Shown here: positions 1 through 64,000 of the stretch, in pieces
Layout: every line of letters begins with the position of its first letter
Numbering within the stretch: the first letter of the stretch is position 1
DNA from: Maridesulfovibrio sp.
GTDB taxonomy: Bacteria; Desulfobacterota; Desulfovibrionia; Desulfovibrionales; Desulfovibrionaceae
Assembly: GCF_963667685.1 (NCBI RefSeq)
Contig: NZ_OY763930.1
Span: 2,091,501 to 2,155,500 of the forward strand
Length of the DNA: 64,000 nt
Direction: 5' to 3'
Notes under the pieces: model-generated
The model's database searches: none
The model's input: the letters and a program-made list of their open reading frames with translations, nothing else
What the model was told of the DNA's origin: nothing
Position numbers and translations under genes: made by a program

Positions 1-309
1 GATAGAGTTGTTTCCGAGATGGGTGGAGTGCGGGGAAGAGTTGAGAATTCCGTGCATATGGCTGAAGGTGCCGGGGGCGTTCTCGCTCAAATTGTTAATG
101 AGTCTGAAACCATTGCCGACATGGTAAGAGCCATTGCCACTGCAGCAGAGCAACAGACTTCCACCAGTGATGAAATCAACAATAGCGTGACTGAAATCAA
201 CAACCTTTCGCAAGCGTTGTCCGAGGGAATCCAGAACGCTAATTCCAATATACGGGAAGTCGCTGGAATGGCTCAGAAGTTGAGCCATCTGGTTGAGCGT
301 TTCAAATAA
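1..309 (+). CDS. methyl-accepting chemotaxis protein, C-terminal end (partial)
   Basis: The frame is already open at base 1, so the gene starts outside the window. The visible 102 residues are the end of a cytoplasmic chemoreceptor signalling domain: a long heptad-rich helix with the family pattern IATAAEQQTSTSDEI followed by NNSVTEINNLSQ and a closing LSHLVERFK. In intact receptors this helix packs into a four-helix bundle that binds CheW and CheA. The sensory and membrane parts are not visible, so the ligand cannot be inferred. A hairpin terminator follows the stop codon by about 25 bases, so it is the last gene of its transcript. Confidence 0.93.
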   Translation, partial: DRVVSEMGGVRGRVENSVHMAEGAGGVLAQIVNESETIADMVRAIATAAEQQTSTSDEINNSVTEINNLSQALSEGIQNANSNIREVAGMAQKLSHLVERFK

Positions 310-334
310 GCTGTTTACGTTTAAAGAGAATATT

Positions 335-376
335 AATGCCCCCTTTGGTCTTTGCCGGAGGGGGCATTCCTTGTTT
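335..376 (+). terminator. rho-independent terminator after the chemoreceptor gene
   Basis: A perfect 10-bp stem, AATGCCCCCT with AGGGGGCATT (335-344 and 359-368), is followed by a short T-rich stretch. Confidence 0.75.
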
Positions 377-491
377 TCATTATTGATTCTGGAAACTCTG
401 CGGGAGCACCGCCGTTTTTTCTCATAGTTATGCGTGAGCCTTAAGCCGCGCTTTTTCCGGAAGCGGTATTGCAAATCAGGCGGATGATATT

Positions 492-911
492 TTAACGCCA
501 ACCTTTACCGGAGTTGCTGAAAATTTCTGTTATGCGAATATTCTTTACCGGTTTAAATTTATTAGCACACGCTTCCTGAGGTGAAATTCCGGTACTTTCG
601 TATATTGTTTCGATATATTTGAGCAATCCGACCATTCCCTTGCTCTTGGCACTGGTCTTTTTCACTTTGCAGGCGATGGTGTCAGGTGAGATAGCATGGT
701 AGCGGGCCAGATATTTACCATCTTTCTGCAAGAGCACTTCCATGTGGCTGAAGCCTTTAATGTGGTTCTTGTTGAGTTTTACCACCCATCCGAAGGCGAA
801 ATTTTGAAATACCTGTAATTCGTCTGGGGTTCCGGGCTGTGATGCGGAAGCTGCTGTGCATAGCAGCATGCAGATAAAAAAAGATGGGATAAGGTTACGG
901 ACAAGTTTCAT
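492..911 (-). CDS. small exported protein of unknown function
   Basis: This encodes 139 residues with a clear signal peptide: MKLVRN, a hydrophobic core IPSFFICMLLCTAA, and a likely cleavage site at ASA-S around residue 24. The mature protein of about 115 residues is basic, with repeated lysines (KVKKTSAKSKG) and two isolated cysteines that could form a disulfide. I do not recognise the family. A terminator hairpin separates it from the vWA-OmpA gene upstream, so it is probably transcribed on its own. A periplasmic location follows from the signal peptide; nothing in the sequence gives a function. Confidence 0.7.
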   Translation of the reverse strand: MKLVRNLIPSFFICMLLCTAASASQPGTPDELQVFQNFAFGWVVKLNKNHIKGFSHMEVLLQKDGKYLARYHAISPDTIACKVKKTSAKSKGMVGLLKYIETIYESTGISPQEACANKFKPVKNIRITEIFSNSGKGWR

Positions 912-933
912 CAGTCACTCCAAATTGCGAAAA

Positions 934-958
934 GGGTGAGAGGAAAAACCTCCCACCC
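934..958 (-). terminator. terminator of the vWA-OmpA gene
   Basis: Read on the minus strand, the stem GGGTGGGAGG / CCTCTCACCC with a T5 loop is followed by TTTT. It lies between the stop codon of the gene at 983-2056 and the next minus-strand gene. Confidence 0.65.
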
Positions 959-982
959 TCTTTGTCATTTAGTTTAGTCTTT

Positions 983-2056
983 TTATTCTTCTACGTCGAT
1001 TTCGACGCGGCGGTTGAGTTTACGGCCTTCTTTGGTTTTGTTGTCATACTTGGGGTTAGATTCACCGTAACCTTTAACTTGCAGACGTTTGGGAGCAACT
1101 CCGTTTGCAGCGAGCCAGTCTGCAACAGATTTGGCTCTACGTTCGGAAAGTCCCTGGTTGTATGCTTCAGGTCCGGTGGAGTCGGTGTGCCCGCCTACCA
1201 TGACCTTAAGGTTCGGAAACTCATCAAGTATTGCTGCTGCTTCGGTGAGGGCAGGAACCATTTCATCGGTGATCTGGTATTTGTCGAAGCCGAAGTTAAA
1301 GTTACGGAAAACGATTTTTTCCTGAACGGGAACAACAGCAGGAATAACGGCTTCTTCCACTATTTCGACAATGAGTTCTTCTTCCTGGGTATAGAAAACG
1401 TCCTGAGCAAATTTTTCGAGAACAGCGTTGTTTGAAAGAGCAGTAGCTTCCACGTAAACACCGCAGGGAGTAAGGCTTGCGAGACGTTTCAGGGTAGCTT
1501 TACCTTCCGGGGTATCAGCAACACTGATTATGTGCAAGCAGAAACGGTCGCCGTATTTTTTGGCCATCTGGGAAACAGCTACTGCCGGGTTCCGGCCGCT
1601 GTTGGAAAGACCGTCGGAAACAAGGATAACAGCAAATTTGCCGTTCCAGGTTTTGAGGACACCGTCGAGTTCTTCGAAACCTGACCCCATGGGTGTGGCC
1701 TGGAAAAAGGGAAGATCGCTAGGCACGGAAGCAATTCCTTTAGCCATGGCGGATCTGTTGAAAACAGATTTTGGGGAGTATGTAGTGAGTTCCGGCATCC
1801 CATAGAGAGCGGAATCATAACCCAGTTCGGGAACAACGTTGTTCAGCTTTTTGAGCGCATTGATTCCTGCGATAATTTTAGGGGTGCCTGTTGACCCATA
1901 TGTCTGGGCCATTGACGGGGAAGTGTCCACAAAATATGCAAAAGAATCTACTTTTGGTTTAAGGATTATTCTGGATTCAGCAAAGGCCATAGAGCCGAAG
2001 GCCAGAAGAGCGGCTAAGGCAACTGTCATGATTAAAACAACTTTTCTGTTAAGCAT
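983..2056 (-). CDS. secreted vWA-OmpA fusion protein
   Basis: The protein has 357 residues. It begins with a signal peptide (about residues 1-26, ending MAFA-ES). Residues about 35-215 resemble a von Willebrand factor A domain: DTSPS is a MIDAS-like metal-binding motif and VILVSDGLSN is the usual central strand. Residues about 240-357 form an OmpA C-terminal peptidoglycan-binding domain (FGFDKYQI, GGHTDSTG, NQGLSERRAKSV, GYGESNP, NRRVEI). No beta-barrel is apparent, so it is likely a periplasmic protein tied to peptidoglycan that presents a vWA module for metal-dependent protein contacts. It has its own downstream terminator. The partner is unknown. Confidence 0.85.
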   Translation of the reverse strand: MLNRKVVLIMTVALAALLAFGSMAFAESRIILKPKVDSFAYFVDTSPSMAQTYGSTGTPKIIAGINALKKLNNVVPELGYDSALYGMPELTTYSPKSVFNRSAMAKGIASVPSDLPFFQATPMGSGFEELDGVLKTWNGKFAVILVSDGLSNSGRNPAVAVSQMAKKYGDRFCLHIISVADTPEGKATLKRLASLTPCGVYVEATALSNNAVLEKFAQDVFYTQEEELIVEIVEEAVIPAVVPVQEKIVFRNFNFGFDKYQITDEMVPALTEAAAILDEFPNLKVMVGGHTDSTGPEAYNQGLSERRAKSVADWLAANGVAPKRLQVKGYGESNPKYDNKTKEGRKLNRRVEIDVEE

Positions 2057-2173
2057 TATGAGAGTCCTCCGATAAGTTGGGTTAACTGTTGATTCTGAAA
2101 TTTATTACTCTACCAAAATTAAGGTATTGGCAGACCTAAATCAATAGTTTTGTGTTATTTTTGTGGTTCTCAA

Positions 2174-3493
2174 TTAAATATCTGCGCTGGCGAAATGTTT
2201 TTCGAGCATAATTTTAAGGATGGTTCTGTCTGTGTCAATCATTCCTTGAGTACTGAGTGTTCCGATGTTCTGCATTGTCTGCTCAGGAGAAGAGCCGATG
2301 ATCCCGTCTGTGGCATGTACATTGACACCATGAATGGCGAAAAGCGCAGCCTGAACTGCAGTCCCGGCAGCAGTAGCCAGTTTAAGCGCGCATCCGCATT
2401 TTGCACCGTCACAGATTATTCCGGCCAGATCTTCGGTTAGGTTTGTTATGGCACCGGCCATCTGGGAAGGAGTTCCACCCATGAGGTAGGTGATGCCTGC
2501 CGTTGCCCCGGCTCCGGCAGCAACAGAACATCCGCACACAGCTGATAATCTGCCTGTCTGGGCTTTAACATAGGCGGTCACAAGATGGCTGAGTGCGATT
2601 GACTCAAGCATTGTCTTTTCAGAACAGTCAACATATTTATTTACGGCATGGATTGGCAGGATCGCAGTAAGACCGTGGTTTCCTGATCCGCCGGAGCTCA
2701 TTGCCGGAAGTTTGATGCCCCCCATGCGGGCATCTGAAGCAGCAGAAGTCACAATCCGTGCAGAAAGTATCATATCACGGTTTAAAATTTTCATACGCGC
2801 CAACTTCTCAAAAGTAGCACCAACCGCCAGTCCGGGGCCATGCCGCAATCCATACTCCGCAAGGCGCATATTGTATGTGATTCCTTCTTTCAAGAATAAA
2901 AAGTCTTCATCGTCAAGATCACCGATCATATCGACAAGGTCTGAAAGCGAGAGGGATTTGATATAATCTTCAAGCTTTGACATGTCGGCTTTCTCGGCCT
3001 GTTTGCTCTTAACCAGTGTAGAGCCTGCAACGGGTTCTCCGTTAAGGGAGAGGGAAACGATGTTGTCGTGGACACCTTCAATGATACATTCGACTGTACC
3101 AGATTTAAAGGTCAGCAGTGCCCGTACGTAAATGCCGTGGTGGCTATCAAGAAGGTTAACTCTGACGGGATGGTCCTTCTTGTATTTACATGCCTTCTGA
3201 GTGTTGTTCTCGTCCAGAGGGGCGAGAACTTCAAGTCCGAGTTTGGCATCTCCGTAGAGTGCTCCCAGTGCCGCAGCAGTATCAAGCCCGCTTAAGCCGC
3301 CGGTTCCTGGAATAATTACTGCCAGTCCATTTTTATAAATATTAGGGTCAACCCATACGTCAATCTTTTCAGGCTGTTCTTCAGGGAGAACAGATGCCGC
3401 TGCAGCGGTAGCTAAGGCTATTGCCACGGGTTCGGTGCATCCTAAAGCCGGTGCGACCTCAAGGTGAAGTATTTCTTTGACTGAATATTTCAT
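2174..3493 (-). CDS. L-cysteine desulfidase / UPF0597 (YhaM) family protein
   Basis: The protein has 439 residues, the usual length for the CyuA/YhaM family, related to the alpha chain of iron-sulfur serine dehydratases. The N-terminal ALGCTEPVA, the central GSGNHGLTAILPI and the C-terminal ICDGAKCGCALKLATA are family signatures; the conserved cysteines are expected to hold a catalytic iron-sulfur cluster. Characterised members degrade L-cysteine to pyruvate, sulfide and ammonia, but this protein could act on a related amino acid. It sits alone with no amino-acid transporter beside it. The family call is firm; the substrate is inferred. Confidence 0.85.
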   Translation of the reverse strand: MKYSVKEILHLEVAPALGCTEPVAIALATAAAASVLPEEQPEKIDVWVDPNIYKNGLAVIIPGTGGLSGLDTAAALGALYGDAKLGLEVLAPLDENNTQKACKYKKDHPVRVNLLDSHHGIYVRALLTFKSGTVECIIEGVHDNIVSLSLNGEPVAGSTLVKSKQAEKADMSKLEDYIKSLSLSDLVDMIGDLDDEDFLFLKEGITYNMRLAEYGLRHGPGLAVGATFEKLARMKILNRDMILSARIVTSAASDARMGGIKLPAMSSGGSGNHGLTAILPIHAVNKYVDCSEKTMLESIALSHLVTAYVKAQTGRLSAVCGCSVAAGAGATAGITYLMGGTPSQMAGAITNLTEDLAGIICDGAKCGCALKLATAAGTAVQAALFAIHGVNVHATDGIIGSSPEQTMQNIGTLSTQGMIDTDRTILKIMLEKHFASADI

Positions 3494-3944
3494 GGCTGTA
3501 CCTTTTATTAGATTGTTAAAATAGTCTTTGTTTCAATGAATAGTAAGATCTAAACAGCGATCGTAAATAAAGTCTAGAGAAAATCATAATAAAACAATTG
3601 TATAAATGAATATATCAAGAAGAAAGTGCGAATCAAGGTTAAATGTGAGGTGTATAATTTTAAAATGCTGTTCTTTTGTATTGTTGTGTTTCAAATAAAT
3701 GTTTTCTTTGTTGTGTGTAACATTATTTCTTTATTTATGCTGCAAATTATATTTGCAGAAATGATTATCTTGGTCTCAATTAATGTTAAATAAATAGTTT
3801 TACTTTGAAATGGATGCGAATAAGTTCTTTTTACTTAATTGTAGTTGAAAAGTGTCTGAAAAATAAGTAACATCCGGCAACTTGTATTGTGTGATTGAAT
3901 GAATAGATAGCTGTATCTGCTTAAAATAGCGGGAGAAATTATAT
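3494..3944. other. AT-rich intergenic region with a palindrome
   Basis: This 451-bp region between divergent genes is very AT-rich and has no convincing reading frame. It holds a perfect 8-bp inverted repeat, CTGCAAAT-TAT-ATTTGCAG (3740-3758), that could be an operator. Promoters for the cysteine-desulfidase-like gene (minus) and for hldD-lptD (plus) must lie here, but no single -35/-10 pair stands out. Confidence 0.5.
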
Positions 3945-4922
3945 ATGTATATTGTGACTGGCGGGGCTGGGTTTATCGGCAGTGCCATGGTCTGGAAGCT
4001 TAATCAGATGGGGATCGATGATATCCTTATTGTCGATAACCTTGCGAAAACCGAAAAATGGAAGAACCTGGTTAATCTTCGCTACGAAGATTATATTCAC
4101 CGGGACCAGTTTTTCAAATTCATTATTGAAGGGGATGACCCTTTTAAGACTGATGGAGTGATCCACATGGGTGCCTGCTCTTCGACCACGGAGCAGGATG
4201 CTGATTTCCTTATGGAAAACAACTATCGCTACACCCAGATGCTCTGCCGCTTCTGCCTGCAACATGATGTCCGTTTTATCAATGCTTCAAGTGCCGCCAC
4301 ATACGGTGACGGCAAGTTCGGTTTTGATGACGACCATGATGGGATAGATCGGCTCCAGCCTATGAACATGTACGGTTACTCCAAGCAGCTTTTTGACCTC
4401 TGGGCCAAACGTGGTGGAGTTCTCGACAAGTTGGTCAGCCTCAAATTTTTCAATGTATTCGGTCCGAATGAGTATCACAAGGATGATATGAAAAGTGTTA
4501 TCTGCAAGGCGTTTCACCAGATCGGCGAAACCGGGGAGATGAAGCTTTTCAAGTCGTATAAGCCGGAATACCCGCACGGCGGGCAGAAGCGCGACTTTGT
4601 TTATATCAAGGACTGTGTGGATGTTATGTGGTGGTTCCTGCAGAATCCGCAGGCTAACGGTATTTTCAACATCGGAACCGGGCAGGCCCGGGAGTGGAAT
4701 GAGCTTGCGAACTCTGTTTTCGCAGCCATGGATGTGGAACCGAACATCAGCTACATCGAAATGCCGGAAACTATCCGTGATAAATACCAGTATTTTACTC
4801 AGGCCAACATGGATAAACTGGTTGCCGCCGGGTATGATAAGCCGTTTACTTCCCTGGAAGAAGCGGCCAAAGATTATGTGCAGAATTATCTGGCTCAGGA
4901 AGATCCTTACCTGAAAAGCTAG
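3945..4922 (+). CDS. hldD: ADP-L-glycero-D-manno-heptose 6-epimerase
   Basis: The protein has 325 residues and is a short-chain dehydrogenase-type NADP-dependent sugar epimerase. It has the N-terminal Rossmann motif GGAGFIGS, the HMGACSSTTE segment typical of HldD, and an active-site MYGYSKQ (YxxxK). It converts ADP-D-glycero- to ADP-L-glycero-D-manno-heptose, the inner-core heptose donor of LPS, in the cytoplasm. Its stop codon abuts the lptD region, so the two are probably co-transcribed, linking core sugar synthesis to LPS export. No feature is missing relative to the family. Confidence 0.93.
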   Translation: MYIVTGGAGFIGSAMVWKLNQMGIDDILIVDNLAKTEKWKNLVNLRYEDYIHRDQFFKFIIEGDDPFKTDGVIHMGACSSTTEQDADFLMENNYRYTQMLCRFCLQHDVRFINASSAATYGDGKFGFDDDHDGIDRLQPMNMYGYSKQLFDLWAKRGGVLDKLVSLKFFNVFGPNEYHKDDMKSVICKAFHQIGETGEMKLFKSYKPEYPHGGQKRDFVYIKDCVDVMWWFLQNPQANGIFNIGTGQAREWNELANSVFAAMDVEPNISYIEMPETIRDKYQYFTQANMDKLVAAGYDKPFTSLEEAAKDYVQNYLAQEDPYLKS

Positions 4923-4946
4923 TTGAATATCAAAGGGCAGGTTGTT

Positions 4947-7259
4947 TTGAAATCAAGGTTCGCCATATTCTTAGTTTTACTTCTCCTCTGTCTGCCATGC
5001 GTTTCTTTTGCGCAGGAGCAGATCGACGTTCCCATGACCGATAGCAAGGGCGTGGAGCAGAAGGGTGAGCAGTGGAAATTTTCCGCAGATAAGCTCGTTG
5101 TTGAAAACGACAGTGAGTACCTGCAGGCTTACGGAAACGTAACTTTGCGCAGCGGCGATAATTACATCAAAGCGGATTTTGCCCGCTTTTATCAGACGAC
5201 TAAATGGATTTACCTGCGCGGAAATGTAAAAGCGCAGGTTAAAGGCGACTTTTACGATGCGGCCGAAGCCGAATTCGATCTGAATAACATGGTAGGATGG
5301 CTTAAGAAGGGCCGCGTTTTTGTTGCCAAACCTCATGTTTATTTTGAAGGTGAATTCATCGAAAAGCACAACGGAGCCACTTACAGTTTCAAAGACGTGA
5401 AAGTGACCGCTTGTGAAGGCGAGAATCCGCTCTGGGAATTTGAATCCGGCGAAGGTGATATAACTATCAACGGTTACGCGCGGCTTTGGCATTCCAAGTT
5501 TAATGTGAAGGGTGTTCCTGTAATGTACACCCCGTACATGGAACTTCCCGTGCAGCGTGAGCGCCAGTCAGGTATGCTTAACCCTGAAGTTGGTAACTCA
5601 AACCGTCTGGGTAACAGAATCAACATCCCGCTCTACTGGGCTATTGATGATGAAAAGGATATGACTTTTTATCCGGAATACCTGAGTGAACGCGGTTTCA
5701 GGCCCGGGGTTGAGTTCCGCCACTCTGAAGATGTGAATACCAAAGGGTCCTGGCGTGCGGATTGGTTGTATGACAGTAAAAGTTATGACGACCCTCGGTC
5801 AGCAAGCTATTCCTTCAGCGATGACATGATTCGCCCGAACCAGAACCGCTGGTGGGTCAGGTCGAAGTACGATGGTTACATCGGTAATCCGGACTGGCAG
5901 ACAATCTTTGATATGGACCTTGTTTCAGACCAGGACTATCTGAGAGAATTCCGTTCCGGTACTAACGGTTATGATGCCAACCGTGATTCATTTTTGGATA
6001 AATTCGGCCGTGATATTGCCACCGCTGACTCCAATGAAAGAACCAGTACAGCACTTGTAGCCAGAAGCTGGGATAAGTATTCTGTCTCCGCTCTGGCACA
6101 ATACACTGAGAACCTGCTTTACCGTAACGGGAATAATCCTTCTACCAAGGACCCGACCCTTCAAACTATGCCGCAGCTTTCTGCTTTTGCATTCAAGGAT
6201 AATTTTTTGGGGAGTCCCATTGAGTGGGAAGGTGAATTTCAGGGCAGTTATTTCTGGCGTGAGTACGGTACCACAGGCGGGCGTTTTGATATTAAACCGC
6301 AGTTCAGCATGCCTATGCGGGCCGCTGGTATTACTATCATTCCCCGCGCAGGAATCAGGGCGACAAACTATCTTGTAAGTTCCTTCCAGAATGCAAGCTC
6401 CAAGATTAGTCGTGACTCCAGCCAGACACGTATTCTGGCTGATGCCGGAATCAGCGCAGCAACTGATTTTTACCGTGTATTTGATCTCGAATCAGCTCCG
6501 GCTGTGACTGAGGAAAATGTAGGTCAGTCCGGATGGACCCGCATGAAGCATAATGTCATCCCCCGTCTTGAATACTCATGGGTTCAGGATGATTCCGCTT
6601 CACAGGCAAAGCTGCCTTACTTTGATTCCCGTGACCGTATTTCCGAGCAGAATGATCTCGTTTTCTCGCTGACCAACGTATTTGACCGTAACCGGGCAAC
6701 TGTTGCTCTTGATGACGACGGCAATCCTGTGCTGGAAAGTGACTATCTCGAATTCCTGCGTATCCGTCTTGAGCAGGGCTATGACATCGACGAAGAAAAC
6801 CGCTCAATCGAACTTAGCGAATATGAGCGCCGTCCCTTCTCAGATTTTATGGCCGAGATTATACTTTCTCCGTACAATTTCGCGAATCTGACATCCCGGA
6901 CATGGATTTCTCCGTATATAGGAGAAGTTACCGAACACGAGAACATTTTGAAGCTCTTCTACAACGAGTATGCAGAGTTTTCACTGGGGTACGACTATCT
7001 GCGCAAGATTGATGAATACAAACGTCAGCAGGATTCTGACATGCAGATCGTAAGTTATGGAATGAAAGCCAAGCTTCCTTGGAATTTGCAGATCGGCGGT
7101 AAATTCCGTTCCGATCTTAACGATGACCGCGATCTGGAAAAGACTGCATCTATTGGCTGGAACCATCAATGTTTCTTCATGGAATTCATTGCTTCCAAGA
7201 CAACTGTGGATGAACGTTTTGCCGTCAATTTCAATCTCATAGACATGAGTGTTTTCTAG
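4947..7259 (+). CDS. lptD: LPS-assembly protein LptD
   Basis: This is an outer-membrane LPS translocon protein. An OstA/LptA-like N-terminal domain (about residues 35-210 of the longest frame, with KLVVENDSEYLQAYGNV) is followed by a long C-terminal beta-barrel domain with many alternating aromatic strands, ending in MSVF. With LptE it inserts LPS in the outer leaflet. The frame is open from a TTG at 4923, directly after the hldD stop. I prefer the TTG at 4947, because AAGGGCAGG lies just upstream and translation from there gives a clean signal peptide (KSRFAIFLVLLLLCLPCVSFA) of 770 residues in total. Its partner gene lptE lies far away at 39551-40057 in this window. A strong terminator follows. 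Confidence 0.9.
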   Translation: MKSRFAIFLVLLLLCLPCVSFAQEQIDVPMTDSKGVEQKGEQWKFSADKLVVENDSEYLQAYGNVTLRSGDNYIKADFARFYQTTKWIYLRGNVKAQVKGDFYDAAEAEFDLNNMVGWLKKGRVFVAKPHVYFEGEFIEKHNGATYSFKDVKVTACEGENPLWEFESGEGDITINGYARLWHSKFNVKGVPVMYTPYMELPVQRERQSGMLNPEVGNSNRLGNRINIPLYWAIDDEKDMTFYPEYLSERGFRPGVEFRHSEDVNTKGSWRADWLYDSKSYDDPRSASYSFSDDMIRPNQNRWWVRSKYDGYIGNPDWQTIFDMDLVSDQDYLREFRSGTNGYDANRDSFLDKFGRDIATADSNERTSTALVARSWDKYSVSALAQYTENLLYRNGNNPSTKDPTLQTMPQLSAFAFKDNFLGSPIEWEGEFQGSYFWREYGTTGGRFDIKPQFSMPMRAAGITIIPRAGIRATNYLVSSFQNASSKISRDSSQTRILADAGISAATDFYRVFDLESAPAVTEENVGQSGWTRMKHNVIPRLEYSWVQDDSASQAKLPYFDSRDRISEQNDLVFSLTNVFDRNRATVALDDDGNPVLESDYLEFLRIRLEQGYDIDEENRSIELSEYERRPFSDFMAEIILSPYNFANLTSRTWISPYIGEVTEHENILKLFYNEYAEFSLGYDYLRKIDEYKRQQDSDMQIVSYGMKAKLPWNLQIGGKFRSDLNDDRDLEKTASIGWNHQCFFMEFIASKTTVDERFAVNFNLIDMSVF

Positions 7260-7300
7260 CTCCAATTAGCGAACACATCGGCATCATAAATGATTATCTC

Positions 7301-7336
7301 AAGGCCCCTCGTCGGTATAGACGGGGGGCTTTGCTT
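7301..7336 (+). terminator. terminator of hldD-lptD
   Basis: The stem AAGGCCCCTCGTC / GACGGGGGGCTTT with a 6-nt loop (GGTATA) lies just after lptD. The T run is short, but the stem is strong. Confidence 0.75.
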
Positions 7337-7406
7337 ATTGTACCTTTGAATTACAAATAGAGAATAAAGAGAACGAAAAGTAATTATATCAAAAGATAAG
7401 AAGATT

Positions 7407-9332
7407 ATGAGCACTCCAGAAATTCATGTCCTTCCGGCTTCATTGCGTAACCAGATCGCTGCCGGAGAAGTTGTAGAGCGGCCCTCCAGTGTTGTTAAGG
7501 AACTTGTTGAAAACTCCATTGACGCAGGATGCACGCAGGTTGATGTTGCCGTTGAACGCGGTGGGCAGGGGTATATTTCAGTAAAAGATAACGGGCGCGG
7601 TATCGCTGCTAATGAATTGAAATTGGCAGTTACACGTCATGCAACCAGCAAAATTTCCAACATTGACGATCTTTCCGCCATTACCAGCTTCGGTTTCAGG
7701 GGAGAGGCGCTTCCCAGTATTGCCTCTGTTTCCCGTTTCAAGATGAGTTCGTTCCGCAAGGGAGCAGATGAGGGTTGGAGCATTAATGTTGAAGGCGGCA
7801 CCGTAATCGAGGAAGGACCGGCCGCGATCCCCAGCGGTACAGCGGTTGAAGTTCGCGATCTCTTTTATAATGTTCCTGCGCGGCTTAAATTTTTGAAAAC
7901 CGAAAGCACGGAAGCTCGCAGATGTAATCAGGTGATGTTCAAAATGGCCCTCGCCAACGTTCAGGCCGGGTTTTCTTTTATTTCTAACGGGCGTGAGCAG
8001 TTCCGCCTTCCTGCCGGTCAAACACTTCCTGAACGGCTTTCTGTTTTCTGGCCGCGCAATATATGTGAATCTCTGCTGGAATTTTCCCACGAAGCCGGAG
8101 AAATGAAGGTGCACGGCTGCGCAGGAATACCGGCTCTGGCCCAAGCCCGCGGCGACCGCATCATTATGTTCGTCAATGGACGTCCTGTGCAGGACAAACT
8201 CCTGCTTAGCGCGATTCGCGGTGCTTACAAAGGGCGGCTCATTTCCCGTGAATATCCGCAAGCGGTTCTTTTTTTGGAACTGCCGCCATCGCTGGTGGAT
8301 GTCAACGTCCACCCGGCGAAAATGGAAGTTCGTTTTCAGGATGAAAAGGCGGTTTTCGGTGTTATCCGTAATGGAATCGGACAGGCCTTATCCCGTTATG
8401 AACTGGGTATTGTTGAAGGAGATACTCCGTTGGTAAATTCTCCTGAAGTACCCATTCGTCATTCTAAACAGGAAAAGAAGTTATCGGAAAGTGTGTATCT
8501 TCCCATTGAGCCTGCTGCAAAGTTTTCCAGTTGGAATGAGTTCAAAAATACAGACTTCACAGCCCTGAATGATGACGAAACGCCGATTACTCACAGTTCT
8601 TTTTTGCCGGAATCTGCTGCTTCGTCTGTTGCAGAAAAGCGGATGGAACCGGACATGATGCATGAGCAGACTATGGACTACTCGACGCAGAAGGTTTCGG
8701 AATATCCCCAGTTTTCTCAGGACCAGCATCCGCAGCAAGCTTCGCAGCACCACCCAAGCGCGGCAGGTGCTATTTATGTTCCCGGTTCCCGCATAGAATA
8801 TCTGGGGCAGGTGGCCGATACTTATCTGGTATTGAAGCTGCCTAACGGATCATTGGGTCTTCTGGATCAGCACGCGGCCCATGAGCGGGTAATATATGAA
8901 AATATGCGCAACCTGCGTACCCGTGGTGAATCCCGTCCTCTGGCATTACCGATCGACATTGCCCTACATCCGAGTGAAGTTCAGCGCGTGCAGGAAATGT
9001 GGGAAGAATTGCATGCCGCTGGTTTTATGCTTGAGCTGGAAGCCGGCCAGACACTGTCCATGCGGGGGATTCCTCCGGGGCTTGAAACTGGAGAGGCAAG
9101 GGAGTATCTAAAGGCAGCTGTGGACGGGCAGGCCAAAACCCTCGACGACCTCTGGATAATGCTTTCGTGTAAATCAGCAATCAAGGCAAACTTGGCTTTG
9201 GCGGTTGATGAGGCTCTGTCATTACTGGAAGCATGGGTGAAATGCCCGCAGCGTGAATATTGCCCTCATGGTCGTCCGGTGCTGGTCAGCTGGTCAGCGC
9301 TGGAAATGGAAAAACTTTTTAAACGTAAATAA
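7407..9332 (+). CDS. mutL: DNA mismatch repair protein MutL
   Basis: The protein has 641 residues. The N-terminal GHKL ATPase has AGEVVERPSSVVKELVENS, DNGRGI and FGFRGEALPS. A poorly conserved linker of about 110 residues (roughly 345-455) is rich in Q, H and S. The C-terminal dimerisation domain carries LLDQHAAHERVIYE, the metal-binding motif of MutL proteins with endonuclease activity, and a closing CPHGRPV. This type nicks the daughter strand itself and fits organisms that lack MutH. MutS is not in the window. alr follows 29 bp downstream. Confidence 0.95.
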   Translation: MSTPEIHVLPASLRNQIAAGEVVERPSSVVKELVENSIDAGCTQVDVAVERGGQGYISVKDNGRGIAANELKLAVTRHATSKISNIDDLSAITSFGFRGEALPSIASVSRFKMSSFRKGADEGWSINVEGGTVIEEGPAAIPSGTAVEVRDLFYNVPARLKFLKTESTEARRCNQVMFKMALANVQAGFSFISNGREQFRLPAGQTLPERLSVFWPRNICESLLEFSHEAGEMKVHGCAGIPALAQARGDRIIMFVNGRPVQDKLLLSAIRGAYKGRLISREYPQAVLFLELPPSLVDVNVHPAKMEVRFQDEKAVFGVIRNGIGQALSRYELGIVEGDTPLVNSPEVPIRHSKQEKKLSESVYLPIEPAAKFSSWNEFKNTDFTALNDDETPITHSSFLPESAASSVAEKRMEPDMMHEQTMDYSTQKVSEYPQFSQDQHPQQASQHHPSAAGAIYVPGSRIEYLGQVADTYLVLKLPNGSLGLLDQHAAHERVIYENMRNLRTRGESRPLALPIDIALHPSEVQRVQEMWEELHAAGFMLELEAGQTLSMRGIPPGLETGEAREYLKAAVDGQAKTLDDLWIMLSCKSAIKANLALAVDEALSLLEAWVKCPQREYCPHGRPVLVSWSALEMEKLFKRK

Positions 9333-9361
9333 GCCAGTCTCAATCTCAACCGGAGTCTCAC

Positions 9362-10489
9362 ATGACAATCGGGTATAATACAATTGAAGTTGAAGTTGAT
9401 TTAAATGCCATCCGCCACAATTACCGTGTTCTTTGCGAAAAAGGCAGTAAGGTCTACGGTGTGGTCAAAGCCGACGCATACGGCCATGGATTGATAGAAG
9501 TTGCCCGGGCCCTTGAAGAAGAAGGTGCGGATACTTTCGCAGTGGGAACTGTTGGCGAAGGGATGATGCTGCGTGAAAGCGGTTGTTCCAAGCGCATAAT
9601 TTCTCTGCTGGGTCCGCTTAATGAGCAGGATTGTTTTAATGCTGCCCAGAACGGTATAATCCCCTTTATCGGCGAGTTTGAGCAGCTTGAGATGCTGGCC
9701 GGAGTCGTGTCGGCGCAGGGCCGGAAAGTCGAAATATGTTTGAAGTTTGATACCGGGATGTCCCGGCTCGGTTTCAGTGTCCGGGAACTGGACAAACTTA
9801 TCGACTGGTTGAAGGACAATCCAGAAGTGTGTCCGGTGCTGGCCAGTTCACATCTTGCCACTTCGGATGATCCGGCTTACGAGGAATATATGTCCGCGCA
9901 GGCCGAAAAATTCTCAAATATTTTACAGCGGCTTGATAACGCCGGATATACTTTGGAAGCTTCGCTGGCCAACTCTGCCGGAATTCTGGTTCATGATAAG
10001 GTCCATTATTCGGCTCAGCGGGGTGGTATCGCCCTTTACGGTTCTAATCCATTACTGGGAACTGAGTGGAGTTCTGCCGGTGACCGGCTCAAGCCTGCCA
10101 TGCAGGTGCGGACTAAAATCGCAGCAGTACGGGAATTAAAAAAAGGGCAGGCAATCAGCTACGGCTGCACCTATACCGCAGAGCGGGACATGACCGTTGC
10201 CGTTGTCTGCGCCGGTTATGCGGATGCATACAGCCGGGGCCTTTCTAATGCCGGGCAAGTCTGTATTCATGGTAAAAGAGCCAGAATTTTAGGCCGGGTA
10301 TGTATGCAGCTCTGCATTGTTGATGTCAGCCATATTGAAAACGTTAAGTTTGGCGACAAGGCTTATCTGCTTGGCGGGGAAGGCGAAGGCCGCATTACTG
10401 CGGAAGATCTGGCCGGTTGGTGGCAGACAATTACGTATGAAATTTTTTGTCTTCTGGGGATGAATCCGAGGGCATATAAAAAAGAATAA
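9362..10489 (+). CDS. alr: alanine racemase
   Basis: The protein has 375 residues and is a PLP-dependent fold-III racemase that supplies D-alanine for peptidoglycan. The N-terminal VVKADAYGHG holds the PLP lysine; AISYGCTYTAERD in the second half corresponds to the catalytic tyrosine region. GAGTCTCAC precedes the ATG. It probably forms an operon with mutL and the small gene at 10504. The length and motifs are ordinary for the family. Confidence 0.95.
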   Translation: MTIGYNTIEVEVDLNAIRHNYRVLCEKGSKVYGVVKADAYGHGLIEVARALEEEGADTFAVGTVGEGMMLRESGCSKRIISLLGPLNEQDCFNAAQNGIIPFIGEFEQLEMLAGVVSAQGRKVEICLKFDTGMSRLGFSVRELDKLIDWLKDNPEVCPVLASSHLATSDDPAYEEYMSAQAEKFSNILQRLDNAGYTLEASLANSAGILVHDKVHYSAQRGGIALYGSNPLLGTEWSSAGDRLKPAMQVRTKIAAVRELKKGQAISYGCTYTAERDMTVAVVCAGYADAYSRGLSNAGQVCIHGKRARILGRVCMQLCIVDVSHIENVKFGDKAYLLGGEGEGRITAEDLAGWWQTITYEIFCLLGMNPRAYKKE

Positions 10490-10503
10490 ACGGGAGATAT
10501 AAC

Positions 10504-10692
10504 ATGTCTTGGAAAGTAGCAGAAAGTCATCCGCTTAAGGATGTTGATCCGGCTGAATTGAGGAGTAAATGGGTGGATGTTGCCATGGATATGGCTCTTA
10601 TTCCCGAGAATAACATCCGCGTTTACATCGAAGACGGCATTGTCCGTATTGAAGTAAGCGAAGAACTTTATAACTGCATGGCTGGAATCTAG
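10504..10692 (+). CDS. conserved small protein of unknown function
   Basis: This encodes 62 residues, acidic, without a membrane segment or cysteine cluster; one cysteine lies near the end (YNCMAGI). It starts 14 bp after alr with a good ribosome-binding site (GGGAGATATAAC before ATG) and ends just before a terminator, so it is the last gene of mutL-alr. Alternating hydrophobic residues in NIRVYIEDGIVRIEVS suggest a two-stranded beta hairpin. I do not recognise a family. It is likely translated, given the site and codon use like its neighbours. Confidence 0.7.
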   Translation: MSWKVAESHPLKDVDPAELRSKWVDVAMDMALIPENNIRVYIEDGIVRIEVSEELYNCMAGI

Positions 10693-10701
10693 CTATAAGG
10701 T

Positions 10702-10737
10702 AAAGGGCGGTCTATAGGGCCGCCTTTTGTTTTTTCT
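10702..10737 (+). terminator. terminator after mutL-alr
   Basis: A hairpin with an AAAGG(G)CGG / CCGCCTTT stem is followed by TTGTTTTTTC. Confidence 0.75.
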
Positions 10738-10760
10738 TCAGGCCTCTCGTGGAGTCAGTC

Positions 10761-11909
10761 ATGAAAATGAACAGTTTGTTTCCGGTTCTGCTCATAGTGA
10801 TTTTCAGCGCCTTATTTTGCCCCGGCTGTACTGCTGAGGAAGATAATGATGAATTCAAAGTTGGTGTAGTTGCTGTTACCAGTGGAGAATTATTCAGGAA
10901 AGGGAATTACATAATAACCGCGGCCCGCTACGGGGCGGAACGGCAAAACAGACTAGGCGGTCTGGGTCTTTCAGGGAAGCAGTATAAAGTCAGACTTATT
11001 CCTGCGGACAGTAACGGTAAACCGGAAATTGCCGTGAAAGTTACCCGTAGGCTTATAGAGCAAGATAAGGTTTCAGCTATAGTCGGTGCGGCCAGCAGCA
11101 AGGTTGCCCTTGCTGTGGCGAAGGTCTGCGAGGAATATAAGATCCCGTTCATTACTCCGGTTGCCGCTACAAACAAACTCACTTCATATAAATATTCTTT
11201 TCGGGTTTCATATACCAACGCAGTTCAGTCTCAAGCTCTGGCCCTGTTTGCCAAGAAGAATCTGAAGCTGGAGGATGTAGGTATAATTTATGCCTCGGCA
11301 AGTCCGTATAGTGCCGAGCTGGCCTTTTTTTTCAGGAAAGATTACCAAAAGTACGGTGGTCGTGTTGTCGCCTTTGAGAACTACGGTCTGGGCCAGCGCG
11401 ATTTTTCAAGACAGATGAAGAATATTATAGATTCCAAAGCACGGATTCTGTTTCTGCCGGGCAATACCAAAACGGTGCAGCTGCAAGTGGCGCAGGCCCG
11501 CAAACAAGGTTTTGAAGGTATTCTTATGGGAAGTGATTCATGGGATCCCATTGAACTTAAGCGTAACCCGCTATTCAAGAATAGCTATTACACTGACCAC
11601 TGGGTTCCGGGACTTTCCATTGCCGGAGCGCAGGAATTTGAGAAAGATTACAAAAAGCAGAACGGAGTTGACCCAACTGAATTGGAAGCCCTGACTTATG
11701 ATGCCGTTATGAGTCTCTTTGCCGCAGCAGAAAAAGCCGGGACGATCAAGCCTGTTTCCATTCATGATGCTTTGGTTGATATGCCGCCTTTTCACGGCGT
11801 AACCGGTACATTTGACTACAATAATAACGGCGACCCGGATAAAGATGTGATAATCTCGACTTTCCGTGACGGTAATATCGCAGTGCAATGTGTTATTAAC
11901 CTGAATTAG
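10761..11909 (+). CDS. branched-chain amino-acid-type periplasmic binding lipoprotein
   Basis: The protein has 382 residues from the ATG at 10761, preferred over a GTG at 10749 because GTGGAG then acts as the ribosome-binding site. The signal peptide ends in a lipobox, LFCPGC-TA, so the mature protein is a lipoprotein. The rest is a type I periplasmic-binding fold of the LivJ/Peripla_BP_6 kind (VGVVAVTSGELF, GAASSKVALAVAKVCEEYKIPFI, GTFDYNNNGDP). Such proteins deliver branched-chain amino acids, amides or similar ligands to ABC transporters, but no permease or ATPase gene is next to it. It may be an orphan receptor or serve a transporter encoded elsewhere. Confidence 0.88.
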   Translation: MKMNSLFPVLLIVIFSALFCPGCTAEEDNDEFKVGVVAVTSGELFRKGNYIITAARYGAERQNRLGGLGLSGKQYKVRLIPADSNGKPEIAVKVTRRLIEQDKVSAIVGAASSKVALAVAKVCEEYKIPFITPVAATNKLTSYKYSFRVSYTNAVQSQALALFAKKNLKLEDVGIIYASASPYSAELAFFFRKDYQKYGGRVVAFENYGLGQRDFSRQMKNIIDSKARILFLPGNTKTVQLQVAQARKQGFEGILMGSDSWDPIELKRNPLFKNSYYTDHWVPGLSIAGAQEFEKDYKKQNGVDPTELEALTYDAVMSLFAAAEKAGTIKPVSIHDALVDMPPFHGVTGTFDYNNNGDPDKDVIISTFRDGNIAVQCVINLN

Positions 11910-11927
11910 CTTTTTGCGCTGAAAAAA

Positions 11928-11966
11928 AGAAAACAGCCTGCGTTGTTCCCGCAGGCTGTTTTCTTA
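11928..11966. terminator. bidirectional terminator
   Basis: The stem AAACAGCCTGCG / CGCAGGCTGTTT lies between the convergent binding-protein gene and the Mrp-ORP gene, with an A run on its left and TTTTCTT on its right. Confidence 0.8.
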
Positions 11967-11998
11967 TGCAGTGTGTATGGTAGATATAGCTTACGCTA

Positions 11999-13264
11999 TT
12001 AGTGGTCGCAGGTATTTGATCCGGTCTGGAGGGTTCCGGCAAGGTAGCTGGAAACAACATTCTCCGGTGCTTCAGCTGGTGAACCGACAACAACCTTCAC
12101 TCCGGCATCTGTGAACAGGGATTGTGCTCTGGAGCCCATGCCGCCGGCCAGAACAAGCTGTACGCCCTGATCCGCGATCCACTTGGGTAGTACCCCCGGT
12201 TCGTGGGGCGGGGGAGTTTCCATGTTGGTGGCTACTATTCCCTTGGAGGAAACGTCGACATCCATGATGGCGAATTGTTCGCAGTGACCGAAGTGCATGC
12301 AGAGTTTGCCTGCTGCAACGGGAACTGCGATGCGCAGCATACCGTTTTTAGTCTTGAATTCTTCCGGCTTAGGCATTTCATTATTTTCCTGCAGACTCTC
12401 GGAGAGATTCAGCATGGGTTTAATAATGGCATTTAGAGCCTGTCCTGTAGGACCTTCGTGGTCAGTGCGGATTATGGGATAGCCTTCATCTCCGGAACGT
12501 CCAACTTCAGGATCAAGTGGGATACGACCGAGGAATTTTACACCTGTTTCCTTGGCAAGCTCTTCACCGCCACCGGAATTGAAAATGTTATGAATACTTC
12601 CACAGTCAGGGCAGACGAATCCGCTCATGTTTTCCACGATACCCAGAACGGGGTTTCCGACCTGTTTGCAGAAGTTGACTGAACGGCGCACATCATCAAT
12701 AGCAACACCCTGAGGAGTGGTTACGATAACCGCATGGGCATCCTGACCGAGAGTCTGGAGTGCGGAAAGAGGTTCGTCACCTGTTCCGGGAGGGCAGTCA
12801 ACAACGAGAAAATCAAGGTCGTTCCAAGCTACATCCTGCACAAATTGTTTGATCATGCCGATCTTAACCGGACCGCGCCAGATCACCGGGTCATTTTTGC
12901 TGGGAAGCATGAAACCGAGAGACATAACCCAGAGGTTGCTGGACCATGAAATAGGTTCAATTACTTCGTGGCCGATATGCGGTTTCTCATTCTCAAGGCT
13001 GAGCAGACGGGGGATACTGGGGCCGTGGACGTCAACATCAAGCAGCCCGACCTGTTTTCCGGCAAGGGAGAGAGCTACTGCAATGTTCGTTGCTACCGTA
13101 CTTTTACCTACACCGCCTTTACCGGAAATAACCACGATTTTGTGTTTGATTCTGGAAAGGGCCTTTTTCAGTTTCATCTCTTCGGGGCTGCAACCTTCAG
13201 AACAACCGGAAGAAGAACATCCGGACCCGGAGGAAGAGCAGCTTCCACATGCATGATCGCTCAT
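11999..13264 (-). CDS. Mrp/NBP35-type P-loop ATPase fused to an ORP-like domain
   Basis: The protein has 421 residues. A cysteine-rich head (residues about 6-25: CGSCSSSGSGC, CSEGC) precedes a MinD/Mrp ATPase domain (about 38-285) with deviant Walker A GKGGVGKST, DVDVHGP and FVCPDCGSIHN, whose CxxC pair binds a bridging iron-sulfur cluster in NBP35/Mrp proteins. From about residue 308 to the end is a NifX/NifB-C-like fold (IAVPVAAGKLCMHFGHCEQF, LAGGMGSRAQSLF) like the ORP protein encoded just upstream. In Desulfovibrio vulgaris such a protein belongs to the orange-protein complex. Its job here is inferred: cluster assembly or cluster-linked signalling with ORP. Confidence 0.88.
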   Translation of the reverse strand: MSDHACGSCSSSGSGCSSSGCSEGCSPEEMKLKKALSRIKHKIVVISGKGGVGKSTVATNIAVALSLAGKQVGLLDVDVHGPSIPRLLSLENEKPHIGHEVIEPISWSSNLWVMSLGFMLPSKNDPVIWRGPVKIGMIKQFVQDVAWNDLDFLVVDCPPGTGDEPLSALQTLGQDAHAVIVTTPQGVAIDDVRRSVNFCKQVGNPVLGIVENMSGFVCPDCGSIHNIFNSGGGEELAKETGVKFLGRIPLDPEVGRSGDEGYPIIRTDHEGPTGQALNAIIKPMLNLSESLQENNEMPKPEEFKTKNGMLRIAVPVAAGKLCMHFGHCEQFAIMDVDVSSKGIVATNMETPPPHEPGVLPKWIADQGVQLVLAGGMGSRAQSLFTDAGVKVVVGSPAEAPENVVSSYLAGTLQTGSNTCDH

Positions 13265-13392
13265 ATATCAATCTCCTGCCCCTCACTGGGTGGAGGGGGT
13301 TTTATTAAAAAAATACAGATTGATTAAATCTGTTACAGAATGCTTTTCGTTGTAAATTAAGACATTAACCAGACTTGTCAATGCCTGAAAAT

Positions 13393-13441
13393 GTTCAGTC
13401 ATGCCCGCAGAGCAAGGAAGAGGAGAAGAGCATGACTGAAC
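13393..13441. repeat. inverted repeat between ORP and Mrp-ORP genes
   Basis: A perfect 12-bp inverted repeat, GTTCAGTCATGC / GCATGACTGAAC (13393-13404 and 13430-13441), encloses a purine-rich 25-nt spacer. It lies just after the ORP stop codon in the 190-bp gap before the Mrp-ORP gene. No T run follows, so it is more likely an mRNA-stabilising or processing hairpin than a terminator. A TTGACA box (minus strand, 13376-13381) just downstream could start a separate Mrp-ORP transcript. Confidence 0.6.
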
Positions 13442-13455
13442 TGGATACGGAAATT

Positions 13456-13815
13456 TTACCAGTGACCCGGTTTATCTGCATCGGATGCAGCTTCGAGTTT
13501 ACCTTCTTTAAAAGAAGACAGAACCTCTGCTACAGTGCCGCCGTTGACCAGATATACCTTGATAGAACCTTTATCGAGGGCAGTGAAGGCTTTGGGCCCG
13601 ACGTGTCCTGTTATGACTGCTTTAGCACCTGTCGCGGCAACATTCTGGGCGGACTGGATACCTGCGCCCTGTGCAGCGTTAAGGTTCTGGGTGTTATCGA
13701 TGAATTCATGAGTGTCTGCATCGGTATCGCAGACAAGAAACCCCTTGGCGCGTCCAAATCTGGGGTCGATTTCGCCGTTGAGGTCGTTTCCCTGACAGCT
13801 GATTGCAATTTTCAT
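13456..13815 (-). CDS. orange protein (ORP), Mo/Cu-cluster NifX-like family
   Basis: The protein has 119 residues. The sequence begins MKIAISCQGNDLNGEIDPRFGRAKGF, the standard start of the NifX/NifB-C (dinitrogenase iron-molybdenum cofactor biosynthesis) fold, and continues with ITGHVGPKAFTAL. Size and gene context match the Desulfovibrio orange protein, which binds a mixed molybdenum-copper-sulfide cluster. It is cytoplasmic, with no signal peptide. It starts 2 bp after the stop of the gene at 13817-14284, so the two are translationally coupled. The name rests on order and similarity recognised by eye; cluster content cannot be read from sequence. Confidence 0.85.
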   Translation of the reverse strand: MKIAISCQGNDLNGEIDPRFGRAKGFLVCDTDADTHEFIDNTQNLNAAQGAGIQSAQNVAATGAKAVITGHVGPKAFTALDKGSIKVYLVNGGTVAEVLSSFKEGKLEAASDADKPGHW

Positions 13816-13816
13816 T

Positions 13817-14284
13817 TTAATTACTCCTTTGCACTGAGTTCAGGTTCGGACGATCAAGCATTTTCTGCTGCTTCTCATGTCTGCCCCTGAACGCTCTGTT
13901 GCCCTGTCCGCATCTGCCCCTGCCCCGGCATCCGGGCATGGCATGATTTTCAAGACAGTTCTGTTGATAAGCCGAAAGTATTTCGTCGATCATTCCTGTG
14001 ACCCACGGAATAACACTTATTCCGGCCTGCTCCAGTTCATTGATGGTGCATCCGCAGATGGCGCCGCATATTAAAAACGTTGCCCCGCAGGCAGTAATGG
14101 CGGATGTCCTGTCCTTTGGGTCTTTTGAGGGAAGGGATAGGTAACCTGCGGGGCAAATTTTATTGTCTTCCACCCGGAACAATTTCAGGTCCGGGGCATT
14201 GTCAAAAACGGAGGCCAGCCTGTCTTCATAGCAGGCCAGGCAAAGTAGCTTCGAGCTGTTATTGCGTGCTTCGTTTTCTCTCAT
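13817..14284 (-). CDS. ORP-operon NifX-like protein with a Cys/Gly/Arg-rich tail
   Basis: The protein has 155 residues. Residues about 12-100 resemble a NifX-type fold (KLLCLACYEDRLASVFDNA, ITACGATFLICGAICGCTINELEQAGI); the latter holds a cluster of cysteines absent from ORP itself. The tail (about 113-140) is GCRGRGRCGQGNRAFRGR, typical of NifX-like partners in anaerobes. It is the first gene of the ORP operon, preceded by a sigma-54-type promoter and AGGAAGGC close before the ATG. It is probably the counterpart of the third orp2-operon gene of D. vulgaris; its biochemical role is unknown. The first ten or so residues are poorly supported and the true start could differ. Confidence 0.75.
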   Translation of the reverse strand: MRENEARNNSSKLLCLACYEDRLASVFDNAPDLKLFRVEDNKICPAGYLSLPSKDPKDRTSAITACGATFLICGAICGCTINELEQAGISVIPWVTGMIDEILSAYQQNCLENHAMPGCRGRGRCGQGNRAFRGRHEKQQKMLDRPNLNSVQRSN

Positions 14285-14296
14285 GCCTTCCTATAG

Positions 14297-14311
14297 GCAT
14301 AGTCTGTGCCA
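14297..14311 (-). promoter_or_regulatory. sigma-54 (-24/-12) promoter of the ORP operon
   Basis: Read on the minus strand, TGGCACAGACTATGC fits the consensus TGGCAC-N5-TTGC, with GG and GC spaced exactly as required and one change at -12 (ATGC for TTGC). It lies just upstream of the first ORP-operon gene and downstream of a sigma-54 activator gene. The predicted start of transcription falls almost on the annotated ATG, so either the mRNA is nearly leaderless or the start codon lies further in; this lowers confidence. Confidence 0.5.
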
Positions 14312-14414
14312 TGGATGTTTATCTCTGTTAATTCAAAATCTTGTGTGGAAATAGAGATCTTTTAGGGTCTAGATTTGGGATTAAAATGAGTCGAGTTTAA
14401 TGACGGAAGGCTAA

Positions 14415-15749
14415 TTATGCGCCCAGTTCTTCGCAGCGGGCGATAGTTCTGCGCAGGGTATCTTTGGATATACCAAGTTCACGGCATGTAGCCATTTTTT
14501 TCCCGTTGTTACGTTTAAGGGCGCGACGCACGGCCATGCACTTAATTTGCTCCATGCTCATGGGGAGATCCTCGTCTTCCACCTTTTCCCGTGATTTGGG
14601 TTGCAGGTATTCAGGGAGGTGCTCAACTTGAATAAATCCGGAGCGACAAAGAATAAAGGCGAACTCAAGGATGTTCTCAAGTTCACGCACGTTACCGGGA
14701 AAAGAATGCCGCATGAGGATATGCAGAGTATCCTCGGATATACCGTCAATTTCTTTGCCCTGAAGAGCGTTAAGCCTGTTTATGAAGTGGTTGATGAGGA
14801 GTGGGATATCTTCAACCCTTGATTTTAGCGGAGGGAGGGTGAGGGTTACGACATTCAGGCGGTAGTAGAGATCCTGCCGGAAGAGGCCCTCTTCCACCAG
14901 TTCTGCCAGGTTTTTGTTTGTTGCGGCCACTATGCGGACATTGGTTTTCACACTAGCGACCGCTCCAAGAGGTTCAAATGTCTTTTCCTGCAACACACGC
15001 AGCAGTTTAACCTGCAACTTTGCCGGCATATCCCCGATTTCATCAAGAAAAATGGTTCCCCCGGCAGCCAGTTCAAAGCGTCCTGCTTTGTCTTTACGGG
15101 CATCGGTAAAGGCTCCGGCTTTGTAGCCGAACAACTCTGATTCAAGCAAATTGTCAGGTAACGCTCCGCAGTTCACAGCCACGAACGGTCCGTGTTTGCG
15201 CTCGCTCAAATTGTGGATGGCCCGGGCGAAAAGTTCTTTACCTGTGCCGGACTCCCCAAGCAGCAGAACAGTGGCTTCGCTTTTGCTGACCTGCGGCAGA
15301 ATGGCGAAGACTTTTCCTAACTGGGCGCTTTTACCTATGATGTCTTCAAAGCGCCAGGAGTCTTCAACTTCACGGCGGATCATTTGGATATCGGTCAGGT
15401 CGCGGAAGCTTTCTACGCCGCCGATAGTCTTCCCGGTACTATCTACAAGGGGGGCGGCACTAATTGAGACGGGAACCTTGCGCCCGTCAGCATGGATGAA
15501 AAATATGGATTTGTTGGAGATGCGCCCGCAATCTTTCATGCAGGCCCTTAAAGCGCAATCGCCGTCGCAGAGACTTGAGTGGAAGACATCCCAGCATTTG
15601 GAACCTACAGCTTCATCCGCAGGGACACCTGTGATCCGGCTGGCTGCTTCGTTGAAGAAGGTGATGTTCCAGTCCCGGTCTACCGTAAAAACACCGTCTG
15701 CAAGGGAATCCAATACAGAGGAACAAGGTAGATTACTTGGGAATTTCAT
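14415..15749 (-). CDS. PAS / sigma-54 interaction / Fis-type HTH regulator of the ORP operon
   Basis: The protein has 444 residues. An N-terminal PAS domain (about 10-125) carries five cysteines in a short span (C52, C61, C65, C70, C74; [16 protein letters not shown]), suggesting a redox or iron-sulfur sensor. An AAA+ domain (about 138-365) has [14 protein letters not shown] (Walker A), [12 protein letters not shown] (Walker B) and the sigma-54 contact loop as GAFTDA instead of GAFTGA, a known natural variant. A Fis-type helix-turn-helix ends the protein. It lies immediately upstream of the ORP operon and matches in role the D. vulgaris orp activator. Its ribosome-binding GGAGG lies inside an intergenic repeat (15757-15840). 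Confidence 0.9.
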
Positions 15750-15756
15750 GCTGTGT

Positions 15757-15840
15757 GCCTCCGGCGGCTCTCCGAGGGCTTAAGCCCTTTTGGGAAAAGT
15801 GGTTTAGGAATCCCAAAAAAATTTATCATGCTTCGCATCG
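15757..15840 (+). repeat. dispersed intergenic repeat, copy a
   Basis: The head GCCTCCGGCGGC is followed by a G/C-rich hairpin zone with GGGCTTAAGCCC, then the tail AATCCCAAAA...ATTTATCATGCTTCGC. On the minus strand its head supplies the GGAGG that precedes the start codon of the sigma-54 regulator gene. Confidence 0.75.
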
Positions 15841-15904
15841 ATTAGCTGCAAAATGAATAGATAACCAAAAAGCGCAAAACTGATGTGGGAAAAATAATTA
15901 GCGC

Positions 15905-16019
15905 CAAAATACTCCGGTGGCTCCCAGCGGCGCAGTCTGCTGGAAGGTCTCGAAGAAATATGGTCCTGGGATGGGAAATTTTTGCAAAAGTTTCCCGTCC
16001 CAGGACGTCGGAGGCAATC
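15905..16019 (-). repeat. dispersed intergenic repeat, copy b (divergent)
   Basis: On the minus strand, a TTGCCTCCGACG head precedes a 16-bp hairpin, GTCCTGGGACGGGAAA / TTTCCCATCCCAGGAC (one G-U pair; 15963-15978 and 15991-16006), around TTTTGCAAAA. It lies right after hypB and may also end that transcript. Its tail is poorly conserved. Confidence 0.55.
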
Positions 16020-16024
16020 TTATC

Positions 16025-16681
16025 TTATTTCTTTTCTTCGCGGGCCTTACGGAGCCAGTCGTACCAGTTTTCCAATCCTTCGCGGGTGCGGCAGGACAGG
16101 GGGAAGAGGGCTATATCAGCATTGAGCTTGCGTGCGTGCTGCTGTGCTTTTTCGAGATCAAAATCAACATAAGGCAGCAGGTCAATCTTGTTCAGGATCA
16201 TGACGGAAGAAATGTGGAACATGAGTGGGTATTTTTCAGGTTTGTCGTCACCTTCAGTCACGGTCAGCAGGGTGATCTTGTGATCTTCACCAACGTTGAA
16301 TTCGGCGGGACATACGAGGTTCCCCACGTTTTCCACGAAAAGGATATCGAGCCCTTCTAGGTCGAGAAGTGAAAGAGCTTCTTTCACCTGGCTGGAGTTC
16401 AGGTGGCATCCGCCTTCAGTGTTGATCTGCACGGCCTGTGCCCCGGTGGCGGCAACACGGCGGGCGTCGTTGTCGGTTTGCAGGTCGCCTTCGATAACAG
16501 CCATATTGAATTCACCTTTGAGGTCTGCAAGGGTCTTTTCCAGCAGGCTGGTTTTACCGGACCCGGGTGAACTCATCAGGTTGAGGCAAAGAATATTTCT
16601 TTCTTTGAAAAATTGTTTCAGTTCGTCGGCAATTCTGTCATTTGCTTCCAGAATGTTGCGTATCACAGGGATTTCACCCAT
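16025..16681 (-). CDS. hypB: hydrogenase nickel incorporation GTPase HypB
   Basis: The protein has 218 residues from the ATG at 16681, chosen over a TTG six bases earlier because AAGGAG then sits 7 nt upstream. It is a G3E-family GTPase: P-loop SSPGSGKTSLLEKTL, EGDLQTDNDA, the metal-site segment GGCHLNSSQV, VENVGNLVCPAEF and NKIDLLPYVDF. It lacks the histidine-rich N-terminus seen in some HypB, so nickel storage is unlikely. It delivers nickel to NiFe-hydrogenase precursors together with HypA, whose gene ends 17 bp upstream. Hydrogenase structural genes and hypCDEF are not in the window. Confidence 0.95.
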   Translation of the reverse strand: MGEIPVIRNILEANDRIADELKQFFKERNILCLNLMSSPGSGKTSLLEKTLADLKGEFNMAVIEGDLQTDNDARRVAATGAQAVQINTEGGCHLNSSQVKEALSLLDLEGLDILFVENVGNLVCPAEFNVGEDHKITLLTVTEGDDKPEKYPLMFHISSVMILNKIDLLPYVDFDLEKAQQHARKLNADIALFPLSCRTREGLENWYDWLRKAREEKK

Positions 16682-16698
16682 TTCCAAACTCCTTAAAG

Positions 16699-17049
16699 TT
16701 AATCGTCAATCTCGATGCTATCGATTTGCAATTCTTTGCCCTGAAGAACTTCATGCCCAATTTCAAGGCCGCATTTCGGACAGGCCATGTAAAGTTTATC
16801 TTCGGGTAAAAATTCGTGTTTGCATCCGCCGCAGCGGACTTTGATGGGAATTTCATTTACTTCAAGCACAGAGCCATCAAAGGCAGTGCCTAAGGTAATC
16901 GCTTCCCATCCGAACGTGAGTGCATCAGATACTACTCCCGCAAGCGCGCCGTTGCCTACCACAACTTTTTTGAGGCTGGCACCGGGTCGCTTTTCCATTT
17001 CCTCTTCAATGATTGCAAGTATACTTTGCGCTATTGACATTTCGTGCAT
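16699..17049 (-). CDS. hypA: hydrogenase maturation nickel metallochaperone HypA
   Basis: The protein has 116 residues, the standard HypA length. The N-terminal MHEMSIAQSI includes the nickel-binding MHE; the C-terminal half has two CxxC pairs (CGGC, CPKC) of the structural zinc site. It hands nickel to HypB and then to hydrogenase large subunits. It is the first gene of a hypA-hypB pair. Confidence 0.95.
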   Translation of the reverse strand: MHEMSIAQSILAIIEEEMEKRPGASLKKVVVGNGALAGVVSDALTFGWEAITLGTAFDGSVLEVNEIPIKVRCGGCKHEFLPEDKLYMACPKCGLEIGHEVLQGKELQIDSIEIDD

Positions 17050-17397
17050 GTTTTTGGACTAACTCAAAAAATTATCAGGGGCAAGGTGCTTTGGCGCATA
17101 AATGGTTAACATTTGACGGAAAGTTGTCGAAAAAAATTGCGTTGTAGTTGTGATATAAACCGCACTTACGGATAGTTAGCTGTCAGGAGTTCAGGTGTTT
17201 TCCTGGAGTTGGGCCTCTGGAGTTTACACAACTGCCATGTTTAAAATTATTGGAGTGCCGGTAAGCGCTATATGATTTGCTGAAAAAACTCCGGTTCGCA
17301 GCGGACTCTGCTTGCAAGTGAGTGAAAGCTTGGGTAAGGGGAGGGGGTTTCTAATTAACTTTTTTATGCACCGGGCTATTCCCGGATTCTGGAGGAC
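17050..17397. other. intergenic region between hypA and the CBS-ACT gene
   Basis: This 348-bp region between divergent genes holds no convincing reading frame. The plus-strand part (about 17180-17300) has several GGAG/CTCC blocks (CAGGAGTTCAGG, CCTGGAGTTGGGCCTCTGGAG) that could fold into a structured leader for the CBS-ACT mRNA. I do not recognise a known riboswitch class. Confidence 0.35.
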
Positions 17398-17403
17398 ATG
17401 CAG

Positions 17404-18057
17404 ATGTATGTGGGACTGAAAATGCTCAAGGACTTTGTTACCGTAACCCCTGATACTCTGATCAAGGAAGCGGACAAAATTCTGGAAGATAATCAGTTGT
17501 GGATGCTTCTAGTTAAGGACGGGGAAGAACTCGTCGGCTATGTCACCAAGGAAGATGTCCGTGCGGCCCTGCCTTCTGTGATAAACTCGCTGGATAAGCA
17601 CGAGCTGAGCTATCTGCTAAGCAAACTGACTGTTCGTGAAGTGGTGCGTAAAACCATTACCACCATTCCCCCGGAAACCGAGATTGAAGCTGCTGCTGAC
17701 CTAATGTTTGAAATGAATCTTTCCGGACTTGCTGTAGTTGGTGAGAATAAGAAGCTCATCGGCTATATCAACCGCAACAAGATGCTGGAACTGCTTGTGG
17801 AGGAAATGGGCCTCAAGCAGGGCGGTACCCGCATTGTAGTTGATGTTGAGGAGCGTACAGGAGTTCTTTACGAAGTGGCGGGGATCATTTCCAACATGAA
17901 GTACAGTATTATCAGTACAGGTTTGTTCCACCATAATCATCGCAGGATGGTTGTGGTCCGTGTCGACACTGAAGATGCTGCCCCAATTGAGACCGCACTT
18001 GAAGAGCGTGGTTTTAAGGTTGTCGGCCCTGAAGACTTTATGTCGGAATGGAGTTAA
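17404..18057 (+). CDS. tandem CBS domain plus ACT domain protein (AcuB-like)
   Basis: The protein has 217 residues from the ATG at 17404; an ATG at 17398 is only 2 nt from GGAGG, whereas 17404 has normal spacing. Two CBS motifs (about residues 5-60 and 75-135) form a Bateman module that usually binds adenine nucleotides; an ACT-type domain (about 143-215, GGTRIVVDVEERTGVLYEVAGII) follows, usually binding amino acids. This arrangement is found in AcuB-like regulatory proteins. No target enzyme is fused or adjacent, so it may act by protein contact. Function is inferred only at the level of a ligand sensor. Confidence 0.82.
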   Translation: MYVGLKMLKDFVTVTPDTLIKEADKILEDNQLWMLLVKDGEELVGYVTKEDVRAALPSVINSLDKHELSYLLSKLTVREVVRKTITTIPPETEIEAAADLMFEMNLSGLAVVGENKKLIGYINRNKMLELLVEEMGLKQGGTRIVVDVEERTGVLYEVAGIISNMKYSIISTGLFHHNHRRMVVVRVDTEDAAPIETALEERGFKVVGPEDFMSEWS

Positions 18058-18083
18058 CTACAAGTTTCGAACTTTTTGTTTTC

Positions 18084-18128
18084 AAAAAGGCCGGGGACAG
18101 ATTGAATCTGTTCCCGGCCTTTTTTTGT
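18084..18128 (+). terminator. terminator of the CBS-ACT gene
   Basis: The stem AAAAAGGCCGGGGACAG / CTGTTCCCGGCCTTTTT with loop ATTGAAT is followed by a T run. Confidence 0.85.
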
Positions 18129-18179
18129 TCACTACTGAATACTGATCAATTCATATCAGCATGGATTAACATATCGAGT

Positions 18180-19079
18180 TTACAGGAAGTGTAATTTTTC
18201 AGTGGCAGATTTTGTGTTCGACGCTACTGTAGGATTGTTCTGTTCGTCAGTAAGGAGGCTTTTTTTGATTAGTGATTCCAGTATATGTTTGTCGTTGTCT
18301 GTCTTTTCTATTATCTGATCCAGAGTGCAGTCTTTAATGAAATGTTTCCCTTTCAGGAAGTTCAGAAATATACTGGCTTCTTCCAGCTTCGGGTTCAAGC
18401 GCAGCGAAGATCTTAAATGCTCAAGGCATGGCTTTATTTCGCCCATTTCAAAATGTACTCTGGCTATGTTCAAATGTAGATTCTCGTCATGCGGGACCAG
18501 TTCTTCTGCTCTTTTGTAATATTGTAAAGCCTGCTGCCGCATTCCGTTTTTTCTTAACGAGATGCCGAATTCATTGAACAAATGCTTATGCTGCGGTTCG
18601 AAGCAGCTATCAAGTTTGACCAGGCGGTTAAAAATATCGTCAGCGCGCTCTATTTCACCACGGTCAAGGTAGGTCAGTCCCAGTCCGAAATTGACGCGAA
18701 CATTCATTTCATCAAGGCTCATGGCTTTGTTGAATTCATATTCAGCGCTGTATATCTCACCGTTTTTCCGGTGGCTTTCGCCTAAAGAAATTGATTTTTC
18801 CAGCTTTTTCAAGTTGGGAAGGACTTTATCTATATATATTTCAGGTTCCGGTTGGTAATTGTTCAGGAATTTTTCCATTTCAACAGCCACCTGAGGTCCT
18901 GTAGGGATAAACTTATCATTGACTGCCTGTACCTGCAGTACGCCGTTTGCTTGTTCTTCTGCGTACCAGTAAGTAGTCTGTTTAGTTCTTTTTTTAGTCG
19001 TTCCCGTACCGATTACGGATAATGTCTGTACTGAAAAAATACCCTGTATCTTTTCCTTTTTCCTCACATAAAACTCCAC
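18180..19079 (-). CDS. TPR-repeat protein of unknown role
   Basis: The protein has 299 residues with no signal peptide or membrane segment. An N-terminal part (1-90) of unknown fold contains VQTLSVIGTGTTKKRTKQTTYWY; residues about 95-235 hold several tetratricopeptide repeats (EFNKAMSLDEMNVRVNFGLG, ALQYYKRAEELVPHDENLHL). The C-terminal 60 residues are charged. It is likely a cytoplasmic scaffold. It has its own gene unit, downstream of the hesB terminator on the same strand. No partner can be named. Confidence 0.75.
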   Translation of the reverse strand: MEFYVRKKEKIQGIFSVQTLSVIGTGTTKKRTKQTTYWYAEEQANGVLQVQAVNDKFIPTGPQVAVEMEKFLNNYQPEPEIYIDKVLPNLKKLEKSISLGESHRKNGEIYSAEYEFNKAMSLDEMNVRVNFGLGLTYLDRGEIERADDIFNRLVKLDSCFEPQHKHLFNEFGISLRKNGMRQQALQYYKRAEELVPHDENLHLNIARVHFEMGEIKPCLEHLRSSLRLNPKLEEASIFLNFLKGKHFIKDCTLDQIIEKTDNDKHILESLIKKSLLTDEQNNPTVASNTKSATEKLHFL

Positions 19080-19154
19080 GCTTTTCAGTCAAGAGAAGGA
19101 CATAATACCCGTTGTCAGACTTCAGGGCAAATCCAAATTGTTAGGGTTTAATAA

Positions 19155-19186
19155 TGAAAAAAGACCGCCTCTAATGAGACGGTCTT
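19155..19186 (-). terminator. terminator of the Sec-HesB gene
   Basis: On the minus strand, AAGACCGTCTC ATTA GAGGCGGTCTT is followed by TTTTCATTATT. Confidence 0.75.
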
Positions 19187-19259
19187 GAAGCCTTGTAAGG
19201 CTGTGACTGTCAGATTAATAAACTGTAATTTAAGGGGTTCTCAAGCTCCAAAAGTCGGA

Positions 19260-19568
19260 TTAACCGCAACTTCCAGAGCAGGAACCGCATTCTCCGCCGC
19301 CGAGCTCGATCTTGGAATCAATTACAAAACCGGTGTAGCTCAGGTCAACGCGGAATGGGCTTCCCTGTTTATTCAGGTCTTTATCCAGTAGAAAGGTGAA
19401 TCCTTCTACTTCAAAACTTTCGTCGTTGTCTTTTGGCTCATCCAGAGCCAATGCCAGCCTGGGGCCTGCTCAGCCGCCGGTGGCGAGATAGATACGAATA
19501 GGAGTTCTATCCTTGTCTGCAAAATAGTTTTCAAGCTGTTTTTGCGCAGCTTCTGTGATTTCAACCAT
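19260..19568 (-). CDS. HesB/IscA-like selenoprotein (in-frame UGA = Sec33)
   Basis: The protein has 102 residues. From the ATG at 19568 (GAGGAGG upstream) the frame reads MVEITEAAQKQLENYFADKD...IYLATGG, meets TGA at 19470-19472, then continues without a break as AGPRLALALDEP to a TAA at 19260. The TGA falls where A-type iron-sulfur carriers have their first conserved cysteine (GGCxG), so it is read as selenocysteine. The C-terminus ECGSCSGSCG supplies the other ligands. A 7-bp hairpin lies 18 nt after the UGA. HesB-like selenoproteins are a known family. The likely role is iron-sulfur or selenium-linked cluster handling. Gene callers would truncate it at one side of the UGA. Confidence 0.88.
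19433..19451 (-). promoter_or_regulatory. bacterial SECIS-like hairpin of Sec-HesB
   Basis: On the minus strand, TTGGCTC-TGGAT-GAGCCAA forms a perfect 7-bp stem with a 5-nt loop containing GG, starting 18 nt after the in-frame UGA. Distance and loop fit SelB-recruiting bSECIS elements. Confidence 0.65.
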
Positions 19569-19597
19569 TTTTTCCTCCTCATAGGATTTGTCTATAC

Positions 19598-19665
19598 AAA
19601 ATAAGTTTTCTATTAGTTTTTGTCAATCAACGCGAGTTGACCTTGTCCCTTGCATGGGGTAAATA
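19598..19665. promoter_or_regulatory. divergent promoters with a shared palindrome (hesB / tetR)
   Basis: Minus strand: TTGACA (19621-19626), 17-nt spacer, TATTTT (19598-19603) in front of hesB. Plus strand: TTGACC (19637-19642), 17-nt spacer, TAAATA (19660-19665) in front of the TetR gene. GTCAA...TTGAC (19622-19641), an inverted repeat with 5-bp arms, covers most of both -35 boxes, so one bound repressor could close both promoters. Confidence 0.6.
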
Positions 19666-19764
19666 ATGTAGTTTAGAGAATGTGTTAGTAATCGGAAAAA
19701 ATCTGATAAAATATTTTAAAAATGATTGAACAGGGGCGTTCGTCCGCTCAAGGGAGACCGAAGA

Positions 19765-20319
19765 ATGAAAACCAAAGACATCATTCTCGCAACAGCCAAG
19801 GAAATGATTTCAGAAGTTGGCTTCCATAAGTCTACAACTGCCAATCTTGCGAAAATGGCCAATATTTCCGAGGGCACGATTTATCGCCATTTTGAAAGTA
19901 AAGAAGATATCCTTCTTCATATTCTAGATGCTCTGGAAGAACATTTCTCTTATTATATTGAAGCCATCCGGCAGAAGTTGGATCGTGACGACTGTTCGCT
20001 AGAAGAGATCATGAATGATTATTTTACTTTTGTGGAAGATAACGAGATCGATATGAAGATTATGCTTTCTACATACGGCTTGCTTGATTCTTCCAAGCGA
20101 TTGATGGCAGTATTTCTTAAAAATCTGGAATTGATTCTTGAAGACTGCATCAGACTTGGCATCAAGAAGGGTACAATCGAAGATGTGGCTGTCGAAGAGA
20201 ACGCGACAGTGGTTATGACTATTATTTTTGGGTTGACCAGAATGCAGCTATACTGGCCTGACCGCAGGGATGTTCGTGCAGAAGCCGTAGAGTTCTGCCG
20301 TCGCAGTATAGTGAAATAG
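19765..20319 (+). CDS. TetR/AcrR-family transcriptional regulator
   Basis: The protein has 184 residues from the ATG at 19765 (AGGGAGACCGAAG upstream); a TTG 39 bases earlier is in frame but has no site. The N-terminal helix-turn-helix (about 20-45: TTANLAKMANISEGTIYRHFESKEDI) is typical; the rest is an all-helical ligand and dimer domain with no recognisable ligand motif. It is divergent from the Sec-HesB gene, and a palindrome between the two overlaps both -35 boxes, so hesB and itself are the likely targets. A terminator follows directly. Its inducer cannot be inferred. Confidence 0.9.
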   Translation: MKTKDIILATAKEMISEVGFHKSTTANLAKMANISEGTIYRHFESKEDILLHILDALEEHFSYYIEAIRQKLDRDDCSLEEIMNDYFTFVEDNEIDMKIMLSTYGLLDSSKRLMAVFLKNLELILEDCIRLGIKKGTIEDVAVEENATVVMTIIFGLTRMQLYWPDRRDVRAEAVEFCRRSIVK

Positions 20320-20344
20320 TTTTTTTCTCGATAGGTGAAAATTT

Positions 20345-20377
20345 AAAAAGGCTGCTCCGTATGGGGCGGCCTTTTTT
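20345..20377 (+). terminator. terminator of the TetR gene
   Basis: The stem AAAAAGGCTGCTCC / GGGGCGGCCTTTTT with loop GTAT is followed by a T run. Confidence 0.85.
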
Positions 20378-20543
20378 ACTATACAATGGAGTTTCCATAA
20401 GGAGATGATCTTTCACATAGTTTTCATTCTGGAAAATGACATATCCTCTTGAGTTACTTCCTTCTATGGGGATGGCAGTCAAAATTTTTGTTTTAGAATA
20501 GCATGTACCTCTTGTTTCTTCTCATTCTGCTAGTCCCAAAAAG

Positions 20544-20574
20544 AAATCCCCTGTCGCATTGCGACAGGGGATTT
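20544..20574. terminator. terminator of the symporter gene (bidirectional)
   Basis: A perfect 14-bp stem, AAATCCCCTGTCGC / GCGACAGGGGATTT, lies 25 bp after the symporter stop codon. On the minus strand it is followed by CTTTTTGG. Confidence 0.85.
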
Positions 20575-20599
20575 TTAGTTCATTAACTTTCTGTCAGGG

Positions 20600-21976
20600 C
20601 TATTTAGTTTCAGTCTGAGCTGCTGCGGACTGATTCTTTTTAGCAAAGTACGCTTTGGTTTCATGCACAACAACCGGGGTCAGCATGATCAGACCGATAA
20701 GGTTCGGGATGGCCATGAGACCGTTGAATGTGTCGGAGAGGTTCCATACAAAGCTGAGTTTAGCAATGGCTCCGAGACCAACGAAGCAGATGAAAACGAG
20801 ACGGAAGGGAAGGATCGCCTTGACGCCGAACAGGTATTCCATGGATTTTTCACCGTAGTAGCACCAGCCGAGGATGGTGGAGTAGGCGAAAAGAATCAGG
20901 CCGATGGTAACGATATGCGCACCACCTGTCATGCCTGCGGAGAATGCTATAGTGGTCAGCTCTGCTCCGGTGGTGCCGTTGGACCATGCGCCGGTAAGAA
21001 TAAGGACCAGACCGGTCATGGTACAGACAACGAGAGTGTCGATGAAAGTCTGGGTCATGGAGACCAGAGCCTGGGTAACCGGTTCTTTGGTCTGGGCTGC
21101 AGCTGCTGCAATAGGAGCACTACCGAGGCCGGATTCGTTGGAGAACACACCGCGGGCAACACCCATGCGGATAGCCAGCATTACGCCTGCACCAGTGAAT
21201 CCGCCAACAGCGGAAGCCGGGTTGAAAGCATGTTCGAAAATGAGTGCGAAAGCAGCGGGAACTTCAGCGAGGTTGGCCAGAATGATGTATAATGATCCAG
21301 CCATGTAGAAAACGATCATGATAGGAACGAGCAGACCGGTAACTTTACCGATCTTTTTAATACCACCGAGGATAACCGCAGCAGTCAGTACCATCAGCAG
21401 TCCGCCGGTGACGTAAGGGGAGACTCCGTAGGTGGCTTCAACAGCATCAGCAACGGAGTTGGACTGAACCATGTTACCGATACCGAAGGCAGCGAAGGAA
21501 GCGAAGATTGCGAAGAGAGTACCGAGCCAGGGCATGTTAAGGCCCTTGGAAATGTAGTACATGGGACCACCACTCATTTCGCCATTTTCGTCAACTTCTC
21601 TGTATTTAACTGCCAGTACGGCTTCCGCATATTTGGTTGCCATGCCCACAAGGCCGGTGATCCACATCCAGAACAGTGCTCCCGGTCCACCGACAGCAAC
21701 AGCGGTCGCAACACCCGCGATGTTCCCGGTGCCGACAGTTGCGGAAAGCGCGGTCATCAGGGCCTGAAAGTGAGTGATATCACCAGGTTCGTCGGTTTCT
21801 TCCTTGCGTTTGATGAGTGCAAGGTACAAAGCGTAAAAGAGTTTGCTGAACTGGACGCCGCGCAGTGCGAGTGTGAGCCAGAAGCCTGTACCGACAAGAA
21901 GAACCAGCATGGGCGGTCCCCATGCGAATGCGCCGATTTTACCAACAATTGCGTCCAATGAAGTCATGAAGTCCAT
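20600..21976 (-). CDS. sodium:alanine/glycine symporter (AGCS family)
   Basis: The protein has 458 residues and is a multispanning inner-membrane transporter with about ten or eleven hydrophobic segments. The family signature [23 protein letters not shown] (split by recognisable glycines) and [17 protein letters not shown] are clear. It imports alanine or glycine with sodium. It is a single gene with a strong terminator; no glycine riboswitch is seen in the long AT-rich region upstream. The last 15 residues are polar and variable. Confidence 0.93.
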
Positions 21977-22612
21977 AAATCATCCCTTGTTTTGTTTTAG
22001 CACCAAAACTCTGCGAAAGAATAGCACAAGTTTCGCAGGATCGCCTCTTTGCAAAATATTGTTTCGAAAGAAGTACATAAAACAGAAGAATTGAGCAAGA
22101 AATTTGTTGCGTAATTTTTATAGCATCAAAAATTGCGTGTTTTTATTGCGGAATGATAATGTTTTTACGTTGAAAGTGAATGTTACATCTATAGTTTTGT
22201 ATGCATAAACTACGATTATGTAGTTGTGTGTTGCAATTTTGTGCATTATAAATAAACTTTCAAAATAAAAAATATTAACACAGAAGGTTGCGTTTTCAGA
22301 AAAATAAGAGTGCGTATTTTGAGAAAATAGTAAATTTGCTGTTTGTCGCTCTTCTGCTGTTTCACTATTTTGTTAAATAGTGATGCTTTTACGAATTAAA
22401 TTCTTCAACCGAGAATTTCTGAAGAAAGGTTGATGATTTTCTGGTATACTCATTGCTGTTAATTCGTAAATGTCGAATGGCGGTATTTTGTTTTTGCATT
22501 GTGTAAAATCGGATCTGATTTTGCACAAACAGGTAAGTTATTGCACTTTGCTTGTGCAAAGTGCACAGCGTCCACCTCGGATTTTGGGGCCGGATGGGCT
22601 CGGAGAAGTATT
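21977..22612. other. long AT-rich divergent intergenic region
   Basis: This 636-bp region between the symporter (minus) and the TPR gene (plus) has no convincing coding frame. An imperfect inverted repeat CGTAATTTTT / AAAAATTGCG (22110-22119, 22128-22137) lies upstream of the symporter. Two stronger hairpins close to the TPR gene are listed separately. Many TTTGCAC/GTGCAAA-like words occur at 22240-22565. Confidence 0.45.
22499..22564. repeat. two adjacent inverted repeats upstream of the TPR gene
   Basis: The first is TTGTGTAAAATC-GGATCT-GATTTTGCACAA (22499-22528; one mismatch in 12). The second is GCACTTTGC-TTGT-GCAAAGTGC (22543-22564, perfect 9 bp). Both share the word TTTGCAC/GTGCAAA. 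They could be a double operator or leader hairpins; no T run follows. Confidence 0.6.
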
Positions 22613-23200
22613 TTGGGAAAAAAGAATAGAAAAAATGGTAAATCATCAAAAAGCGGAAGCAACAATACTATCATAATCGTAATTGCGGCTTTGGCAGCGG
22701 GTTTATTTCTTGGAAGTGTAATTATTCCTGCATTTAAGGACTCGGCAACCCCTCAATCAACAGGCGGCATGAGCGCCGGTGGCGGATTCGAACAACAGAT
22801 AGCAGATACTAAGAGGATGCTTGAAGCACAGCCTGATTCAGCAACGCTGTGGGCTAAACTCGGCAATATTTATTTCGATACCAATCAGCCTGAAAAGGCG
22901 ATTGAAGCATACAGCAATTCAATTGCCTTAAGCCCTGATGATCCTCATGTCCTGACTGATCTGGGCGTTATGTATCGTCGGGCAGGAAAGCCACAAAAGG
23001 CTGTGGAGTTTTTTGATAAAGCAATTCTTGCTTCTCCGGAACATGAGACAGCCCGGTTCAATAAAGGGATAGTACTTTATTACGATTTAAAGGATAAGGC
23101 CGGAGCCATTCAAGCCTGGAAAGGGCTGCTCCAGATGAATCCTGCTGCCAAAACACCGAATGGAAAGCATATCCAAGATATGATCAATGATCTTTCCTAG
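22613..23200 (+). CDS. membrane-anchored TPR protein (NrfG/CcmH-like)
   Basis: The protein has 195 residues from a TTG at 22613, chosen because GGAGAAG lies 4-5 nt upstream and the N-terminus then reads as a basic head (MGKKNRKNGKSS) before one membrane helix (about residues 20-40, TIIIVIAALAAGLFLGSVIIP). A glycine-rich linker leads to three TPR units (about 65-165: LWAKLGNIYFDTNQPEKAIE, VLTDLGVMYRRAGKPQKAVE). The TPR part is probably periplasmic. The layout recalls the TPR part of cytochrome c assembly factors, fitting a host rich in c-type cytochromes, but no haem-ligation genes are adjacent. Confidence 0.75.
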   Translation: MGKKNRKNGKSSKSGSNNTIIIVIAALAAGLFLGSVIIPAFKDSATPQSTGGMSAGGGFEQQIADTKRMLEAQPDSATLWAKLGNIYFDTNQPEKAIEAYSNSIALSPDDPHVLTDLGVMYRRAGKPQKAVEFFDKAILASPEHETARFNKGIVLYYDLKDKAGAIQAWKGLLQMNPAAKTPNGKHIQDMINDLS

Positions 23201-23227
23201 ATCTCGATCAAATAATGTTAAAGCAAA

Positions 23228-23263
23228 AATGCCGTACTGCAATATATTCTGCAGTACGGCATT
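23228..23263. terminator. bidirectional terminator
   Basis: A perfect stem, AATGCCGTACTGCA / TGCAGTACGGCATT with loop ATATATTC, lies between the convergent TPR and ureohydrolase genes. Confidence 0.8.
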
Positions 23264-23273
23264 CTTAGTTGCA

Positions 23274-24113
23274 TTAGTTGCTAATAAAGCCAGGTAGAGT
23301 CTTTTCAATCAAAGTAGCAGCTTTTTCTATTCCTCGCTCACTTCCGGGATGAAATTCTGTGATTCCCAGCCCGCAGATTTCAGTCCTTCTACCGACTTCC
23401 TCGATAATCTGTAAGATGTTTCCGAATGGCAGTCCTGCGGGCGGAGCAGGCTTTCCATGTTTAAAGCCCATGGGATTAACAGCATCAACATCCAGATGTA
23501 TATACACTTTACTGAATCCTGCTTTAGTTATCTGTTTTGCAGGCCATGCCGGGTCTCGCTCAAGTTCTCCCGGACCGAAAAAAGGAATTTTTCTGCTGAC
23601 AATGAACTCCAGTTCCGGTGGATCAAAAGTTCTGGTTCCGGCACAGAAAACCTGACCCGGATGCAACGGTTCAAACATGGTTTCAGTTATTTCTTTTCCT
23701 GCATTACCAAGAACAGCGGAAAGAGCCATCCCCTGCAAACGACCTGACTTTGAGCTTGCCGGGGTGTTAAGGTCCGGGTGGGCGTCAAACCAGATCAGGG
23801 CCAGATTCTTACCGTGTTTACGGGACATCCATGAGACCGGACCTGTCTCCGTAGAGCAGTCACCGCCAAGCAGAAGTATTCGGTCGGGCTGCTCTCGTTC
23901 CAGTATACTTGCTACTTCGTGTAGCTGTCTGATTATATCATTCTTGCCGGCAATGTCGCCTCCGGGTTCCAGTTCCCTAAATGGGGCAGTGGGAACCTGT
24001 TGAACTGAGGGCAGTCCATGTATTCCCTCTGCCAGAGCGAAAGCTCCATGGTAAAGAGCTTCGTTGTCAATGGAACCCTGCCATTGCGGGAAAACAAGAG
24101 TGATGTCTTTCAA
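23274..24113 (-). CDS. arginase/agmatinase-family ureohydrolase
   Basis: The protein has 279 residues. The binuclear manganese site is complete: LLLGGDCST (usually GGDHS, here with Cys in place of His), IWFDAHPDLNTP and HLDVDAVNP. The GGDHS histidine normally binds manganese, so the GGDCS change is noteworthy. Family members hydrolyse arginine, agmatine or formiminoglutamate; the substrate cannot be assigned. The stop codon of copA lies 2 bp upstream, so both may share a transcript, though a functional link is not obvious. Confidence 0.82.
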   Translation of the reverse strand: MKDITLVFPQWQGSIDNEALYHGAFALAEGIHGLPSVQQVPTAPFRELEPGGDIAGKNDIIRQLHEVASILEREQPDRILLLGGDCSTETGPVSWMSRKHGKNLALIWFDAHPDLNTPASSKSGRLQGMALSAVLGNAGKEITETMFEPLHPGQVFCAGTRTFDPPELEFIVSRKIPFFGPGELERDPAWPAKQITKAGFSKVYIHLDVDAVNPMGFKHGKPAPPAGLPFGNILQIIEEVGRRTEICGLGITEFHPGSERGIEKAATLIEKTLPGFISN

Positions 24114-24115
24114 AT

Positions 24116-26602
24116 CTAATCTTCCGGTTTAAAGAATTTAAGCCTCAATGCATTGCTGACAACCGTAACGGAACTGAGTGACATCGCCGCTGCCGCAAAC
24201 ATCGGCGAAAGCGTAGGACCACCGAATATGTGCAGCAGACCTGCCGCAACAGGTATACCAAGCACATTGAATGCAAAAGCCCAGAACAGGTTCTGTTTTA
24301 TATTGCGAACTGTTGCCCGGCTGAGTGATAGCGCTGTTATTACGCCGCCCAGATCGCCTTTCATCAGTACTACGTCTCCGGATTCAATTGCAACATCAAT
24401 TCCGGTTCCCATTGCGATTCCAAGGTCAGCAGAGGCAAGAGCCGGAGCATCGTTGATTCCGTCACCAATCATGGCGACCTTGCGCCCTTTTTCTTTTTCC
24501 TTGTTAACCTCTTCAGCCTTACGGTCAGGCATTACCTGGGCTATAACTTTCTGAATACCCGCTTTTGCGGCAATTGTGCTGGCTACGCGCTCATTATCAC
24601 CAGTGAGCATTACACTCTGCACACCTAATTTATTGAGCCGGTTGATTGTGTGCGGGGCTTCATCCTTGATGCGGTCTGCAATCGCCATAATTCCTGCAAG
24701 TTTTCCGTCTACTGCAACGTAAAGCGGACTCTGTCCTGAAGCGGCAAAACGGGCACTCGCTTCCTCCGCCTCTTCATTGTCCAAACCGCCTGTGAGATTC
24801 TGTTCCAGATATTTGCGGTTACCTAGCAGCATGGTCTGACCACCCGTTTGGGTTGCGATGCCCAACCCGGAAACGGCTTTGAAAGAAGATGTTTCCGGCA
24901 GGGGAGATCCAAGTGCTTCGGCTGCTTTTACCACAGCCTTCGCCAGCGGATGTTCGGATTGTTTTTCAGCGGACCCGGCCAGCAGCAGAAGTTCGTCCTG
25001 CGTTTGCCCTTCCGTGGTGAATATTTCAACAACTTCAGGTTTTCCATAGGTCAGGGTACCTGTCTTGTCGAATATCATTGTGTCGATTTTACCTGCTGTT
25101 TCGAGTGCTGCACCGGATTTGACAAGCACTCCAAGCTGGGCGCCGCGTCCGGTCCCGACCATGATGGCTGTGGGAGTTGCCAGTCCCATAGCGCAAGGGC
25201 AGGCTATGACCATTACGCTGATAAAAATTCGCAATGCGAAAGTAAACGGTTCATCGCTGAATATAAACCATCCCAGAGCTGCCATAACACCGATAGCCAT
25301 GACCGTGGGTACGAAATAAAAACTTACGGTATCGGCGAGGCTTGAAATCGGAGCTTTGGAACCCTGTGCTTCCTGCACAAGACGGATAATGCGTGAAAGA
25401 ACCGTATTTTCACCGACTTTGGTGACTCGGACCTTGAGTGCTCCTCCGCCAACATTAACTGTACCTCCAGCGACTTCGTCACCTATATTTTTGGAAACGG
25501 GCATTGATTCCCCGGTGAGCATGGATTCATCAATATCAGAATGACCTTCATCGACTTTTCCATCCGCAGCAACCCTGTCGCCCGGGCGGATCAGGATCAG
25601 GTCTCCGGGGCCGATTTCTTCAAGCGGTGTGGAAATCTGTTCGCCACCCTGTAGCAGAATAGCTTTAGCCGGGGTCAGGTCCATGAGCTTCTCAATGGCA
25701 GCGGAGGTCTTTGAGCGGGCACGGGTTTCCTGAAATTTACCCAATAGTATCAGGGCGATGATTGTGGCAGCTGATTCGTAGTAAAGATCCATGGCCCGCG
25801 CTTGAGCGTCAATTCCGAGGCCTATTTCAATGGTATTCCACAAAGAATAGACCACAGCAGCTGAAGTACCCACCGCAATGAGCGAGTCCATATTCGGAGT
25901 TCTGCGCAGCAGATTCGGAAAGCCCTGTTGGTAGAAATTGCGCCCGAACCAGAGAACAGGAGCGGTCAGGAGCAACTGGATTATGGCGAACCCCAGCGGA
26001 GAAGTGTTCGGGTCGATAGCGCCCGGCAAAGGCATGCCGACCATATGTCCCATGGTGATGGTCAGTAAGGGTATGGTGAATGCGAGTGCTGCGAATAGCC
26101 TTTGCTTCATATTGCCCAGTCTTGCAGCGTTTTCGGCTTTTCTTTTCTCAAAATTTTCTTTGGCATTGTGCGCGGATTGAATCTGGCCGGACTCAAAACC
26201 GGCGTCCGCGATTATCTGCCTGATGTCGCGTAGTGAAATTGTTGAGGGATTGAAATTCAGATTTGCAGTCTCGGAAGCAAGGCTGACTTGTGCACCGCTG
26301 ATCCCTTCTGTCGCGCTAAGAACTCTTTCCAGCCGTGCCGAACATGCAGAACAGGCCATCCCGGAAATCGGCAGGGTCAGCTCGGTTCCTTCAATTTTTT
26401 CAACGGCTTCAAATCCAGCCATCTCAACAGAGTTGATGATGTCTGCTACCGAAACAGTCTGCGGGTCATAGTCCGCTGATAGTATTTCTGCGGCCAGATT
26501 AACTGCGGCGGAGTTCACGCCTTTCATGTTCCCGATAACCTTCTCCAGCCGCGAGGAGCAGGCCGAGCAGGTCATACCTTTGATTTCAAATCTGCTTTGC
26601 AT
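24116..26602 (-). CDS. copA: copper-translocating P-type ATPase
   Basis: The protein has 828 residues. Two N-terminal heavy-metal-binding domains have GMTCSACS and GMACSACS. The P1B-type core has MLTGESMPV (actuator), IACPCAMGLATP (CPC transport site), DKTGTLTYGK (phosphorylated Asp), SEHPLAKAV (nucleotide-binding HP) and GDGINDAPAL. The CPC motif together with the CxxC domains indicates export of Cu(I) across the inner membrane. No CueR, CsoR or CopZ gene is adjacent. The family and metal call is strong; a preference for Ag(I) cannot be excluded. Confidence 0.95.
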   Translation of the reverse strand: MQSRFEIKGMTCSACSSRLEKVIGNMKGVNSAAVNLAAEILSADYDPQTVSVADIINSVEMAGFEAVEKIEGTELTLPISGMACSACSARLERVLSATEGISGAQVSLASETANLNFNPSTISLRDIRQIIADAGFESGQIQSAHNAKENFEKRKAENAARLGNMKQRLFAALAFTIPLLTITMGHMVGMPLPGAIDPNTSPLGFAIIQLLLTAPVLWFGRNFYQQGFPNLLRRTPNMDSLIAVGTSAAVVYSLWNTIEIGLGIDAQARAMDLYYESAATIIALILLGKFQETRARSKTSAAIEKLMDLTPAKAILLQGGEQISTPLEEIGPGDLILIRPGDRVAADGKVDEGHSDIDESMLTGESMPVSKNIGDEVAGGTVNVGGGALKVRVTKVGENTVLSRIIRLVQEAQGSKAPISSLADTVSFYFVPTVMAIGVMAALGWFIFSDEPFTFALRIFISVMVIACPCAMGLATPTAIMVGTGRGAQLGVLVKSGAALETAGKIDTMIFDKTGTLTYGKPEVVEIFTTEGQTQDELLLLAGSAEKQSEHPLAKAVVKAAEALGSPLPETSSFKAVSGLGIATQTGGQTMLLGNRKYLEQNLTGGLDNEEAEEASARFAASGQSPLYVAVDGKLAGIMAIADRIKDEAPHTINRLNKLGVQSVMLTGDNERVASTIAAKAGIQKVIAQVMPDRKAEEVNKEKEKGRKVAMIGDGINDAPALASADLGIAMGTGIDVAIESGDVVLMKGDLGGVITALSLSRATVRNIKQNLFWAFAFNVLGIPVAAGLLHIFGGPTLSPMFAAAAMSLSSVTVVSNALRLKFFKPED

Positions 26603-26743
26603 TTGTATATATCCTTATTTGCCGGGGGCCGGGGATTGCATTGCCCGGATACATTAATTATAGCTAGTCCCGGTAGGTTGTGTAAAAAAAGTTATTTGAA
26701 CAAATTTGATAATAAGAATCAACGTCTTTTGATGTAGGGAAAT

Positions 26744-27280
26744 ATGAAAGAACAAAAAATTATACTTTCGGAAAAGGATATGGCCCGTACTTTGGATCGT
26801 CTTGCTTCAGAGGTCACAGAGCGTCGTGGTGATGACGAAAATCTGGCAATCATCGGGATTCAGCGGCGTGGTGCTGACCTTGCAGAAAGATTGAAACTGA
26901 TTCTTGATGAAAAACTTGGCCGTAAGATTCCATTGGGTAAGCTGGATATCAACCTTTACCGTGATGACTGGACCAACCTGAGCCGTCAGCCAAGCATCAA
27001 CTGCACCGAAATTCCATTTGATATTGAGTCTGCTTCAGTTCTTCTGGTTGATGATGTTCTTTTTTCCGGTCGCACCGTGCGCGCTGCCCTTGAGGCCGTA
27101 CTTGATTTCGGACGTCCCCGCCGGGTAGAGCTTCTGGTGCTGGTGGACCGAGGTCACCGCGAACTGCCGATCAGGGCCGACTATGTAGGGAAGGAAGTGG
27201 TCACTTTTGAAGACCAGCATGTAAATGTTCTGGTTAAAGAACGGGATGATGAAGATAAAGTAGTTATCATACGTTCCTGA
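26744..27280 (+). CDS. pyrR: PyrR bifunctional uracil phosphoribosyltransferase / regulator
   Basis: The protein has 178 residues. The PRPP-binding loop VLLVDDVLFSGRTVRAAL and the family segment GIQRRGADLAERL are clear. In Gram-positive bacteria PyrR attenuates pyr operons and has weak UPRT activity; here no pyr genes are adjacent, so only uracil salvage can be inferred. A kinase-like gene follows 55 bp downstream. Confidence 0.92.
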   Translation: MKEQKIILSEKDMARTLDRLASEVTERRGDDENLAIIGIQRRGADLAERLKLILDEKLGRKIPLGKLDINLYRDDWTNLSRQPSINCTEIPFDIESASVLLVDDVLFSGRTVRAALEAVLDFGRPRRVELLVLVDRGHRELPIRADYVGKEVVTFEDQHVNVLVKERDDEDKVVIIRS

Positions 27281-27335
27281 TATCCCACTTTTTCAGCGGC
27301 GGAGCGCTTAGCGCCCGGAAGGTTTGATTTTTTTT

Positions 27336-27890
27336 ATGCAAACATGGAATAAAAAATTTTCAGAGGATTGCTCTGTTATCTTAATTGGTATGGCCGGGGC
27401 CGGGAAATCAACTCTGGCTCCACTTCTGGCCGAGAGGCTTGGCTGGGAGGACATGGATACCGACTCAGTAATTGAGGGCTATTATGGGCGCCCCTTACAG
27501 GGAATCGTCGACCATCTGGGCGTGAAAGAGTTCCGCAGGGCCGAAGAATATATTGTATCCGGTATCGGTGTTTTCCGTATGGTTATCTCAACCGGAGGGA
27601 GTGTAGTTTACGGGCCAAAGGCTATGGAAAGACTTAAACTCCTCGGCCCGGTAATCTATCTGCGGATTTCAGGTGAGACCTGTATGAACCGGGTCGGCGG
27701 TGGCGAGAATCGCGGACTGGCCATAACTCCGGGGCAGACATTGGAAGATCTCTACACCGAGCGCGTTCCGCTTTACGAGCAGTATGCTGATTTTGCTGTG
27801 GACACAGACCTTTGTTCTCCTGATGAATGTGTTAATAAGATTCATGATTGGCTTAAATCAAAAGAAATAAGTGAAGTTAAGGATAAATAA
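27336..27890 (+). CDS. shikimate-kinase-like P-loop kinase
   Basis: The protein has 184 residues from the ATG at 27336; a TTG four codons earlier is also in frame and lies closer to GGAAGG. The motifs GMAGAGKST (Walker A), DMDTDSVIE (substrate Asp), VKEFRRAEE (substrate Arg) and ISTGGSVVYG match AroK/AroL, though the usual GGG is GGS here. The lid segment RVGGGENRGL is present. It may make shikimate 3-phosphate, but it is a divergent member and could use another substrate. It ends in a 1-bp overlap with the next gene (TAATG), so both are coupled. Confidence 0.75.
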   Translation: MQTWNKKFSEDCSVILIGMAGAGKSTLAPLLAERLGWEDMDTDSVIEGYYGRPLQGIVDHLGVKEFRRAEEYIVSGIGVFRMVISTGGSVVYGPKAMERLKLLGPVIYLRISGETCMNRVGGGENRGLAITPGQTLEDLYTERVPLYEQYADFAVDTDLCSPDECVNKIHDWLKSKEISEVKDK

Positions 27891-28486
27891 TGAAGAAAAT
27901 GACCAGACAGGCCGTGTTCCGCAAGTTGGCTGCCCTTTATGACCGCATGGCATCTGTTTATTCGGAAACATCTGCCAAGATCGGCCTTTCTTGCGAAGGT
28001 TGTGAAGAAAACTGCTGTACCAGTTATTTCCAGCACCACACTTATGTTGAATGGAGCTATCTTTGGCAGGGTTTGAATGAGTTGCCAGAAGAAAAGCGTA
28101 ATGAGTATATACGCCGCTCCGAAGACTATGTGCGCAGCGCCAACGGCATGCTGGAAAACGGAATGCGGCCCAAGGTAATGTGCCCCCTTAACGATGACGG
28201 GCTTTGCGGGGTATACAAGCACAGGCTCATGATTTGTCGTATGCATGGTGTTGTCAACACCCTGCGCCAGCCCAACGGACGCCAGTTGTCATTCCCCGGT
28301 TGTTTCAAGTGTCAGGATCTGACCAGCGGTATGGAGAATGTTCCGGTCGTGGACCGTACTCCTCTTTATAAAGAGCTGGTGGGGCTTGAAATGGGATTAC
28401 TCGGCAACAAGATCAGGACTATGCCCAAAGTGGACCTGACTCTGGCTGAAATGATCGTTATGGGACCGCCGAATTTGAATGGTTAG
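27890..28486 (+). CDS. YkgJ-like cysteine-cluster protein
   Basis: The protein has 198 residues and is cytoplasmic. The N-terminal CEGCEENCCTSYF (C35, C38, C42, C43), the central MCPLNDDGLCGVYKHRLMICRMHG and the later FPGCFKCQDL make up a metal-chelating cysteine cluster like the YkgJ/UPF0153 zinc- or iron-binding family. The exact role of this family is unknown. It is translationally coupled to the kinase-like gene, which may point to a modification pathway. It overlaps by 4 bp the end of the convergent gene on the minus strand. Confidence 0.75.
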   Translation: MKKMTRQAVFRKLAALYDRMASVYSETSAKIGLSCEGCEENCCTSYFQHHTYVEWSYLWQGLNELPEEKRNEYIRRSEDYVRSANGMLENGMRPKVMCPLNDDGLCGVYKHRLMICRMHGVVNTLRQPNGRQLSFPGCFKCQDLTSGMENVPVVDRTPLYKELVGLEMGLLGNKIRTMPKVDLTLAEMIVMGPPNLNG

Positions 28487-29319
28487 TTCTTTTCCATGCG
28501 TGCTGCGGCGATTAGAAAGCCTATGAAATCATCAATATTGTTTTTACGGCATTTGATGTAGCGGATGATATATTCTTCAAAAGTCAGTTCGTCCCCATAT
28601 ACATGGTAATGTTGCTGCGGCCCGCCGAATTCCAATCCGAGATATTCGGCTATCTGTGGGTGGATGGGCTGTTCAAAGTCTGCGAAAGGCGGCGGGAAAC
28701 CACTTAAATCCTGCCCTGTCAGATTCGGTATGCCTAGTTCTTTCAGTATTCCGTTGGCCATCAGGAGCAGTATTTCCAGTCGGGGATGGTTGATGGTGTT
28801 ATAGAGCGGTTTTTGTCTGTAATGCTCAAGCACCCAGTCTACATATTTGATCGGGGTAAGTTTTTCTTTATCCCTCTCAATCTGTTCCGACTGTTCCATA
28901 ATTTCTTTCAAATTATAGATGTTAGTAAGCTTTGTATTCATGCACAGGTGCAGAATCTGAGACTCGTTCAATCCCCGGTCCAGCAGTGAATCAAGGAATT
29001 TATCACGGTAGTCGAAGCCCGGTTCGCTAGACCATAACGGCCAATAGTGCAGGAAAAGCATATTCGGGATAGCTATGGAGCGAGCATTGCTTTTTAGTCT
29101 TGCGCAGAGTTTTGCAGACGAGTGGTCCCCCCAGTTGTCGCCAAGAGTCTGGTATAGAAAAATATCGCAATTGCTGATTATATTGTCGGGGATGAATTCA
29201 TGTGTATAATTTGTGAAGCGGTGCAGTTCATACTCTTCACGGAATCCAGAACTGAGCATGAGCAGCTCTTCAAGCGGTTCACCCTGACAATTGGCATGTA
29301 GAAGACAAATTTTTTTCAT
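28483..29319 (-). CDS. WcbI-like polysaccharide-biosynthesis protein
   Basis: The protein has 278 residues with no signal peptide. The opening KKICLLHANCQGEPLEELL and the segment NCDIFLYQTLGD fit the WcbI domain found in capsule and O-antigen gene clusters, where it is suggested to be an acyltransferase or esterase; HANCQG would be the nucleotide- or substrate-binding loop. No glycan cluster surrounds it here, so it acts alone or on a surface sugar made elsewhere. The call rests on recognition by eye of short motifs. Confidence 0.6.
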   Translation of the reverse strand: MKKICLLHANCQGEPLEELLMLSSGFREEYELHRFTNYTHEFIPDNIISNCDIFLYQTLGDNWGDHSSAKLCARLKSNARSIAIPNMLFLHYWPLWSSEPGFDYRDKFLDSLLDRGLNESQILHLCMNTKLTNIYNLKEIMEQSEQIERDKEKLTPIKYVDWVLEHYRQKPLYNTINHPRLEILLLMANGILKELGIPNLTGQDLSGFPPPFADFEQPIHPQIAEYLGLEFGGPQQHYHVYGDELTFEEYIIRYIKCRKNNIDDFIGFLIAAARMEKN

Positions 29320-29389
29320 TGCAGATAGATTCTAGCATAGCAGTTTATGGTTTCTCAATACGGCAGCAGGGCAAAAAAAGGTTAAAATA

Positions 29390-30469
29390 ATGAATAAATA
29401 CTCAAGATCGGAATTATTAAAAATTGTTAATGCCGTGAAGCATGTCGACCCGGACCTTGAATCTGCCGCACGTGCTCATCTGGACAACCTGACCAAGCCG
29501 CTTGGCAGTCTTGGCAGGTTGGAAGATCTTGCAGTTAAAATGTACGTTGCGTCCGGAGGTAAGGCTCCGCAGTCTGATCCGGCTCGTATTTATACCATTG
29601 CCGGTGATCACGGGGTTAACGAGGAGAATATCAGCTATTTCCCGCAGGAAGTTACCCGCCAGATGGTGGAGAATTTTTTGGCTGGTGGAGCGGGTATCAA
29701 TGTATTGGCCAGAACATCCGGAGTTGAACTTATGGTTGTGGATGCCGGATGCAAAGGAGGACCTTTTCCGGATCACCCGAGTCTTATTCAACGCAGGGTT
29801 GCCAGCGGAACAGCAAATATTTCCATAGGTCCGGCCATGGACGAGGTAAGTTGCCTGCGGGCTTTAGCTCTTGGCGTCAACCTTGCCCACGAAGCACATG
29901 AAGATGGCGTAACGGTGCTCGGAACAGGGGAAATGGGAGTTTCCAACACAACTCCGTCCACCGCACTGTACTGCGCGTTTTTTGATCTTGATCCGGCTGA
30001 AATAACAGGGCCGGGTGGCGGCATTGACTCCGAAGGAGTCAAACGCAAAATAGGAGTTGTGCAACGGGCTCTAGAAGCCAATGCCGAAACCGTGCGTACC
30101 TCAGATCCCCTTGCCATTCTATCCGCATTAGGTGGATATGAAATAGCTGCTCTTGCCGGATTGATCATCGGCGGCGCAAAGAACAGGCAGATGATCTGTA
30201 TAGACGGGTTCATCTCCACAGCAGCCTATGCCGCAGCCGTAAAGCTCTGCCCTGCTGTATCCGGTTACTGTGTACTTAGTCATGCCTCGGCTGAACCGGG
30301 GTATTCAAAAGTATTAAAAGCTATAGGACGCAGACCGCTGCTGCATCTGGACATGCGTCTTGGAGAAGGCTCCGGCGCAGCACTGAGCATGTTCATGCTT
30401 CGTGCTGCCGCAAATATTTATAACGATATGGCGTCATTTGATGATGCCGGAGTTGATGCCGGGGGATGA
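29390..30469 (+). CDS. cobT: nicotinate-nucleotide-dimethylbenzimidazole phosphoribosyltransferase
   Basis: The protein has 359 residues. The conserved N-terminal LTKPLGSLGRLE, the active-site region TIAGDHGVNEENIS, GTGEMGVSNTTPS and the C-terminal LGEGSGAAL (catalytic Glu) are all present. It makes alpha-ribazole phosphate for the lower ligand of cobalamin, which fits an anaerobe with corrinoid enzymes. Other cobalamin genes are absent from the window and no B12 riboswitch is seen in the 70-bp upstream gap. A dispersed repeat follows the gene. Confidence 0.94.
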   Translation: MNKYSRSELLKIVNAVKHVDPDLESAARAHLDNLTKPLGSLGRLEDLAVKMYVASGGKAPQSDPARIYTIAGDHGVNEENISYFPQEVTRQMVENFLAGGAGINVLARTSGVELMVVDAGCKGGPFPDHPSLIQRRVASGTANISIGPAMDEVSCLRALALGVNLAHEAHEDGVTVLGTGEMGVSNTTPSTALYCAFFDLDPAEITGPGGGIDSEGVKRKIGVVQRALEANAETVRTSDPLAILSALGGYEIAALAGLIIGGAKNRQMICIDGFISTAAYAAAVKLCPAVSGYCVLSHASAEPGYSKVLKAIGRRPLLHLDMRLGEGSGAALSMFMLRAAANIYNDMASFDDAGVDAGG

Positions 30470-30554
30470 TCGCCTTCCCCAGACCCCATCTCTCTTTCAA
30501 ATACGTTTTAGTAGGTTTCGCTTATAGCTTTTTATTACATTCTCTGGGTATATA

Positions 30555-30658
30555 GATGACGAAGCCTTAATAAATGTTTTCAGGATTACCAGCCCCTTTT
30601 TGCAAAGGGGATTAAGACCCCGGTAGGGCCGCCGGAAGCGACAATAAATAAAAGCGTG
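30555..30658 (-). repeat. dispersed intergenic repeat, copy h
   Basis: On the minus strand, the head GTCGCTTCCGGCGGCC is followed by a CCCCTTTGCAAAAAGGGG hairpin and then the tail AATCCTGAAAACATTTATTAAGGCTTCGTC. It lies between cobT and selD. Confidence 0.7.
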
Positions 30659-30688
30659 AGAACGTATCAAATCCAATGGGATCTAACT

Positions 30689-31729
30689 ATGCCTAAAGAA
30701 TTGGTTAAGACTGTAAAAGCGGCAGGTTGAGCAGCTAAGATCGCTCCGGGGGACCTGGAGCAGGTTTTATGCGGCTTAGCCGTAGAGGACGAGCGTCTTC
30801 TTACCGGGCTGGGCGGGAACGAGGATTCCGCCATAGTCTCTTTTCCTGCGGGCAAAGCTCTGGTCCAGACCGTGGATTTTTTTACTCCTGTTGTTAATGA
30901 TCCTTACTGGTTCGGGCAGATAGCCGCGGCCAATTCCCTGTCGGATGTGTATGCCATGGGCGGCGTTCCATGGACGGCCATGAATATTGTCTGCTACCCC
31001 ATGAAAGAAATGGGTCCGGAGATTCTGCGTGAGATTCTGAAGGGCGGCATGGATAAGATACGTGAAGCCGGTGCGGTTCTGGCTGGTGGGCATAGCGTGG
31101 AAGACGACGAGATCAAATACGGCCTATCTGTTACCGGTATGGTAGATCCTGATGGCTTTGCATCCAACAAAGGCTTACGTGAAGGCGACCAGCTGTTGTT
31201 GACCAAGCCTCTTGGGACCGGGGTGCTGGCAACGGCGCTTAAGGCTGACTGGGATGGTGCAAAGAAATTTGAGGAAGACGTTTATAAATGGGCTTCCAAG
31301 CTGAACAGCGGTGGCGGGAAGGTTATTAACGAGCTGGGTCTCAAAGGTGCTACAGACGTTACCGGCTTCGGTCTTGGCGGACATGTGCTTGAAATGGCTG
31401 CTGCCTCAGGTGTGGCAGTTGATTTGTGGCTGGATAAGATCCCCTTCATGGACGATGTTGTTGATCTTGCTTCCATGGGCATGATTCCGGCTGGAAGCTT
31501 CGCTAACCGTAACTACTGCAGTTCTCAGGTGCAGGCTGCATCCGGTGTTGATGCCATTAAAACCGACCTTGTTTTCGATGCCCAGACTTCCGGCGGGTTG
31601 GTGCTGGCTGTGCCTGAGTCACAATTGCAGCAGGCCATAGATATGCTTTTGGCGGCTGGTGATCTGGCTGCTCATGTCGGGGAGGTCAAAGCCCATGCTG
31701 ATGGAGTTGCACGTTTACGGATCGGCTAA
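30689..31729 (+). CDS. selD: selenophosphate synthetase, itself a selenoprotein (Sec14)
   Basis: The protein has 346 residues when the in-frame TGA at 30728-30730 is read as selenocysteine: MPKELVKTVKAAG-U-AAKIAPGDLEQ, matching the AAGCAAK motif whose cysteine or selenocysteine is catalytic in SelD. Downstream are GGNEDSAIV, TVDFFTPVVNDPYWFG and ATDVTGFGLGGH, all SelD/AIR-synthase signatures. It makes selenophosphate from selenide and ATP, the selenium donor for all Sec-tRNA synthesis. A hairpin lies just after the UGA. The frame after the UGA would be annotated alone (from 30872) as a truncated SelD. A terminator follows. Confidence 0.95.
30743..30761 (+). promoter_or_regulatory. bacterial SECIS-like hairpin of selD
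   Basis: GCTCC...GGAGC, with an inner GG/CC pair around GGGA, starts 12 nt after the in-frame UGA, the position and form expected for SelB binding. Confidence 0.65.
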
Positions 31730-31750
31730 CAGTTTTTTTAGAAGAATAAG

Positions 31751-31784
31751 AAAAGGCGCAGTTTTGTTGAAAATTGCGCCTTTT
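31751..31784 (+). terminator. terminator of selD
   Basis: The stem AAAAGGCGCA / TGCGCCTTTT is followed by GTTTT. Confidence 0.8.
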
Positions 31785-31828
31785 GTTTTATAAGGAGGAA
31801 TTAGCGATTCCAGTATCTGAAATTTTGT

Positions 31829-32050
31829 TTAGGCGGAACCACGGTCGCTTGTCACTACCTGAATAAGTTCCGCATTGGCATTGTAGACTGGTGAGGATAT
31901 GATCTTTACCAGCTCGCGGTGCATCTCCGGGTCCGCGTATGCCTTTCTTTGCAGTCTCTTCTTCTGCAAATTCTTCATGGAGTTCGCAAGGTCTTCGTCC
32001 CTGATGGGCGGTACTTGTGACACCTTATTGAGTTCGGGTCCGTTTGACAT
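31829..32050 (-). CDS. small protein of unknown function
   Basis: This encodes 73 residues, charged and probably helical (ANSMKNLQKKRLQRKAYAD), with no cysteine, signal peptide or membrane segment. The start has GGAGG within the usual distance (GGAGGTATACA before ATG), which supports translation. It lies between the selD and hemC terminators, so it has its own transcript. No family is recognised. Confidence 0.6.
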   Translation of the reverse strand: MSNGPELNKVSQVPPIRDEDLANSMKNLQKKRLQRKAYADPEMHRELVKIISSPVYNANAELIQVVTSDRGSA

Positions 32051-32178
32051 TGTATACCTCCGTCCTTGGAAGTTATAAATGAAAGTTTTAAAAGAACAAT
32101 ATTCCTGTTTATGTTCTTATCGGACGGTCTGCTGTCAACTTTAGGTTTCCAGTTTAAAATAAAAAAAATATATAAAAA

Positions 32179-32208
32179 AAGCCCGGGACAGCGAAATGTT
32201 CCGGGCTT
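32179..32208 (-). terminator. terminator of hemC
   Basis: On the minus strand, AAGCCCGGAACA / TGTCCCGGGCTT is followed by TTTTTATATATTTT. Confidence 0.8.
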
Positions 32209-32230
32209 CAATTTTGTTATGAAGGCGTGT

Positions 32231-33157
32231 TTAGCACTTGTCATAAACTCGATCGAGAATTTCTTTCGCGCCAGCGGCCAGAACTTCTTCCGCAAGAGCT
32301 AGACCGAGGTTCCATGCATCATCAGCGGGTCCGGATTTCTCCATACGGATGGGGCTTGATCCATCGATATCAGCTACGAATCCGGTCAGTTTGACCTGAT
32401 CGCCTTCCAGCTGAGACCATGCTGCGATAGGAACCTGACATCCGCCGTCCAGTCCAGTCAGGAAACCGCGTTCGGCGCGAACCTGACGGGCTGTGGTTTC
32501 ATCGTGGATGAAATTAAGAATGTCCTGAATCTCAGTGTCTTCGATGCGGTATTCAATTCCCAGCGCGCCCTGAGCTACAGCGGGAAGAAAGGTCGGGGGG
32601 CCGAGAATTTCGCTTTTGGGAGCGGAAAGACCTAGTCTGTTCAGCCCTGCTGTGGCAACCACGATGGCATCAAATTCACCATCGATCAGTTTGCGTACAC
32701 GGGTGTCGAGGTTTCCGCGCAGGGATTCGATCTTGAGATCATCGCGCAGAGCGAGAAGCTGAGATTGACGGCGCAGGCTGCTTGTACCCACAACAGCACC
32801 TGCCGGCAGGTCTTTGAGGGAATCGTATTTCACGGAAAGCAGGGTGTCGGTTTCAGCTTCACGCGGGGGAATCACGCCAACTTCAAGCTCTTCGGGAAGT
32901 TCGGTGGGAACGTCCTTCATGCTGTGTACGGCGAGGTCTGCACGGCCATCAAGCAGAGCTTCTTCGATTTCCTTAACGAAAAGGCCCTTACCCCCCACTT
33001 TTGCAAGCGGAACGTCCAGAATCTTGTCGCCTTTGGTTTTGATCTTGAGCAGTTGAACTTCAATACCGGGGTATTCTTCACGCAGAAGATCGGAAATATG
33101 GTTAGCCTGCCAGAGGGCGAGCTTGCTGCCGCGGGTCGCGATAGTAATTTTTCTCAT
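32231..33157 (-). CDS. hemC: hydroxymethylbilane synthase (porphobilinogen deaminase)
   Basis: The protein has 308 residues. [12 protein letters not shown], the active-site [11 protein letters not shown], and [11 protein letters not shown] with the cysteine that carries the dipyrromethane cofactor are all present. It polymerises four porphobilinogens in the haem/sirohaem/cobalamin pathway, fitting the cytochrome- and corrinoid-rich metabolism seen elsewhere in the window. The FmdB-like gene lies 33 bp upstream on the same strand and may share its transcript. Confidence 0.96.
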
Positions 33158-33190
33158 TGTGTTGCCGTTTGTTTTGAAATTTTTATGGAT

Positions 33191-33445
33191 CTAACTGCCG
33201 CAGGAAGAACAGTTACCGCCGGAACATCCGGCACATCCGCTACTGGCGGAAGTGGCAGGAGCGGATGAAGAAGAGAAATCTCCCATGTCGGGAGCTCCGC
33301 CGCCTGTTGTGAACTTGCATGCGGACATAAGTTTTTCGGTTTTATCTGATTTACAGTCCGGGCAGGGCGGGCATTCATCACGGTTGAAAACCAACTCCTC
33401 AAATTCCTTACCGCAGTCTGCGCATTTATATTCGAAAATAGGCAT
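33191..33445 (-). CDS. FmdB-family zinc-ribbon regulatory protein
   Basis: The protein has 84 residues. MPIFEYKCADCGKEFEELVF is the standard FmdB start; four cysteines in two CxxC pairs (CADC, CPDC) form a zinc ribbon. The C-terminus is a Ser/Gly/Cys-rich tail ending SCGS with several further cysteines (CAGCSGGNCSSCGS). The family is widespread and of uncertain role, often called regulatory. It is likely co-transcribed with hemC. Confidence 0.88.
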   Translation of the reverse strand: MPIFEYKCADCGKEFEELVFNRDECPPCPDCKSDKTEKLMSACKFTTGGGAPDMGDFSSSSAPATSASSGCAGCSGGNCSSCGS

Positions 33446-33575
33446 CTATATCTACTCCGTACTTTGAAATATATGTTGCGAAAAATTGCATAGCCCAAAT
33501 TGTCAAGCGGGGCAATGTCTGGGCTACATATAAGTATGGATGAGAATATGGCAAGGATATGCAAAGTTTTAAATA

Positions 33576-34472
33576 TTAGTTTTGTTTCCCTGATATTCCT
33601 AAATATATTGCTGTGAGGGTAATTAATACACCCAGCCAATGGACAAACGTTGTGGGTCTTGAAAATAATGTAACATCCCAGAGAAATGCGAGAAACGGCT
33701 GGAGCAGTAGGACCAGCCCGGTAAGGGATGCCGGAATCTTCGGCATGGCTGTCGCTATTATGATCCAGCCCGCAGCCTGACTGAATAAACCCAGCGCAAG
33801 CAGTGACCCAAATGATTCAAGGTCAGGAATGACAAGAGAAGTATCTGTCATAAAGATTGGGACAGCCAGAAAAACAGCGCAGAAGGCAGACACAAAAAGA
33901 AGCGGCGAGTATAAAAGCTCTCCGTCGGTACTTGCTTGGACTCTTCTCAGCATAAGCATGAACAATGCATAGGAAAGAGCAGTTAGTAAGCCGTAAATAA
34001 TACCTCTGGTTGATGATTGAGAAAGCCCTGACCAGTCAAAACCAATTAGGAGAAGCAGGCCAAAAATTGCGATGGGTAAAGAGAAAACAAATCTTGGAGT
34101 TAATTTCTCACCCAAAAACAAAGCCCCGCAGATGGCCATTATGAAGACCTGGCAGTTACCTAAAATAGTGGCCAAACCAGGTCCCACAGATAAGATACTC
34201 TTATGCCAACAGAAAAGATCAAGCGCGAATAGAAGCCCGCATATGCTATATGGAAATACTTGTGTAAGGTTTATCTGCTTCAATTCTCCAGTGAAAACAG
34301 CAGCTATAAACAGAAAAATTGCTCCGAATGCTACCCGGTAAAAAGCAGAAGTGGTTGCCGGAACATCTGCAAATCCGACCCATACAGCTGAAAAACTGAT
34401 GATAAAAGCACCAACGAGTACCTTCTGCATCGGTCTTGCTGAGGTTAGAGAAATATTAGTGTCGCTTTTCAT
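33576..34472 (-). CDS. EamA/DMT-superfamily transporter
   Basis: The protein has 298 residues with about ten membrane helices in two EamA repeats (each about 140 residues), as in the drug/metabolite transporter superfamily. No charged motif identifies a substrate; members export or import amino acids, nucleotides or other small metabolites. The start ATG at 34472 is close to the lon terminator on the same strand. It stands alone between that terminator and the FmdB gene. Confidence 0.85.
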   Translation of the reverse strand: MKSDTNISLTSARPMQKVLVGAFIISFSAVWVGFADVPATTSAFYRVAFGAIFLFIAAVFTGELKQINLTQVFPYSICGLLFALDLFCWHKSILSVGPGLATILGNCQVFIMAICGALFLGEKLTPRFVFSLPIAIFGLLLLIGFDWSGLSQSSTRGIIYGLLTALSYALFMLMLRRVQASTDGELLYSPLLFVSAFCAVFLAVPIFMTDTSLVIPDLESFGSLLALGLFSQAAGWIIIATAMPKIPASLTGLVLLLQPFLAFLWDVTLFSRPTTFVHWLGVLITLTAIYLGISGKQN

Positions 34473-34505
34473 TTAAAATGGTCTCGCATGTTCTGATGTT
34501 AAAAC

Positions 34506-34541
34506 AAAAAGCCCACAAGTTGTTTTACTTGCGGGCCTTTT
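34506..34541 (-). terminator. terminator of lon
   Basis: On the minus strand, AAAAGGCCCGCAAGT / ACTTGTGGGCTTTTT is followed by GTTTT. Confidence 0.8.
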
Positions 34542-34561
34542 GTTTTCATCTGTTGATAAGA

Positions 34562-37087
34562 CTATTTAGTCTTGGCAATGGGCCATATTTCGTCAATTCG
34601 CTCAATGGGTGTGATCTCGATCTTTTCAAGGAGTTCTTTAGGTATATCCTCAAGATCTTTCTGGTTCTGTGAAGGAATGAGCACCCGTTTCATGCCCAGT
34701 GAGACTGCTGCGAGGATTTTTTCCTTGATCCCGCCTACCGGGAGTACCCGTCCGCGCAGGGAAATCTCACCTGTCATTGCCAGTTCCGGATTGGTCGGAA
34801 TTCCGGTCAGGGCGGAGACCAGCGCGGTAACGAGGGTTACACCTGCAGACGGGCCGTCTTTGGGAGTGGCTCCGTCCGGGACGTGTATATGCAGATCCTG
34901 TTCTTCATGGAACTTTGAACTGATACCATATTCATCTGCATGGAGACGGGCAAAAGAGACCGCAGCCTGTGCGGATTCCTTCATCACGTCGCCAAGCTGT
35001 CCGGTGAGCAGCTGTTTCCCCTTGCCGGGCATGGCGGAGACTTCCACATGCAGTACGGAACCGCCTACCGGTGTCCATGCCAGACCAAGCGCTACACCTG
35101 CTGGGAGCTCGCTTTCCTTTTCATCTTCTAGATGTTTGGGGATACCGAGATATTTGTGCAGGTTGTCTGCAGTGACTTCAAAGGGACCGGATTCGCCTTC
35201 TGCTTTCTTGCGGGCCAGCTTGCGGCAGACTGAGCCGACTTCACGTTCAAGGTTACGTAGTCCCGCTTCACGGGTATATTCTTTGATGATCTTGGCAATG
35301 ATTGCATCTGTCATGATCATTTCATCTTCTTTCAGTCCGTTCTCCGTGCACTGGCGTCCAAGAATGTAACGGCGTGCAATATTTACCTTGTCATGTTCTG
35401 TATAGCCGGGGATACGGATAACTTCCATGCGGTCCAGTAGCGGGCGGGGGATGGAATCCAGTACGTTGGCAGTGCAGATGAACATGACCTTGGAAAGGTC
35501 GTAAGGCACGTTCAGGTAATGGTCGGTGAACGAGTTATTCTGTTCGGGGTCGAGAACTTCCAAGAGAGCGGAAGAAGGATCGCCACGGAAATCGGAACCG
35601 AGCTTGTCGATTTCGTCAAGCATAATCACCGGATTGCGTGTTCCGCACTGTTTGATGCCCTGAATGATGCGTCCAGGCATGGAGCCGATATAAGTGCGGC
35701 GGTGGCCGCGGATTTCGGCTTCATCACGCATGCCGCCGAGGGACATGCGGTGGAATTTACGCTTCAGGCTGCGGGCAATGGAACGTCCCAGTGATGTTTT
35801 ACCGACACCCGGAGGGCCTACAAAGCAGAGGATAGGTCCTTTCATGGACGAGTTGAGTTTGCGCACACTCAAGTACTCAAGGATACGTTCTTTGACCTTT
35901 TCAAGGTCATAGTGATCCTCATCGAGAATTCTCTTGGCTTCAATGATATCAATACGGTCGCGCGACTGCTTGGACCAGGGGATCTCGATCATCCAGTCTA
36001 GATATGTGCGAATAACGGTGGCTTCGGATGCTTCGGGATGCATAGCTTCAAGGCGGCGGAGCTGTTTTTCCGCTTCTTTTTTTACTTCCTTGGGCATTTT
36101 AGCTTTAGCTATGGCTTCCCGGATTTCTTCAGCTTCTTCAGCTTCATCGGTTGATTCGCCCAGTTCCTTTTTAATGGCCTTGAGCTGTTCACGCAGGTAG
36201 AAATCTTTCTGGGCCTTGTCCATTCCTTCTTTGGCCATGGACTGGATTTTGTTTTGCATGGAGGCGACTTCCACCTCCTGCGTCAGCTGGGTGTTAACCA
36301 GCGTCAATCTCTCAACTGGATCTCCGCATTCAAGAATGGACTGAGCCACATCGACTTTCATGCGCAGGTTGGAAGCTATCAGGTCGGCAAGGCGGCCCGG
36401 TTCGTCTACACTGTTCAGAACGCTCATGATATCAGCGGAAGAAATGCCGCGAAGTGTCAGAATTTTTTCGCTCTGTTCCCGTGAAGAGCGAACCAGAGCT
36501 TCCTGAGTGGCATCAAGTTTTCCAGATTCAGCTTCAGGAATAGCTTCGATTTCAGCAATATGGAAAGGCTCGGAGCCTATGAATCTTTTGACCTTTGCCC
36601 GTGACACTCCCTGCACCAGTACTTTCAGGCGCCCGTCCGGCATCTTGAGCATGCGCATGATCATGCACACTGTTCCGGTGAGGTAAAGATCTTCATGTTC
36701 GGGGTTTTCAATGCTTTCGTCCTTCTGGGTAAGTACCATGACGTAGCGGTTACCGGTCATTGCCGCTTCAACGGCATTGACTGATTTTTCCCGGCCAACG
36801 AAGAGTGGCAGGATCATATAATTGAAGACAACAATGTCCCTAACTGCGAGCACCGGCAGGGTTGTGGGAATATCTACATAGGCTTCTTCCGGAATATTGC
36901 CGGCATCGTCTAAAAGGTCGGCTGCATCATGAAGTACATTCAGCGGCGAAACCGGGGGTTTGTTCAGGCCTTGGTCGTTACCTGCATCTGGTGCGGATTT
37001 CTGTTGAGGTTGCGCTCTTTTCTGAACTTCATCTTTGTTTTTGTTCTTCAGCTTCAGCGGTTTGATTGGTGATTTTTTTTTCTTCAA
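34562..37087 (-). CDS. lon: ATP-dependent protease Lon
   Basis: The protein has 841 residues. An N-terminal lon substrate-recognition domain (about 75-270) follows a basic, Lys/Gln-rich head of about 40 residues. The AAA+ module has GPPGVGKTSLGRSIA and VIMLDEIDKLGSDF. The C-terminal serine protease domain has TPKDGPSAGVTLVTAL with the catalytic serine and the later lysine in LRGRVLPVGGIKEKILAA. It is a LonA-type soluble protease for damaged and regulatory proteins. The 26-bp gap to acyP and radC upstream is larger than a tight operon but on the same strand. A terminator ends the transcript. Confidence 0.97.
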   Translation of the reverse strand: MKKKKSPIKPLKLKNKNKDEVQKRAQPQQKSAPDAGNDQGLNKPPVSPLNVLHDAADLLDDAGNIPEEAYVDIPTTLPVLAVRDIVVFNYMILPLFVGREKSVNAVEAAMTGNRYVMVLTQKDESIENPEHEDLYLTGTVCMIMRMLKMPDGRLKVLVQGVSRAKVKRFIGSEPFHIAEIEAIPEAESGKLDATQEALVRSSREQSEKILTLRGISSADIMSVLNSVDEPGRLADLIASNLRMKVDVAQSILECGDPVERLTLVNTQLTQEVEVASMQNKIQSMAKEGMDKAQKDFYLREQLKAIKKELGESTDEAEEAEEIREAIAKAKMPKEVKKEAEKQLRRLEAMHPEASEATVIRTYLDWMIEIPWSKQSRDRIDIIEAKRILDEDHYDLEKVKERILEYLSVRKLNSSMKGPILCFVGPPGVGKTSLGRSIARSLKRKFHRMSLGGMRDEAEIRGHRRTYIGSMPGRIIQGIKQCGTRNPVIMLDEIDKLGSDFRGDPSSALLEVLDPEQNNSFTDHYLNVPYDLSKVMFICTANVLDSIPRPLLDRMEVIRIPGYTEHDKVNIARRYILGRQCTENGLKEDEMIMTDAIIAKIIKEYTREAGLRNLEREVGSVCRKLARKKAEGESGPFEVTADNLHKYLGIPKHLEDEKESELPAGVALGLAWTPVGGSVLHVEVSAMPGKGKQLLTGQLGDVMKESAQAAVSFARLHADEYGISSKFHEEQDLHIHVPDGATPKDGPSAGVTLVTALVSALTGIPTNPELAMTGEISLRGRVLPVGGIKEKILAAVSLGMKRVLIPSQNQKDLEDIPKELLEKIEITPIERIDEIWPIAKTK

Positions 37088-37213
37088 CGCAATATCCTTG
37101 TTTCAGAAATGGTTGTTTTGCTTATATCCAAAAGCATTAAATCTCCGGCCCCAAACCGGTCAGGCCGGGGCAGGAGAGCTTGTCATCATTAATTGTATGT
37201 TGCTGTTATTTCA

Positions 37214-37486
37214 TCAGCGCATTTCAAAACCAGTGTGTTCTGTATCATAATCCATCCATCCGCATTTCACATCAGCAACCTGCGAAAGAGGTGGGCCTAC
37301 CAGCAGCCGGGTTCTCATTTCCGCGACTTTGGCCTCGTCACCCTGCAAGAGTACTTCTTTCCTGTTTTCGTCCAGATTACGGACCCAGCCGTTAAGGCCG
37401 AGAGCAGCAGCATGGTCACTTACCCATGCTCGGAAAAAAACGCCTTGAATCTTTCCGGTAACAACACAATGATAGCTTCTGATCAT
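37214..37486 (-). CDS. acyP: acylphosphatase
   Basis: The protein has 90 residues. VTGKIQGVFFRAWV holds the phosphate-binding arginine and GWVRNLDEN the catalytic asparagine, as in common-type acylphosphatases. It hydrolyses carboxyl-phosphate bonds such as acetyl phosphate or 1,3-bisphosphoglycerate. It sits between radC and lon on the same strand. Confidence 0.93.
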   Translation of the reverse strand: MIRSYHCVVTGKIQGVFFRAWVSDHAAALGLNGWVRNLDENRKEVLLQGDEAKVAEMRTRLLVGPPLSQVADVKCGWMDYDTEHTGFEMR

Positions 37487-37514
37487 AGGACCCTCCTTTG
37501 AAAGTTGAGGTGCA

Positions 37515-38192
37515 CTACAAGTATCCTGTTTCCTTGAAGCTGTGGAAACTGTCCGCGGTCACGATGACGTGGTCCAGCAGACGTATTTCCATATCCTGAC
37601 AGAGGGCGGCTATTTCCATAGTCCTCTCCATGTCTTCAGGAGATGGAGACGGATCCCCACCGGGATGGTTATGGGTCAGAATTATTCCGCTGGCATTGTG
37701 GCGTAATGCGCATGCCACTACTTCCCGCGGGTATATTGCGGTCTTATCCACAGTACCTTCCGACAGCCTATCCCAGCATATAACTTTGTTGCGGTTGTTG
37801 ACCAGTGCAATCCAGAATTCTTCTTTGGGCAAGTTGCCGATTCTGGCCATGGCTGCCTTGCATACTGCTTCAGGAGAAGCAAGAACATCCTGGCTGGTCA
37901 TAGGTTCTTCGGCAATTCTGGTCCAGAATTCACGCATGAGCGTAAAATATGTCAAAACCCCGGGTCCAATGCCCTTAAATTTCTTGAGCTGTTCTTGCGA
38001 TGCTTTGAATACTCCCCCCAAGGATCCGAATTCGTGTATCAATTCTTTTGCCAGAGGCTTGGTGTCCTTTCTGGGAATAGCCTGTCCCAGAAACAGCTCA
38101 AGAATTTCATAGTCGCGAAGACTTGTAGCATCTTTAGCCAGCTGTTCTTTAAGCCGCTGGCGATGACCATGGAAATGAGGTCTATCATTCAT
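37515..38192 (-). CDS. radC: RadC-family JAB/MPN domain protein
   Basis: The protein has 225 residues. An N-terminal helical part with a helix-hairpin-helix (FKGIGPGVLTYF) precedes a JAMM metallo-domain, ILTHNHPGGDPSPSPED, followed by LLDHVIVTADSFHSFKE. The motif supports zinc binding; despite the historical name, the role in DNA repair is doubtful and the activity is unknown. It is followed by acyP and lon on the same strand. Confidence 0.9.
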   Translation of the reverse strand: MNDRPHFHGHRQRLKEQLAKDATSLRDYEILELFLGQAIPRKDTKPLAKELIHEFGSLGGVFKASQEQLKKFKGIGPGVLTYFTLMREFWTRIAEEPMTSQDVLASPEAVCKAAMARIGNLPKEEFWIALVNNRNKVICWDRLSEGTVDKTAIYPREVVACALRHNASGIILTHNHPGGDPSPSPEDMERTMEIAALCQDMEIRLLDHVIVTADSFHSFKETGYL

Positions 38193-38365
38193 AATAAATA
38201 GTATGCATGCTTTGGCAAGTGGTACGTTTTAAATCAAGGCCATGATTCAGATAAAAGTCTGGTATGGGGACCCTGATTCGCTTTTGACAGAGATAAACCG
38301 GATACAGGTGCAAAGCAACCTGTTTAACATTCAAAATGATGTAAAATGGGCTTTGAAACGTAAAA

Positions 38366-38394
38366 ACCGTGTAAAAAAGATTTTTTTACACGGT
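38366..38394. terminator. A/T-rich hairpin after holA
   Basis: A perfect inverted repeat, ACCGTGTAAAAAA / TTTTTTACACGGT with a 3-nt loop, lies 23 bp after the holA stop. On the minus strand it is followed by TTTTTAC, so it could end the leuS-lptE-holA transcript. Much of the stem is A-T. Confidence 0.5.
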
Positions 38395-38416
38395 GCAAAA
38401 TTTATAAATTGTCAGC

Positions 38417-39397
38417 TTAACGTCTGCGTGCCGGTGGAGAAAATAGCGATGTCAGGGCGGCCACGAGCAGCTCAAGCGCCTGCTCCGGCTTACGCTGTCC
38501 GGTTTTGATGCCGATTTCTGCTTCCATGACAATGTCGAAAAGCCGGGCTATACGGATCGGGCCTAGACGTTGGGCTAGAGCCTGCTTCTGCTTTTTGACA
38601 AAGGGTGGCAGACGGACTTCCGAGTCCTCGCCGTGAATCATCATCCACAGGGCACGAGCCTCACGGGTTAGTGATGCGGTGAGCATGAAGATCATTGAAT
38701 CTTTTTCACTGTGGTTGGTCAAAACTCTACGCCATATTTCTACGGGATCGCCGCCTTCAGACATGGAGCGCATGAATGCGAAGAAGTCCATTTCTTCAGA
38801 ATGGGCGATGAGCCCAACATGCTCCATTAGTATTTTGCGTTCCGATCCGGCTGCGAGGTCAAGTTTGTCGAGCTCCAGCCGTGCTGCTCGGGCGTCTTTA
38901 GGCAGTGCTTTGGCAAGAGCATTAAGAACCGGGCTATCTATTTGCAATCCGTTTGCTCTGGCCCACTTGCCTACAAATCCGGAGATAGATTTTTCATCAA
39001 GACCCGCAGATTTCCAGAACCATTTCTGTTTTTCAGCGTATTTCCAACATTTTCTTTTTTTTAGCACAGCCGGTATCGGGGTGGTTTTGCCCTTCCACTG
39101 ACTTTCGAGGCAGATAAAAAGAAACGAGGAACTTGAGAGGGAAGCTACAGTTTTATCGATATTGTCCCAGACTGCCGCTTTCAGCTTATGCGCGCGGCGA
39201 AGGATAACGATTTTACTGGAGCCGAACAATGTCTGTAAAGTGAGGTCGTCCCAGAACTGCGGCGGCAGGTCTTCGTCCGCCCAGTAAACTTTTTTCTCAT
39301 AATCAGTAGCCCCGTGCTTTTCTTGAAGCTCGGCAATATTTGCGTGAAGCAATTCTGCATCTGGGCAGATGAGAAACATGTAACCGGGTCTGGACAT
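38417..39397 (-). CDS. holA: DNA polymerase III delta subunit
   Basis: The protein has 326 residues. It begins MSRPGYMFLICPDAELL and has the YxxKVYWADED-type and DDLTLQTLFGSSKIVILRRA segments of delta subunits, then a helical C-terminal clamp-loader collar domain (about 225-320). It opens the beta clamp within the clamp loader. It is the last gene of a leuS-lptE-holA series on the minus strand, an order found in many proteobacteria. Confidence 0.85.
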   Translation of the reverse strand: MSRPGYMFLICPDAELLHANIAELQEKHGATDYEKKVYWADEDLPPQFWDDLTLQTLFGSSKIVILRRAHKLKAAVWDNIDKTVASLSSSSFLFICLESQWKGKTTPIPAVLKKRKCWKYAEKQKWFWKSAGLDEKSISGFVGKWARANGLQIDSPVLNALAKALPKDARAARLELDKLDLAAGSERKILMEHVGLIAHSEEMDFFAFMRSMSEGGDPVEIWRRVLTNHSEKDSMIFMLTASLTREARALWMMIHGEDSEVRLPPFVKKQKQALAQRLGPIRIARLFDIVMEAEIGIKTGQRKPEQALELLVAALTSLFSPPARRR

Positions 39398-39430
39398 TGG
39401 TACCTTGGCTTCGAAAAGTATGCTTGCGGG

Positions 39431-39540
39431 CCTCCGGCGGCCTCGCGGGGCGTGGGATTTGATGCGCTACGCGCTTTTGGCGATTTGATTTCGCCTCCGG
39501 CGGTCAAAGGGGATTATCCCCTTTGGAATCCTTAATTGGA
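39431..39540 (+). repeat. dispersed intergenic repeat, copy c (with upstream module)
   Basis: The module GCGCTACGCGCTTTTGGCGA (39462-39481) precedes the head TTTCGCCTCCGGCGG and the hairpin CAAAGGGGAT / ATCCCCTTTG; the tail is short (GGAATCCTTAATTGG). A second head, GCCTCCGGCGGC, lies just upstream (39432-39443). It sits between holA and lptE. Confidence 0.7.
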
Positions 39541-39550
39541 GAAATTCGTC

Positions 39551-40057
39551 TTAATACGCCTGATTCATTTTATCTACGAGGCGCCGGACCATGAGTCTGG
39601 TGATAAGCTGCTGGGTCTCATCTTCTTGTCCGGTGTAATATGATTCGGTGACTGATACCGGACCGGAGTTCCAGATAAGAGCACCGTCAGCAGCACTCGT
39701 CACCTTCATCTGAACTTTCAGGGTCATGTCGTATTTCAGGGTGGTATCCTTATTTCCAAGGATGCGGCTGCCGTCGGAAAGTTCAATGATTCGAATATTG
39801 ATCAGAGCTTCTGCTTTGGATTTATCGGTCCAGGTCAGCTGACCGCGGCGGGTAATTTCGTCGCGCAGCATGGAGCGTATTTTAGGCTCCAACCAGCGTT
39901 CCAGAGTAGGATTCTCCACTTTGTTGATGGCAATTTCGCGGAACTGCTCACCTACTCTGCTCGGTTCTGTTGCAGAGTTGTGGTATCCGCAGGCACTGAC
40001 GGCAAAAACAATACACAGCAGCAGGATCAGCTTCTTCACATAATTCATAACAACCAC
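39551..40057 (-). CDS. lptE: LPS-assembly lipoprotein LptE-like
   Basis: The protein has 168 residues from a GTG at 40057, chosen because AAGGAG lies 8 nt upstream; an ATG at 40048 is possible. The signal peptide YVKKLILLLCIVFAV ends in the lipobox VSAC-GYH, so it is an outer-membrane lipoprotein. The rest (FREIAINKVENPTLERWLEPKIRSMLRDE) fits the LptE/RlpB fold that plugs the LptD barrel. Its position between leuS and holA is the classical lptE place. The frame is open a further 160 bases upstream, but that part is repeat sequence, not protein. Confidence 0.88.
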   Translation of the reverse strand: MVVMNYVKKLILLLCIVFAVSACGYHNSATEPSRVGEQFREIAINKVENPTLERWLEPKIRSMLRDEITRRGQLTWTDKSKAEALINIRIIELSDGSRILGNKDTTLKYDMTLKVQMKVTSAADGALIWNSGPVSVTESYYTGQEDETQQLITRLMVRRLVDKMNQAY

Positions 40058-40094
40058 AGCTCTAACTCCTTGTCTTTGCCTTAGGCTTCTCGCA

Positions 40095-40203
40095 CATCTT
40101 AATTTCGAAGTGGCGAAGCCCTGATAAAAAATTTGAAGGGATGGGGTCCGGGGAAGGGGAACCTTTTCAAAAGTTCCCCTTCCCCAGCCGCCGGAGGCGA
40201 ACC
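40095..40203 (-). repeat. dispersed intergenic repeat, copy d
   Basis: On the minus strand, the head TTCGCCTCCGGCGGC is followed by hairpin GGGGAAGGGGAAC / GTTCCCCTTCCCC and then the tail ATTTTTTATCAGGGCTTCGCCA. The head touches the leuS stop codon. Confidence 0.75.
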
Positions 40204-42698
40204 TAGTTCGCCACAATATTGATAAGCTTGCCGGGAACTACAATAACCTTGCGGATGGTTTTACCATCTGTGTGCTTGGTCACGTTTTCGTGGGCAAGAG
40301 CTGTTTTTTCAATTTCTTCCTTGGACGCGGCTGCCGGTACAGAGAGCTTACCGCGCATTTTGCCGTTAACCTGAATAATGATCAGGATTTCGTCAGTAAC
40401 CAGTGCATCTTCATCGTGCTCGGGCCATTCAACTTCAGCGATATAGCCTTCGTAACCCATGGCGGCCCAAAGCTCTTCGCAGATGTGCGGTGCGATGGGG
40501 GAAAGCACGGTCAGCACTGTGCTGTATGCTGAGGATACCGCGAAACGGCCGTCCTCGGTTTCCATGAGCTTGTCTTTGAGAGAGTAAATCTCGTTGACCA
40601 GTTCCATGGTAGCGGCGATGACGGTGTTGAACTGGAATTTGTTCTCCATGTCACGGCTGGCGCGTTTAACAGTTTCGTGCTCTTTGAGACGCAGTTTTTT
40701 AGCGTCGGAAGAGAGTTCCATGGAAGGCTTGGCACAAGCGCCTACTGCACTGAGTTTGCCTTCGAATTCTTCGGCCAGTCTCCAGATTCTGTTCAGGAAG
40801 CGGTGCGCTCCTTCCAGCCCCTGATCAGACCATTCAAGGTCCTTCTCAGGCGGTGAAGCGAAGAGGATGAACAGTCTGGTGGCGTCCGCACCGTACTTGT
40901 TGATCATTGCGTTGGGATCAACAACGTTGCCCTTGGATTTGGACATCTTAGCGCCGTCTTTGAGAACCATACCCTGTGTGAGCAGGTTTTTGAACGGTTC
41001 GCTGAGTTCGGTGTAGCCCTCGTCACGCAGGATCTTGGTGAAGAATCTTGCGTAAAGCAGATGCAGGATAGCGTGTTCGATTCCGCCGATATACTGGTCA
41101 ACCGGGGTCCAGTATTCAAGGGACTTGCTGTCAAAAGGAGCATCTGTCTTGCGGGAATCGGTGTAGCGCATGAAATACCATGAGGACTCCACAAAGGTGT
41201 CCATGGTGTCGGTTTCACGGGTAGCCATCTTGCCGCATTTGGGGCAGACCACTTTGTGGAAACTTTCCATGGCCGGCAGTGGAGAGCGTCCGTCTTCATT
41301 CATTACTGCGTCTTCAGGCAGGACCACTGGCAGATCTTCTTCCGGCACAGGAACAATTCCGCAATCGTCACAGTAGATTACCGGGATTGGTGAACCCCAG
41401 AAACGCTGACGGGAAATGTTCCAGTCACGCAGACGGTAGTTAATGGACTTTTTGCCTTTGCCGGACTTGCCGAGAAATTCAACGATTGCGCCCTTGGCTT
41501 CTTCGTTGTGCATTCCGTCGAACTCTCCGGAATTGGTCAGCACACCTGGAGCGCCGTACGCTTCAGTCATTTCGTCCAGATTGAGGGATTCACCTTCAGG
41601 CTGAATGACTACCTGCATGGGCAGTTTGTATTTGGTAGCGAATTCGAAATCGCGCTGGTCATGAGCGGGAACGGCCATTACCGCGCCGGTACCGTAGCCC
41701 ATAAGCACGAAGTTTGCCACGTAGATAGGCATCTTCTGACCATTGAGCGGGTTGATGCAGTATGCACCGGTGAATACACCTTCTTTTTCGAGGTCATCAG
41801 CCCCGCGCACAATGCGGTCCATGTTGGATACTTTATTTACGAATTCGCGGACCTTGTCTGCTTCAGGCTTGCCTTCGATCAGCTTTTCCACCATAGGCTG
41901 CTCGGCAGCCAGAGACATGAAAGTAGCACCGTAAAGGGTGTCCGGGCGTGTGGTAAAAACACTGATGGTTTCATCTGAGTTTTCAACTTCGAAGTCGAGC
42001 TCCGCACCGATTGATTTACCGATCCAGTTGCGCTGCATGGTGATAACGCGTTCCGGCCAGCCACCTTCGAGTCCGTTAAGGCTTTCGAGCAGCTCTTCAG
42101 CATAGTCGGTGATGCGCATGAACCACTGGGAAAGTTCTTTCTGAACAACTTCGGTATCACAACGCCAGCAAAGGCCCTCTTCGACCTGCTCGTTAGCGAG
42201 AACGGTATGACAGGTTTCACACCAGTTGACGGGCGATTTTTTGCGGTAAACCAGACCTTTTTCCAGAAATTTGAGGAAGAACTGCTGTTCCCATTTGTAG
42301 TATCCGGGATGACAGGTCGCCAGTTCACGGCGCCAGTCATATGAGTATCCCAGACGCTTGAGCTGGGTACGCATGTCATCAATGTTTGCGTAGGTCCACT
42401 CAGCGGGGTGGGTGTTATTCTTGATAGCAGCGTTTTCAGCAGGAAGGCCGAATGCGTCCCAACCCATGGGGTGGAGCACATTAAAGCCCTTCATGCGTTT
42501 GTAACGGGCAACAACATCACCGATGGAGTAGTTGCGTACGTGGCCCATGTGGATTTTCCCGGAAGGGTAGGGAAACATTTCCAGCACGTAGTATTTGGGG
42601 CGGGACTCGTCGGCTTCCACATTGAAAGCACCCTTCTCGGTCCATTCCTTCTGCCACTTGTTTTCAATTAATTCCGGTTCGTATTTCCCAAAACCCAT
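40203..42698 (-). CDS. leuS: leucyl-tRNA synthetase
   Basis: The protein has 831 residues and is a class I synthetase: the HIGH-type motif is [15 protein letters not shown], the KMSKS motif is [13 protein letters not shown], and the CP1 editing domain ([13 protein letters not shown]) is present. It charges tRNA-Leu, of which one gene is at 58110-58196. It is followed by lptE and holA. AAGGATTTCATA precedes the ATG. Confidence 0.97.
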
Positions 42699-42724
42699 TA
42701 TGAAATCCTTTTATGATGGGATAT

Positions 42725-42925
42725 CACCTCCGGCGGCCCAGCCGGGGGCCTTAAACCCTTTTTGTAAAAAGGGTTTAAGAATCCCAAAAACTTTTAGTTA
42801 TGCTACGCATCTGTATTTCAATGAGCCGTTTGTAGATACGAAGCGGCAAAGCCTTATTGAAAAGATCTTTGGACTCCGGAGGCCTTGTAGCCATTTAACG
42901 AGAAGCTTTGCTTCGAGTTTAGTGG
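42725..42925. repeat. dispersed intergenic repeats, copies e (plus) and f (minus, truncated)
   Basis: Copy e (42725-42820): CACCTCCGGCGGC, hairpin CTTAAACCCTTTTTGTAAAAAGGGTTTAAG (longer than shown arms), tail AATCCCAAAAACTTTT and TGCTACGCATC. Copy f (about 42838-42890, minus): GGCCTCCGGAG, then GATCTTTTCAATAAGGCTTTGCC, with no central hairpin. They face each other between leuS and nusB. Confidence 0.65.
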
Positions 42926-42971
42926 CTGCTGAGACCCGTGGTGACCGTCGGTAGACTCGCCGAAGGCATTC

Positions 42972-43442
42972 CTAGAAATTTTTTTCCATTTTGAACTTTC
43001 CGGTATCGATATCGCGGGCAATAGCGTCGAGGATACCGTTGATGAAGTTGCGGGAGTTGCCGTCGCCGAACTTTTTAGCCAGTTCAATGCCCTCGTTTAT
43101 CCCGACCTTGAGCGGGATGTCGGCTTTGTGGATCAGTTCGTACGCGGCGAGTCTTAGGATCGCCAGTTCGACTTTCGCAATTCTTTCGATCTTCCAATGC
43201 TTGGAGTAGCGACCTATTACTTCGTCAATTTCTTCATGTTCATTCCAGATTCCCAGCAGCAGTTCGCGACCGTAGAGAATTAGTTCTTCCTCGGTTTCAC
43301 GGAGCACTGCAGGGCTCTGGTTGTATATACGTTCACATGTCCATCCGCCGTGGGGAGGGACAAAACTCAGGCCGTAAAGAACCTGAAAAGCAATTATGCG
43401 GCCTTTTCTGCGTAAACCTTTAGTCTGGGACATCTGCATCAC
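42972..43442 (-). CDS. nusB: transcription antitermination factor NusB
   Basis: The protein has 156 residues and is an all-helical RNA-binding protein of the rRNA antitermination complex. Family segments are GRIIAFQVLYGL, VELAILRLAAYELI and LKVGINEGIELAKKFGDGNSRNFINGILD. Its position after the rib genes is common in proteobacteria. A strong hairpin terminator lies between ribH and nusB, so nusB probably also has its own start. Confidence 0.94.
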   Translation of the reverse strand: MMQMSQTKGLRRKGRIIAFQVLYGLSFVPPHGGWTCERIYNQSPAVLRETEEELILYGRELLLGIWNEHEEIDEVIGRYSKHWKIERIAKVELAILRLAAYELIHKADIPLKVGINEGIELAKKFGDGNSRNFINGILDAIARDIDTGKFKMEKNF

Positions 43443-43526
43443 TATCCTGCGGTTGCGGGGTCTCAGTGGACCATAGTTGCTGTGCTAAGCAAGATACATC
43501 TAAATTGTTATTTAAACAACACAACA

Positions 43527-43566
43527 GGCATACGGTCTCCAAACAGCTGGACGGAGACCGTATGCC
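43527..43566 (-). terminator. terminator hairpin after ribH
   Basis: A perfect 14-bp stem, GGCATACGGTCTCC / GGAGACCGTATGCC, with a 12-nt loop, lies 65 bp after ribH. On the minus strand it is followed by TGTTGTGTTGTTT, a weak T run. Confidence 0.7.
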
Positions 43567-43630
43567 TTCAAATTATGTTAATCAATTAAGGTAGTTTATC
43601 TAAAAACAACCTTTAATTTTCAAGCTCTAG

Positions 43631-44101
43631 TTAAATCTGCTCCAGAACGCGGACAGTTTCCAGCATGGCGGAAGCTGCTTCAACGCCCTTGTTACCGGCT
43701 TTGGAGCCGGCGCGCTCAATTGCCTGATCAATGGTATCGCAGGTCAGGAGACCGAAACCAATGGGCAGGCCGTTGTCCAGGCTTACCTGAGCAACGCCTT
43801 TTGCGCACTCGTTGCAGACATAGTCAAAATGTGGAGTTGCACCGCGGATTACAGCACCGAGAACTACGATACCGTCATATTTTCCGGATTCAGCAAGCTT
43901 CTTGGTAACCACGGGAATTTCGAATGCACCGGGTACTTTGATCAGGGTCATGTTATCCCTGTCGCAGCCGTGGCGGGCAAGGTAATCAATTGCGCCGCCA
44001 ACCAGTCTGTCAACGATGATGTCGTTGAAACGACCGGCTACTAGTGCTATTTTCAGACCCTTGGAATCGAGCTGACCTTCAATAGTTTTGACATGAGGCA
44101 T
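43631..44101 (-). CDS. ribH: 6,7-dimethyl-8-ribityllumazine synthase
   Basis: The protein has 156 residues. [19 protein letters not shown], the substrate segment [32 protein letters not shown] and the active-site region [22 protein letters not shown] are all typical. It condenses the pyrimidine and dihydroxybutanone phosphate made by RibD and RibBA. It is the last rib gene, 14 bp after ribBA. Confidence 0.96.
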
Positions 44102-44115
44102 GGTGCTTCTCCCTT

Positions 44116-45333
44116 TTATTTTTTATCTTCAAGATGTTCCAGCATGTGGCCCATCTTGTTTTTCTTGGTTTTGAGGTAATCAAGGTTCATTTCGCAGGCA
44201 TCCATTTCAATGGGCACGCGCTCTGTTACTTCGAGACCGTAGCCTTCGAGACCGACAATCTTTTTTGGGTTGTTGGTCATAAGTTTCATTTTAGTTATGC
44301 CGAGCTGAACCAGAATCTGTGCTCCGGTTCCGTACTCACGCAGGTCGGGTGCGAAGCCCAGTTTTTCGTTGGCTTCAACAGTATCGCAGCCGAGATCCTG
44401 CAGGTGGTATGCCTTGATTTTGTTGCCGAGGCCGATACCGCGGCCTTCTTGACGCATATAAAGAAGTACGCCTTTGCCTTCGTTGCGGATCATGCACATT
44501 GCGGAAGCAAGCTGGTCGCCGCAGTCGCAGCGCTGGGAACCGAAAACATCACCTGTCAGACACTCGGAGTGTACGCGGACCAGAACAGGTTCACCGGGGC
44601 GGACATCACCCATGGTCAGGGCGATGTGGGTGCGGTTATCTTCTGTGGAATGGAAGGCGGAAGCCTTGAAATCACCCCAGCGGGTAGGCAGTTCAGCGTC
44701 AGCCTCGTGGGTAACGGTGTGGCTGCCGAATTTCATGCGGTATTTGATGAGGTCTTCGGTGGAGCATATTTTGAGGCCATGCTCTTTGGCGTATATCTTG
44801 AGGTCGGGGAGGCGGGCCATGGTCCCGTCATCCTTCATGATCTCGCAGATTACACCTGCGGGCTTGAGACCTGCAAGGCGGGCGAGGTCAACGCTTCCTT
44901 CGGTCTGACCGGCACGGACAAGAACGCCGCCGTCTTTAGCGCGCAGCGGGAAAATATGGCCGGGGGAGACAATGTCTTCGGGTTCGGCGCCGTCGCGGAC
45001 AGCAGCCAGAATTGTAGTGGCGCGGTCAGCTGCGGAAATACCGGTGGTTACGCCTTCACGTGCTTCAATGGAAACGGTGAAGTTGGTTCCGAACTGTGAG
45101 GCGTTGGTCTGTGCCATGAGCGGCAGCTTCAGATGGTCGACCATTTCACTGGACATAGCGAGGCAGATAAGCCCTCTACCGTGAGTTGCCATGAAGTTGA
45201 TGATTTCAGGGGTCACTTTCTCTGCCGCGCAGACAAGATCGCCTTCGTTTTCACGGTCTTCATCATCAACCATGATGACCATTTTACCCTCGCGAAGGTC
45301 CTCAATTGCTTCTTCAATAGTGCAGAAAGGCAT
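44116..45333 (-). CDS. ribBA: bifunctional DHBP synthase / GTP cyclohydrolase II
   Basis: The protein has 405 residues from the ATG at 45333 ([20 protein letters not shown]); the open frame continues 26 codons further up but without a family match. The RibB half has [16 protein letters not shown] and [14 protein letters not shown]-like sequence ([11 protein letters not shown]). The RibA half has the zinc site [20 protein letters not shown] and [13 protein letters not shown]. It makes both branch precursors of riboflavin. No FMN riboswitch is seen in the 216 bp upstream. Confidence 0.95.
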
Positions 45334-45549
45334 ATTTGTTATCCTCTTGCTCCGCCAGGCGGAGTTATTTAAAAAAATCGCTGTTTGTTTAACAAACAGG
45401 TCTGTCTTCATACATCAAAATGCACAAAGGGTGAAATATGTTTTTTTTAAGATTTTATGTCTTTTATTTCAGGTAGTTAAATGTCTAAAATGTTTTAAAT
45501 CACGATTGACAAAGCCCAAATAGTACTCTTTCAAGAGTCCAGTGGAACA

Positions 45550-46206
45550 TCAGAATCCATTTTCACGCAGAAAATCCATGGTAAGCTTACTCTGCGGCTT
45601 GTCATCCGACTTTCTGCCTGTCCATGGCGCGACCATCCGTTCCACATATTTACCGATAACATCGGTCTCGATGTTAACGGGATATCCCGGGGTCCACAGG
45701 GAAATGGTGGTCTCTTCCTGAGTCTCGGGAATGATGTTTACTTCGAGGTAGTCCTCACCGCAATCGTTGATGGTGAGACTTATTCCATCAAGGGCGACAG
45801 AACCTTTGGTAACAACATACTTGCCATGTTCAGCAGGAAATTTGATGCGGTAAATTCTGGATTCACCTGAGGGCCTGACGGATTCAACATGCCCCAGACA
45901 ATCAACATGTCCGGAAACGATATGTCCACCCAGACGGTCTCCCATGGCCAGTGCGCGTTCATAATTGACCATGGAGCCACGCTTCAAGTTGCCAAGATTT
46001 GTCACTGACATGGATTCCTTACTGGCGTAGCAGGTGAACCAGCTGTCGCCGTAAGTTTCTACAGTGAGGCAGACCCCGTTGATTGCGATGGATTCGCCTT
46101 TCTCGTAATCATTAATTTTGGGCGCACTGACTTTAAAGCGGGTTTCGTTGCCCCGGTTCTCGGCATTTTCAATGCGTCCTTTTCCCTGAATCAGTCCGGT
46201 GAACAT
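45550..46206 (-). CDS. ribE: riboflavin synthase alpha chain
   Basis: The protein has 218 residues. Two lumazine-binding repeats begin with MFTGLIQGKGRIEN (residue 1) and GGHIVSGHVDCLGHVES (about residue 96), and GVCLTVET / GISLTIND mark each. It dismutates two lumazines to riboflavin. It is one base from ribD, so both are coupled. The C-terminus is a 20-residue polar tail. Confidence 0.95.
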   Translation of the reverse strand: MFTGLIQGKGRIENAENRGNETRFKVSAPKINDYEKGESIAINGVCLTVETYGDSWFTCYASKESMSVTNLGNLKRGSMVNYERALAMGDRLGGHIVSGHVDCLGHVESVRPSGESRIYRIKFPAEHGKYVVTKGSVALDGISLTINDCGEDYLEVNIIPETQEETTISLWTPGYPVNIETDVIGKYVERMVAPWTGRKSDDKPQSKLTMDFLRENGF

Positions 46207-46207
46207 G

Positions 46208-47350
46208 CTATTGTCCTTCAGGTTTGAAAACTATTTTTAAATCACGGCCGCTTTGTTCCACGCGGCTTACATATAGGTCCATGGCTTCGCTGATGAGCTT
46301 ATTGTCCGAACCTGAAAAATTTGATCTGCCCTGTACATTACCCAGGATTCTTGGTGCCTGATACATCACGAATTCATCTACAAGTCCCTGTTCAGCCATT
46401 GAGCAGGCCAGCTTGCCTCCACCCTCGCATAGGGTACGCAGAATACCATATTTCCGGCGCAGCATTTTTAATCCGTCTTCAAATATAAGTCCTTTTTCCC
46501 CGCTGGGAAGGGCCAGGATTTCAATACCCTTCTTTTTAAGTTCCATAGCGGCTTTTGTCTCAGCCTGATCTTTAGTGGTCCAGAAAATTGTTTCTGCGGC
46601 GCGGGTGGTGGTCAGGATATAATCAGCGTGGTTTTCAGGAAGTTTTCCGGTGACCACAACAGCCTTTGGCTGGATGAATCCATCTGGAAGCGGTGAAAGT
46701 CTGCAATTCAGGCTGGGGTTGTCTTCACGCAGGGTGTTGCCGCCGACAATAACCGCTCCGACCATGGAACGCAGCAGCTGCACATCCTGAAAGGATTCCG
46801 GGCAGGAAACCGCTTCCTGCACTCCTGTTGCGCCGGCGATTTTGCCGTCAATGGTACAGGCCAGTTTCAGGATAGAGTAAGCCCGGTCCTTGAACTGCCA
46901 GCAGAGGAAATCGGAAATCAGGTCCTTACATTGCTCTTCCAGTACGCCCTGATCAACACGAACACCTTTGGATTCAAGATATTCGATTCCACCGGCAGCC
47001 TTGGGATTGGGATCGCGGGTACCCACTACAATGTGCGGGATTCCGGACTCAAGTATTCCTTCTGTGCAGGGAGGTGTCTTACCGTGGTGATTGCAGGGTT
47101 CCAGAGTCACGTACATGGTGCATTTGCTCATGTCCACGGACTTTGATTTTGCATCAGCTATGCATTCCCGTTCCGCGTGCAGTCCACCGCAGAAACGGTG
47201 GTAACCTTCAGCAACAATCACACCGTCACGGACCATTACCGCGCCTACAGTCGGATTGGGCGCGGTACGGTTGCGCCCGAGCAGGGCCAGTTCGACCGCG
47301 CGGGCCATGAAGGTTTCGTCAGGGCTAGATGTCGATTTCAAGAAGAGCAA
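46208..47350 (-). CDS. ribD: bifunctional riboflavin deaminase/reductase
   Basis: The protein has about 380 residues from a TTG at 47350 (GGAG 6 nt upstream, inside the comEB gene); an ATG at 47308 would cut the conserved [14 protein letters not shown]. The deaminase half has the zinc motifs LHAERE and [12 protein letters not shown]; the reductase half has [14 protein letters not shown] and [12 protein letters not shown]. It performs the second and third steps after GTP cyclohydrolase II. It overlaps the end of the dCMP-deaminase-like gene. The exact start is uncertain. Confidence 0.92.
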
Positions 47351-47780
47351 ATTCGACTCCGGCTTCTTTGAGCATCTGCTGGGACAGTTCGTCCGGGTAG
47401 CTCTCTGAATAGTAAATAGCGCTGACACCCGTGTTGATCAGCATTTTTGTGCAGATCAGGCACGGCTGTGTGGTGCAGTAGATTTCAGCGCCTTTCAGGG
47501 AAACTCCGTGGGTTGCGCCCTGAATGATAACGTTTTGCTCAGCGTGCAGACCGCGGCAGAGTTCATGGCGTTCTCCGGAAGGGATGCCCATTTTCGCGCG
47601 GATGCAGCCTACATCTGCGCAGTGGGCAGTGCCGGAAGGCGGGCCGTTGTAGCCACTGGCAAGAATTCGTTTGTCAAGCACAGCAACGGCTCCGACTTTG
47701 CGTCGGATGCAGGTGGAACGCTCTGCAACGAGGTGTGCTATGCGCATGAAATAGTCAGGCCAAGGCATTCTGTTATCCAT
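47325..47780 (-). CDS. dCMP deaminase / ComEB-family cytidine deaminase
   Basis: The protein has 151 residues from the ATG at 47780 (GGGAG upstream; [15 protein letters not shown]). The zinc site is LHAEQNVI with PCLICTKML, as in dCMP deaminases and Com[16 protein letters not shown] is the usual N-terminal signature. It makes dUMP for dTMP synthesis. In many deltaproteobacteria this gene precedes ribD. A second zinc may be held by the conserved Cys/His pair near CADVGCIR. The open frame above the ATG reads into a dispersed repeat and is not protein. Confidence 0.88.
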
Positions 47781-47846
47781 GAAAATGCTCCCTTCTTTGA
47801 AGCTGAGAAAACGGACCTGAATATTCAGGTCCGTTTTTATTTGAAT

Positions 47847-47950
47847 TATGTCGCGCTTCGCGCTTTTGGTGAAAGCATTTTGCCTCCGGCGGCTTAAACC
47901 CTTTTGCAAAAGGGTTTAAGAATCCCAAAACCTTTTGTCAGGCTTCGCCA
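47847..47950 (+). repeat. dispersed intergenic repeat, copy g (complete)
   Basis: The module GTCGCGCTTCGCGCTTTTGG is followed by the head TTTTGCCTCCGGCGGC, the hairpin TTAAACCCTTTT / AAAAGGGTTTAA with a GC loop, and the tail AATCCCAAAACCTTTTGTCA, GGCTTCGCCA. It is the best complete copy, between glyA and the dCMP-deaminase-like gene. Confidence 0.8.
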
Positions 47951-47973
47951 CTGGCATGGCAAATTGTGCGATC

Positions 47974-49212
47974 CTAGTATGCGAAGAGCGGGTAGTCTTT
48001 TGCGAACTCTGCAACTTCTTTGCTGATTTCAGCAAGTCTGGTGTCGTTGCCTATGGAGTCGATGGCTGCGGTTATCCATCCGGCGACTTTAACCATTTCT
48101 GCTTCTTTCATTCCGCGAGTGGTCAGAGCCGGGGTACCGATACGTACGCCGGATGTCACGAACGGTGAACGGGTTTCAAACGGAATGGTGTTCTTGTTGA
48201 CAGTGATACCTGCTTCATCAAGAGCGTGTTCTGCGTCTTTACCGGTGATGTCTTTATTGGTCAGGTCGAGCATCATCAGGTGGTTGTCGGTACCGCCGGA
48301 TACGAGGTCGAAACCTGCGTCCATCAGGTTCTTGGCCAGAGCCTGAGCGTTGGCAACAACCTGTTTCTGGTATTCAACGTAGGAAGGCTTGAGAGCTTCA
48401 CCGAAAGCAACTGCTTTAGCTGCGATTACATGCATGAGCGGGCCGCCCTGAATACCGGGGAAAATATTTGAGTTCAGTGCCTTGCCGTTTTCCTCGGAGG
48501 AGAGAATCATACCGCCGCGGGGACCGCGCAGGGTCTTGTGGGTGGTGGTAGTGGTGTAGTGCGCGTGCTCAATGCAGGAGGGGTGTACGCCTGCTGCGAT
48601 GAGACCTGCGATGTGCGCCATGTCTACCATGAGGACTGCGCCGACTTCATCAGCAATCTGGCGGAAGCGGGCGAAGTCAATGATGCGGGGGTAAGCGGAA
48701 GCACCGGCAATGATCATTTTAGGTTTGCACTCTTTGGCAATCTTAAGAACATTGTCGTAGTTGATGGTCTTGGTTTCGGGGTCAACACCGTAGAACTTGA
48801 TGTCAAAGAGTTTACCGGAGAAGTTTACCGGGGAGCCGTGAGTCAGGTGTCCGCCGTGGGAAAGATCCATGCCGAGTACGGTGTCGCCGGGTTTGAGAGC
48901 TGCGAAATAAACAGCCATGTTGGCCTGAGAACCGGAATGGGGCTGTACGTTTACGTATTCGCAGCCGAAAATTTCTTTTGCACGGTCACGGGCGAGGTCT
49001 TCAGCAAGGTCAACGAATTCACAACCGCCATAGTAGCGTTTGCCGGGGTAACCTTCTGCGTACTTGTGGGTCATAACACTGCCCATGGCCTGACGGACCG
49101 CTGTGGAGGTGAAGTTCTCCGAAGCGATGAGTTCAAGCTTGGTCATCTGGCGGGTTACTTCCAGTCCGATAGCAGCCGCTACTGCCGGGTCTTTCATCAT
49201 AAGTTCTTCCAT
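47974..49212 (-). CDS. glyA: serine hydroxymethyltransferase
   Basis: The protein has 412 residues. [16 protein letters not shown]-type sequence ([15 protein letters not shown]) carries the PLP lysine; [18 protein letters not shown] and [19 protein letters not shown] are family signatures. It converts serine and tetrahydrofolate to glycine and methylene-THF. It lies in the fab-rib series; a perfect hairpin separates it from fabF upstream. Confidence 0.97.
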
Positions 49213-49235
49213 GACAAGCTCCTTTGATAAGATTA

Positions 49236-49262
49236 GTCGCGGGGTATTAGCTACCCCGCGAC
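49236..49262. repeat. perfect hairpin between fabF and glyA
   Basis: An 11-bp stem, GTCGCGGGGTA / TACCCCGCGAC, with a 5-nt loop. The minus-strand sequence after it is not T-rich, so it may be a processing or mRNA-stability site and not a full terminator. Confidence 0.6.
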
Positions 49263-49277
49263 AAATATAATTAATTC

Positions 49278-50516
49278 TTATTCTTCAAACTTTTTAAAAA
49301 GCATGCAGCCGTTTGTTCCGCCGAAGCCGAACGAGTTGCTCAGTACGTAGTTGACCTGCTGCTCACGTTTACCGTCTTTGACGTAATCGAGATCACAGTC
49401 GGGGTCAGCTTCGATCTGGTTTGCAGTACCGGGGATGATTCCGGTTGAAAGTGTTTTGACAGCGAAAGCTGCTTCAACACCGCCTGCACCACCGAGAAGG
49501 TGGCCGATCTGGGATTTGTTGGCACTGATAGCAATATCTTTTGCATGGTCACCGAAAACTTTTTTAATAGCTTTGGTTTCGCATGCGTCGTTCAACTTGG
49601 TGGATGTCCCGTGTGCATTGATGTGGTCAATCTCAGAGGGATCTATCTTTGCTTCACGGATAGCAGCATTCATGGCCCGAGCCATTCCAGCTCCGTCTTC
49701 CGGGGGCGCTGTCATGTGGTAGGCATCGGAAGAAGCTCCGAAACCGACAACTTCTGCGAGAATCTCGGCGCCGCGCTTCCGGGCATGATCCAATGATTCC
49801 AGCAGCAGCAGCCCAGCACCTTCACCCATGACAAAGCCGTCACGACCTGCGTCAAAAGGACGGGAAGCGGTAGCAGGATCATCATTACGGGTGGAGAGAG
49901 CCTTCATGGCTGTGAATCCGGCAAAACCGAGCGGGGTGATTGTTGATTCTGCACCGCCGCAGATCATAACATCAGCACGGCCGAGCATAATGTCGGTGTA
50001 CGCAGTGCCTATGGCATGGGTACCGGATGCACATGCAGTGCACATGCACAGGTTGGGACCCTGCGCTTCGGCAAAGATGGAAACCTGACCGGAAGCCATG
50101 TTACCGATGATTATCGGAATGAAGAAAGGTGTGATTTTCTTGGGGCCGGATTTCATCAGTTTGGTGTGCTGTTTCTCAATGGTGTCGAGACCACCGAGAC
50201 CAACACCGATAACAACTCCGGCACGTTCGCGCTCATCCCCTTCAAGTTTGAGTCCGGTGGACTCGACAAGCATCTGGTTGGCAGCCACCGCAAACTGGGT
50301 GAACCTTTCCATACGTTTTGCCTGTTTCTGCGGGATGAATTCCTTGGCGTCAAATCCCTTGACTTCGCCAGCAATGCGAGCACTGAATTCGCTGGCGTCA
50401 AAGGCGGAAATTTCAGCAATCCCAGACTTGCCTGCAAGCAGGTTGTCCCAACTGGTGTTGATGTCATTCCCAAGAGGGGTGATGGCGGAAACGCCTGTTA
50501 CTACTACCCTATTCAT
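49278..50516 (-). CDS. fabF: beta-ketoacyl-ACP synthase II
   Basis: The protein has 412 residues. The catalytic cysteine lies in [16 protein letters not shown], the first histidine in [11 protein letters not shown] and the second in [16 protein letters not shown]; the C-terminus [15 protein letters not shown] is usual. It elongates acyl-ACP in fatty acid synthesis, using malonyl-ACP. A hairpin terminator lies between it and acpP upstream, so its level can be lower than that of acpP. Confidence 0.97.
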
Positions 50517-50562
50517 ATATGTGAACCTGTATGAGTTGGGGTTATTTTTGGGCGGATAAGCA

Positions 50563-50604
50563 AAAGAGCGCCTTACGCCCGTGAGGAGCCATAAGGCGCT
50601 CTTT
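50563..50604 (-). terminator. attenuating terminator between acpP and fabF
   Basis: The stem AAAGAGCGCCTTA / TAAGGCGCTCTTT (perfect 13 bp, 16-nt loop) is followed on the minus strand by TGCTTATC. It lies inside a series of same-strand genes just after acpP, which suggests partial termination and high acpP output. Confidence 0.7.
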
Positions 50605-50629
50605 TTAAAACCCTGCTAAGCAATCAGCT

Positions 50630-50860
50630 CTACTGCTTGCTCTCAACGAATGCGATAGCATCCTTGACTTTGAGGATCTTCTGAGCTTCTTCGTCTTCGA
50701 TTTCAACGTCGAACTCTTCTTCCATAGCCATGATGAGTTCGGTAAGGTCGAGAGAGTCGGCACCGAGATCTTCAACAAAGGATGCTTCGTCTTTAATTTC
50801 GTCTTCGGATACGCCAAGCTGGTCTACGATAATTGCTTTTACTTTTTCAGCTGCGGACAT
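50630..50860 (-). CDS. acpP: acyl carrier protein
   Basis: The protein has 76 residues from the ATG at 50860 ([11 protein letters not shown]); AGGGGAC lies upstream. [19 protein letters not shown] holds the serine that takes 4'-phosphopantetheine. It is strongly acidic, as normal. It lies in a fabG-acpP-fabF order. Confidence 0.97.
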
Positions 50861-50894
50861 AGTCCCCTCCAAATCATTATTTAGTGTTTCTTGA

Positions 50895-51638
50895 TTACAT
50901 GTACATCCCGCCGTTAACAGCGAGAGTCTGGCCTGTGATATAACCGGATTCTTCCCTGGCGAGGAATGAAACCGCATTCGCTATATCATCGGATGTGCCG
51001 AGTTTTTTCAGCGGTATGTTATCCATCATTTGCGCCATGACTTTTTCAGGCAGTTCTGCGGTCATGTCGGTCTGAATGAATCCCGGGGTAACGGCATTCA
51101 CGGTGACACCGCGCGGAGCAAGTTCAATAGCGCTGGCCTTGGTCAGCCCTATGAGGCCGGCCTTGGCAGATACGTAGTTGGCCTGTCCGGCATTACCGGC
51201 CTGACCTACTACAGAGGAAATGTTGATGATCCGTCCATAACGCTGTTTCATCATTATCTTTGCTGATTCGCGAAGACAGGTGAAAGCACCGGTCAGGTTG
51301 ATGTCCAGAACTTTGTCCCAGTCTTCATCCTTCATGCGGACGAGCAGGCCGTCCCGGGTTATTCCGGCATTGTTAACCAGAACATCCAGTTTAACCTTAC
51401 CCTTGATCTCTTCTTTGAAGAAAGAGGTTACAGCTTCACGGTCGGAAGAATCAAGCTTGAATGCACGGGCCTTACCGCCTGCGGCTTCGATTTCAGCGCA
51501 GACTTTTTCAGCTCCGTCAGGGCGGCTTACGTAAGTGATGAACACTTCAAATCCGTCTTTGGCTAGCTGTTTGGCGCAGGCTTCACCGATTCCTCTGGAC
51601 CCGCCCGTTACAAGGGCGGTGCTTGGCAGTTCACTCAT
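50895..51638 (-). CDS. fabG: 3-oxoacyl-ACP reductase
   Basis: The protein has 247 residues from the ATG at 51638 ([19 protein letters not shown]). [15 protein letters not shown] is the NADPH site, [24 protein letters not shown] holds the Ser/Tyr/Lys triad, and the C-terminus is [14 protein letters not shown]. It reduces beta-ketoacyl-ACP. The 187-bp gap before it probably contains a promoter. Confidence 0.96.
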
Positions 51639-51825
51639 GTACTTCCCTCTATTTAAAATTAATCTAGTCATGCGTCTCATAGCCTAAAGCGGCTGTGACT
51701 GCAAATTTAATCTAAATTAATTTGTTTAAACATACATGCGCGTTTGCGTAATGTAGTTTTTACCTTTTATACAGCAGTGTTGTTAAGATTCCGTGATGAA
51801 CAGCAGAATGTTACAAAACAACTCT

Positions 51826-52812
51826 TTAAAATTGAATTAAAGAAGAACCCCAGGTCAATCCACCACCGAAAGTGGTCAAAAGGACCAAATCTCCGTCTTT
51901 GATGAAACCTGATTCCCGTGCGTCGGCAAGTGCTATAGGGATGGAGGCGGCCGATGTATTTCCGAATCTGTCTACGTTCGCAAAAACTTTTTCACGGGGA
52001 ACGCCAAGTTTTTTTCCCACAGCTTCAATGATGCGCATGTTGGCCTGATGTGGCACCAGTACGTCGATATCTTCTGTGGTCAGTCCCTGCTTTTCAATAA
52101 TCTCATTGGAAATTGAGGTCATGGAACGCACGGCGTGTTTGTAAATCTCACGGCCCTGCATTTCCACAAAGTGATCGGCTCCAATGGTATCACCCATTCT
52201 GTAAGGGAGAGCTGATCCCCCGCCTTTTATGGTCAGGTTCATCCCCGGCCCTCCGTCAGCACGGATGAGAGTGTCGATAACTTTTCCTGGCTCTCCGTCT
52301 TTACCGGCAGTCATAACTACCGCGCCTGCGCCGTCTCCGAAGAGAACACAGGTGGAGCGGTCTTCCCAGTTAACACGGCTGGTAAGAATCTCCGCACCGC
52401 AGACCAGAATTTTAGCAGAGGGGTCGAGATTAATGAGTGCCCGGGCCACCTCAACTGCGTATACAAAACCGGAGCAGGCCGCAGAAAGGTCCATGGCAGC
52501 TCTGTTTTTGATACCCAGCCGCTCCATAAGCAGGCAGGATGTGGTGGGAATAGGCATATCGCCGGTGAAGGTGGCGATGATAACGTGTGTGAGTTCTTCC
52601 GCTTCCATGTCTGCATCTTTAAGGGCTTTTACAGATGCCGCATAGGCAAGATCCAGGCATGTCTCGTCTTCAACAACATGACGTTGTTTAATTCCGGTAC
52701 GGGTGGTTATCCATTCGTCGTTAGTATCGACAAATTTTTCAAGATCAGTATTAGTGTATAGCCGTTCAGGGACATGGAAACCAAGACCCCTGATGTGCGA
52801 GAAAGTACTCAT
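51826..52812 (-). CDS. fabH: beta-ketoacyl-ACP synthase III
   Basis: The protein has 328 residues. The catalytic cysteine is in DLSAACSGFVYAVEVA, the histidine in VPHQANMRIIEAV and the asparagine in RFGNTSAASIP. It starts chains from acetyl-CoA and malonyl-ACP. It lies 92 bp after plsX. Substrate preference for branched primers cannot be judged. Confidence 0.96.
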   Translation of the reverse strand: MSTFSHIRGLGFHVPERLYTNTDLEKFVDTNDEWITTRTGIKQRHVVEDETCLDLAYAASVKALKDADMEAEELTHVIIATFTGDMPIPTTSCLLMERLGIKNRAAMDLSAACSGFVYAVEVARALINLDPSAKILVCGAEILTSRVNWEDRSTCVLFGDGAGAVVMTAGKDGEPGKVIDTLIRADGGPGMNLTIKGGGSALPYRMGDTIGADHFVEMQGREIYKHAVRSMTSISNEIIEKQGLTTEDIDVLVPHQANMRIIEAVGKKLGVPREKVFANVDRFGNTSAASIPIALADARESGFIKDGDLVLLTTFGGGLTWGSSLIQF

Positions 52813-52904
52813 TACACCAGTCCTGTTTTAGGATGGAAAGAGAGCTGATCATCCGGGGATGCGTCTGTATCTTAAGCAGGGGCCGCAGGATATGGCACCG
52901 GACG

Positions 52905-53930
52905 CTAAAAATCGCGTTCGGTGATCTCCTTGTGCGCGGCCAATCCTTCTTTCAGGTGCGAGACAGCATCGTTTTTAACAAATGTGGAGGCCATTTCAAT
53001 GGCACGTTCCACAGCCCGGGAATCGGCTTTACCGTGGCAGACAAGGACAATTCCTTTCAGTCCGAGGACCGGAGCTCCGCCGTATTCGGATTTATCCAAC
53101 AGTCTGCTGAATCTTTTGAAAGCTTTCATCGCGAGCATTGCTCCCAGCTTGGAAACGATGTCACGTTTAAGCTCTCCCTTCAGCAGGCTGCCGAAGCTTG
53201 TCGCCAGCCCTTCGGCCAGCTTCAGTGCTACGTTGCCTACGAACCCGTCACAAACGGCAACATCAACATCTCCGGTAAAAATATCCCTCCCTTCGATGTT
53301 GCCAACGAAATTCAACGAAGAATTTTTGAGCATGTCGAAGGTTGTTTTTACCAGCGAGTTTCCTTTGCCTTCCTCTTCACCGATGGTCAAAAGCCCGATG
53401 CGCGGGGATTCATATCCCAGCACGTCACGGGCCAGCACGTCGGCCATGAGACCGAACTGGAAGAGGTGCTCCGGTTTGGAGTCAACATTGGCACCTACAT
53501 CAAGCAGGACCATAGGCTTCTTTTCAGTGGGCAGGATTCCGGCCATGCCCGGACGCAGGACACCCTTGATACGACCGATAGTGAACATGCCGCAAGCAAC
53601 GGTGGCCCCGGAGTTACCGGCACTGACGACACCGTCGGCCTTGCCTTCCTTGACCAGTCTGCATGCGACCTGAATTGATGAGTCCTTCTTCCGGCGCATA
53701 GCGTCAGCAGGTTTGTCCTCCATTGTGACAACCTGGGAAGCATGAACAATATCAATAGCACATGATCCGGTATCAAGCTTTTCCAGCTCGGACCGGATCA
53801 TGTGCTCATCACCTACCAGCGTAATCGGGAGCCCCGTTTTTGCGGCATTAACCGCTGCGGGAACTATAACCGAAAGGCCGTAATCGCCACCCATGGCGTC
53901 TACGGCAATGCGGGGTACAATGTTAGGCAT
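52905..53930 (-). CDS. plsX: phosphate acyltransferase PlsX
   Basis: The protein has 341 residues. It begins MPNIVPRIAVDAMGGDYG and has SAGNSGATVACGMFTIGRI and VAVCDGFVGNVALKLAEG, all typical. It makes acyl phosphate from acyl-ACP for phospholipid synthesis. Its ATG overlaps the end of rpmF by 8 bp (ATG 53928-53930, rpmF stop 53923-53925), so translation is coupled. Confidence 0.96.
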   Translation of the reverse strand: MPNIVPRIAVDAMGGDYGLSVIVPAAVNAAKTGLPITLVGDEHMIRSELEKLDTGSCAIDIVHASQVVTMEDKPADAMRRKKDSSIQVACRLVKEGKADGVVSAGNSGATVACGMFTIGRIKGVLRPGMAGILPTEKKPMVLLDVGANVDSKPEHLFQFGLMADVLARDVLGYESPRIGLLTIGEEEGKGNSLVKTTFDMLKNSSLNFVGNIEGRDIFTGDVDVAVCDGFVGNVALKLAEGLATSFGSLLKGELKRDIVSKLGAMLAMKAFKRFSRLLDKSEYGGAPVLGLKGIVLVCHGKADSRAVERAIEMASTFVKNDAVSHLKEGLAAHKEITERDF

Positions 53931-54102
53931 CTTCAGAAGTGATTACCTGACGACCTTTATAGGAACCGCAAGAAGAGCAGGCTCTGTGAGGGATGATGGG
54001 TTCACCGCACTCGCAGTATACTACGTTGGGGGTTGCTACGTGGTCGTGTGAACGACGCATGTTTCTGCGGGATTTGGAAGTTTTCTTTTTCGGCTGTGCC
54101 AT
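53923..54102 (-). CDS. rpmF: 50S ribosomal protein L32
   Basis: The protein has 59 residues. It reads MAQPKKKTSKSRRNMRRSHD, then two zinc-binding cysteine pairs, YCECGEP and CSSCGSYKG. The cysteine-containing form is present, not the zinc-free paralogue. It is too short for many gene searches. It lies between DUF177 and plsX, a conserved arrangement, and overlaps plsX by 8 bp. Confidence 0.96.
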   Translation of the reverse strand: MAQPKKKTSKSRRNMRRSHDHVATPNVVYCECGEPIIPHRACSSCGSYKGRQVITSEDA

Positions 54103-54153
54103 GACTAAGTCTCCTAAAGAGTTTTTTTTAAACCGATCCGTACGGACCGGAAT

Positions 54154-54672
54154 CTAGTTCTTTATCTTAAGATTGCGGAAAACCGCAAGCCTTGGATCGC
54201 CCTGTTCCTGTTCGCAATCGCAGCCGCCTTTATTAAGGTCGGCTCCACACTTGGCGCAAAGCCCCTTGCAAGATTCCTTACACAGGGGTTTTATCGGAAG
54301 AGCTATTACGAAATGCTCCCAGAGAAGGGCACCGATATCGATTTTGAGCCCTTCTTTGGTCTTTACAACGGGTGATTCTTCATCATCTCCGTCTTCAGCG
54401 ACCTGCTCATATTCCTCGAATTCGGTGGAAATATTATGCTTGTAGTCTGCCGTGCACCTGTCGCATGCAATTGTCACGGAACCTTTGGTTCCACCTCTGA
54501 CAAGGCATCCTTTATCCTGAGGAAGGACATAGACGTCAGACACCAGCGCAGTGCCGGGTTTGACCTCTACTTTATACTGTTTCCATGCATCGGACCAGAA
54601 TTTCTGGTCCTCAAAAACAAAATTTTGTCCCTCTTCGGGAATGTCGTTTAATGTAATCCAGAGTTCAGACAT
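54154..54672 (-). CDS. DUF177/YceD-family protein
   Basis: The protein has 172 residues and is the usual neighbour of rpmF, probably acting in 23S rRNA processing or ribosome assembly. The C-terminal cysteine cluster (PLCKESCKGLCAKCGADLNKG, CDCEQEQGDPR) fits the family, as does CDRCTADYKHN. An acidic segment (YEQVAEDGDDEESP) is present. It is first in the gene series that runs to holA. Confidence 0.9.
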   Translation of the reverse strand: MSELWITLNDIPEEGQNFVFEDQKFWSDAWKQYKVEVKPGTALVSDVYVLPQDKGCLVRGGTKGSVTIACDRCTADYKHNISTEFEEYEQVAEDGDDEESPVVKTKEGLKIDIGALLWEHFVIALPIKPLCKESCKGLCAKCGADLNKGGCDCEQEQGDPRLAVFRNLKIKN

Positions 54673-54855
54673 ATTTTTCCTCGCGGAAGGGTTTCCTATA
54701 TGAGTTTTTTTTCTTATGTCAAGGAAAAAGAGCTTGCATTTTCCAGAGCGAGCGTTTAAATGATACCTCTTTTGTTCGGGCAGAGTAGTTTCCCTTGTGG
54801 ATAATCGCGCTTTCCGGCAATATTAAATAAGTGACTACCATTAAGGAGGTTCAAC

Positions 54856-55062
54856 ATGTCCCAGGTATGCGATATATGCGGTAAAGGTCCTCAGACAGGC
54901 AATAACGTTTCCCACGCTCACAACAAGACTAAGAGACGTTTCATGCCCAACCTGCAGAAAGTCCGCACTCAGCTTCCCAGCGGTGAAGTTAAAAGCATCA
55001 AAGCTTGCACCCGCTGCATCCGCTCCGGCGCTGTTGTTAAGCCCGTAGCTAACAAAAAGTAA
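54856..55062 (+). CDS. rpmB: 50S ribosomal protein L28
   Basis: The protein has 68 residues. It begins [23 protein letters not shown] and ends [16 protein letters not shown]; CxxC pairs (CDIC, CTRC) form a zinc ribbon. AAGGAGG lies 6 nt before the ATG. It is divergent from the DUF177 gene and has its own terminator. Confidence 0.97.
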
Positions 55063-55101
55063 GCTAGTTCTTATTTTTATTTTTCGCACGACTTGTCGTG
55101 T

Positions 55102-55144
55102 AAAAAGCCCCGGTCATAATTATTTATGGCTGGGGCTTTTTTTT
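55102..55144. terminator. terminator of rpmB (bidirectional)
   Basis: AAAAAGCCCC / GGGGCTTTTT with a 20-nt partly paired loop, followed by a long T run on the plus strand; it also faces the end of the next minus-strand gene. Confidence 0.75.
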
Positions 55145-55145
55145 A

Positions 55146-55508
55146 TTATTCTGCTACCCACTTAAGAGCTTCTTGCAGTTTATCAGCCGAGTATGTTTTT
55201 ACTTCACCGCTGGACAGTATTCCGGCAACTCTTGTTCCCCATTCTGACCATGAGGGACCGCCGACAACAGCCAGCTTTTCAAAATCATTTCGGTGGGCCA
55301 TACCGAACTTTGCATCTTCCCACATGGCTTTCAGGTCCCAGTCTTTAAAATTTTCATCCATGTAGAGCAGTGCTTTGCACTTACCATGTTCGGAAATGAC
55401 CTTTTGCAGGGCAGGTATCCATATTTCGGTGTAATCCTCTCCTGTGACTGTTTCTGAGGCTGTTACCGCCAGCATAGCGCCGCTGCTTTCTTTCATGATT
55501 GTGATCAT
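55146..55508 (-). CDS. SpoIIAA-like (STAS-type) protein
   Basis: The protein has 120 residues with no signal peptide or membrane segment. ASETVTGEDYTEIWIPAL, CKALLYMDENFKDWDLKAMWEDAKFG and VVGGPSWSEW fit the SpoIIAA-like family of small STAS-fold proteins, whose members bind lipids or act in stress responses. No kinase or sigma-factor gene is adjacent, so the spoIIAA-type partner-switch is not supported. It stands alone. Confidence 0.8.
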   Translation of the reverse strand: MITIMKESSGAMLAVTASETVTGEDYTEIWIPALQKVISEHGKCKALLYMDENFKDWDLKAMWEDAKFGMAHRNDFEKLAVVGGPSWSEWGTRVAGILSSGEVKTYSADKLQEALKWVAE

Positions 55509-55700
55509 TTCTAATCTCCTATTGCTGATTTTCCGAATGATTCAGGGCTCAGTCTATCACATACGCTTAGGAATTAAATTACTTAATCATGTAAAACTGA
55601 CTCAGGTCAAGGAAAGCAGATAATACCGATGTATTCATTACGCATACAGCGGTAATCTTCCGCGAAATTATTCGAATTGATAATTATCAGGAACGAGTGG

Positions 55701-56237
55701 ATGAATTATTTTGATAAAATGAAAGGCGGGGGGCAGTGCCCGCCCCGGACCTGCCTGAGTGAAATTTTATGGTCATGGATTGGTGCCTTTTGCGGGATTC
55801 TGCCCGTGGCCATATTGAATTACAATATTTTTGCCGGTACTGATCTTGTCTTCATTATCGGATCATTCGGTGCGTCTGCCGTTTTAATTTACGGTGCAAT
55901 AACCAGCCCTCTTGCCCAGCCCCGCAATCTCATCGGCGGACATATCATGTCTGCGCTGATCGGGGTGGCATGCTACAAAATGTTTCCTGATCAGCTTTGT
56001 CTTGCTGCGCCGCTAGCTGTGGCAACGGCTATTGCTGTTATGCATGCGACTAATACATTGCATCCTCCGGGAGGAGCTTCCGCGCTTATTGCGGTGATCG
56101 GCAGTCCCAAGTTACATGCGTTGGGATATTGGTATGCAGTGGTTCCTGTAGGCTTAAGTGCGCTCATAATGCTCGTTGTGGCGGTATTAGTGAATAATAT
56201 GGCTAAAGCTCGCAGGTATCCGGTTTTTTGGTATTAA
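55701..56237 (+). CDS. HPP-family integral membrane protein
   Basis: The protein has 178 residues from the ATG at 55701 (a TTG 24 bases earlier is in frame). Four membrane helices (about 25-45, 50-75, 90-120, 140-165) surround the signature LHPPGGASALIAVIG. Members of the HPP family transport nitrite or have unknown roles in bacteria, often with CBS domains, which are absent here. It is a solitary gene. Confidence 0.82.
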   Translation: MNYFDKMKGGGQCPPRTCLSEILWSWIGAFCGILPVAILNYNIFAGTDLVFIIGSFGASAVLIYGAITSPLAQPRNLIGGHIMSALIGVACYKMFPDQLCLAAPLAVATAIAVMHATNTLHPPGGASALIAVIGSPKLHALGYWYAVVPVGLSALIMLVVAVLVNNMAKARRYPVFWY

Positions 56238-56301
56238 GATTTGATGTTTCTTAGGGCGGTAGATTTCACTGACACAAGGGCTGTCGGCGCTGATTCAAGC
56301 T

Positions 56302-57291
56302 TTAGTTAATTACACCGGCTTCGCGGTAAAATTTCTCAGCACCGGGATGCAGCGGGACGGGCAGTCCTGCGGTTGCGCGTTTAAGGGATATGGCCTTGGT
56401 TGCATCGTGAGTATTGTTTAAAAAGGGCAGGTTCTCGAAGATGGTCTTGGTTATTTCGTAGACCACTGCCTCAGGCAGATCGGCGCGGCAGGCCAGAAAA
56501 TTCGACTGGGACACAGTATTGATAGCCTTGTCCTGCGAAGGATATGTTCCAGCGGGGATCACGTATCGACTCCAGATTGGATATGACTTCTGGATTTTTT
56601 CAAGTTGGGCATCTGTGAATTCCAGTACGGTTATTTTATCAGAGCCAAGCTGGGTATAAAGTAGGTTGACCGCTGCTACGGGAGGTCCTGCGGGAATATT
56701 GGCTCCGGCAATACGGCCGTCAATCATAGCTTGAGCCGAATGATTGTAGTCCATGAACTCGAGTTCAAAGTCTTTTTTTATATTAATACCCAATGTTTTT
56801 AGTAGGGTGCATCCTGAAACTTCTGTGCCGCTGCCGTGTGTGCCTATTGAAAAGTTCTTTTGCAGGCCATTGAGATCAGATATGTCTCCTGTTTTTGCGT
56901 ATTTCCTGAGGAGGGGAAAATGCTCAACATTTTCCCAGAGCATGGTGATAGACCGGAACTCTTTAAAGGCTTTACCTTTGTGTGCTCCTTTACCCTTGTA
57001 TGCGTTGATGCCGCAGAGAGCCTGTAGAATGGCAAGGTCCGCTTTCCCGTTTTTAAGCATTTGTATGTTTTCTGCGGCTCCGGCGGAGTTGATTGCAGTA
57101 GCTGTGATCTGGTGTTTCTTAGCGAGCTTAATGCTTAGCAGTGTGCCGATTGCGACTCCGACAGGATAATATGTTCCGCCGGGAGTTGCGGTGGCGATGG
57201 TCAACTTATTAGCACTTGCATGTGAAGGAGTCGTTGTGAAGCCAAGGCATAGAGCACATACAAAAATGAGGAATGAGAATTTATTAAGCAT
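56302..57291 (-). CDS. TAXI-family TRAP transporter substrate-binding protein
   Basis: The protein has 329 residues. A signal peptide (MLNKFSFLIFVCALCLGF...SHASA) precedes the TAXI fold: LTIATATPGGTYYPVGVAIG, GSGTEVSGCTLLKTLG and MIDGRIAGANIPAGPP. TAXI proteins deliver C4-dicarboxylates, glutamate or similar acids to TRAP permeases. No TRAP membrane gene is adjacent. The ligand is unknown. Confidence 0.9.
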   Translation of the reverse strand: MLNKFSFLIFVCALCLGFTTTPSHASANKLTIATATPGGTYYPVGVAIGTLLSIKLAKKHQITATAINSAGAAENIQMLKNGKADLAILQALCGINAYKGKGAHKGKAFKEFRSITMLWENVEHFPLLRKYAKTGDISDLNGLQKNFSIGTHGSGTEVSGCTLLKTLGINIKKDFELEFMDYNHSAQAMIDGRIAGANIPAGPPVAAVNLLYTQLGSDKITVLEFTDAQLEKIQKSYPIWSRYVIPAGTYPSQDKAINTVSQSNFLACRADLPEAVVYEITKTIFENLPFLNNTHDATKAISLKRATAGLPVPLHPGAEKFYREAGVIN

Positions 57292-57673
57292 CCTTTCTCC
57301 GTTGCTGTTTTTTTGAAAGCATTTTCCGTGTGCGGATCAAAGAATTGTGAGGACGTTCGGAGATATTAGCTTAAAAAACAGGATAGGTCTATTTTAGAGC
57401 ATTATATTTGTCTTCATATCTGAATGTTGAATTATGATTATTGAAGATCTTGGATGGAGTATCATTTAATTCTGTGTTTGTTTGACTTTAAAATTATTAA
57501 TCATAAAGTCCTCTGGAATTTAAAACTGGTCTATCTTGTACTGATTAAAAAAAACTTTGGAAATTTTTGGGTAAGTGAAGTTATTTGACAATATTTGCGC
57601 TGGGAGTACTGTTTTTGAGTAAATCATAAGGCTTTACGCTATCGTAATTAAAAACAGAACAAGGAGACCGTAT
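57292..57673. other. AT-rich intergenic region
   Basis: This 382-bp region between divergent genes is AT-rich; I see no reading frame, RNA or repeat. GAGACC precedes the next gene. Confidence 0.4.
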
Positions 57674-57961
57674 ATGTTTATTATTGATCTTACTTACAAG
57701 GTTGATCTTGATACCGTAGATGCCCATCTTAAAGCTCATGTTGAATACCTTAAGGAACAGTATAAGCGGGGTGTCTTTGTGGCTTCTGGGCGGAAAGTTC
57801 CACGTACAGGCGGTGTGATTCTAGCCCGCTGCGAGTCCCAAAGTGCTCTTGCGGAAATACTCGCTCTTGATCCCTTCAAGCAAAATGGGGTCGCCGATTA
57901 CGTGGTAACAGAATTTGTACCGTCTATGACAGCTGATGGGCTGGAACTTTTGAAGGAATAA
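57674..57961 (+). CDS. YciI-like protein
   Basis: The protein has 95 residues and is a small alpha/beta ferredoxin-like fold. It has the family pattern HLKAHVEYLKEQYKRGVFVASGRK and LDPFKQNGVADYVVTEF, with the conserved His and Asp. Functions range from dehydrochlorinase-like enzymes to unknown; no assignment is possible. AAGGAGACC lies just upstream. Confidence 0.85.
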   Translation: MFIIDLTYKVDLDTVDAHLKAHVEYLKEQYKRGVFVASGRKVPRTGGVILARCESQSALAEILALDPFKQNGVADYVVTEFVPSMTADGLELLKE

Positions 57962-58071
57962 TATTTTTTCGGGATGAAAATAAAGTGGACGGTGGCAGTA
58001 GTCACCGTCTGGTCAGTGCGCGACCAGTCTTAATAGACAGGCTGGTTTATTTTATGGTTGCAAAAACGAAA

Positions 58072-58097
58072 AAAGCCGCAACTTGCGTTGCGGCTTT
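58072..58097 (-). terminator. terminator of the tRNA-Leu gene
   Basis: On the minus strand, AAAGCCGCAAC-GCAA-GTTGCGGCTTT is followed by TTTCGTTTTTG. Confidence 0.8.
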
Positions 58098-58109
58098 CGT
58101 ATTTACGAG

Positions 58110-58196
58110 TGGTGCCGAAGAGAAGACTCGAACTTCCACGGAGAAACCTCCACTAGACCCTGAACCTAGCGTGTCTACCAATTCCACCACTTCGGC
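58110..58196 (-). tRNA. tRNA-Leu (anticodon CAG)
   Basis: The gene is 87 nt with CCA encoded. The acceptor stem is GCCGAAG / CTTCGGC; the D-arm contains TGGAATTGGTAGACA; the anticodon stem-loop CTAGG-TTCAGGG-TCTAG places CAG at 34-36; a long variable arm is present (class II); the T-arm is GGAAG-TTCGAGT-CTTCT. It decodes CUG. It stands alone, with a terminator after it. Confidence 0.95.
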
Positions 58197-58416
58197 ACTC
58201 GGTAGAAAAGTGTTTATTGATTTCAGTCTGCTTTGGCAAGTACTTTTTTAGTTAAAATGTAAATAAATTGTAAAATTAGCGAAAAACATTATGGCTAACC
58301 AAAATTTATAGTCTGGCCGAAGAAAATGACAAACCGTAAATATGGGTTTTCTAATTGTGGATGCAATTTACTCCTGCTATAAGTTACTCAATTAGAAAAT
58401 TAATAGGGGGAAACTC

Positions 58417-59457
58417 ATGGACCCGTCCGTTCTGGTACCAGCTGCCATCGGCATTTCTGTACATCCCATTTGGCCGGTGGCCCTTTCAATTGTGACTTTT
58501 TCCGTCCACCTTCTGCTAATGAATGCTGTTTTCGGAGGGGCTGCTATAGTTTTTGTCCACTCCTTGTCAGGCGGGACGCTGATCTCAAAAAATATTTCAC
58601 ATAAACTTCCGACTCTTTTGGCTTTGGCCATAAATGCAGGAGTTCCGCCGCTGCTGTTTCTGCAAGCGGTCTACGGGCAGTTCAGTTATGTTTCTTCAAT
58701 ATTAATGGCTGTTTTCTGGCTGGCTGTGATTTTTGTACTGATCAGTGGATATTATGCCATGTACATTCATAACTACCGTTATGAAAAATTGGGCGCATCC
58801 GGGCGTATGTTCCTCATGCTGGCTGTGCTGATAGGCATTACATACATCGGTTTCATGCTTTCCAATAAAATGACCCTGATGCTTCGCCCTGAAGTCTGGG
58901 TAGAGTACTTTGATGATCCTCATGGGTTTGTGCTCAATTTGGGAGACCCGGTCCTCTATCCGCGTTTTATGCATTTTGCCATATCCGCGCTGGCAGTAGG
59001 CGGGTTGTTCGTTGCTCTTGTGGGAAGGCGCAGGAATGATGCGCGATTTGTTGATACGGGCATGAAGTGGTTTTCTCGCTCAACCCTTGTCAATGTGCTG
59101 ATGGGTTTCTGGTTTCTTGTCGCCCTCCCTAAAGAAGTTATGCTCATTTTTATGGGGCAGGACCTACTTGCCACCGGGCTGCTCTGTGCAGGGCTGATCG
59201 CTCTTTTCGCAATGCTTCATGCCGGATTCACGAAGAATGTTTTTCTTGCGACTGCTGCAACTGTTTTTATTGTCCCGGTGATGGCGACTATGCGCCATTT
59301 GGTGCGGATGAAATATCTTGAGCCTTACTTCACGCTTGATACAGCCCCTGTTTCCGGTAGCTGGGACCCATTCATTCTATTCATTGCCGCGCTTATTGCA
59401 GGAGGATTCTGCATCGTCTACATGCTCAAACTCATGCTCAGGGCTGAAAGGAGTTAA
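58417..59457 (+). CDS. CydA-family-like membrane protein (small subunit of bd-like/octahaem complex)
   Basis: The protein has 346 residues with about eight membrane helices. The N-terminal HPIWPVALSIVTFSVHLLLMN (short motif H16, H31) resembles the first CydA helix with its haem-ligand histidine; the later YPRFMHFAISALAVGG aligns with CydA FVHTVASGYVTG around H186 (here also residue 186), a haem b ligand in E. coli. The CydA-type glutamate pair and Q-loop are not seen. Its gene overlaps the next (TAATG), so the two proteins are coupled and probably form a complex. It has no CxxCH. The assignment is by alignment in the head, not by search. Confidence 0.7.
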   Translation: MDPSVLVPAAIGISVHPIWPVALSIVTFSVHLLLMNAVFGGAAIVFVHSLSGGTLISKNISHKLPTLLALAINAGVPPLLFLQAVYGQFSYVSSILMAVFWLAVIFVLISGYYAMYIHNYRYEKLGASGRMFLMLAVLIGITYIGFMLSNKMTLMLRPEVWVEYFDDPHGFVLNLGDPVLYPRFMHFAISALAVGGLFVALVGRRRNDARFVDTGMKWFSRSTLVNVLMGFWFLVALPKEVMLIFMGQDLLATGLLCAGLIALFAMLHAGFTKNVFLATAATVFIVPVMATMRHLVRMKYLEPYFTLDTAPVSGSWDPFILFIAALIAGGFCIVYMLKLMLRAERS

Positions 59458-61922
59458 TGATGGAATATCCAATCTGGCATTTAACATCTTTCGGGGGCGG
59501 TTTCTGGATTGCGGTGATTGCAACTCTGCATGTTTTTGTTGCCCAGTTTGCTGTCGGCGGCGGTCTGTTTCTGGTGGTCACTGAGAAATTGGCCTACAAG
59601 ACTGAGTCAAGTGAGCTTCTGGATTACGTAAAAAAACATTCCAAGTTTTTCCTGTTGCTGACCATGGTTTTTGGTGGAGGCTCCGGGGTTGCACTCTGGT
59701 TCTGCATGGCGTTGCTTAGCCCGGAAGGAACCCTTGTTCTGGTTCGTGAATTCCTATTCGCATGGGCTACGGAGTGGGTTTGGTTTGTTGGCGAGGTAGT
59801 AGCCCTGCTAATATATTACTATTATTGGGAAAAGATGAACCGCCGAGATCACCTGATCATAGGCTGGTTTTATTTTATATTTGCGTTTCTTTCCCTCTTG
59901 ACCATTAACGGCGTGGTTTCATTCATGCTTACCCCCGGTCAGTGGGTAGCGACCCGTAGTTTCTGGGATGCCATTTTTAACCCCACATTTTGGCCCGCAC
60001 TCTTTTTCAGGACCGCACTTTGCGGCATGCTGGCCGGGTTGTTCGGGTTTGTGACTGCTGCGCGAATTCAGGATAAGAGTCTGCGTTGTATGATGGTCCG
60101 CTTTTGCGGTATCTGGACCCTGACCGGATTGGCCCTGACCGTGCTTTCCGGTTACTGGTACCTGAATTCCCTTCCGCCGGAACAAGCTCTGCTTGTTGCT
60201 TATAAGTCCCATCGCGTCGCATTTTTCATGCAGGTATTCAAGTTCACCGCTCCGGTGCTGCTGTTCGGCGGTTTGTTTATGGCTATCTGTGCTCCGCGCA
60301 GAGTAAATTTCAGCTCGGCCATGCTACTGCTGGTCGTGGCCCTGCTTTTTTACGGTTCTTTCGAATTCATGCGTGAAGCCGGACGTAAGCCCTATGTGGT
60401 CTGGGGTGAAGTTTATTCAACAAATATCACTGTGGATCAGGCCCGAAAGCTTCATGGTGAATCAATTCTGCAAAATTCAAAATGGATTCCGCAGGATCTG
60501 CGCGAAATAAACGATGACAACAGGCTTGAGGTCGGTTCATGGCTCTATCAGATGCAGTGCGGGCCTTGTCATTCAATCAACGGGCCCATGAATGATATTG
60601 TCCGCCGTACTTCAAAATATACAACTGCCGGGCTTGATGCCTTTATGTCCGGTATGGGGCGGATGAATAAATATATGCCTGAATTTTTAGGTACGGAGCA
60701 GGAGCGCAGGGCTCTGGCCGAGTATATTCACTCAATAGGTCCGGGCTACAATCCAGCCTTGCCGGAGCAGAAGTCGGCAAAGATTGAACCAGCTGCTTTT
60801 AAGCCTAATCAGGAATACGTATTAATGGCATGGCCTCTTGAGGGGTTGCGGCTGGTTATTGATAAAGACCGGACCATGTCCATTACCGATAAGGGCAGTG
60901 TTGTGCGCGCCCAGCTTCTGCTGCGTGGAGACCCGCCGGAAGTGGTTACCGGGGAAGTAAAGATTGTTTGCAAGCCTCAGGGTATGGAGGAGGCTTTCGA
61001 ACTCAATGCGGAAGATGGTTATTTCCAGTCTCCGCCTATTGAAATTTTGCCCTACACCATGACTGGTTACCAGTCCCAGCCGCCGGTTGAGGTCAGTGCA
61101 TATGACGTCGATGGGAATCTGCTTGCCAGCACAACAATTGTGCTGCCGGTATCCACCCGCCCGGGCTGCAACAATTGTCACGGCGGTGGCTGGAATCTTC
61201 CTGATCAGGGGGGATTCTCAGCGCAGACGGCAGCTGATATTGCTGCTGTTCATGACCGGGACAATCATACTGATTTCAAAAAAAGGCTTAAAAACAGCGA
61301 AGTAATTGACTGCATGTCCTGTCATGACGGAGATTTACAGCTCGACCTGTCAACTGCGTTACACGGCTTTCACGCTGTCTACCTGCGTGACACATCAAAC
61401 GAGACCTGCATGATGTGCCACCCGCAGCAGAGTTTGCGCGGCATGCATCTGGATGCCGGGCTGGAATGCATAAATTGTCATGGTGAAATGGCCAAACATG
61501 CGCTGGCCCTGCTTCAGTCCGAAGAAGACAAGCCTGTAGCTCAAAAGTTGATCAAGCTTGTTACTCCGCCAGATCTGGATGGAGATGAGCTTGATCCGCG
61601 TAAGCCGTGGGAGCAGCAGCCTGACTGTCTTACCTGTCATGTTGAATTCGGTGCACCGGAATCAGACTCGGCTTTTGGCAAGTGGACAGAAGGTAAGGAA
61701 AGGCTTTTCAGTAACCGCAAAGATGAAATGGACGCGGTTATGTGTGCTGCCTGTCATAACTCTCCACATGCCATCTTCCCGGCTGCCGACGAGAGGGACA
61801 ATCTGCGTGCGCTGCAGTATATGGGAGAAGCCCGGCCCATAGGGGCAGCCGGAACCTGCACCGTCTGCCATGAAGACGCGATGGGGTACCCTGCGCACCA
61901 TCCCGGAATGGGATTAGAGTAA
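59457..61922 (+). CDS. CydA-like membrane domain fused to an octahaem c-type cytochrome
   Basis: The protein has 821 residues. Residues about 1-310 have eight membrane helices and match CydA: H25 in ATLHVFVAQFAVGGG, the glutamate pair E106/E113 (ATEWVWFVGE), and FFRTALCGMLAG, where CydA has H186 but here R185. After the membrane, one CxxCH (368-372) sits in a mono-haem-like segment; a beta-rich section (about 440-565) follows; then seven CxxCH lie between 571 and 805 (571, 619, 651, 671, 724, 763, 801). The haem domain should be periplasmic. It may pass electrons between quinol and periplasmic carriers, or reduce oxygen. A strong terminator follows. Confidence 0.8.
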   Translation: MMEYPIWHLTSFGGGFWIAVIATLHVFVAQFAVGGGLFLVVTEKLAYKTESSELLDYVKKHSKFFLLLTMVFGGGSGVALWFCMALLSPEGTLVLVREFLFAWATEWVWFVGEVVALLIYYYYWEKMNRRDHLIIGWFYFIFAFLSLLTINGVVSFMLTPGQWVATRSFWDAIFNPTFWPALFFRTALCGMLAGLFGFVTAARIQDKSLRCMMVRFCGIWTLTGLALTVLSGYWYLNSLPPEQALLVAYKSHRVAFFMQVFKFTAPVLLFGGLFMAICAPRRVNFSSAMLLLVVALLFYGSFEFMREAGRKPYVVWGEVYSTNITVDQARKLHGESILQNSKWIPQDLREINDDNRLEVGSWLYQMQCGPCHSINGPMNDIVRRTSKYTTAGLDAFMSGMGRMNKYMPEFLGTEQERRALAEYIHSIGPGYNPALPEQKSAKIEPAAFKPNQEYVLMAWPLEGLRLVIDKDRTMSITDKGSVVRAQLLLRGDPPEVVTGEVKIVCKPQGMEEAFELNAEDGYFQSPPIEILPYTMTGYQSQPPVEVSAYDVDGNLLASTTIVLPVSTRPGCNNCHGGGWNLPDQGGFSAQTAADIAAVHDRDNHTDFKKRLKNSEVIDCMSCHDGDLQLDLSTALHGFHAVYLRDTSNETCMMCHPQQSLRGMHLDAGLECINCHGEMAKHALALLQSEEDKPVAQKLIKLVTPPDLDGDELDPRKPWEQQPDCLTCHVEFGAPESDSAFGKWTEGKERLFSNRKDEMDAVMCAACHNSPHAIFPAADERDNLRALQYMGEARPIGAAGTCTVCHEDAMGYPAHHPGMGLE

Positions 61923-61929
61923 CAGACAA

Positions 61930-61968
61930 AAAAATCCCGGTCCGAACTAAGTTCGGACCGGGATTTTT
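61930..61968. terminator. bidirectional terminator
   Basis: A perfect 18-bp stem, AAAAATCCCGGTCCGAAC / GTTCGGACCGGGATTTTT, with a 3-nt loop, separates the convergent cytochrome and DEAD-box genes. Confidence 0.9.
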
Positions 61969-61997
61969 AAATTTTATATGAATCGGCTTTATTCAGA

Positions 61998-63563
61998 CTA
62001 GCCGCGTCTGAGCAAGGGCCTTTCATTTTGGGAAGTGTTATTCACAGAGCGCATCACGTTATCAGAGTCGCCTGCGGGCACGGTGAAGGTGGACTGGCGG
62101 CCCTGAATCTTGACGTGCTGGATGCGAACAGGATTGATGCGGGCGCGGCGGCAGATCATGTCGACCAGTTTACGCGGGGTCATGCCGTGAGAGCGACCTA
62201 CTTGTGCGGTAAAACGAACACGGCCGCGGTTCGCAGCGGGACCGCCGCATTCTTCGATTTTATGGTAGCTGCGCTTGTCGAGAACGCTGCCCTGAGAATG
62301 CTTGAACAGTGCGGCAACGGCTTCCACAGGATCAATCTCTTCGAGCAGTTCATGGGCGAGATCAAGGTAGGAAAGATGTTCTCCTGCTTCAATGATGTCG
62401 CTCAGTTCGGCTCCCACACGGGATTTTTTGACTTCGATGACTTCATCGATGCTCGGCAGGGGTTTTTTATCAACACGAAGGCCGGTGACTTTGGTTATGT
62501 AGCGCAGTTTACCGAATTCGCGGGGTGAAATCAGGGTTACAGCTACACCCTTTTTACCTGCACGTCCGGTACGGCCTACGCGGTGAACAAAGCTCTGCGG
62601 GTCCTGCGGCAGGGCGAAGTTAACAACATGGGAAAGATCGGGAACGTCGATACCACGGGCGGCAACATCGGTAGCAACGAGGATTTTGCAGCGGCGTTTA
62701 CGAAAACGCATGAGGATATCTTCGCGGCGGGCCTGAGAAAGGTCACCGTGGATCGGCTCGGCAGGGTATCCGCGTTCAGCAAGTGTGCCGGCCACGCGGT
62801 CAGCATCAGCGCGGGTGCGGCAGAATACAAGACCGTAGAATTCGGGCTGTGCATCAACAACACGGCAGAGTGCTTCAAAGCGGTCACGCTCGTTTACTTC
62901 ATGGAAGATAAGTTCGGTGAGCGGTGTTTCGTTTTTCTCGCGTTTTACAGTGACAACATCGTAGTCGCCCATGAATTTTTTGGCGATGCGCATAACTTCG
63001 GGCGGCATGGTTGCGGAGAAGAGCAGGGTGCGGCGGTCTTCGCCTGCGTTTTCCATGATTTCGGAAACTTCATCGAGGAAACCCATATTACACATTTCAT
63101 CAGCTTCATCGAGTACGAAGTTATTGATCTGGGAAAGGTCAAGGGAGCCGCGGCGAATGTGGTCAAGCACACGGCCAGGGGTACCGACAACGATGTCTGC
63201 ACCGCGTTTCAAAGCCTTGAACTGCGGAAGCATGGGCTGTCCACCGTAAACTGTGGCTACGAAAATTTTGCGCTTGCCGCGGAAAGAAATGATTTCATCC
63301 GCAACCTGTAGAGCCAGTTCGCGGGTCGGGGTCAGTACGATGGCCTGAACGTGATTGGCGCCTTCGCGGATATTTTCAATGATGGGCAGGCCGAAAGCTG
63401 CGGTTTTACCGGTTCCTGTCTGGGCCTGACCTACGATGTCTTTTTCTCCGGAAAGGAGCATGGGGATGGTCTTTTCCTGAATGGGGGTGGGAGCTGTGAA
63501 GCCTTTTTTCTCAAGAGCTTCAATTGTGATATCGGAAAGGCCGAGGTTTCTGAATTTTTCCAT
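61998..63563 (-). CDS. DEAD-box ATP-dependent RNA helicase (DeaD/CsdA-like)
   Basis: The protein has 521 residues. Q-motif TPIQEKTIPML, AQTGTGKTAAF, PTRELALQ, DEADEM, SATMP, HRVGRTGRAG are all in order. The C-terminus (about 440-515: GRVRFTAQVGRSHGMTPRKLVDMI) is the DbpA-like RNA-binding domain seen in DeaD/CsdA and DbpA. It would assist ribosome assembly and mRNA turnover, often in the cold. A long, structured upstream region suggests a regulated leader. Confidence 0.95.
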   Translation of the reverse strand: MEKFRNLGLSDITIEALEKKGFTAPTPIQEKTIPMLLSGEKDIVGQAQTGTGKTAAFGLPIIENIREGANHVQAIVLTPTRELALQVADEIISFRGKRKIFVATVYGGQPMLPQFKALKRGADIVVGTPGRVLDHIRRGSLDLSQINNFVLDEADEMCNMGFLDEVSEIMENAGEDRRTLLFSATMPPEVMRIAKKFMGDYDVVTVKREKNETPLTELIFHEVNERDRFEALCRVVDAQPEFYGLVFCRTRADADRVAGTLAERGYPAEPIHGDLSQARREDILMRFRKRRCKILVATDVAARGIDVPDLSHVVNFALPQDPQSFVHRVGRTGRAGKKGVAVTLISPREFGKLRYITKVTGLRVDKKPLPSIDEVIEVKKSRVGAELSDIIEAGEHLSYLDLAHELLEEIDPVEAVAALFKHSQGSVLDKRSYHKIEECGGPAANRGRVRFTAQVGRSHGMTPRKLVDMICRRARINPVRIQHVKIQGRQSTFTVPAGDSDNVMRSVNNTSQNERPLLRRG

Positions 63564-64000
63564 GATTTATCTGTCTCTCTAAAATGTAGTCAAAATATTA
63601 AAAGGGTAAAAAAACACAACCGCGTCTCGGGCTTGAGTCTCGCGTGGATGCATAAATCCATATCAATATGAATTTAATGAGTGCGACACTGGCCGGGCGC
63701 GTGTTTAGTCCCGTTTCAGCTGGGCCGGATATATTAAATCGGGTCGTTTGTTATCACTGGCAAAAGTACAGCAACACGAATCAGCAAACCGCACGTGCGG
63801 TCTGATCCGGGGAAGTTCCGGTCTTGCGGAAAAGGGGGTGAAAAACAAAGCAATACCTGCCCCTTAATAGCAGGGGAGGTTTTTAGCTACCGTAATAAAT
63901 GTCCGGTATTTTTGGAGGGACCGTCCGGTTATCTCGATCTACTTAAGGAGGGCTAAAACTCATCAAGGGCAGATCGTACTTTCTCCTGAAACAGCAAGGC
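63564..64000. other. structured non-coding region upstream of the DEAD-box gene
   Basis: No convincing complete gene is seen in these 437 bases. Inverted repeats include ACCGCAC-GTGCGGT (63788-63801), CCTGC...GCAGG (about 63856-63874) and TACCG...CGGTA (about 63889-63907). On the minus strand this is the leader side of the helicase gene; cold-shock DEAD-box genes often have long leaders. A near-ideal TAAGGAGG (plus, about 63943) has no ATG, GTG or TTG at proper distance. On the minus strand the last 48 bases read ALLFQEKVRSALDEF-stop (63953), which may be the end of another gene, but this is too short to call. Confidence 0.4.

Follow-up and report, generated by a model that had tools for sequence, protein, structure and literature searches.

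The two adjoining genes described here probably encode a multihaem oxygen reductase of two subunits that belongs to the cytochrome bd superfamily and depends on cytochrome c, as judged from sequence comparisons and predicted models. They lie on the plus strand of the window (i.e., the whole stretch of 64,000 nucleotides of Maridesulfovibrio sp. that was analysed), where a small-subunit ORF (58417-59457, 346 aa) is followed, with a one-base overlap, by a large-subunit ORF (59457-61922, 821 aa). We favour an electrogenic O2 reductase fed by cytochrome c because the counterparts of the O2-site and proton-path residues are intact, the quinol loop is missing and the pair is linked to cydAB in some relatives. 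The features are as follows:

58110-58196, minus strand: tRNA-Leu (cag); the candidate promoter lies between it and the small-subunit gene
58355..58383, plus strand: candidate promoter (TTGTGG, 17-nt spacer, TATAAG, with TG upstream as an extended -10)
58417..59457, plus strand: small subunit, 346 aa, predicted bd-oxidase subunit fold (fold search, profiles, census)
59457..60431, plus strand: large subunit, CydA domain, aa 1-325 (PF01654, 5doq match, model and fold search, residue census)
60489..60746, plus strand: large subunit, monohaem cytochrome c domain, about aa 345-430 (CxxCH at 368-372)
60810..61151, plus strand: large subunit, beta-strand linker domain, about aa 452-565
61152..61919, plus strand: large subunit, heptahaem cytochrome c domain, aa 566-821 (seven CxxCH, PF22113, PF14522)
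61930..61968, listed on both strands: terminator-like inverted repeat with an 18-pair stem

The operon and its surroundings

In the window, the two-gene operon stands alone. Upstream, Pfam identified a YCII-like gene, an NMT1-like gene on the other strand and an HPP membrane gene, and downstream the hairpin at 61930..61968 separates the operon from a convergent ORF, named DEAD-box helicase-like by eye from its sequence. The element at 58355..58383, with TTTCTAA ahead of it, is the probable operon promoter: its core bases TTGT, TG and TA are kept upstream in 17/17 aligned loci of the genus (own locus counted), and the call is based on this conservation, since the consensus promoter scan of the window did not list the element. 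An identical tRNA-Leu sequence is also found upstream of the pair in 17/17 aligned genus loci. The host genome (4.42 Mb, three contigs) presumably belongs to a sulfate reducer, given the kinship of the matches.

Residues and folds of the two subunits

Only the large protein scored over the cut-off of PF01654 (CydA), with 39.5 bits vs 26.2, whereas the small protein gave zero matches up to E 1 against Pfam and NCBIfam, so that the check with a CydA HMM suggested in the earlier note succeeded for one subunit and failed for the other. When 86 small-subunit members were compared with Pfam, one PF01654 match was obtained (E 0.33), and PF02322 was absent from the families listed for small-subunit members (25 of 35). 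Residue mapping, which used 18 of 31 canonical CydA loci and later eight other CydA proteins, placed H25, E106 and E113 of the large subunit at His19, Glu99 and Glu107, and E307/R310 (REAGRKPY) at Glu445 and the GRQPW motif; the E307 assignment is weak by sequence (second stretch 6.5 bits) and depends chiefly on the end points of the structural alignment. E303 and R306 were further marked in this domain, the invariant glutamate E303 standing at the place of E. coli Trp441 by the same offset as E307.

The residue census covered 129 large and 120 small rows (window counted), without a haem filter; rows truncated at the 5′ end, those with low scores and a duplicate of the window were dropped, and near relatives were all retained. 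H25, E106, E113, R185 and E307 are identical in 129/129 large rows, and S146 and R310 are invariant or nearly so. R185 (FFR185) occupies, in all 129, the position where CydA has the haem b558 ligand His186. In the small protein, H31 and H186 (PRFMH) are identical in 120/120 rows and M289 and R293 are also invariant; this subunit has neither CxxCH nor the glutamate pair. All residues named in the earlier note (H31 and PRFMH186 in the small protein; H25, FFR185 and E106/E113 in the large one) are present as claimed and invariant, and the census confirms a b558-type histidine in the small subunit and the glutamate pair in the large one, E307/R310 being an addition to that set. However, the proposal that haem and proton-path residues are split between the two paralogues is not supported, as the large subunit alone keeps H25, E106, E113, S146, E307 and R310 and, among the mapped residues, only the b558-type histidine was located in the small one. 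From its sequence, the large subunit looks to be the catalytic one and the small subunit a haem-binding or structural partner.

High-confidence predictions gave a bd-oxidase subunit fold for both proteins, with eight long helices in the CydA domain of the large one, and fold searches matched both to subunits of bd oxidases; the refuting case named beforehand, no CydA fold, did not arise. The Q-loop, sought between TM6 and TM7 in both predicted models, is absent, each loop having ~13 residues, in line with the suggested lack of a quinol site. In the large subunit, the c haems come after an even number of helices, which would put them on the N-terminal side of the membrane, taken here to be the periplasm.

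The nature of the small subunit was approached through both fold and profile. Foldseek on the small model intermixed CydA and CydB chains in its ranking, and some TM-scores were higher to CydB (0.71/0.74 to 5doq_B vs 0.67/0.55 to 5doq_A; 0.69/0.72 to 9r2g_D vs 0.61/0.56 to 9r2g_A), as would be expected if the small subunit were a diverged CydB and the whole a CydAB enzyme with c haems. This reading is compatible with the oxygen reductase proposed here, but it is rather unlikely, because the profile comparison of the small with the large subunit reached E 3e-8 to 5e-10, in line with their suggested paralogy, and the small subunit also matched CydA at E 0.0014 to 0.016, His19 and His186 being aligned in register, whereas its comparison with CydB gave no real match (E 0.09 to 0.16). 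In addition, a second structure aligner, reporting the best chain per entry, showed a CydA chain in 10/10 bd entries. The small subunit thus appears CydA-like by sequence profile, while its predicted fold fits CydB equally.

The count of 1+7 CxxCH motifs given earlier for the large protein was reproduced, with eight motifs at residues 368, 571, 619, 651, 671, 724, 763 and 801. The invariant M407 is the likely axial ligand of the monohaem cytochrome c domain. The heptahaem domain is both MtrC/MtrF-like (PF22113, 42.7 bits for a cut-off of 30) and cytochrome c7-like (PF14522, 36.9 bits for a cut-off of 24.8), and a sequence search for solved relatives of this part found none better than E 0.009. 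The octahaem alignment consisted of the window and 78 relatives (from 122 matches) that were complete and had at least seven CxxCH, near-copies being removed; the invariance of the heptahaem motifs in it is therefore partly built in by this choice of rows.

Proposed function and comparison with known systems

The proposed enzyme would hold eight c haems plus perhaps three others. H25 and E307 of the large subunit would be the counterparts of the ligands of two high-spin haems, E106 that of the oxygen-site glutamate, and E113 and S146 those of the proton path; the haem of the high-spin site could be d or b. Electrons would enter at the heptahaem domain, presumably from periplasmic cytochromes such as cytochrome c3 (13 matches in the host genome, in fewer proteins), and would be handed to the monohaem c and from there to the haems in the membrane, possibly by way of a low-spin haem in the small subunit with H186, H31 or M289 as ligand. 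O2 would be reduced to water with protons taken from the cytoplasm, and the reaction would for this reason be electrogenic without pumping. In the cell, such an enzyme would remove oxygen, perhaps with some energy saved, and would act beside canonical CydAB without drawing directly on the quinol pool.

The host genome contains canonical cydA and cydB, and a search of it for COX1 (haem-copper oxidase) gave no match, the same search being positive in 8/14 control genomes. CydB of the canonical enzyme was found in 41/42 relatives carrying the pair, and the pair is therefore not their sole oxygen reductase. The remaining genome (160 contigs, 95% complete) is the only pair-bearing relative in which neither CydB nor a full-length CydA was matched. 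Linkage of cydAB to the pair was observed in 8 of 113 clustered loci, many of them incomplete: an Rrf2-like gene, cydA and cydB are divergent to the pair in five loci (L095, L104, L119, L127 and L135; the Rrf2-like assignment comes from a Pfam run on L119 only), cydAB occupies that position in L114 and L126 too, with further called ORFs intervening, and it lies 4 kb from the pair in L046. In a tree of all 109 large rows of the earlier loci, seven of the linked loci fall in one supported clade of ten rows and L046 falls outside it; of the other three clade rows, two (L070 and L118) are nearly devoid of upstream DNA, and L084 shows no cydAB in its 4.9 kb. The linkage is a modest argument, representing at most about two independent events. 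Note that the neighbour clusters were dominated by housekeeping genes and that one or more of them were false, being made of antisense ORFs; cydAB, the Rrf2-like gene and an NnrU-like gene were the neighbours selected for closer analysis. A D. vulgaris mutant without both characterised membrane oxygen reductases still grew at 0.02% O2, with a final biomass close to that of the wild type (PMC4383621), and cytoplasmic enzymes could explain this growth.

The same architecture could serve another oxidant (nitric oxide, peroxide or nitrite), as a detoxifying reductase fed by periplasmic cytochromes. Canonical bd oxidases can serve O2 and NO detoxification (PMC10839748), an NnrU-like membrane gene lies downstream of the pair on the same strand in 12 loci (e.g., L124:8710-9336, the one scanned and just under the Pfam cut-off), and an octahaem cytochrome is encoded after two relatives with a trihaem large subunit; nevertheless, this alternative is unlikely, as the counterparts of the bd O2 site and proton path are completely conserved and the neighbours in one clade are cydAB, with the Rrf2-like regulator in five loci. 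It is decidedly unlikely that the pair forms an outward conduit, in which electrons from quinol or membrane haems would leave through the heptahaem wire towards periplasmic or outer-surface acceptors and the CydA site would be an entry only, even if the C-terminal domain resembles MtrC/MtrF domains (PF22113) and the cable-bacterium CydA homologue was proposed to hand electrons to the periplasm (PMC12093952). Neither model has a Q-loop, the large subunit has no b558 histidine, and such a conduit would have no evident use for the invariant proton-path glutamates. A menaquinol oxidase with accessory c haems, which the CydA fold and the quinol oxidation reported for archaeal CydAA' would allow, is hardly credible given the short TM6-TM7 loop in both models and the replacement of His186 by R185 in all large rows.

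The favoured oxygen reductase has the marks of the cytochrome bd superfamily, i.e., a CydA fold and counterparts of His19, Glu99 and Glu445 that are predicted to bind haem. It resembles canonical CydAB (qOR) in its fold and in the counterparts of His19, Glu99, Glu107 and Glu445, and, unlike it, has neither the Q-loop nor the b558 histidine of CydA, would use a different donor, and has a partner not recognisable as CydB by sequence. A pair of CydA paralogues is common to the window enzyme and to archaeal CydAA', but the archaeal pairs reportedly oxidise quinol (Murali 2021). The OR-C family of Murali, Gennis and Hemp (2021) reportedly has a bd-superfamily CydA core, no quinol site and a C-terminal cytochrome c, and the large subunit shows both the missing quinol site and the C-terminal cytochrome c of this definition. 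On sequence and models, the enzyme is best explained as OR-C-like, with the differences that its c part comprises 1+7 haems with an MtrC-like domain and that it has a constant CydA-like partner without a c haem. MtrC/OmcA-type cytochromes are decahaem proteins with two pentahaem domains, whereas the C-terminal part described here has seven haems, although PF22113 scored over its cut-off.

An enzyme of this kind has already been proposed in print, as OR-C/OR-N and as the CydA homologue of cable bacteria. The OR-C family is named in PMC13189123 and PMC11707229. In cable bacteria, whose terminal oxidase has been called controversial, a CydA homologue (CydAh) with a periplasmic cytochrome c domain was proposed for O2 reduction (PMC12093952, PMC10030654), and CydA homologues without a complete oxidase are reported (PMC10030654). 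CydAh may be akin to the window pair; the partner subunit and octahaem layout of the latter are not mentioned for CydAh in the available passages of these papers. OR-N CydAA' of Nitrospirota and Nitrospinota combines two CydA paralogues in one O2 reductase that likely oxidises cytochrome c (PMC10839748, PMC12342949); the phyla differ, and a fused multihaem domain like that of the window pair is not described for OR-N in the corresponding passages. A search of open literature other than the founding OR-C/OR-N paper turned up neither the octahaem layout nor the ligands that the small partner conserves. More tentatively, the pair may represent a bd reductase of a new build, in which the small subunit would occupy CydB's position and bind a b haem itself and a heptahaem wire of MtrC type would accept periplasmic, even extracellular, electrons, its various forms, including the cable-bacterium CydA homologue, being the missing energy-conserving terminal oxidase of such anaerobes. 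O2 reduction by anaerobes via periplasmic cytochromes and the terminal oxidase of cable bacteria are open questions; the pair is widespread, combines a multihaem input with a full complement of counterparts to the bd active site, and occurs in named Desulfovibrionaceae, which makes the question directly testable.

Distribution and layout variants

The co-occurrence of the two genes was clear among 58 relatives, since the same 42 have both, as neighbours in 42/42, and the other 16 have neither. Among 297 genomes of the phylum, counted by hand at thresholds of at least 90 bits (large) and 70 bits (small), the large subunit was matched in 53, the small one in 52 and both in 51, the two genes being adjacent in 50 of these 51 (the exception is G218); at E 1e-10, the tallies were 57 and 53, respectively. 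In a species collection searched with tblastn (E 1e-3 or better), at least 561 stretches encode a relative; the best 80 of the 561, which were examined, carry titles mostly of Desulfobacterota or Deltaproteobacteria, with single records of CSSED10-310, KSB1, Calditrichaeota, Aminicenantes and Bacteroidales. Among the matches listed, from which records very near the window are possibly omitted, the closest named one is the MAG Desulfovibrio sp. UBA2564 (85% identity, partial gene), followed by uncultured Desulfovibrio, Salidesulfovibrio and Pseudodesulfovibrio records at 56-57%.

Four layouts of the pair were found among the relatives: an octahaem large subunit with the small one, as in the window; a trihaem large subunit (585-599 aa); a monohaem large subunit (436-459 aa); and a monohaem large subunit with a small subunit carrying two c haems. 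A few rows have two CxxCH, and L044 and L102 have seven motifs, not eight. L055, L056, L140 and L144 encode the multihaem part in a neighbouring gene of its own. A tree of 72 rows, with every third octahaem row, placed the five trihaem rows together with two dihaem rows in one supported group (96/98) and the long-stem monohaem rows in two (99/100 and 97/99); the split-gene rows fall inside the octahaem part. Together, layouts and tree therefore suggest that the membrane pair stayed constant while its c-haem module was fused, split or exchanged.

Several loci show further arrangements. In Desulfovibrio sp. A2 and a relative (L140:6001-9261, L144:6001-9541), a distinct cytochrome gene comes after a monohaem CydA-c gene; its product of 632-646 aa has ten CxxCH and, in L140, MtrC-like and cytochrome c3 domains. 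L040, L041, L042 and L188 have a divergent, paralogous pair whose small subunit is dihaem and, just upstream, a dihaem cytochrome gene, SoxA/TsdA-like in L041 (the one scanned). Three genomes of the same genus (G002, G009 and G014) have a dihaem-small pair besides an octahaem pair. The cytochromes following the two trihaem relatives mentioned above (L145:8976-10427, L192:7933-9435) have eight CxxCH, with a PF11783 domain in that of L145. Finally, the large gene of Salidesulfovibrio brasiliensis (L066:1169-3656) is read in three pieces of 546, 108 and 184 aa, perhaps through a frameshift or an assembly error.
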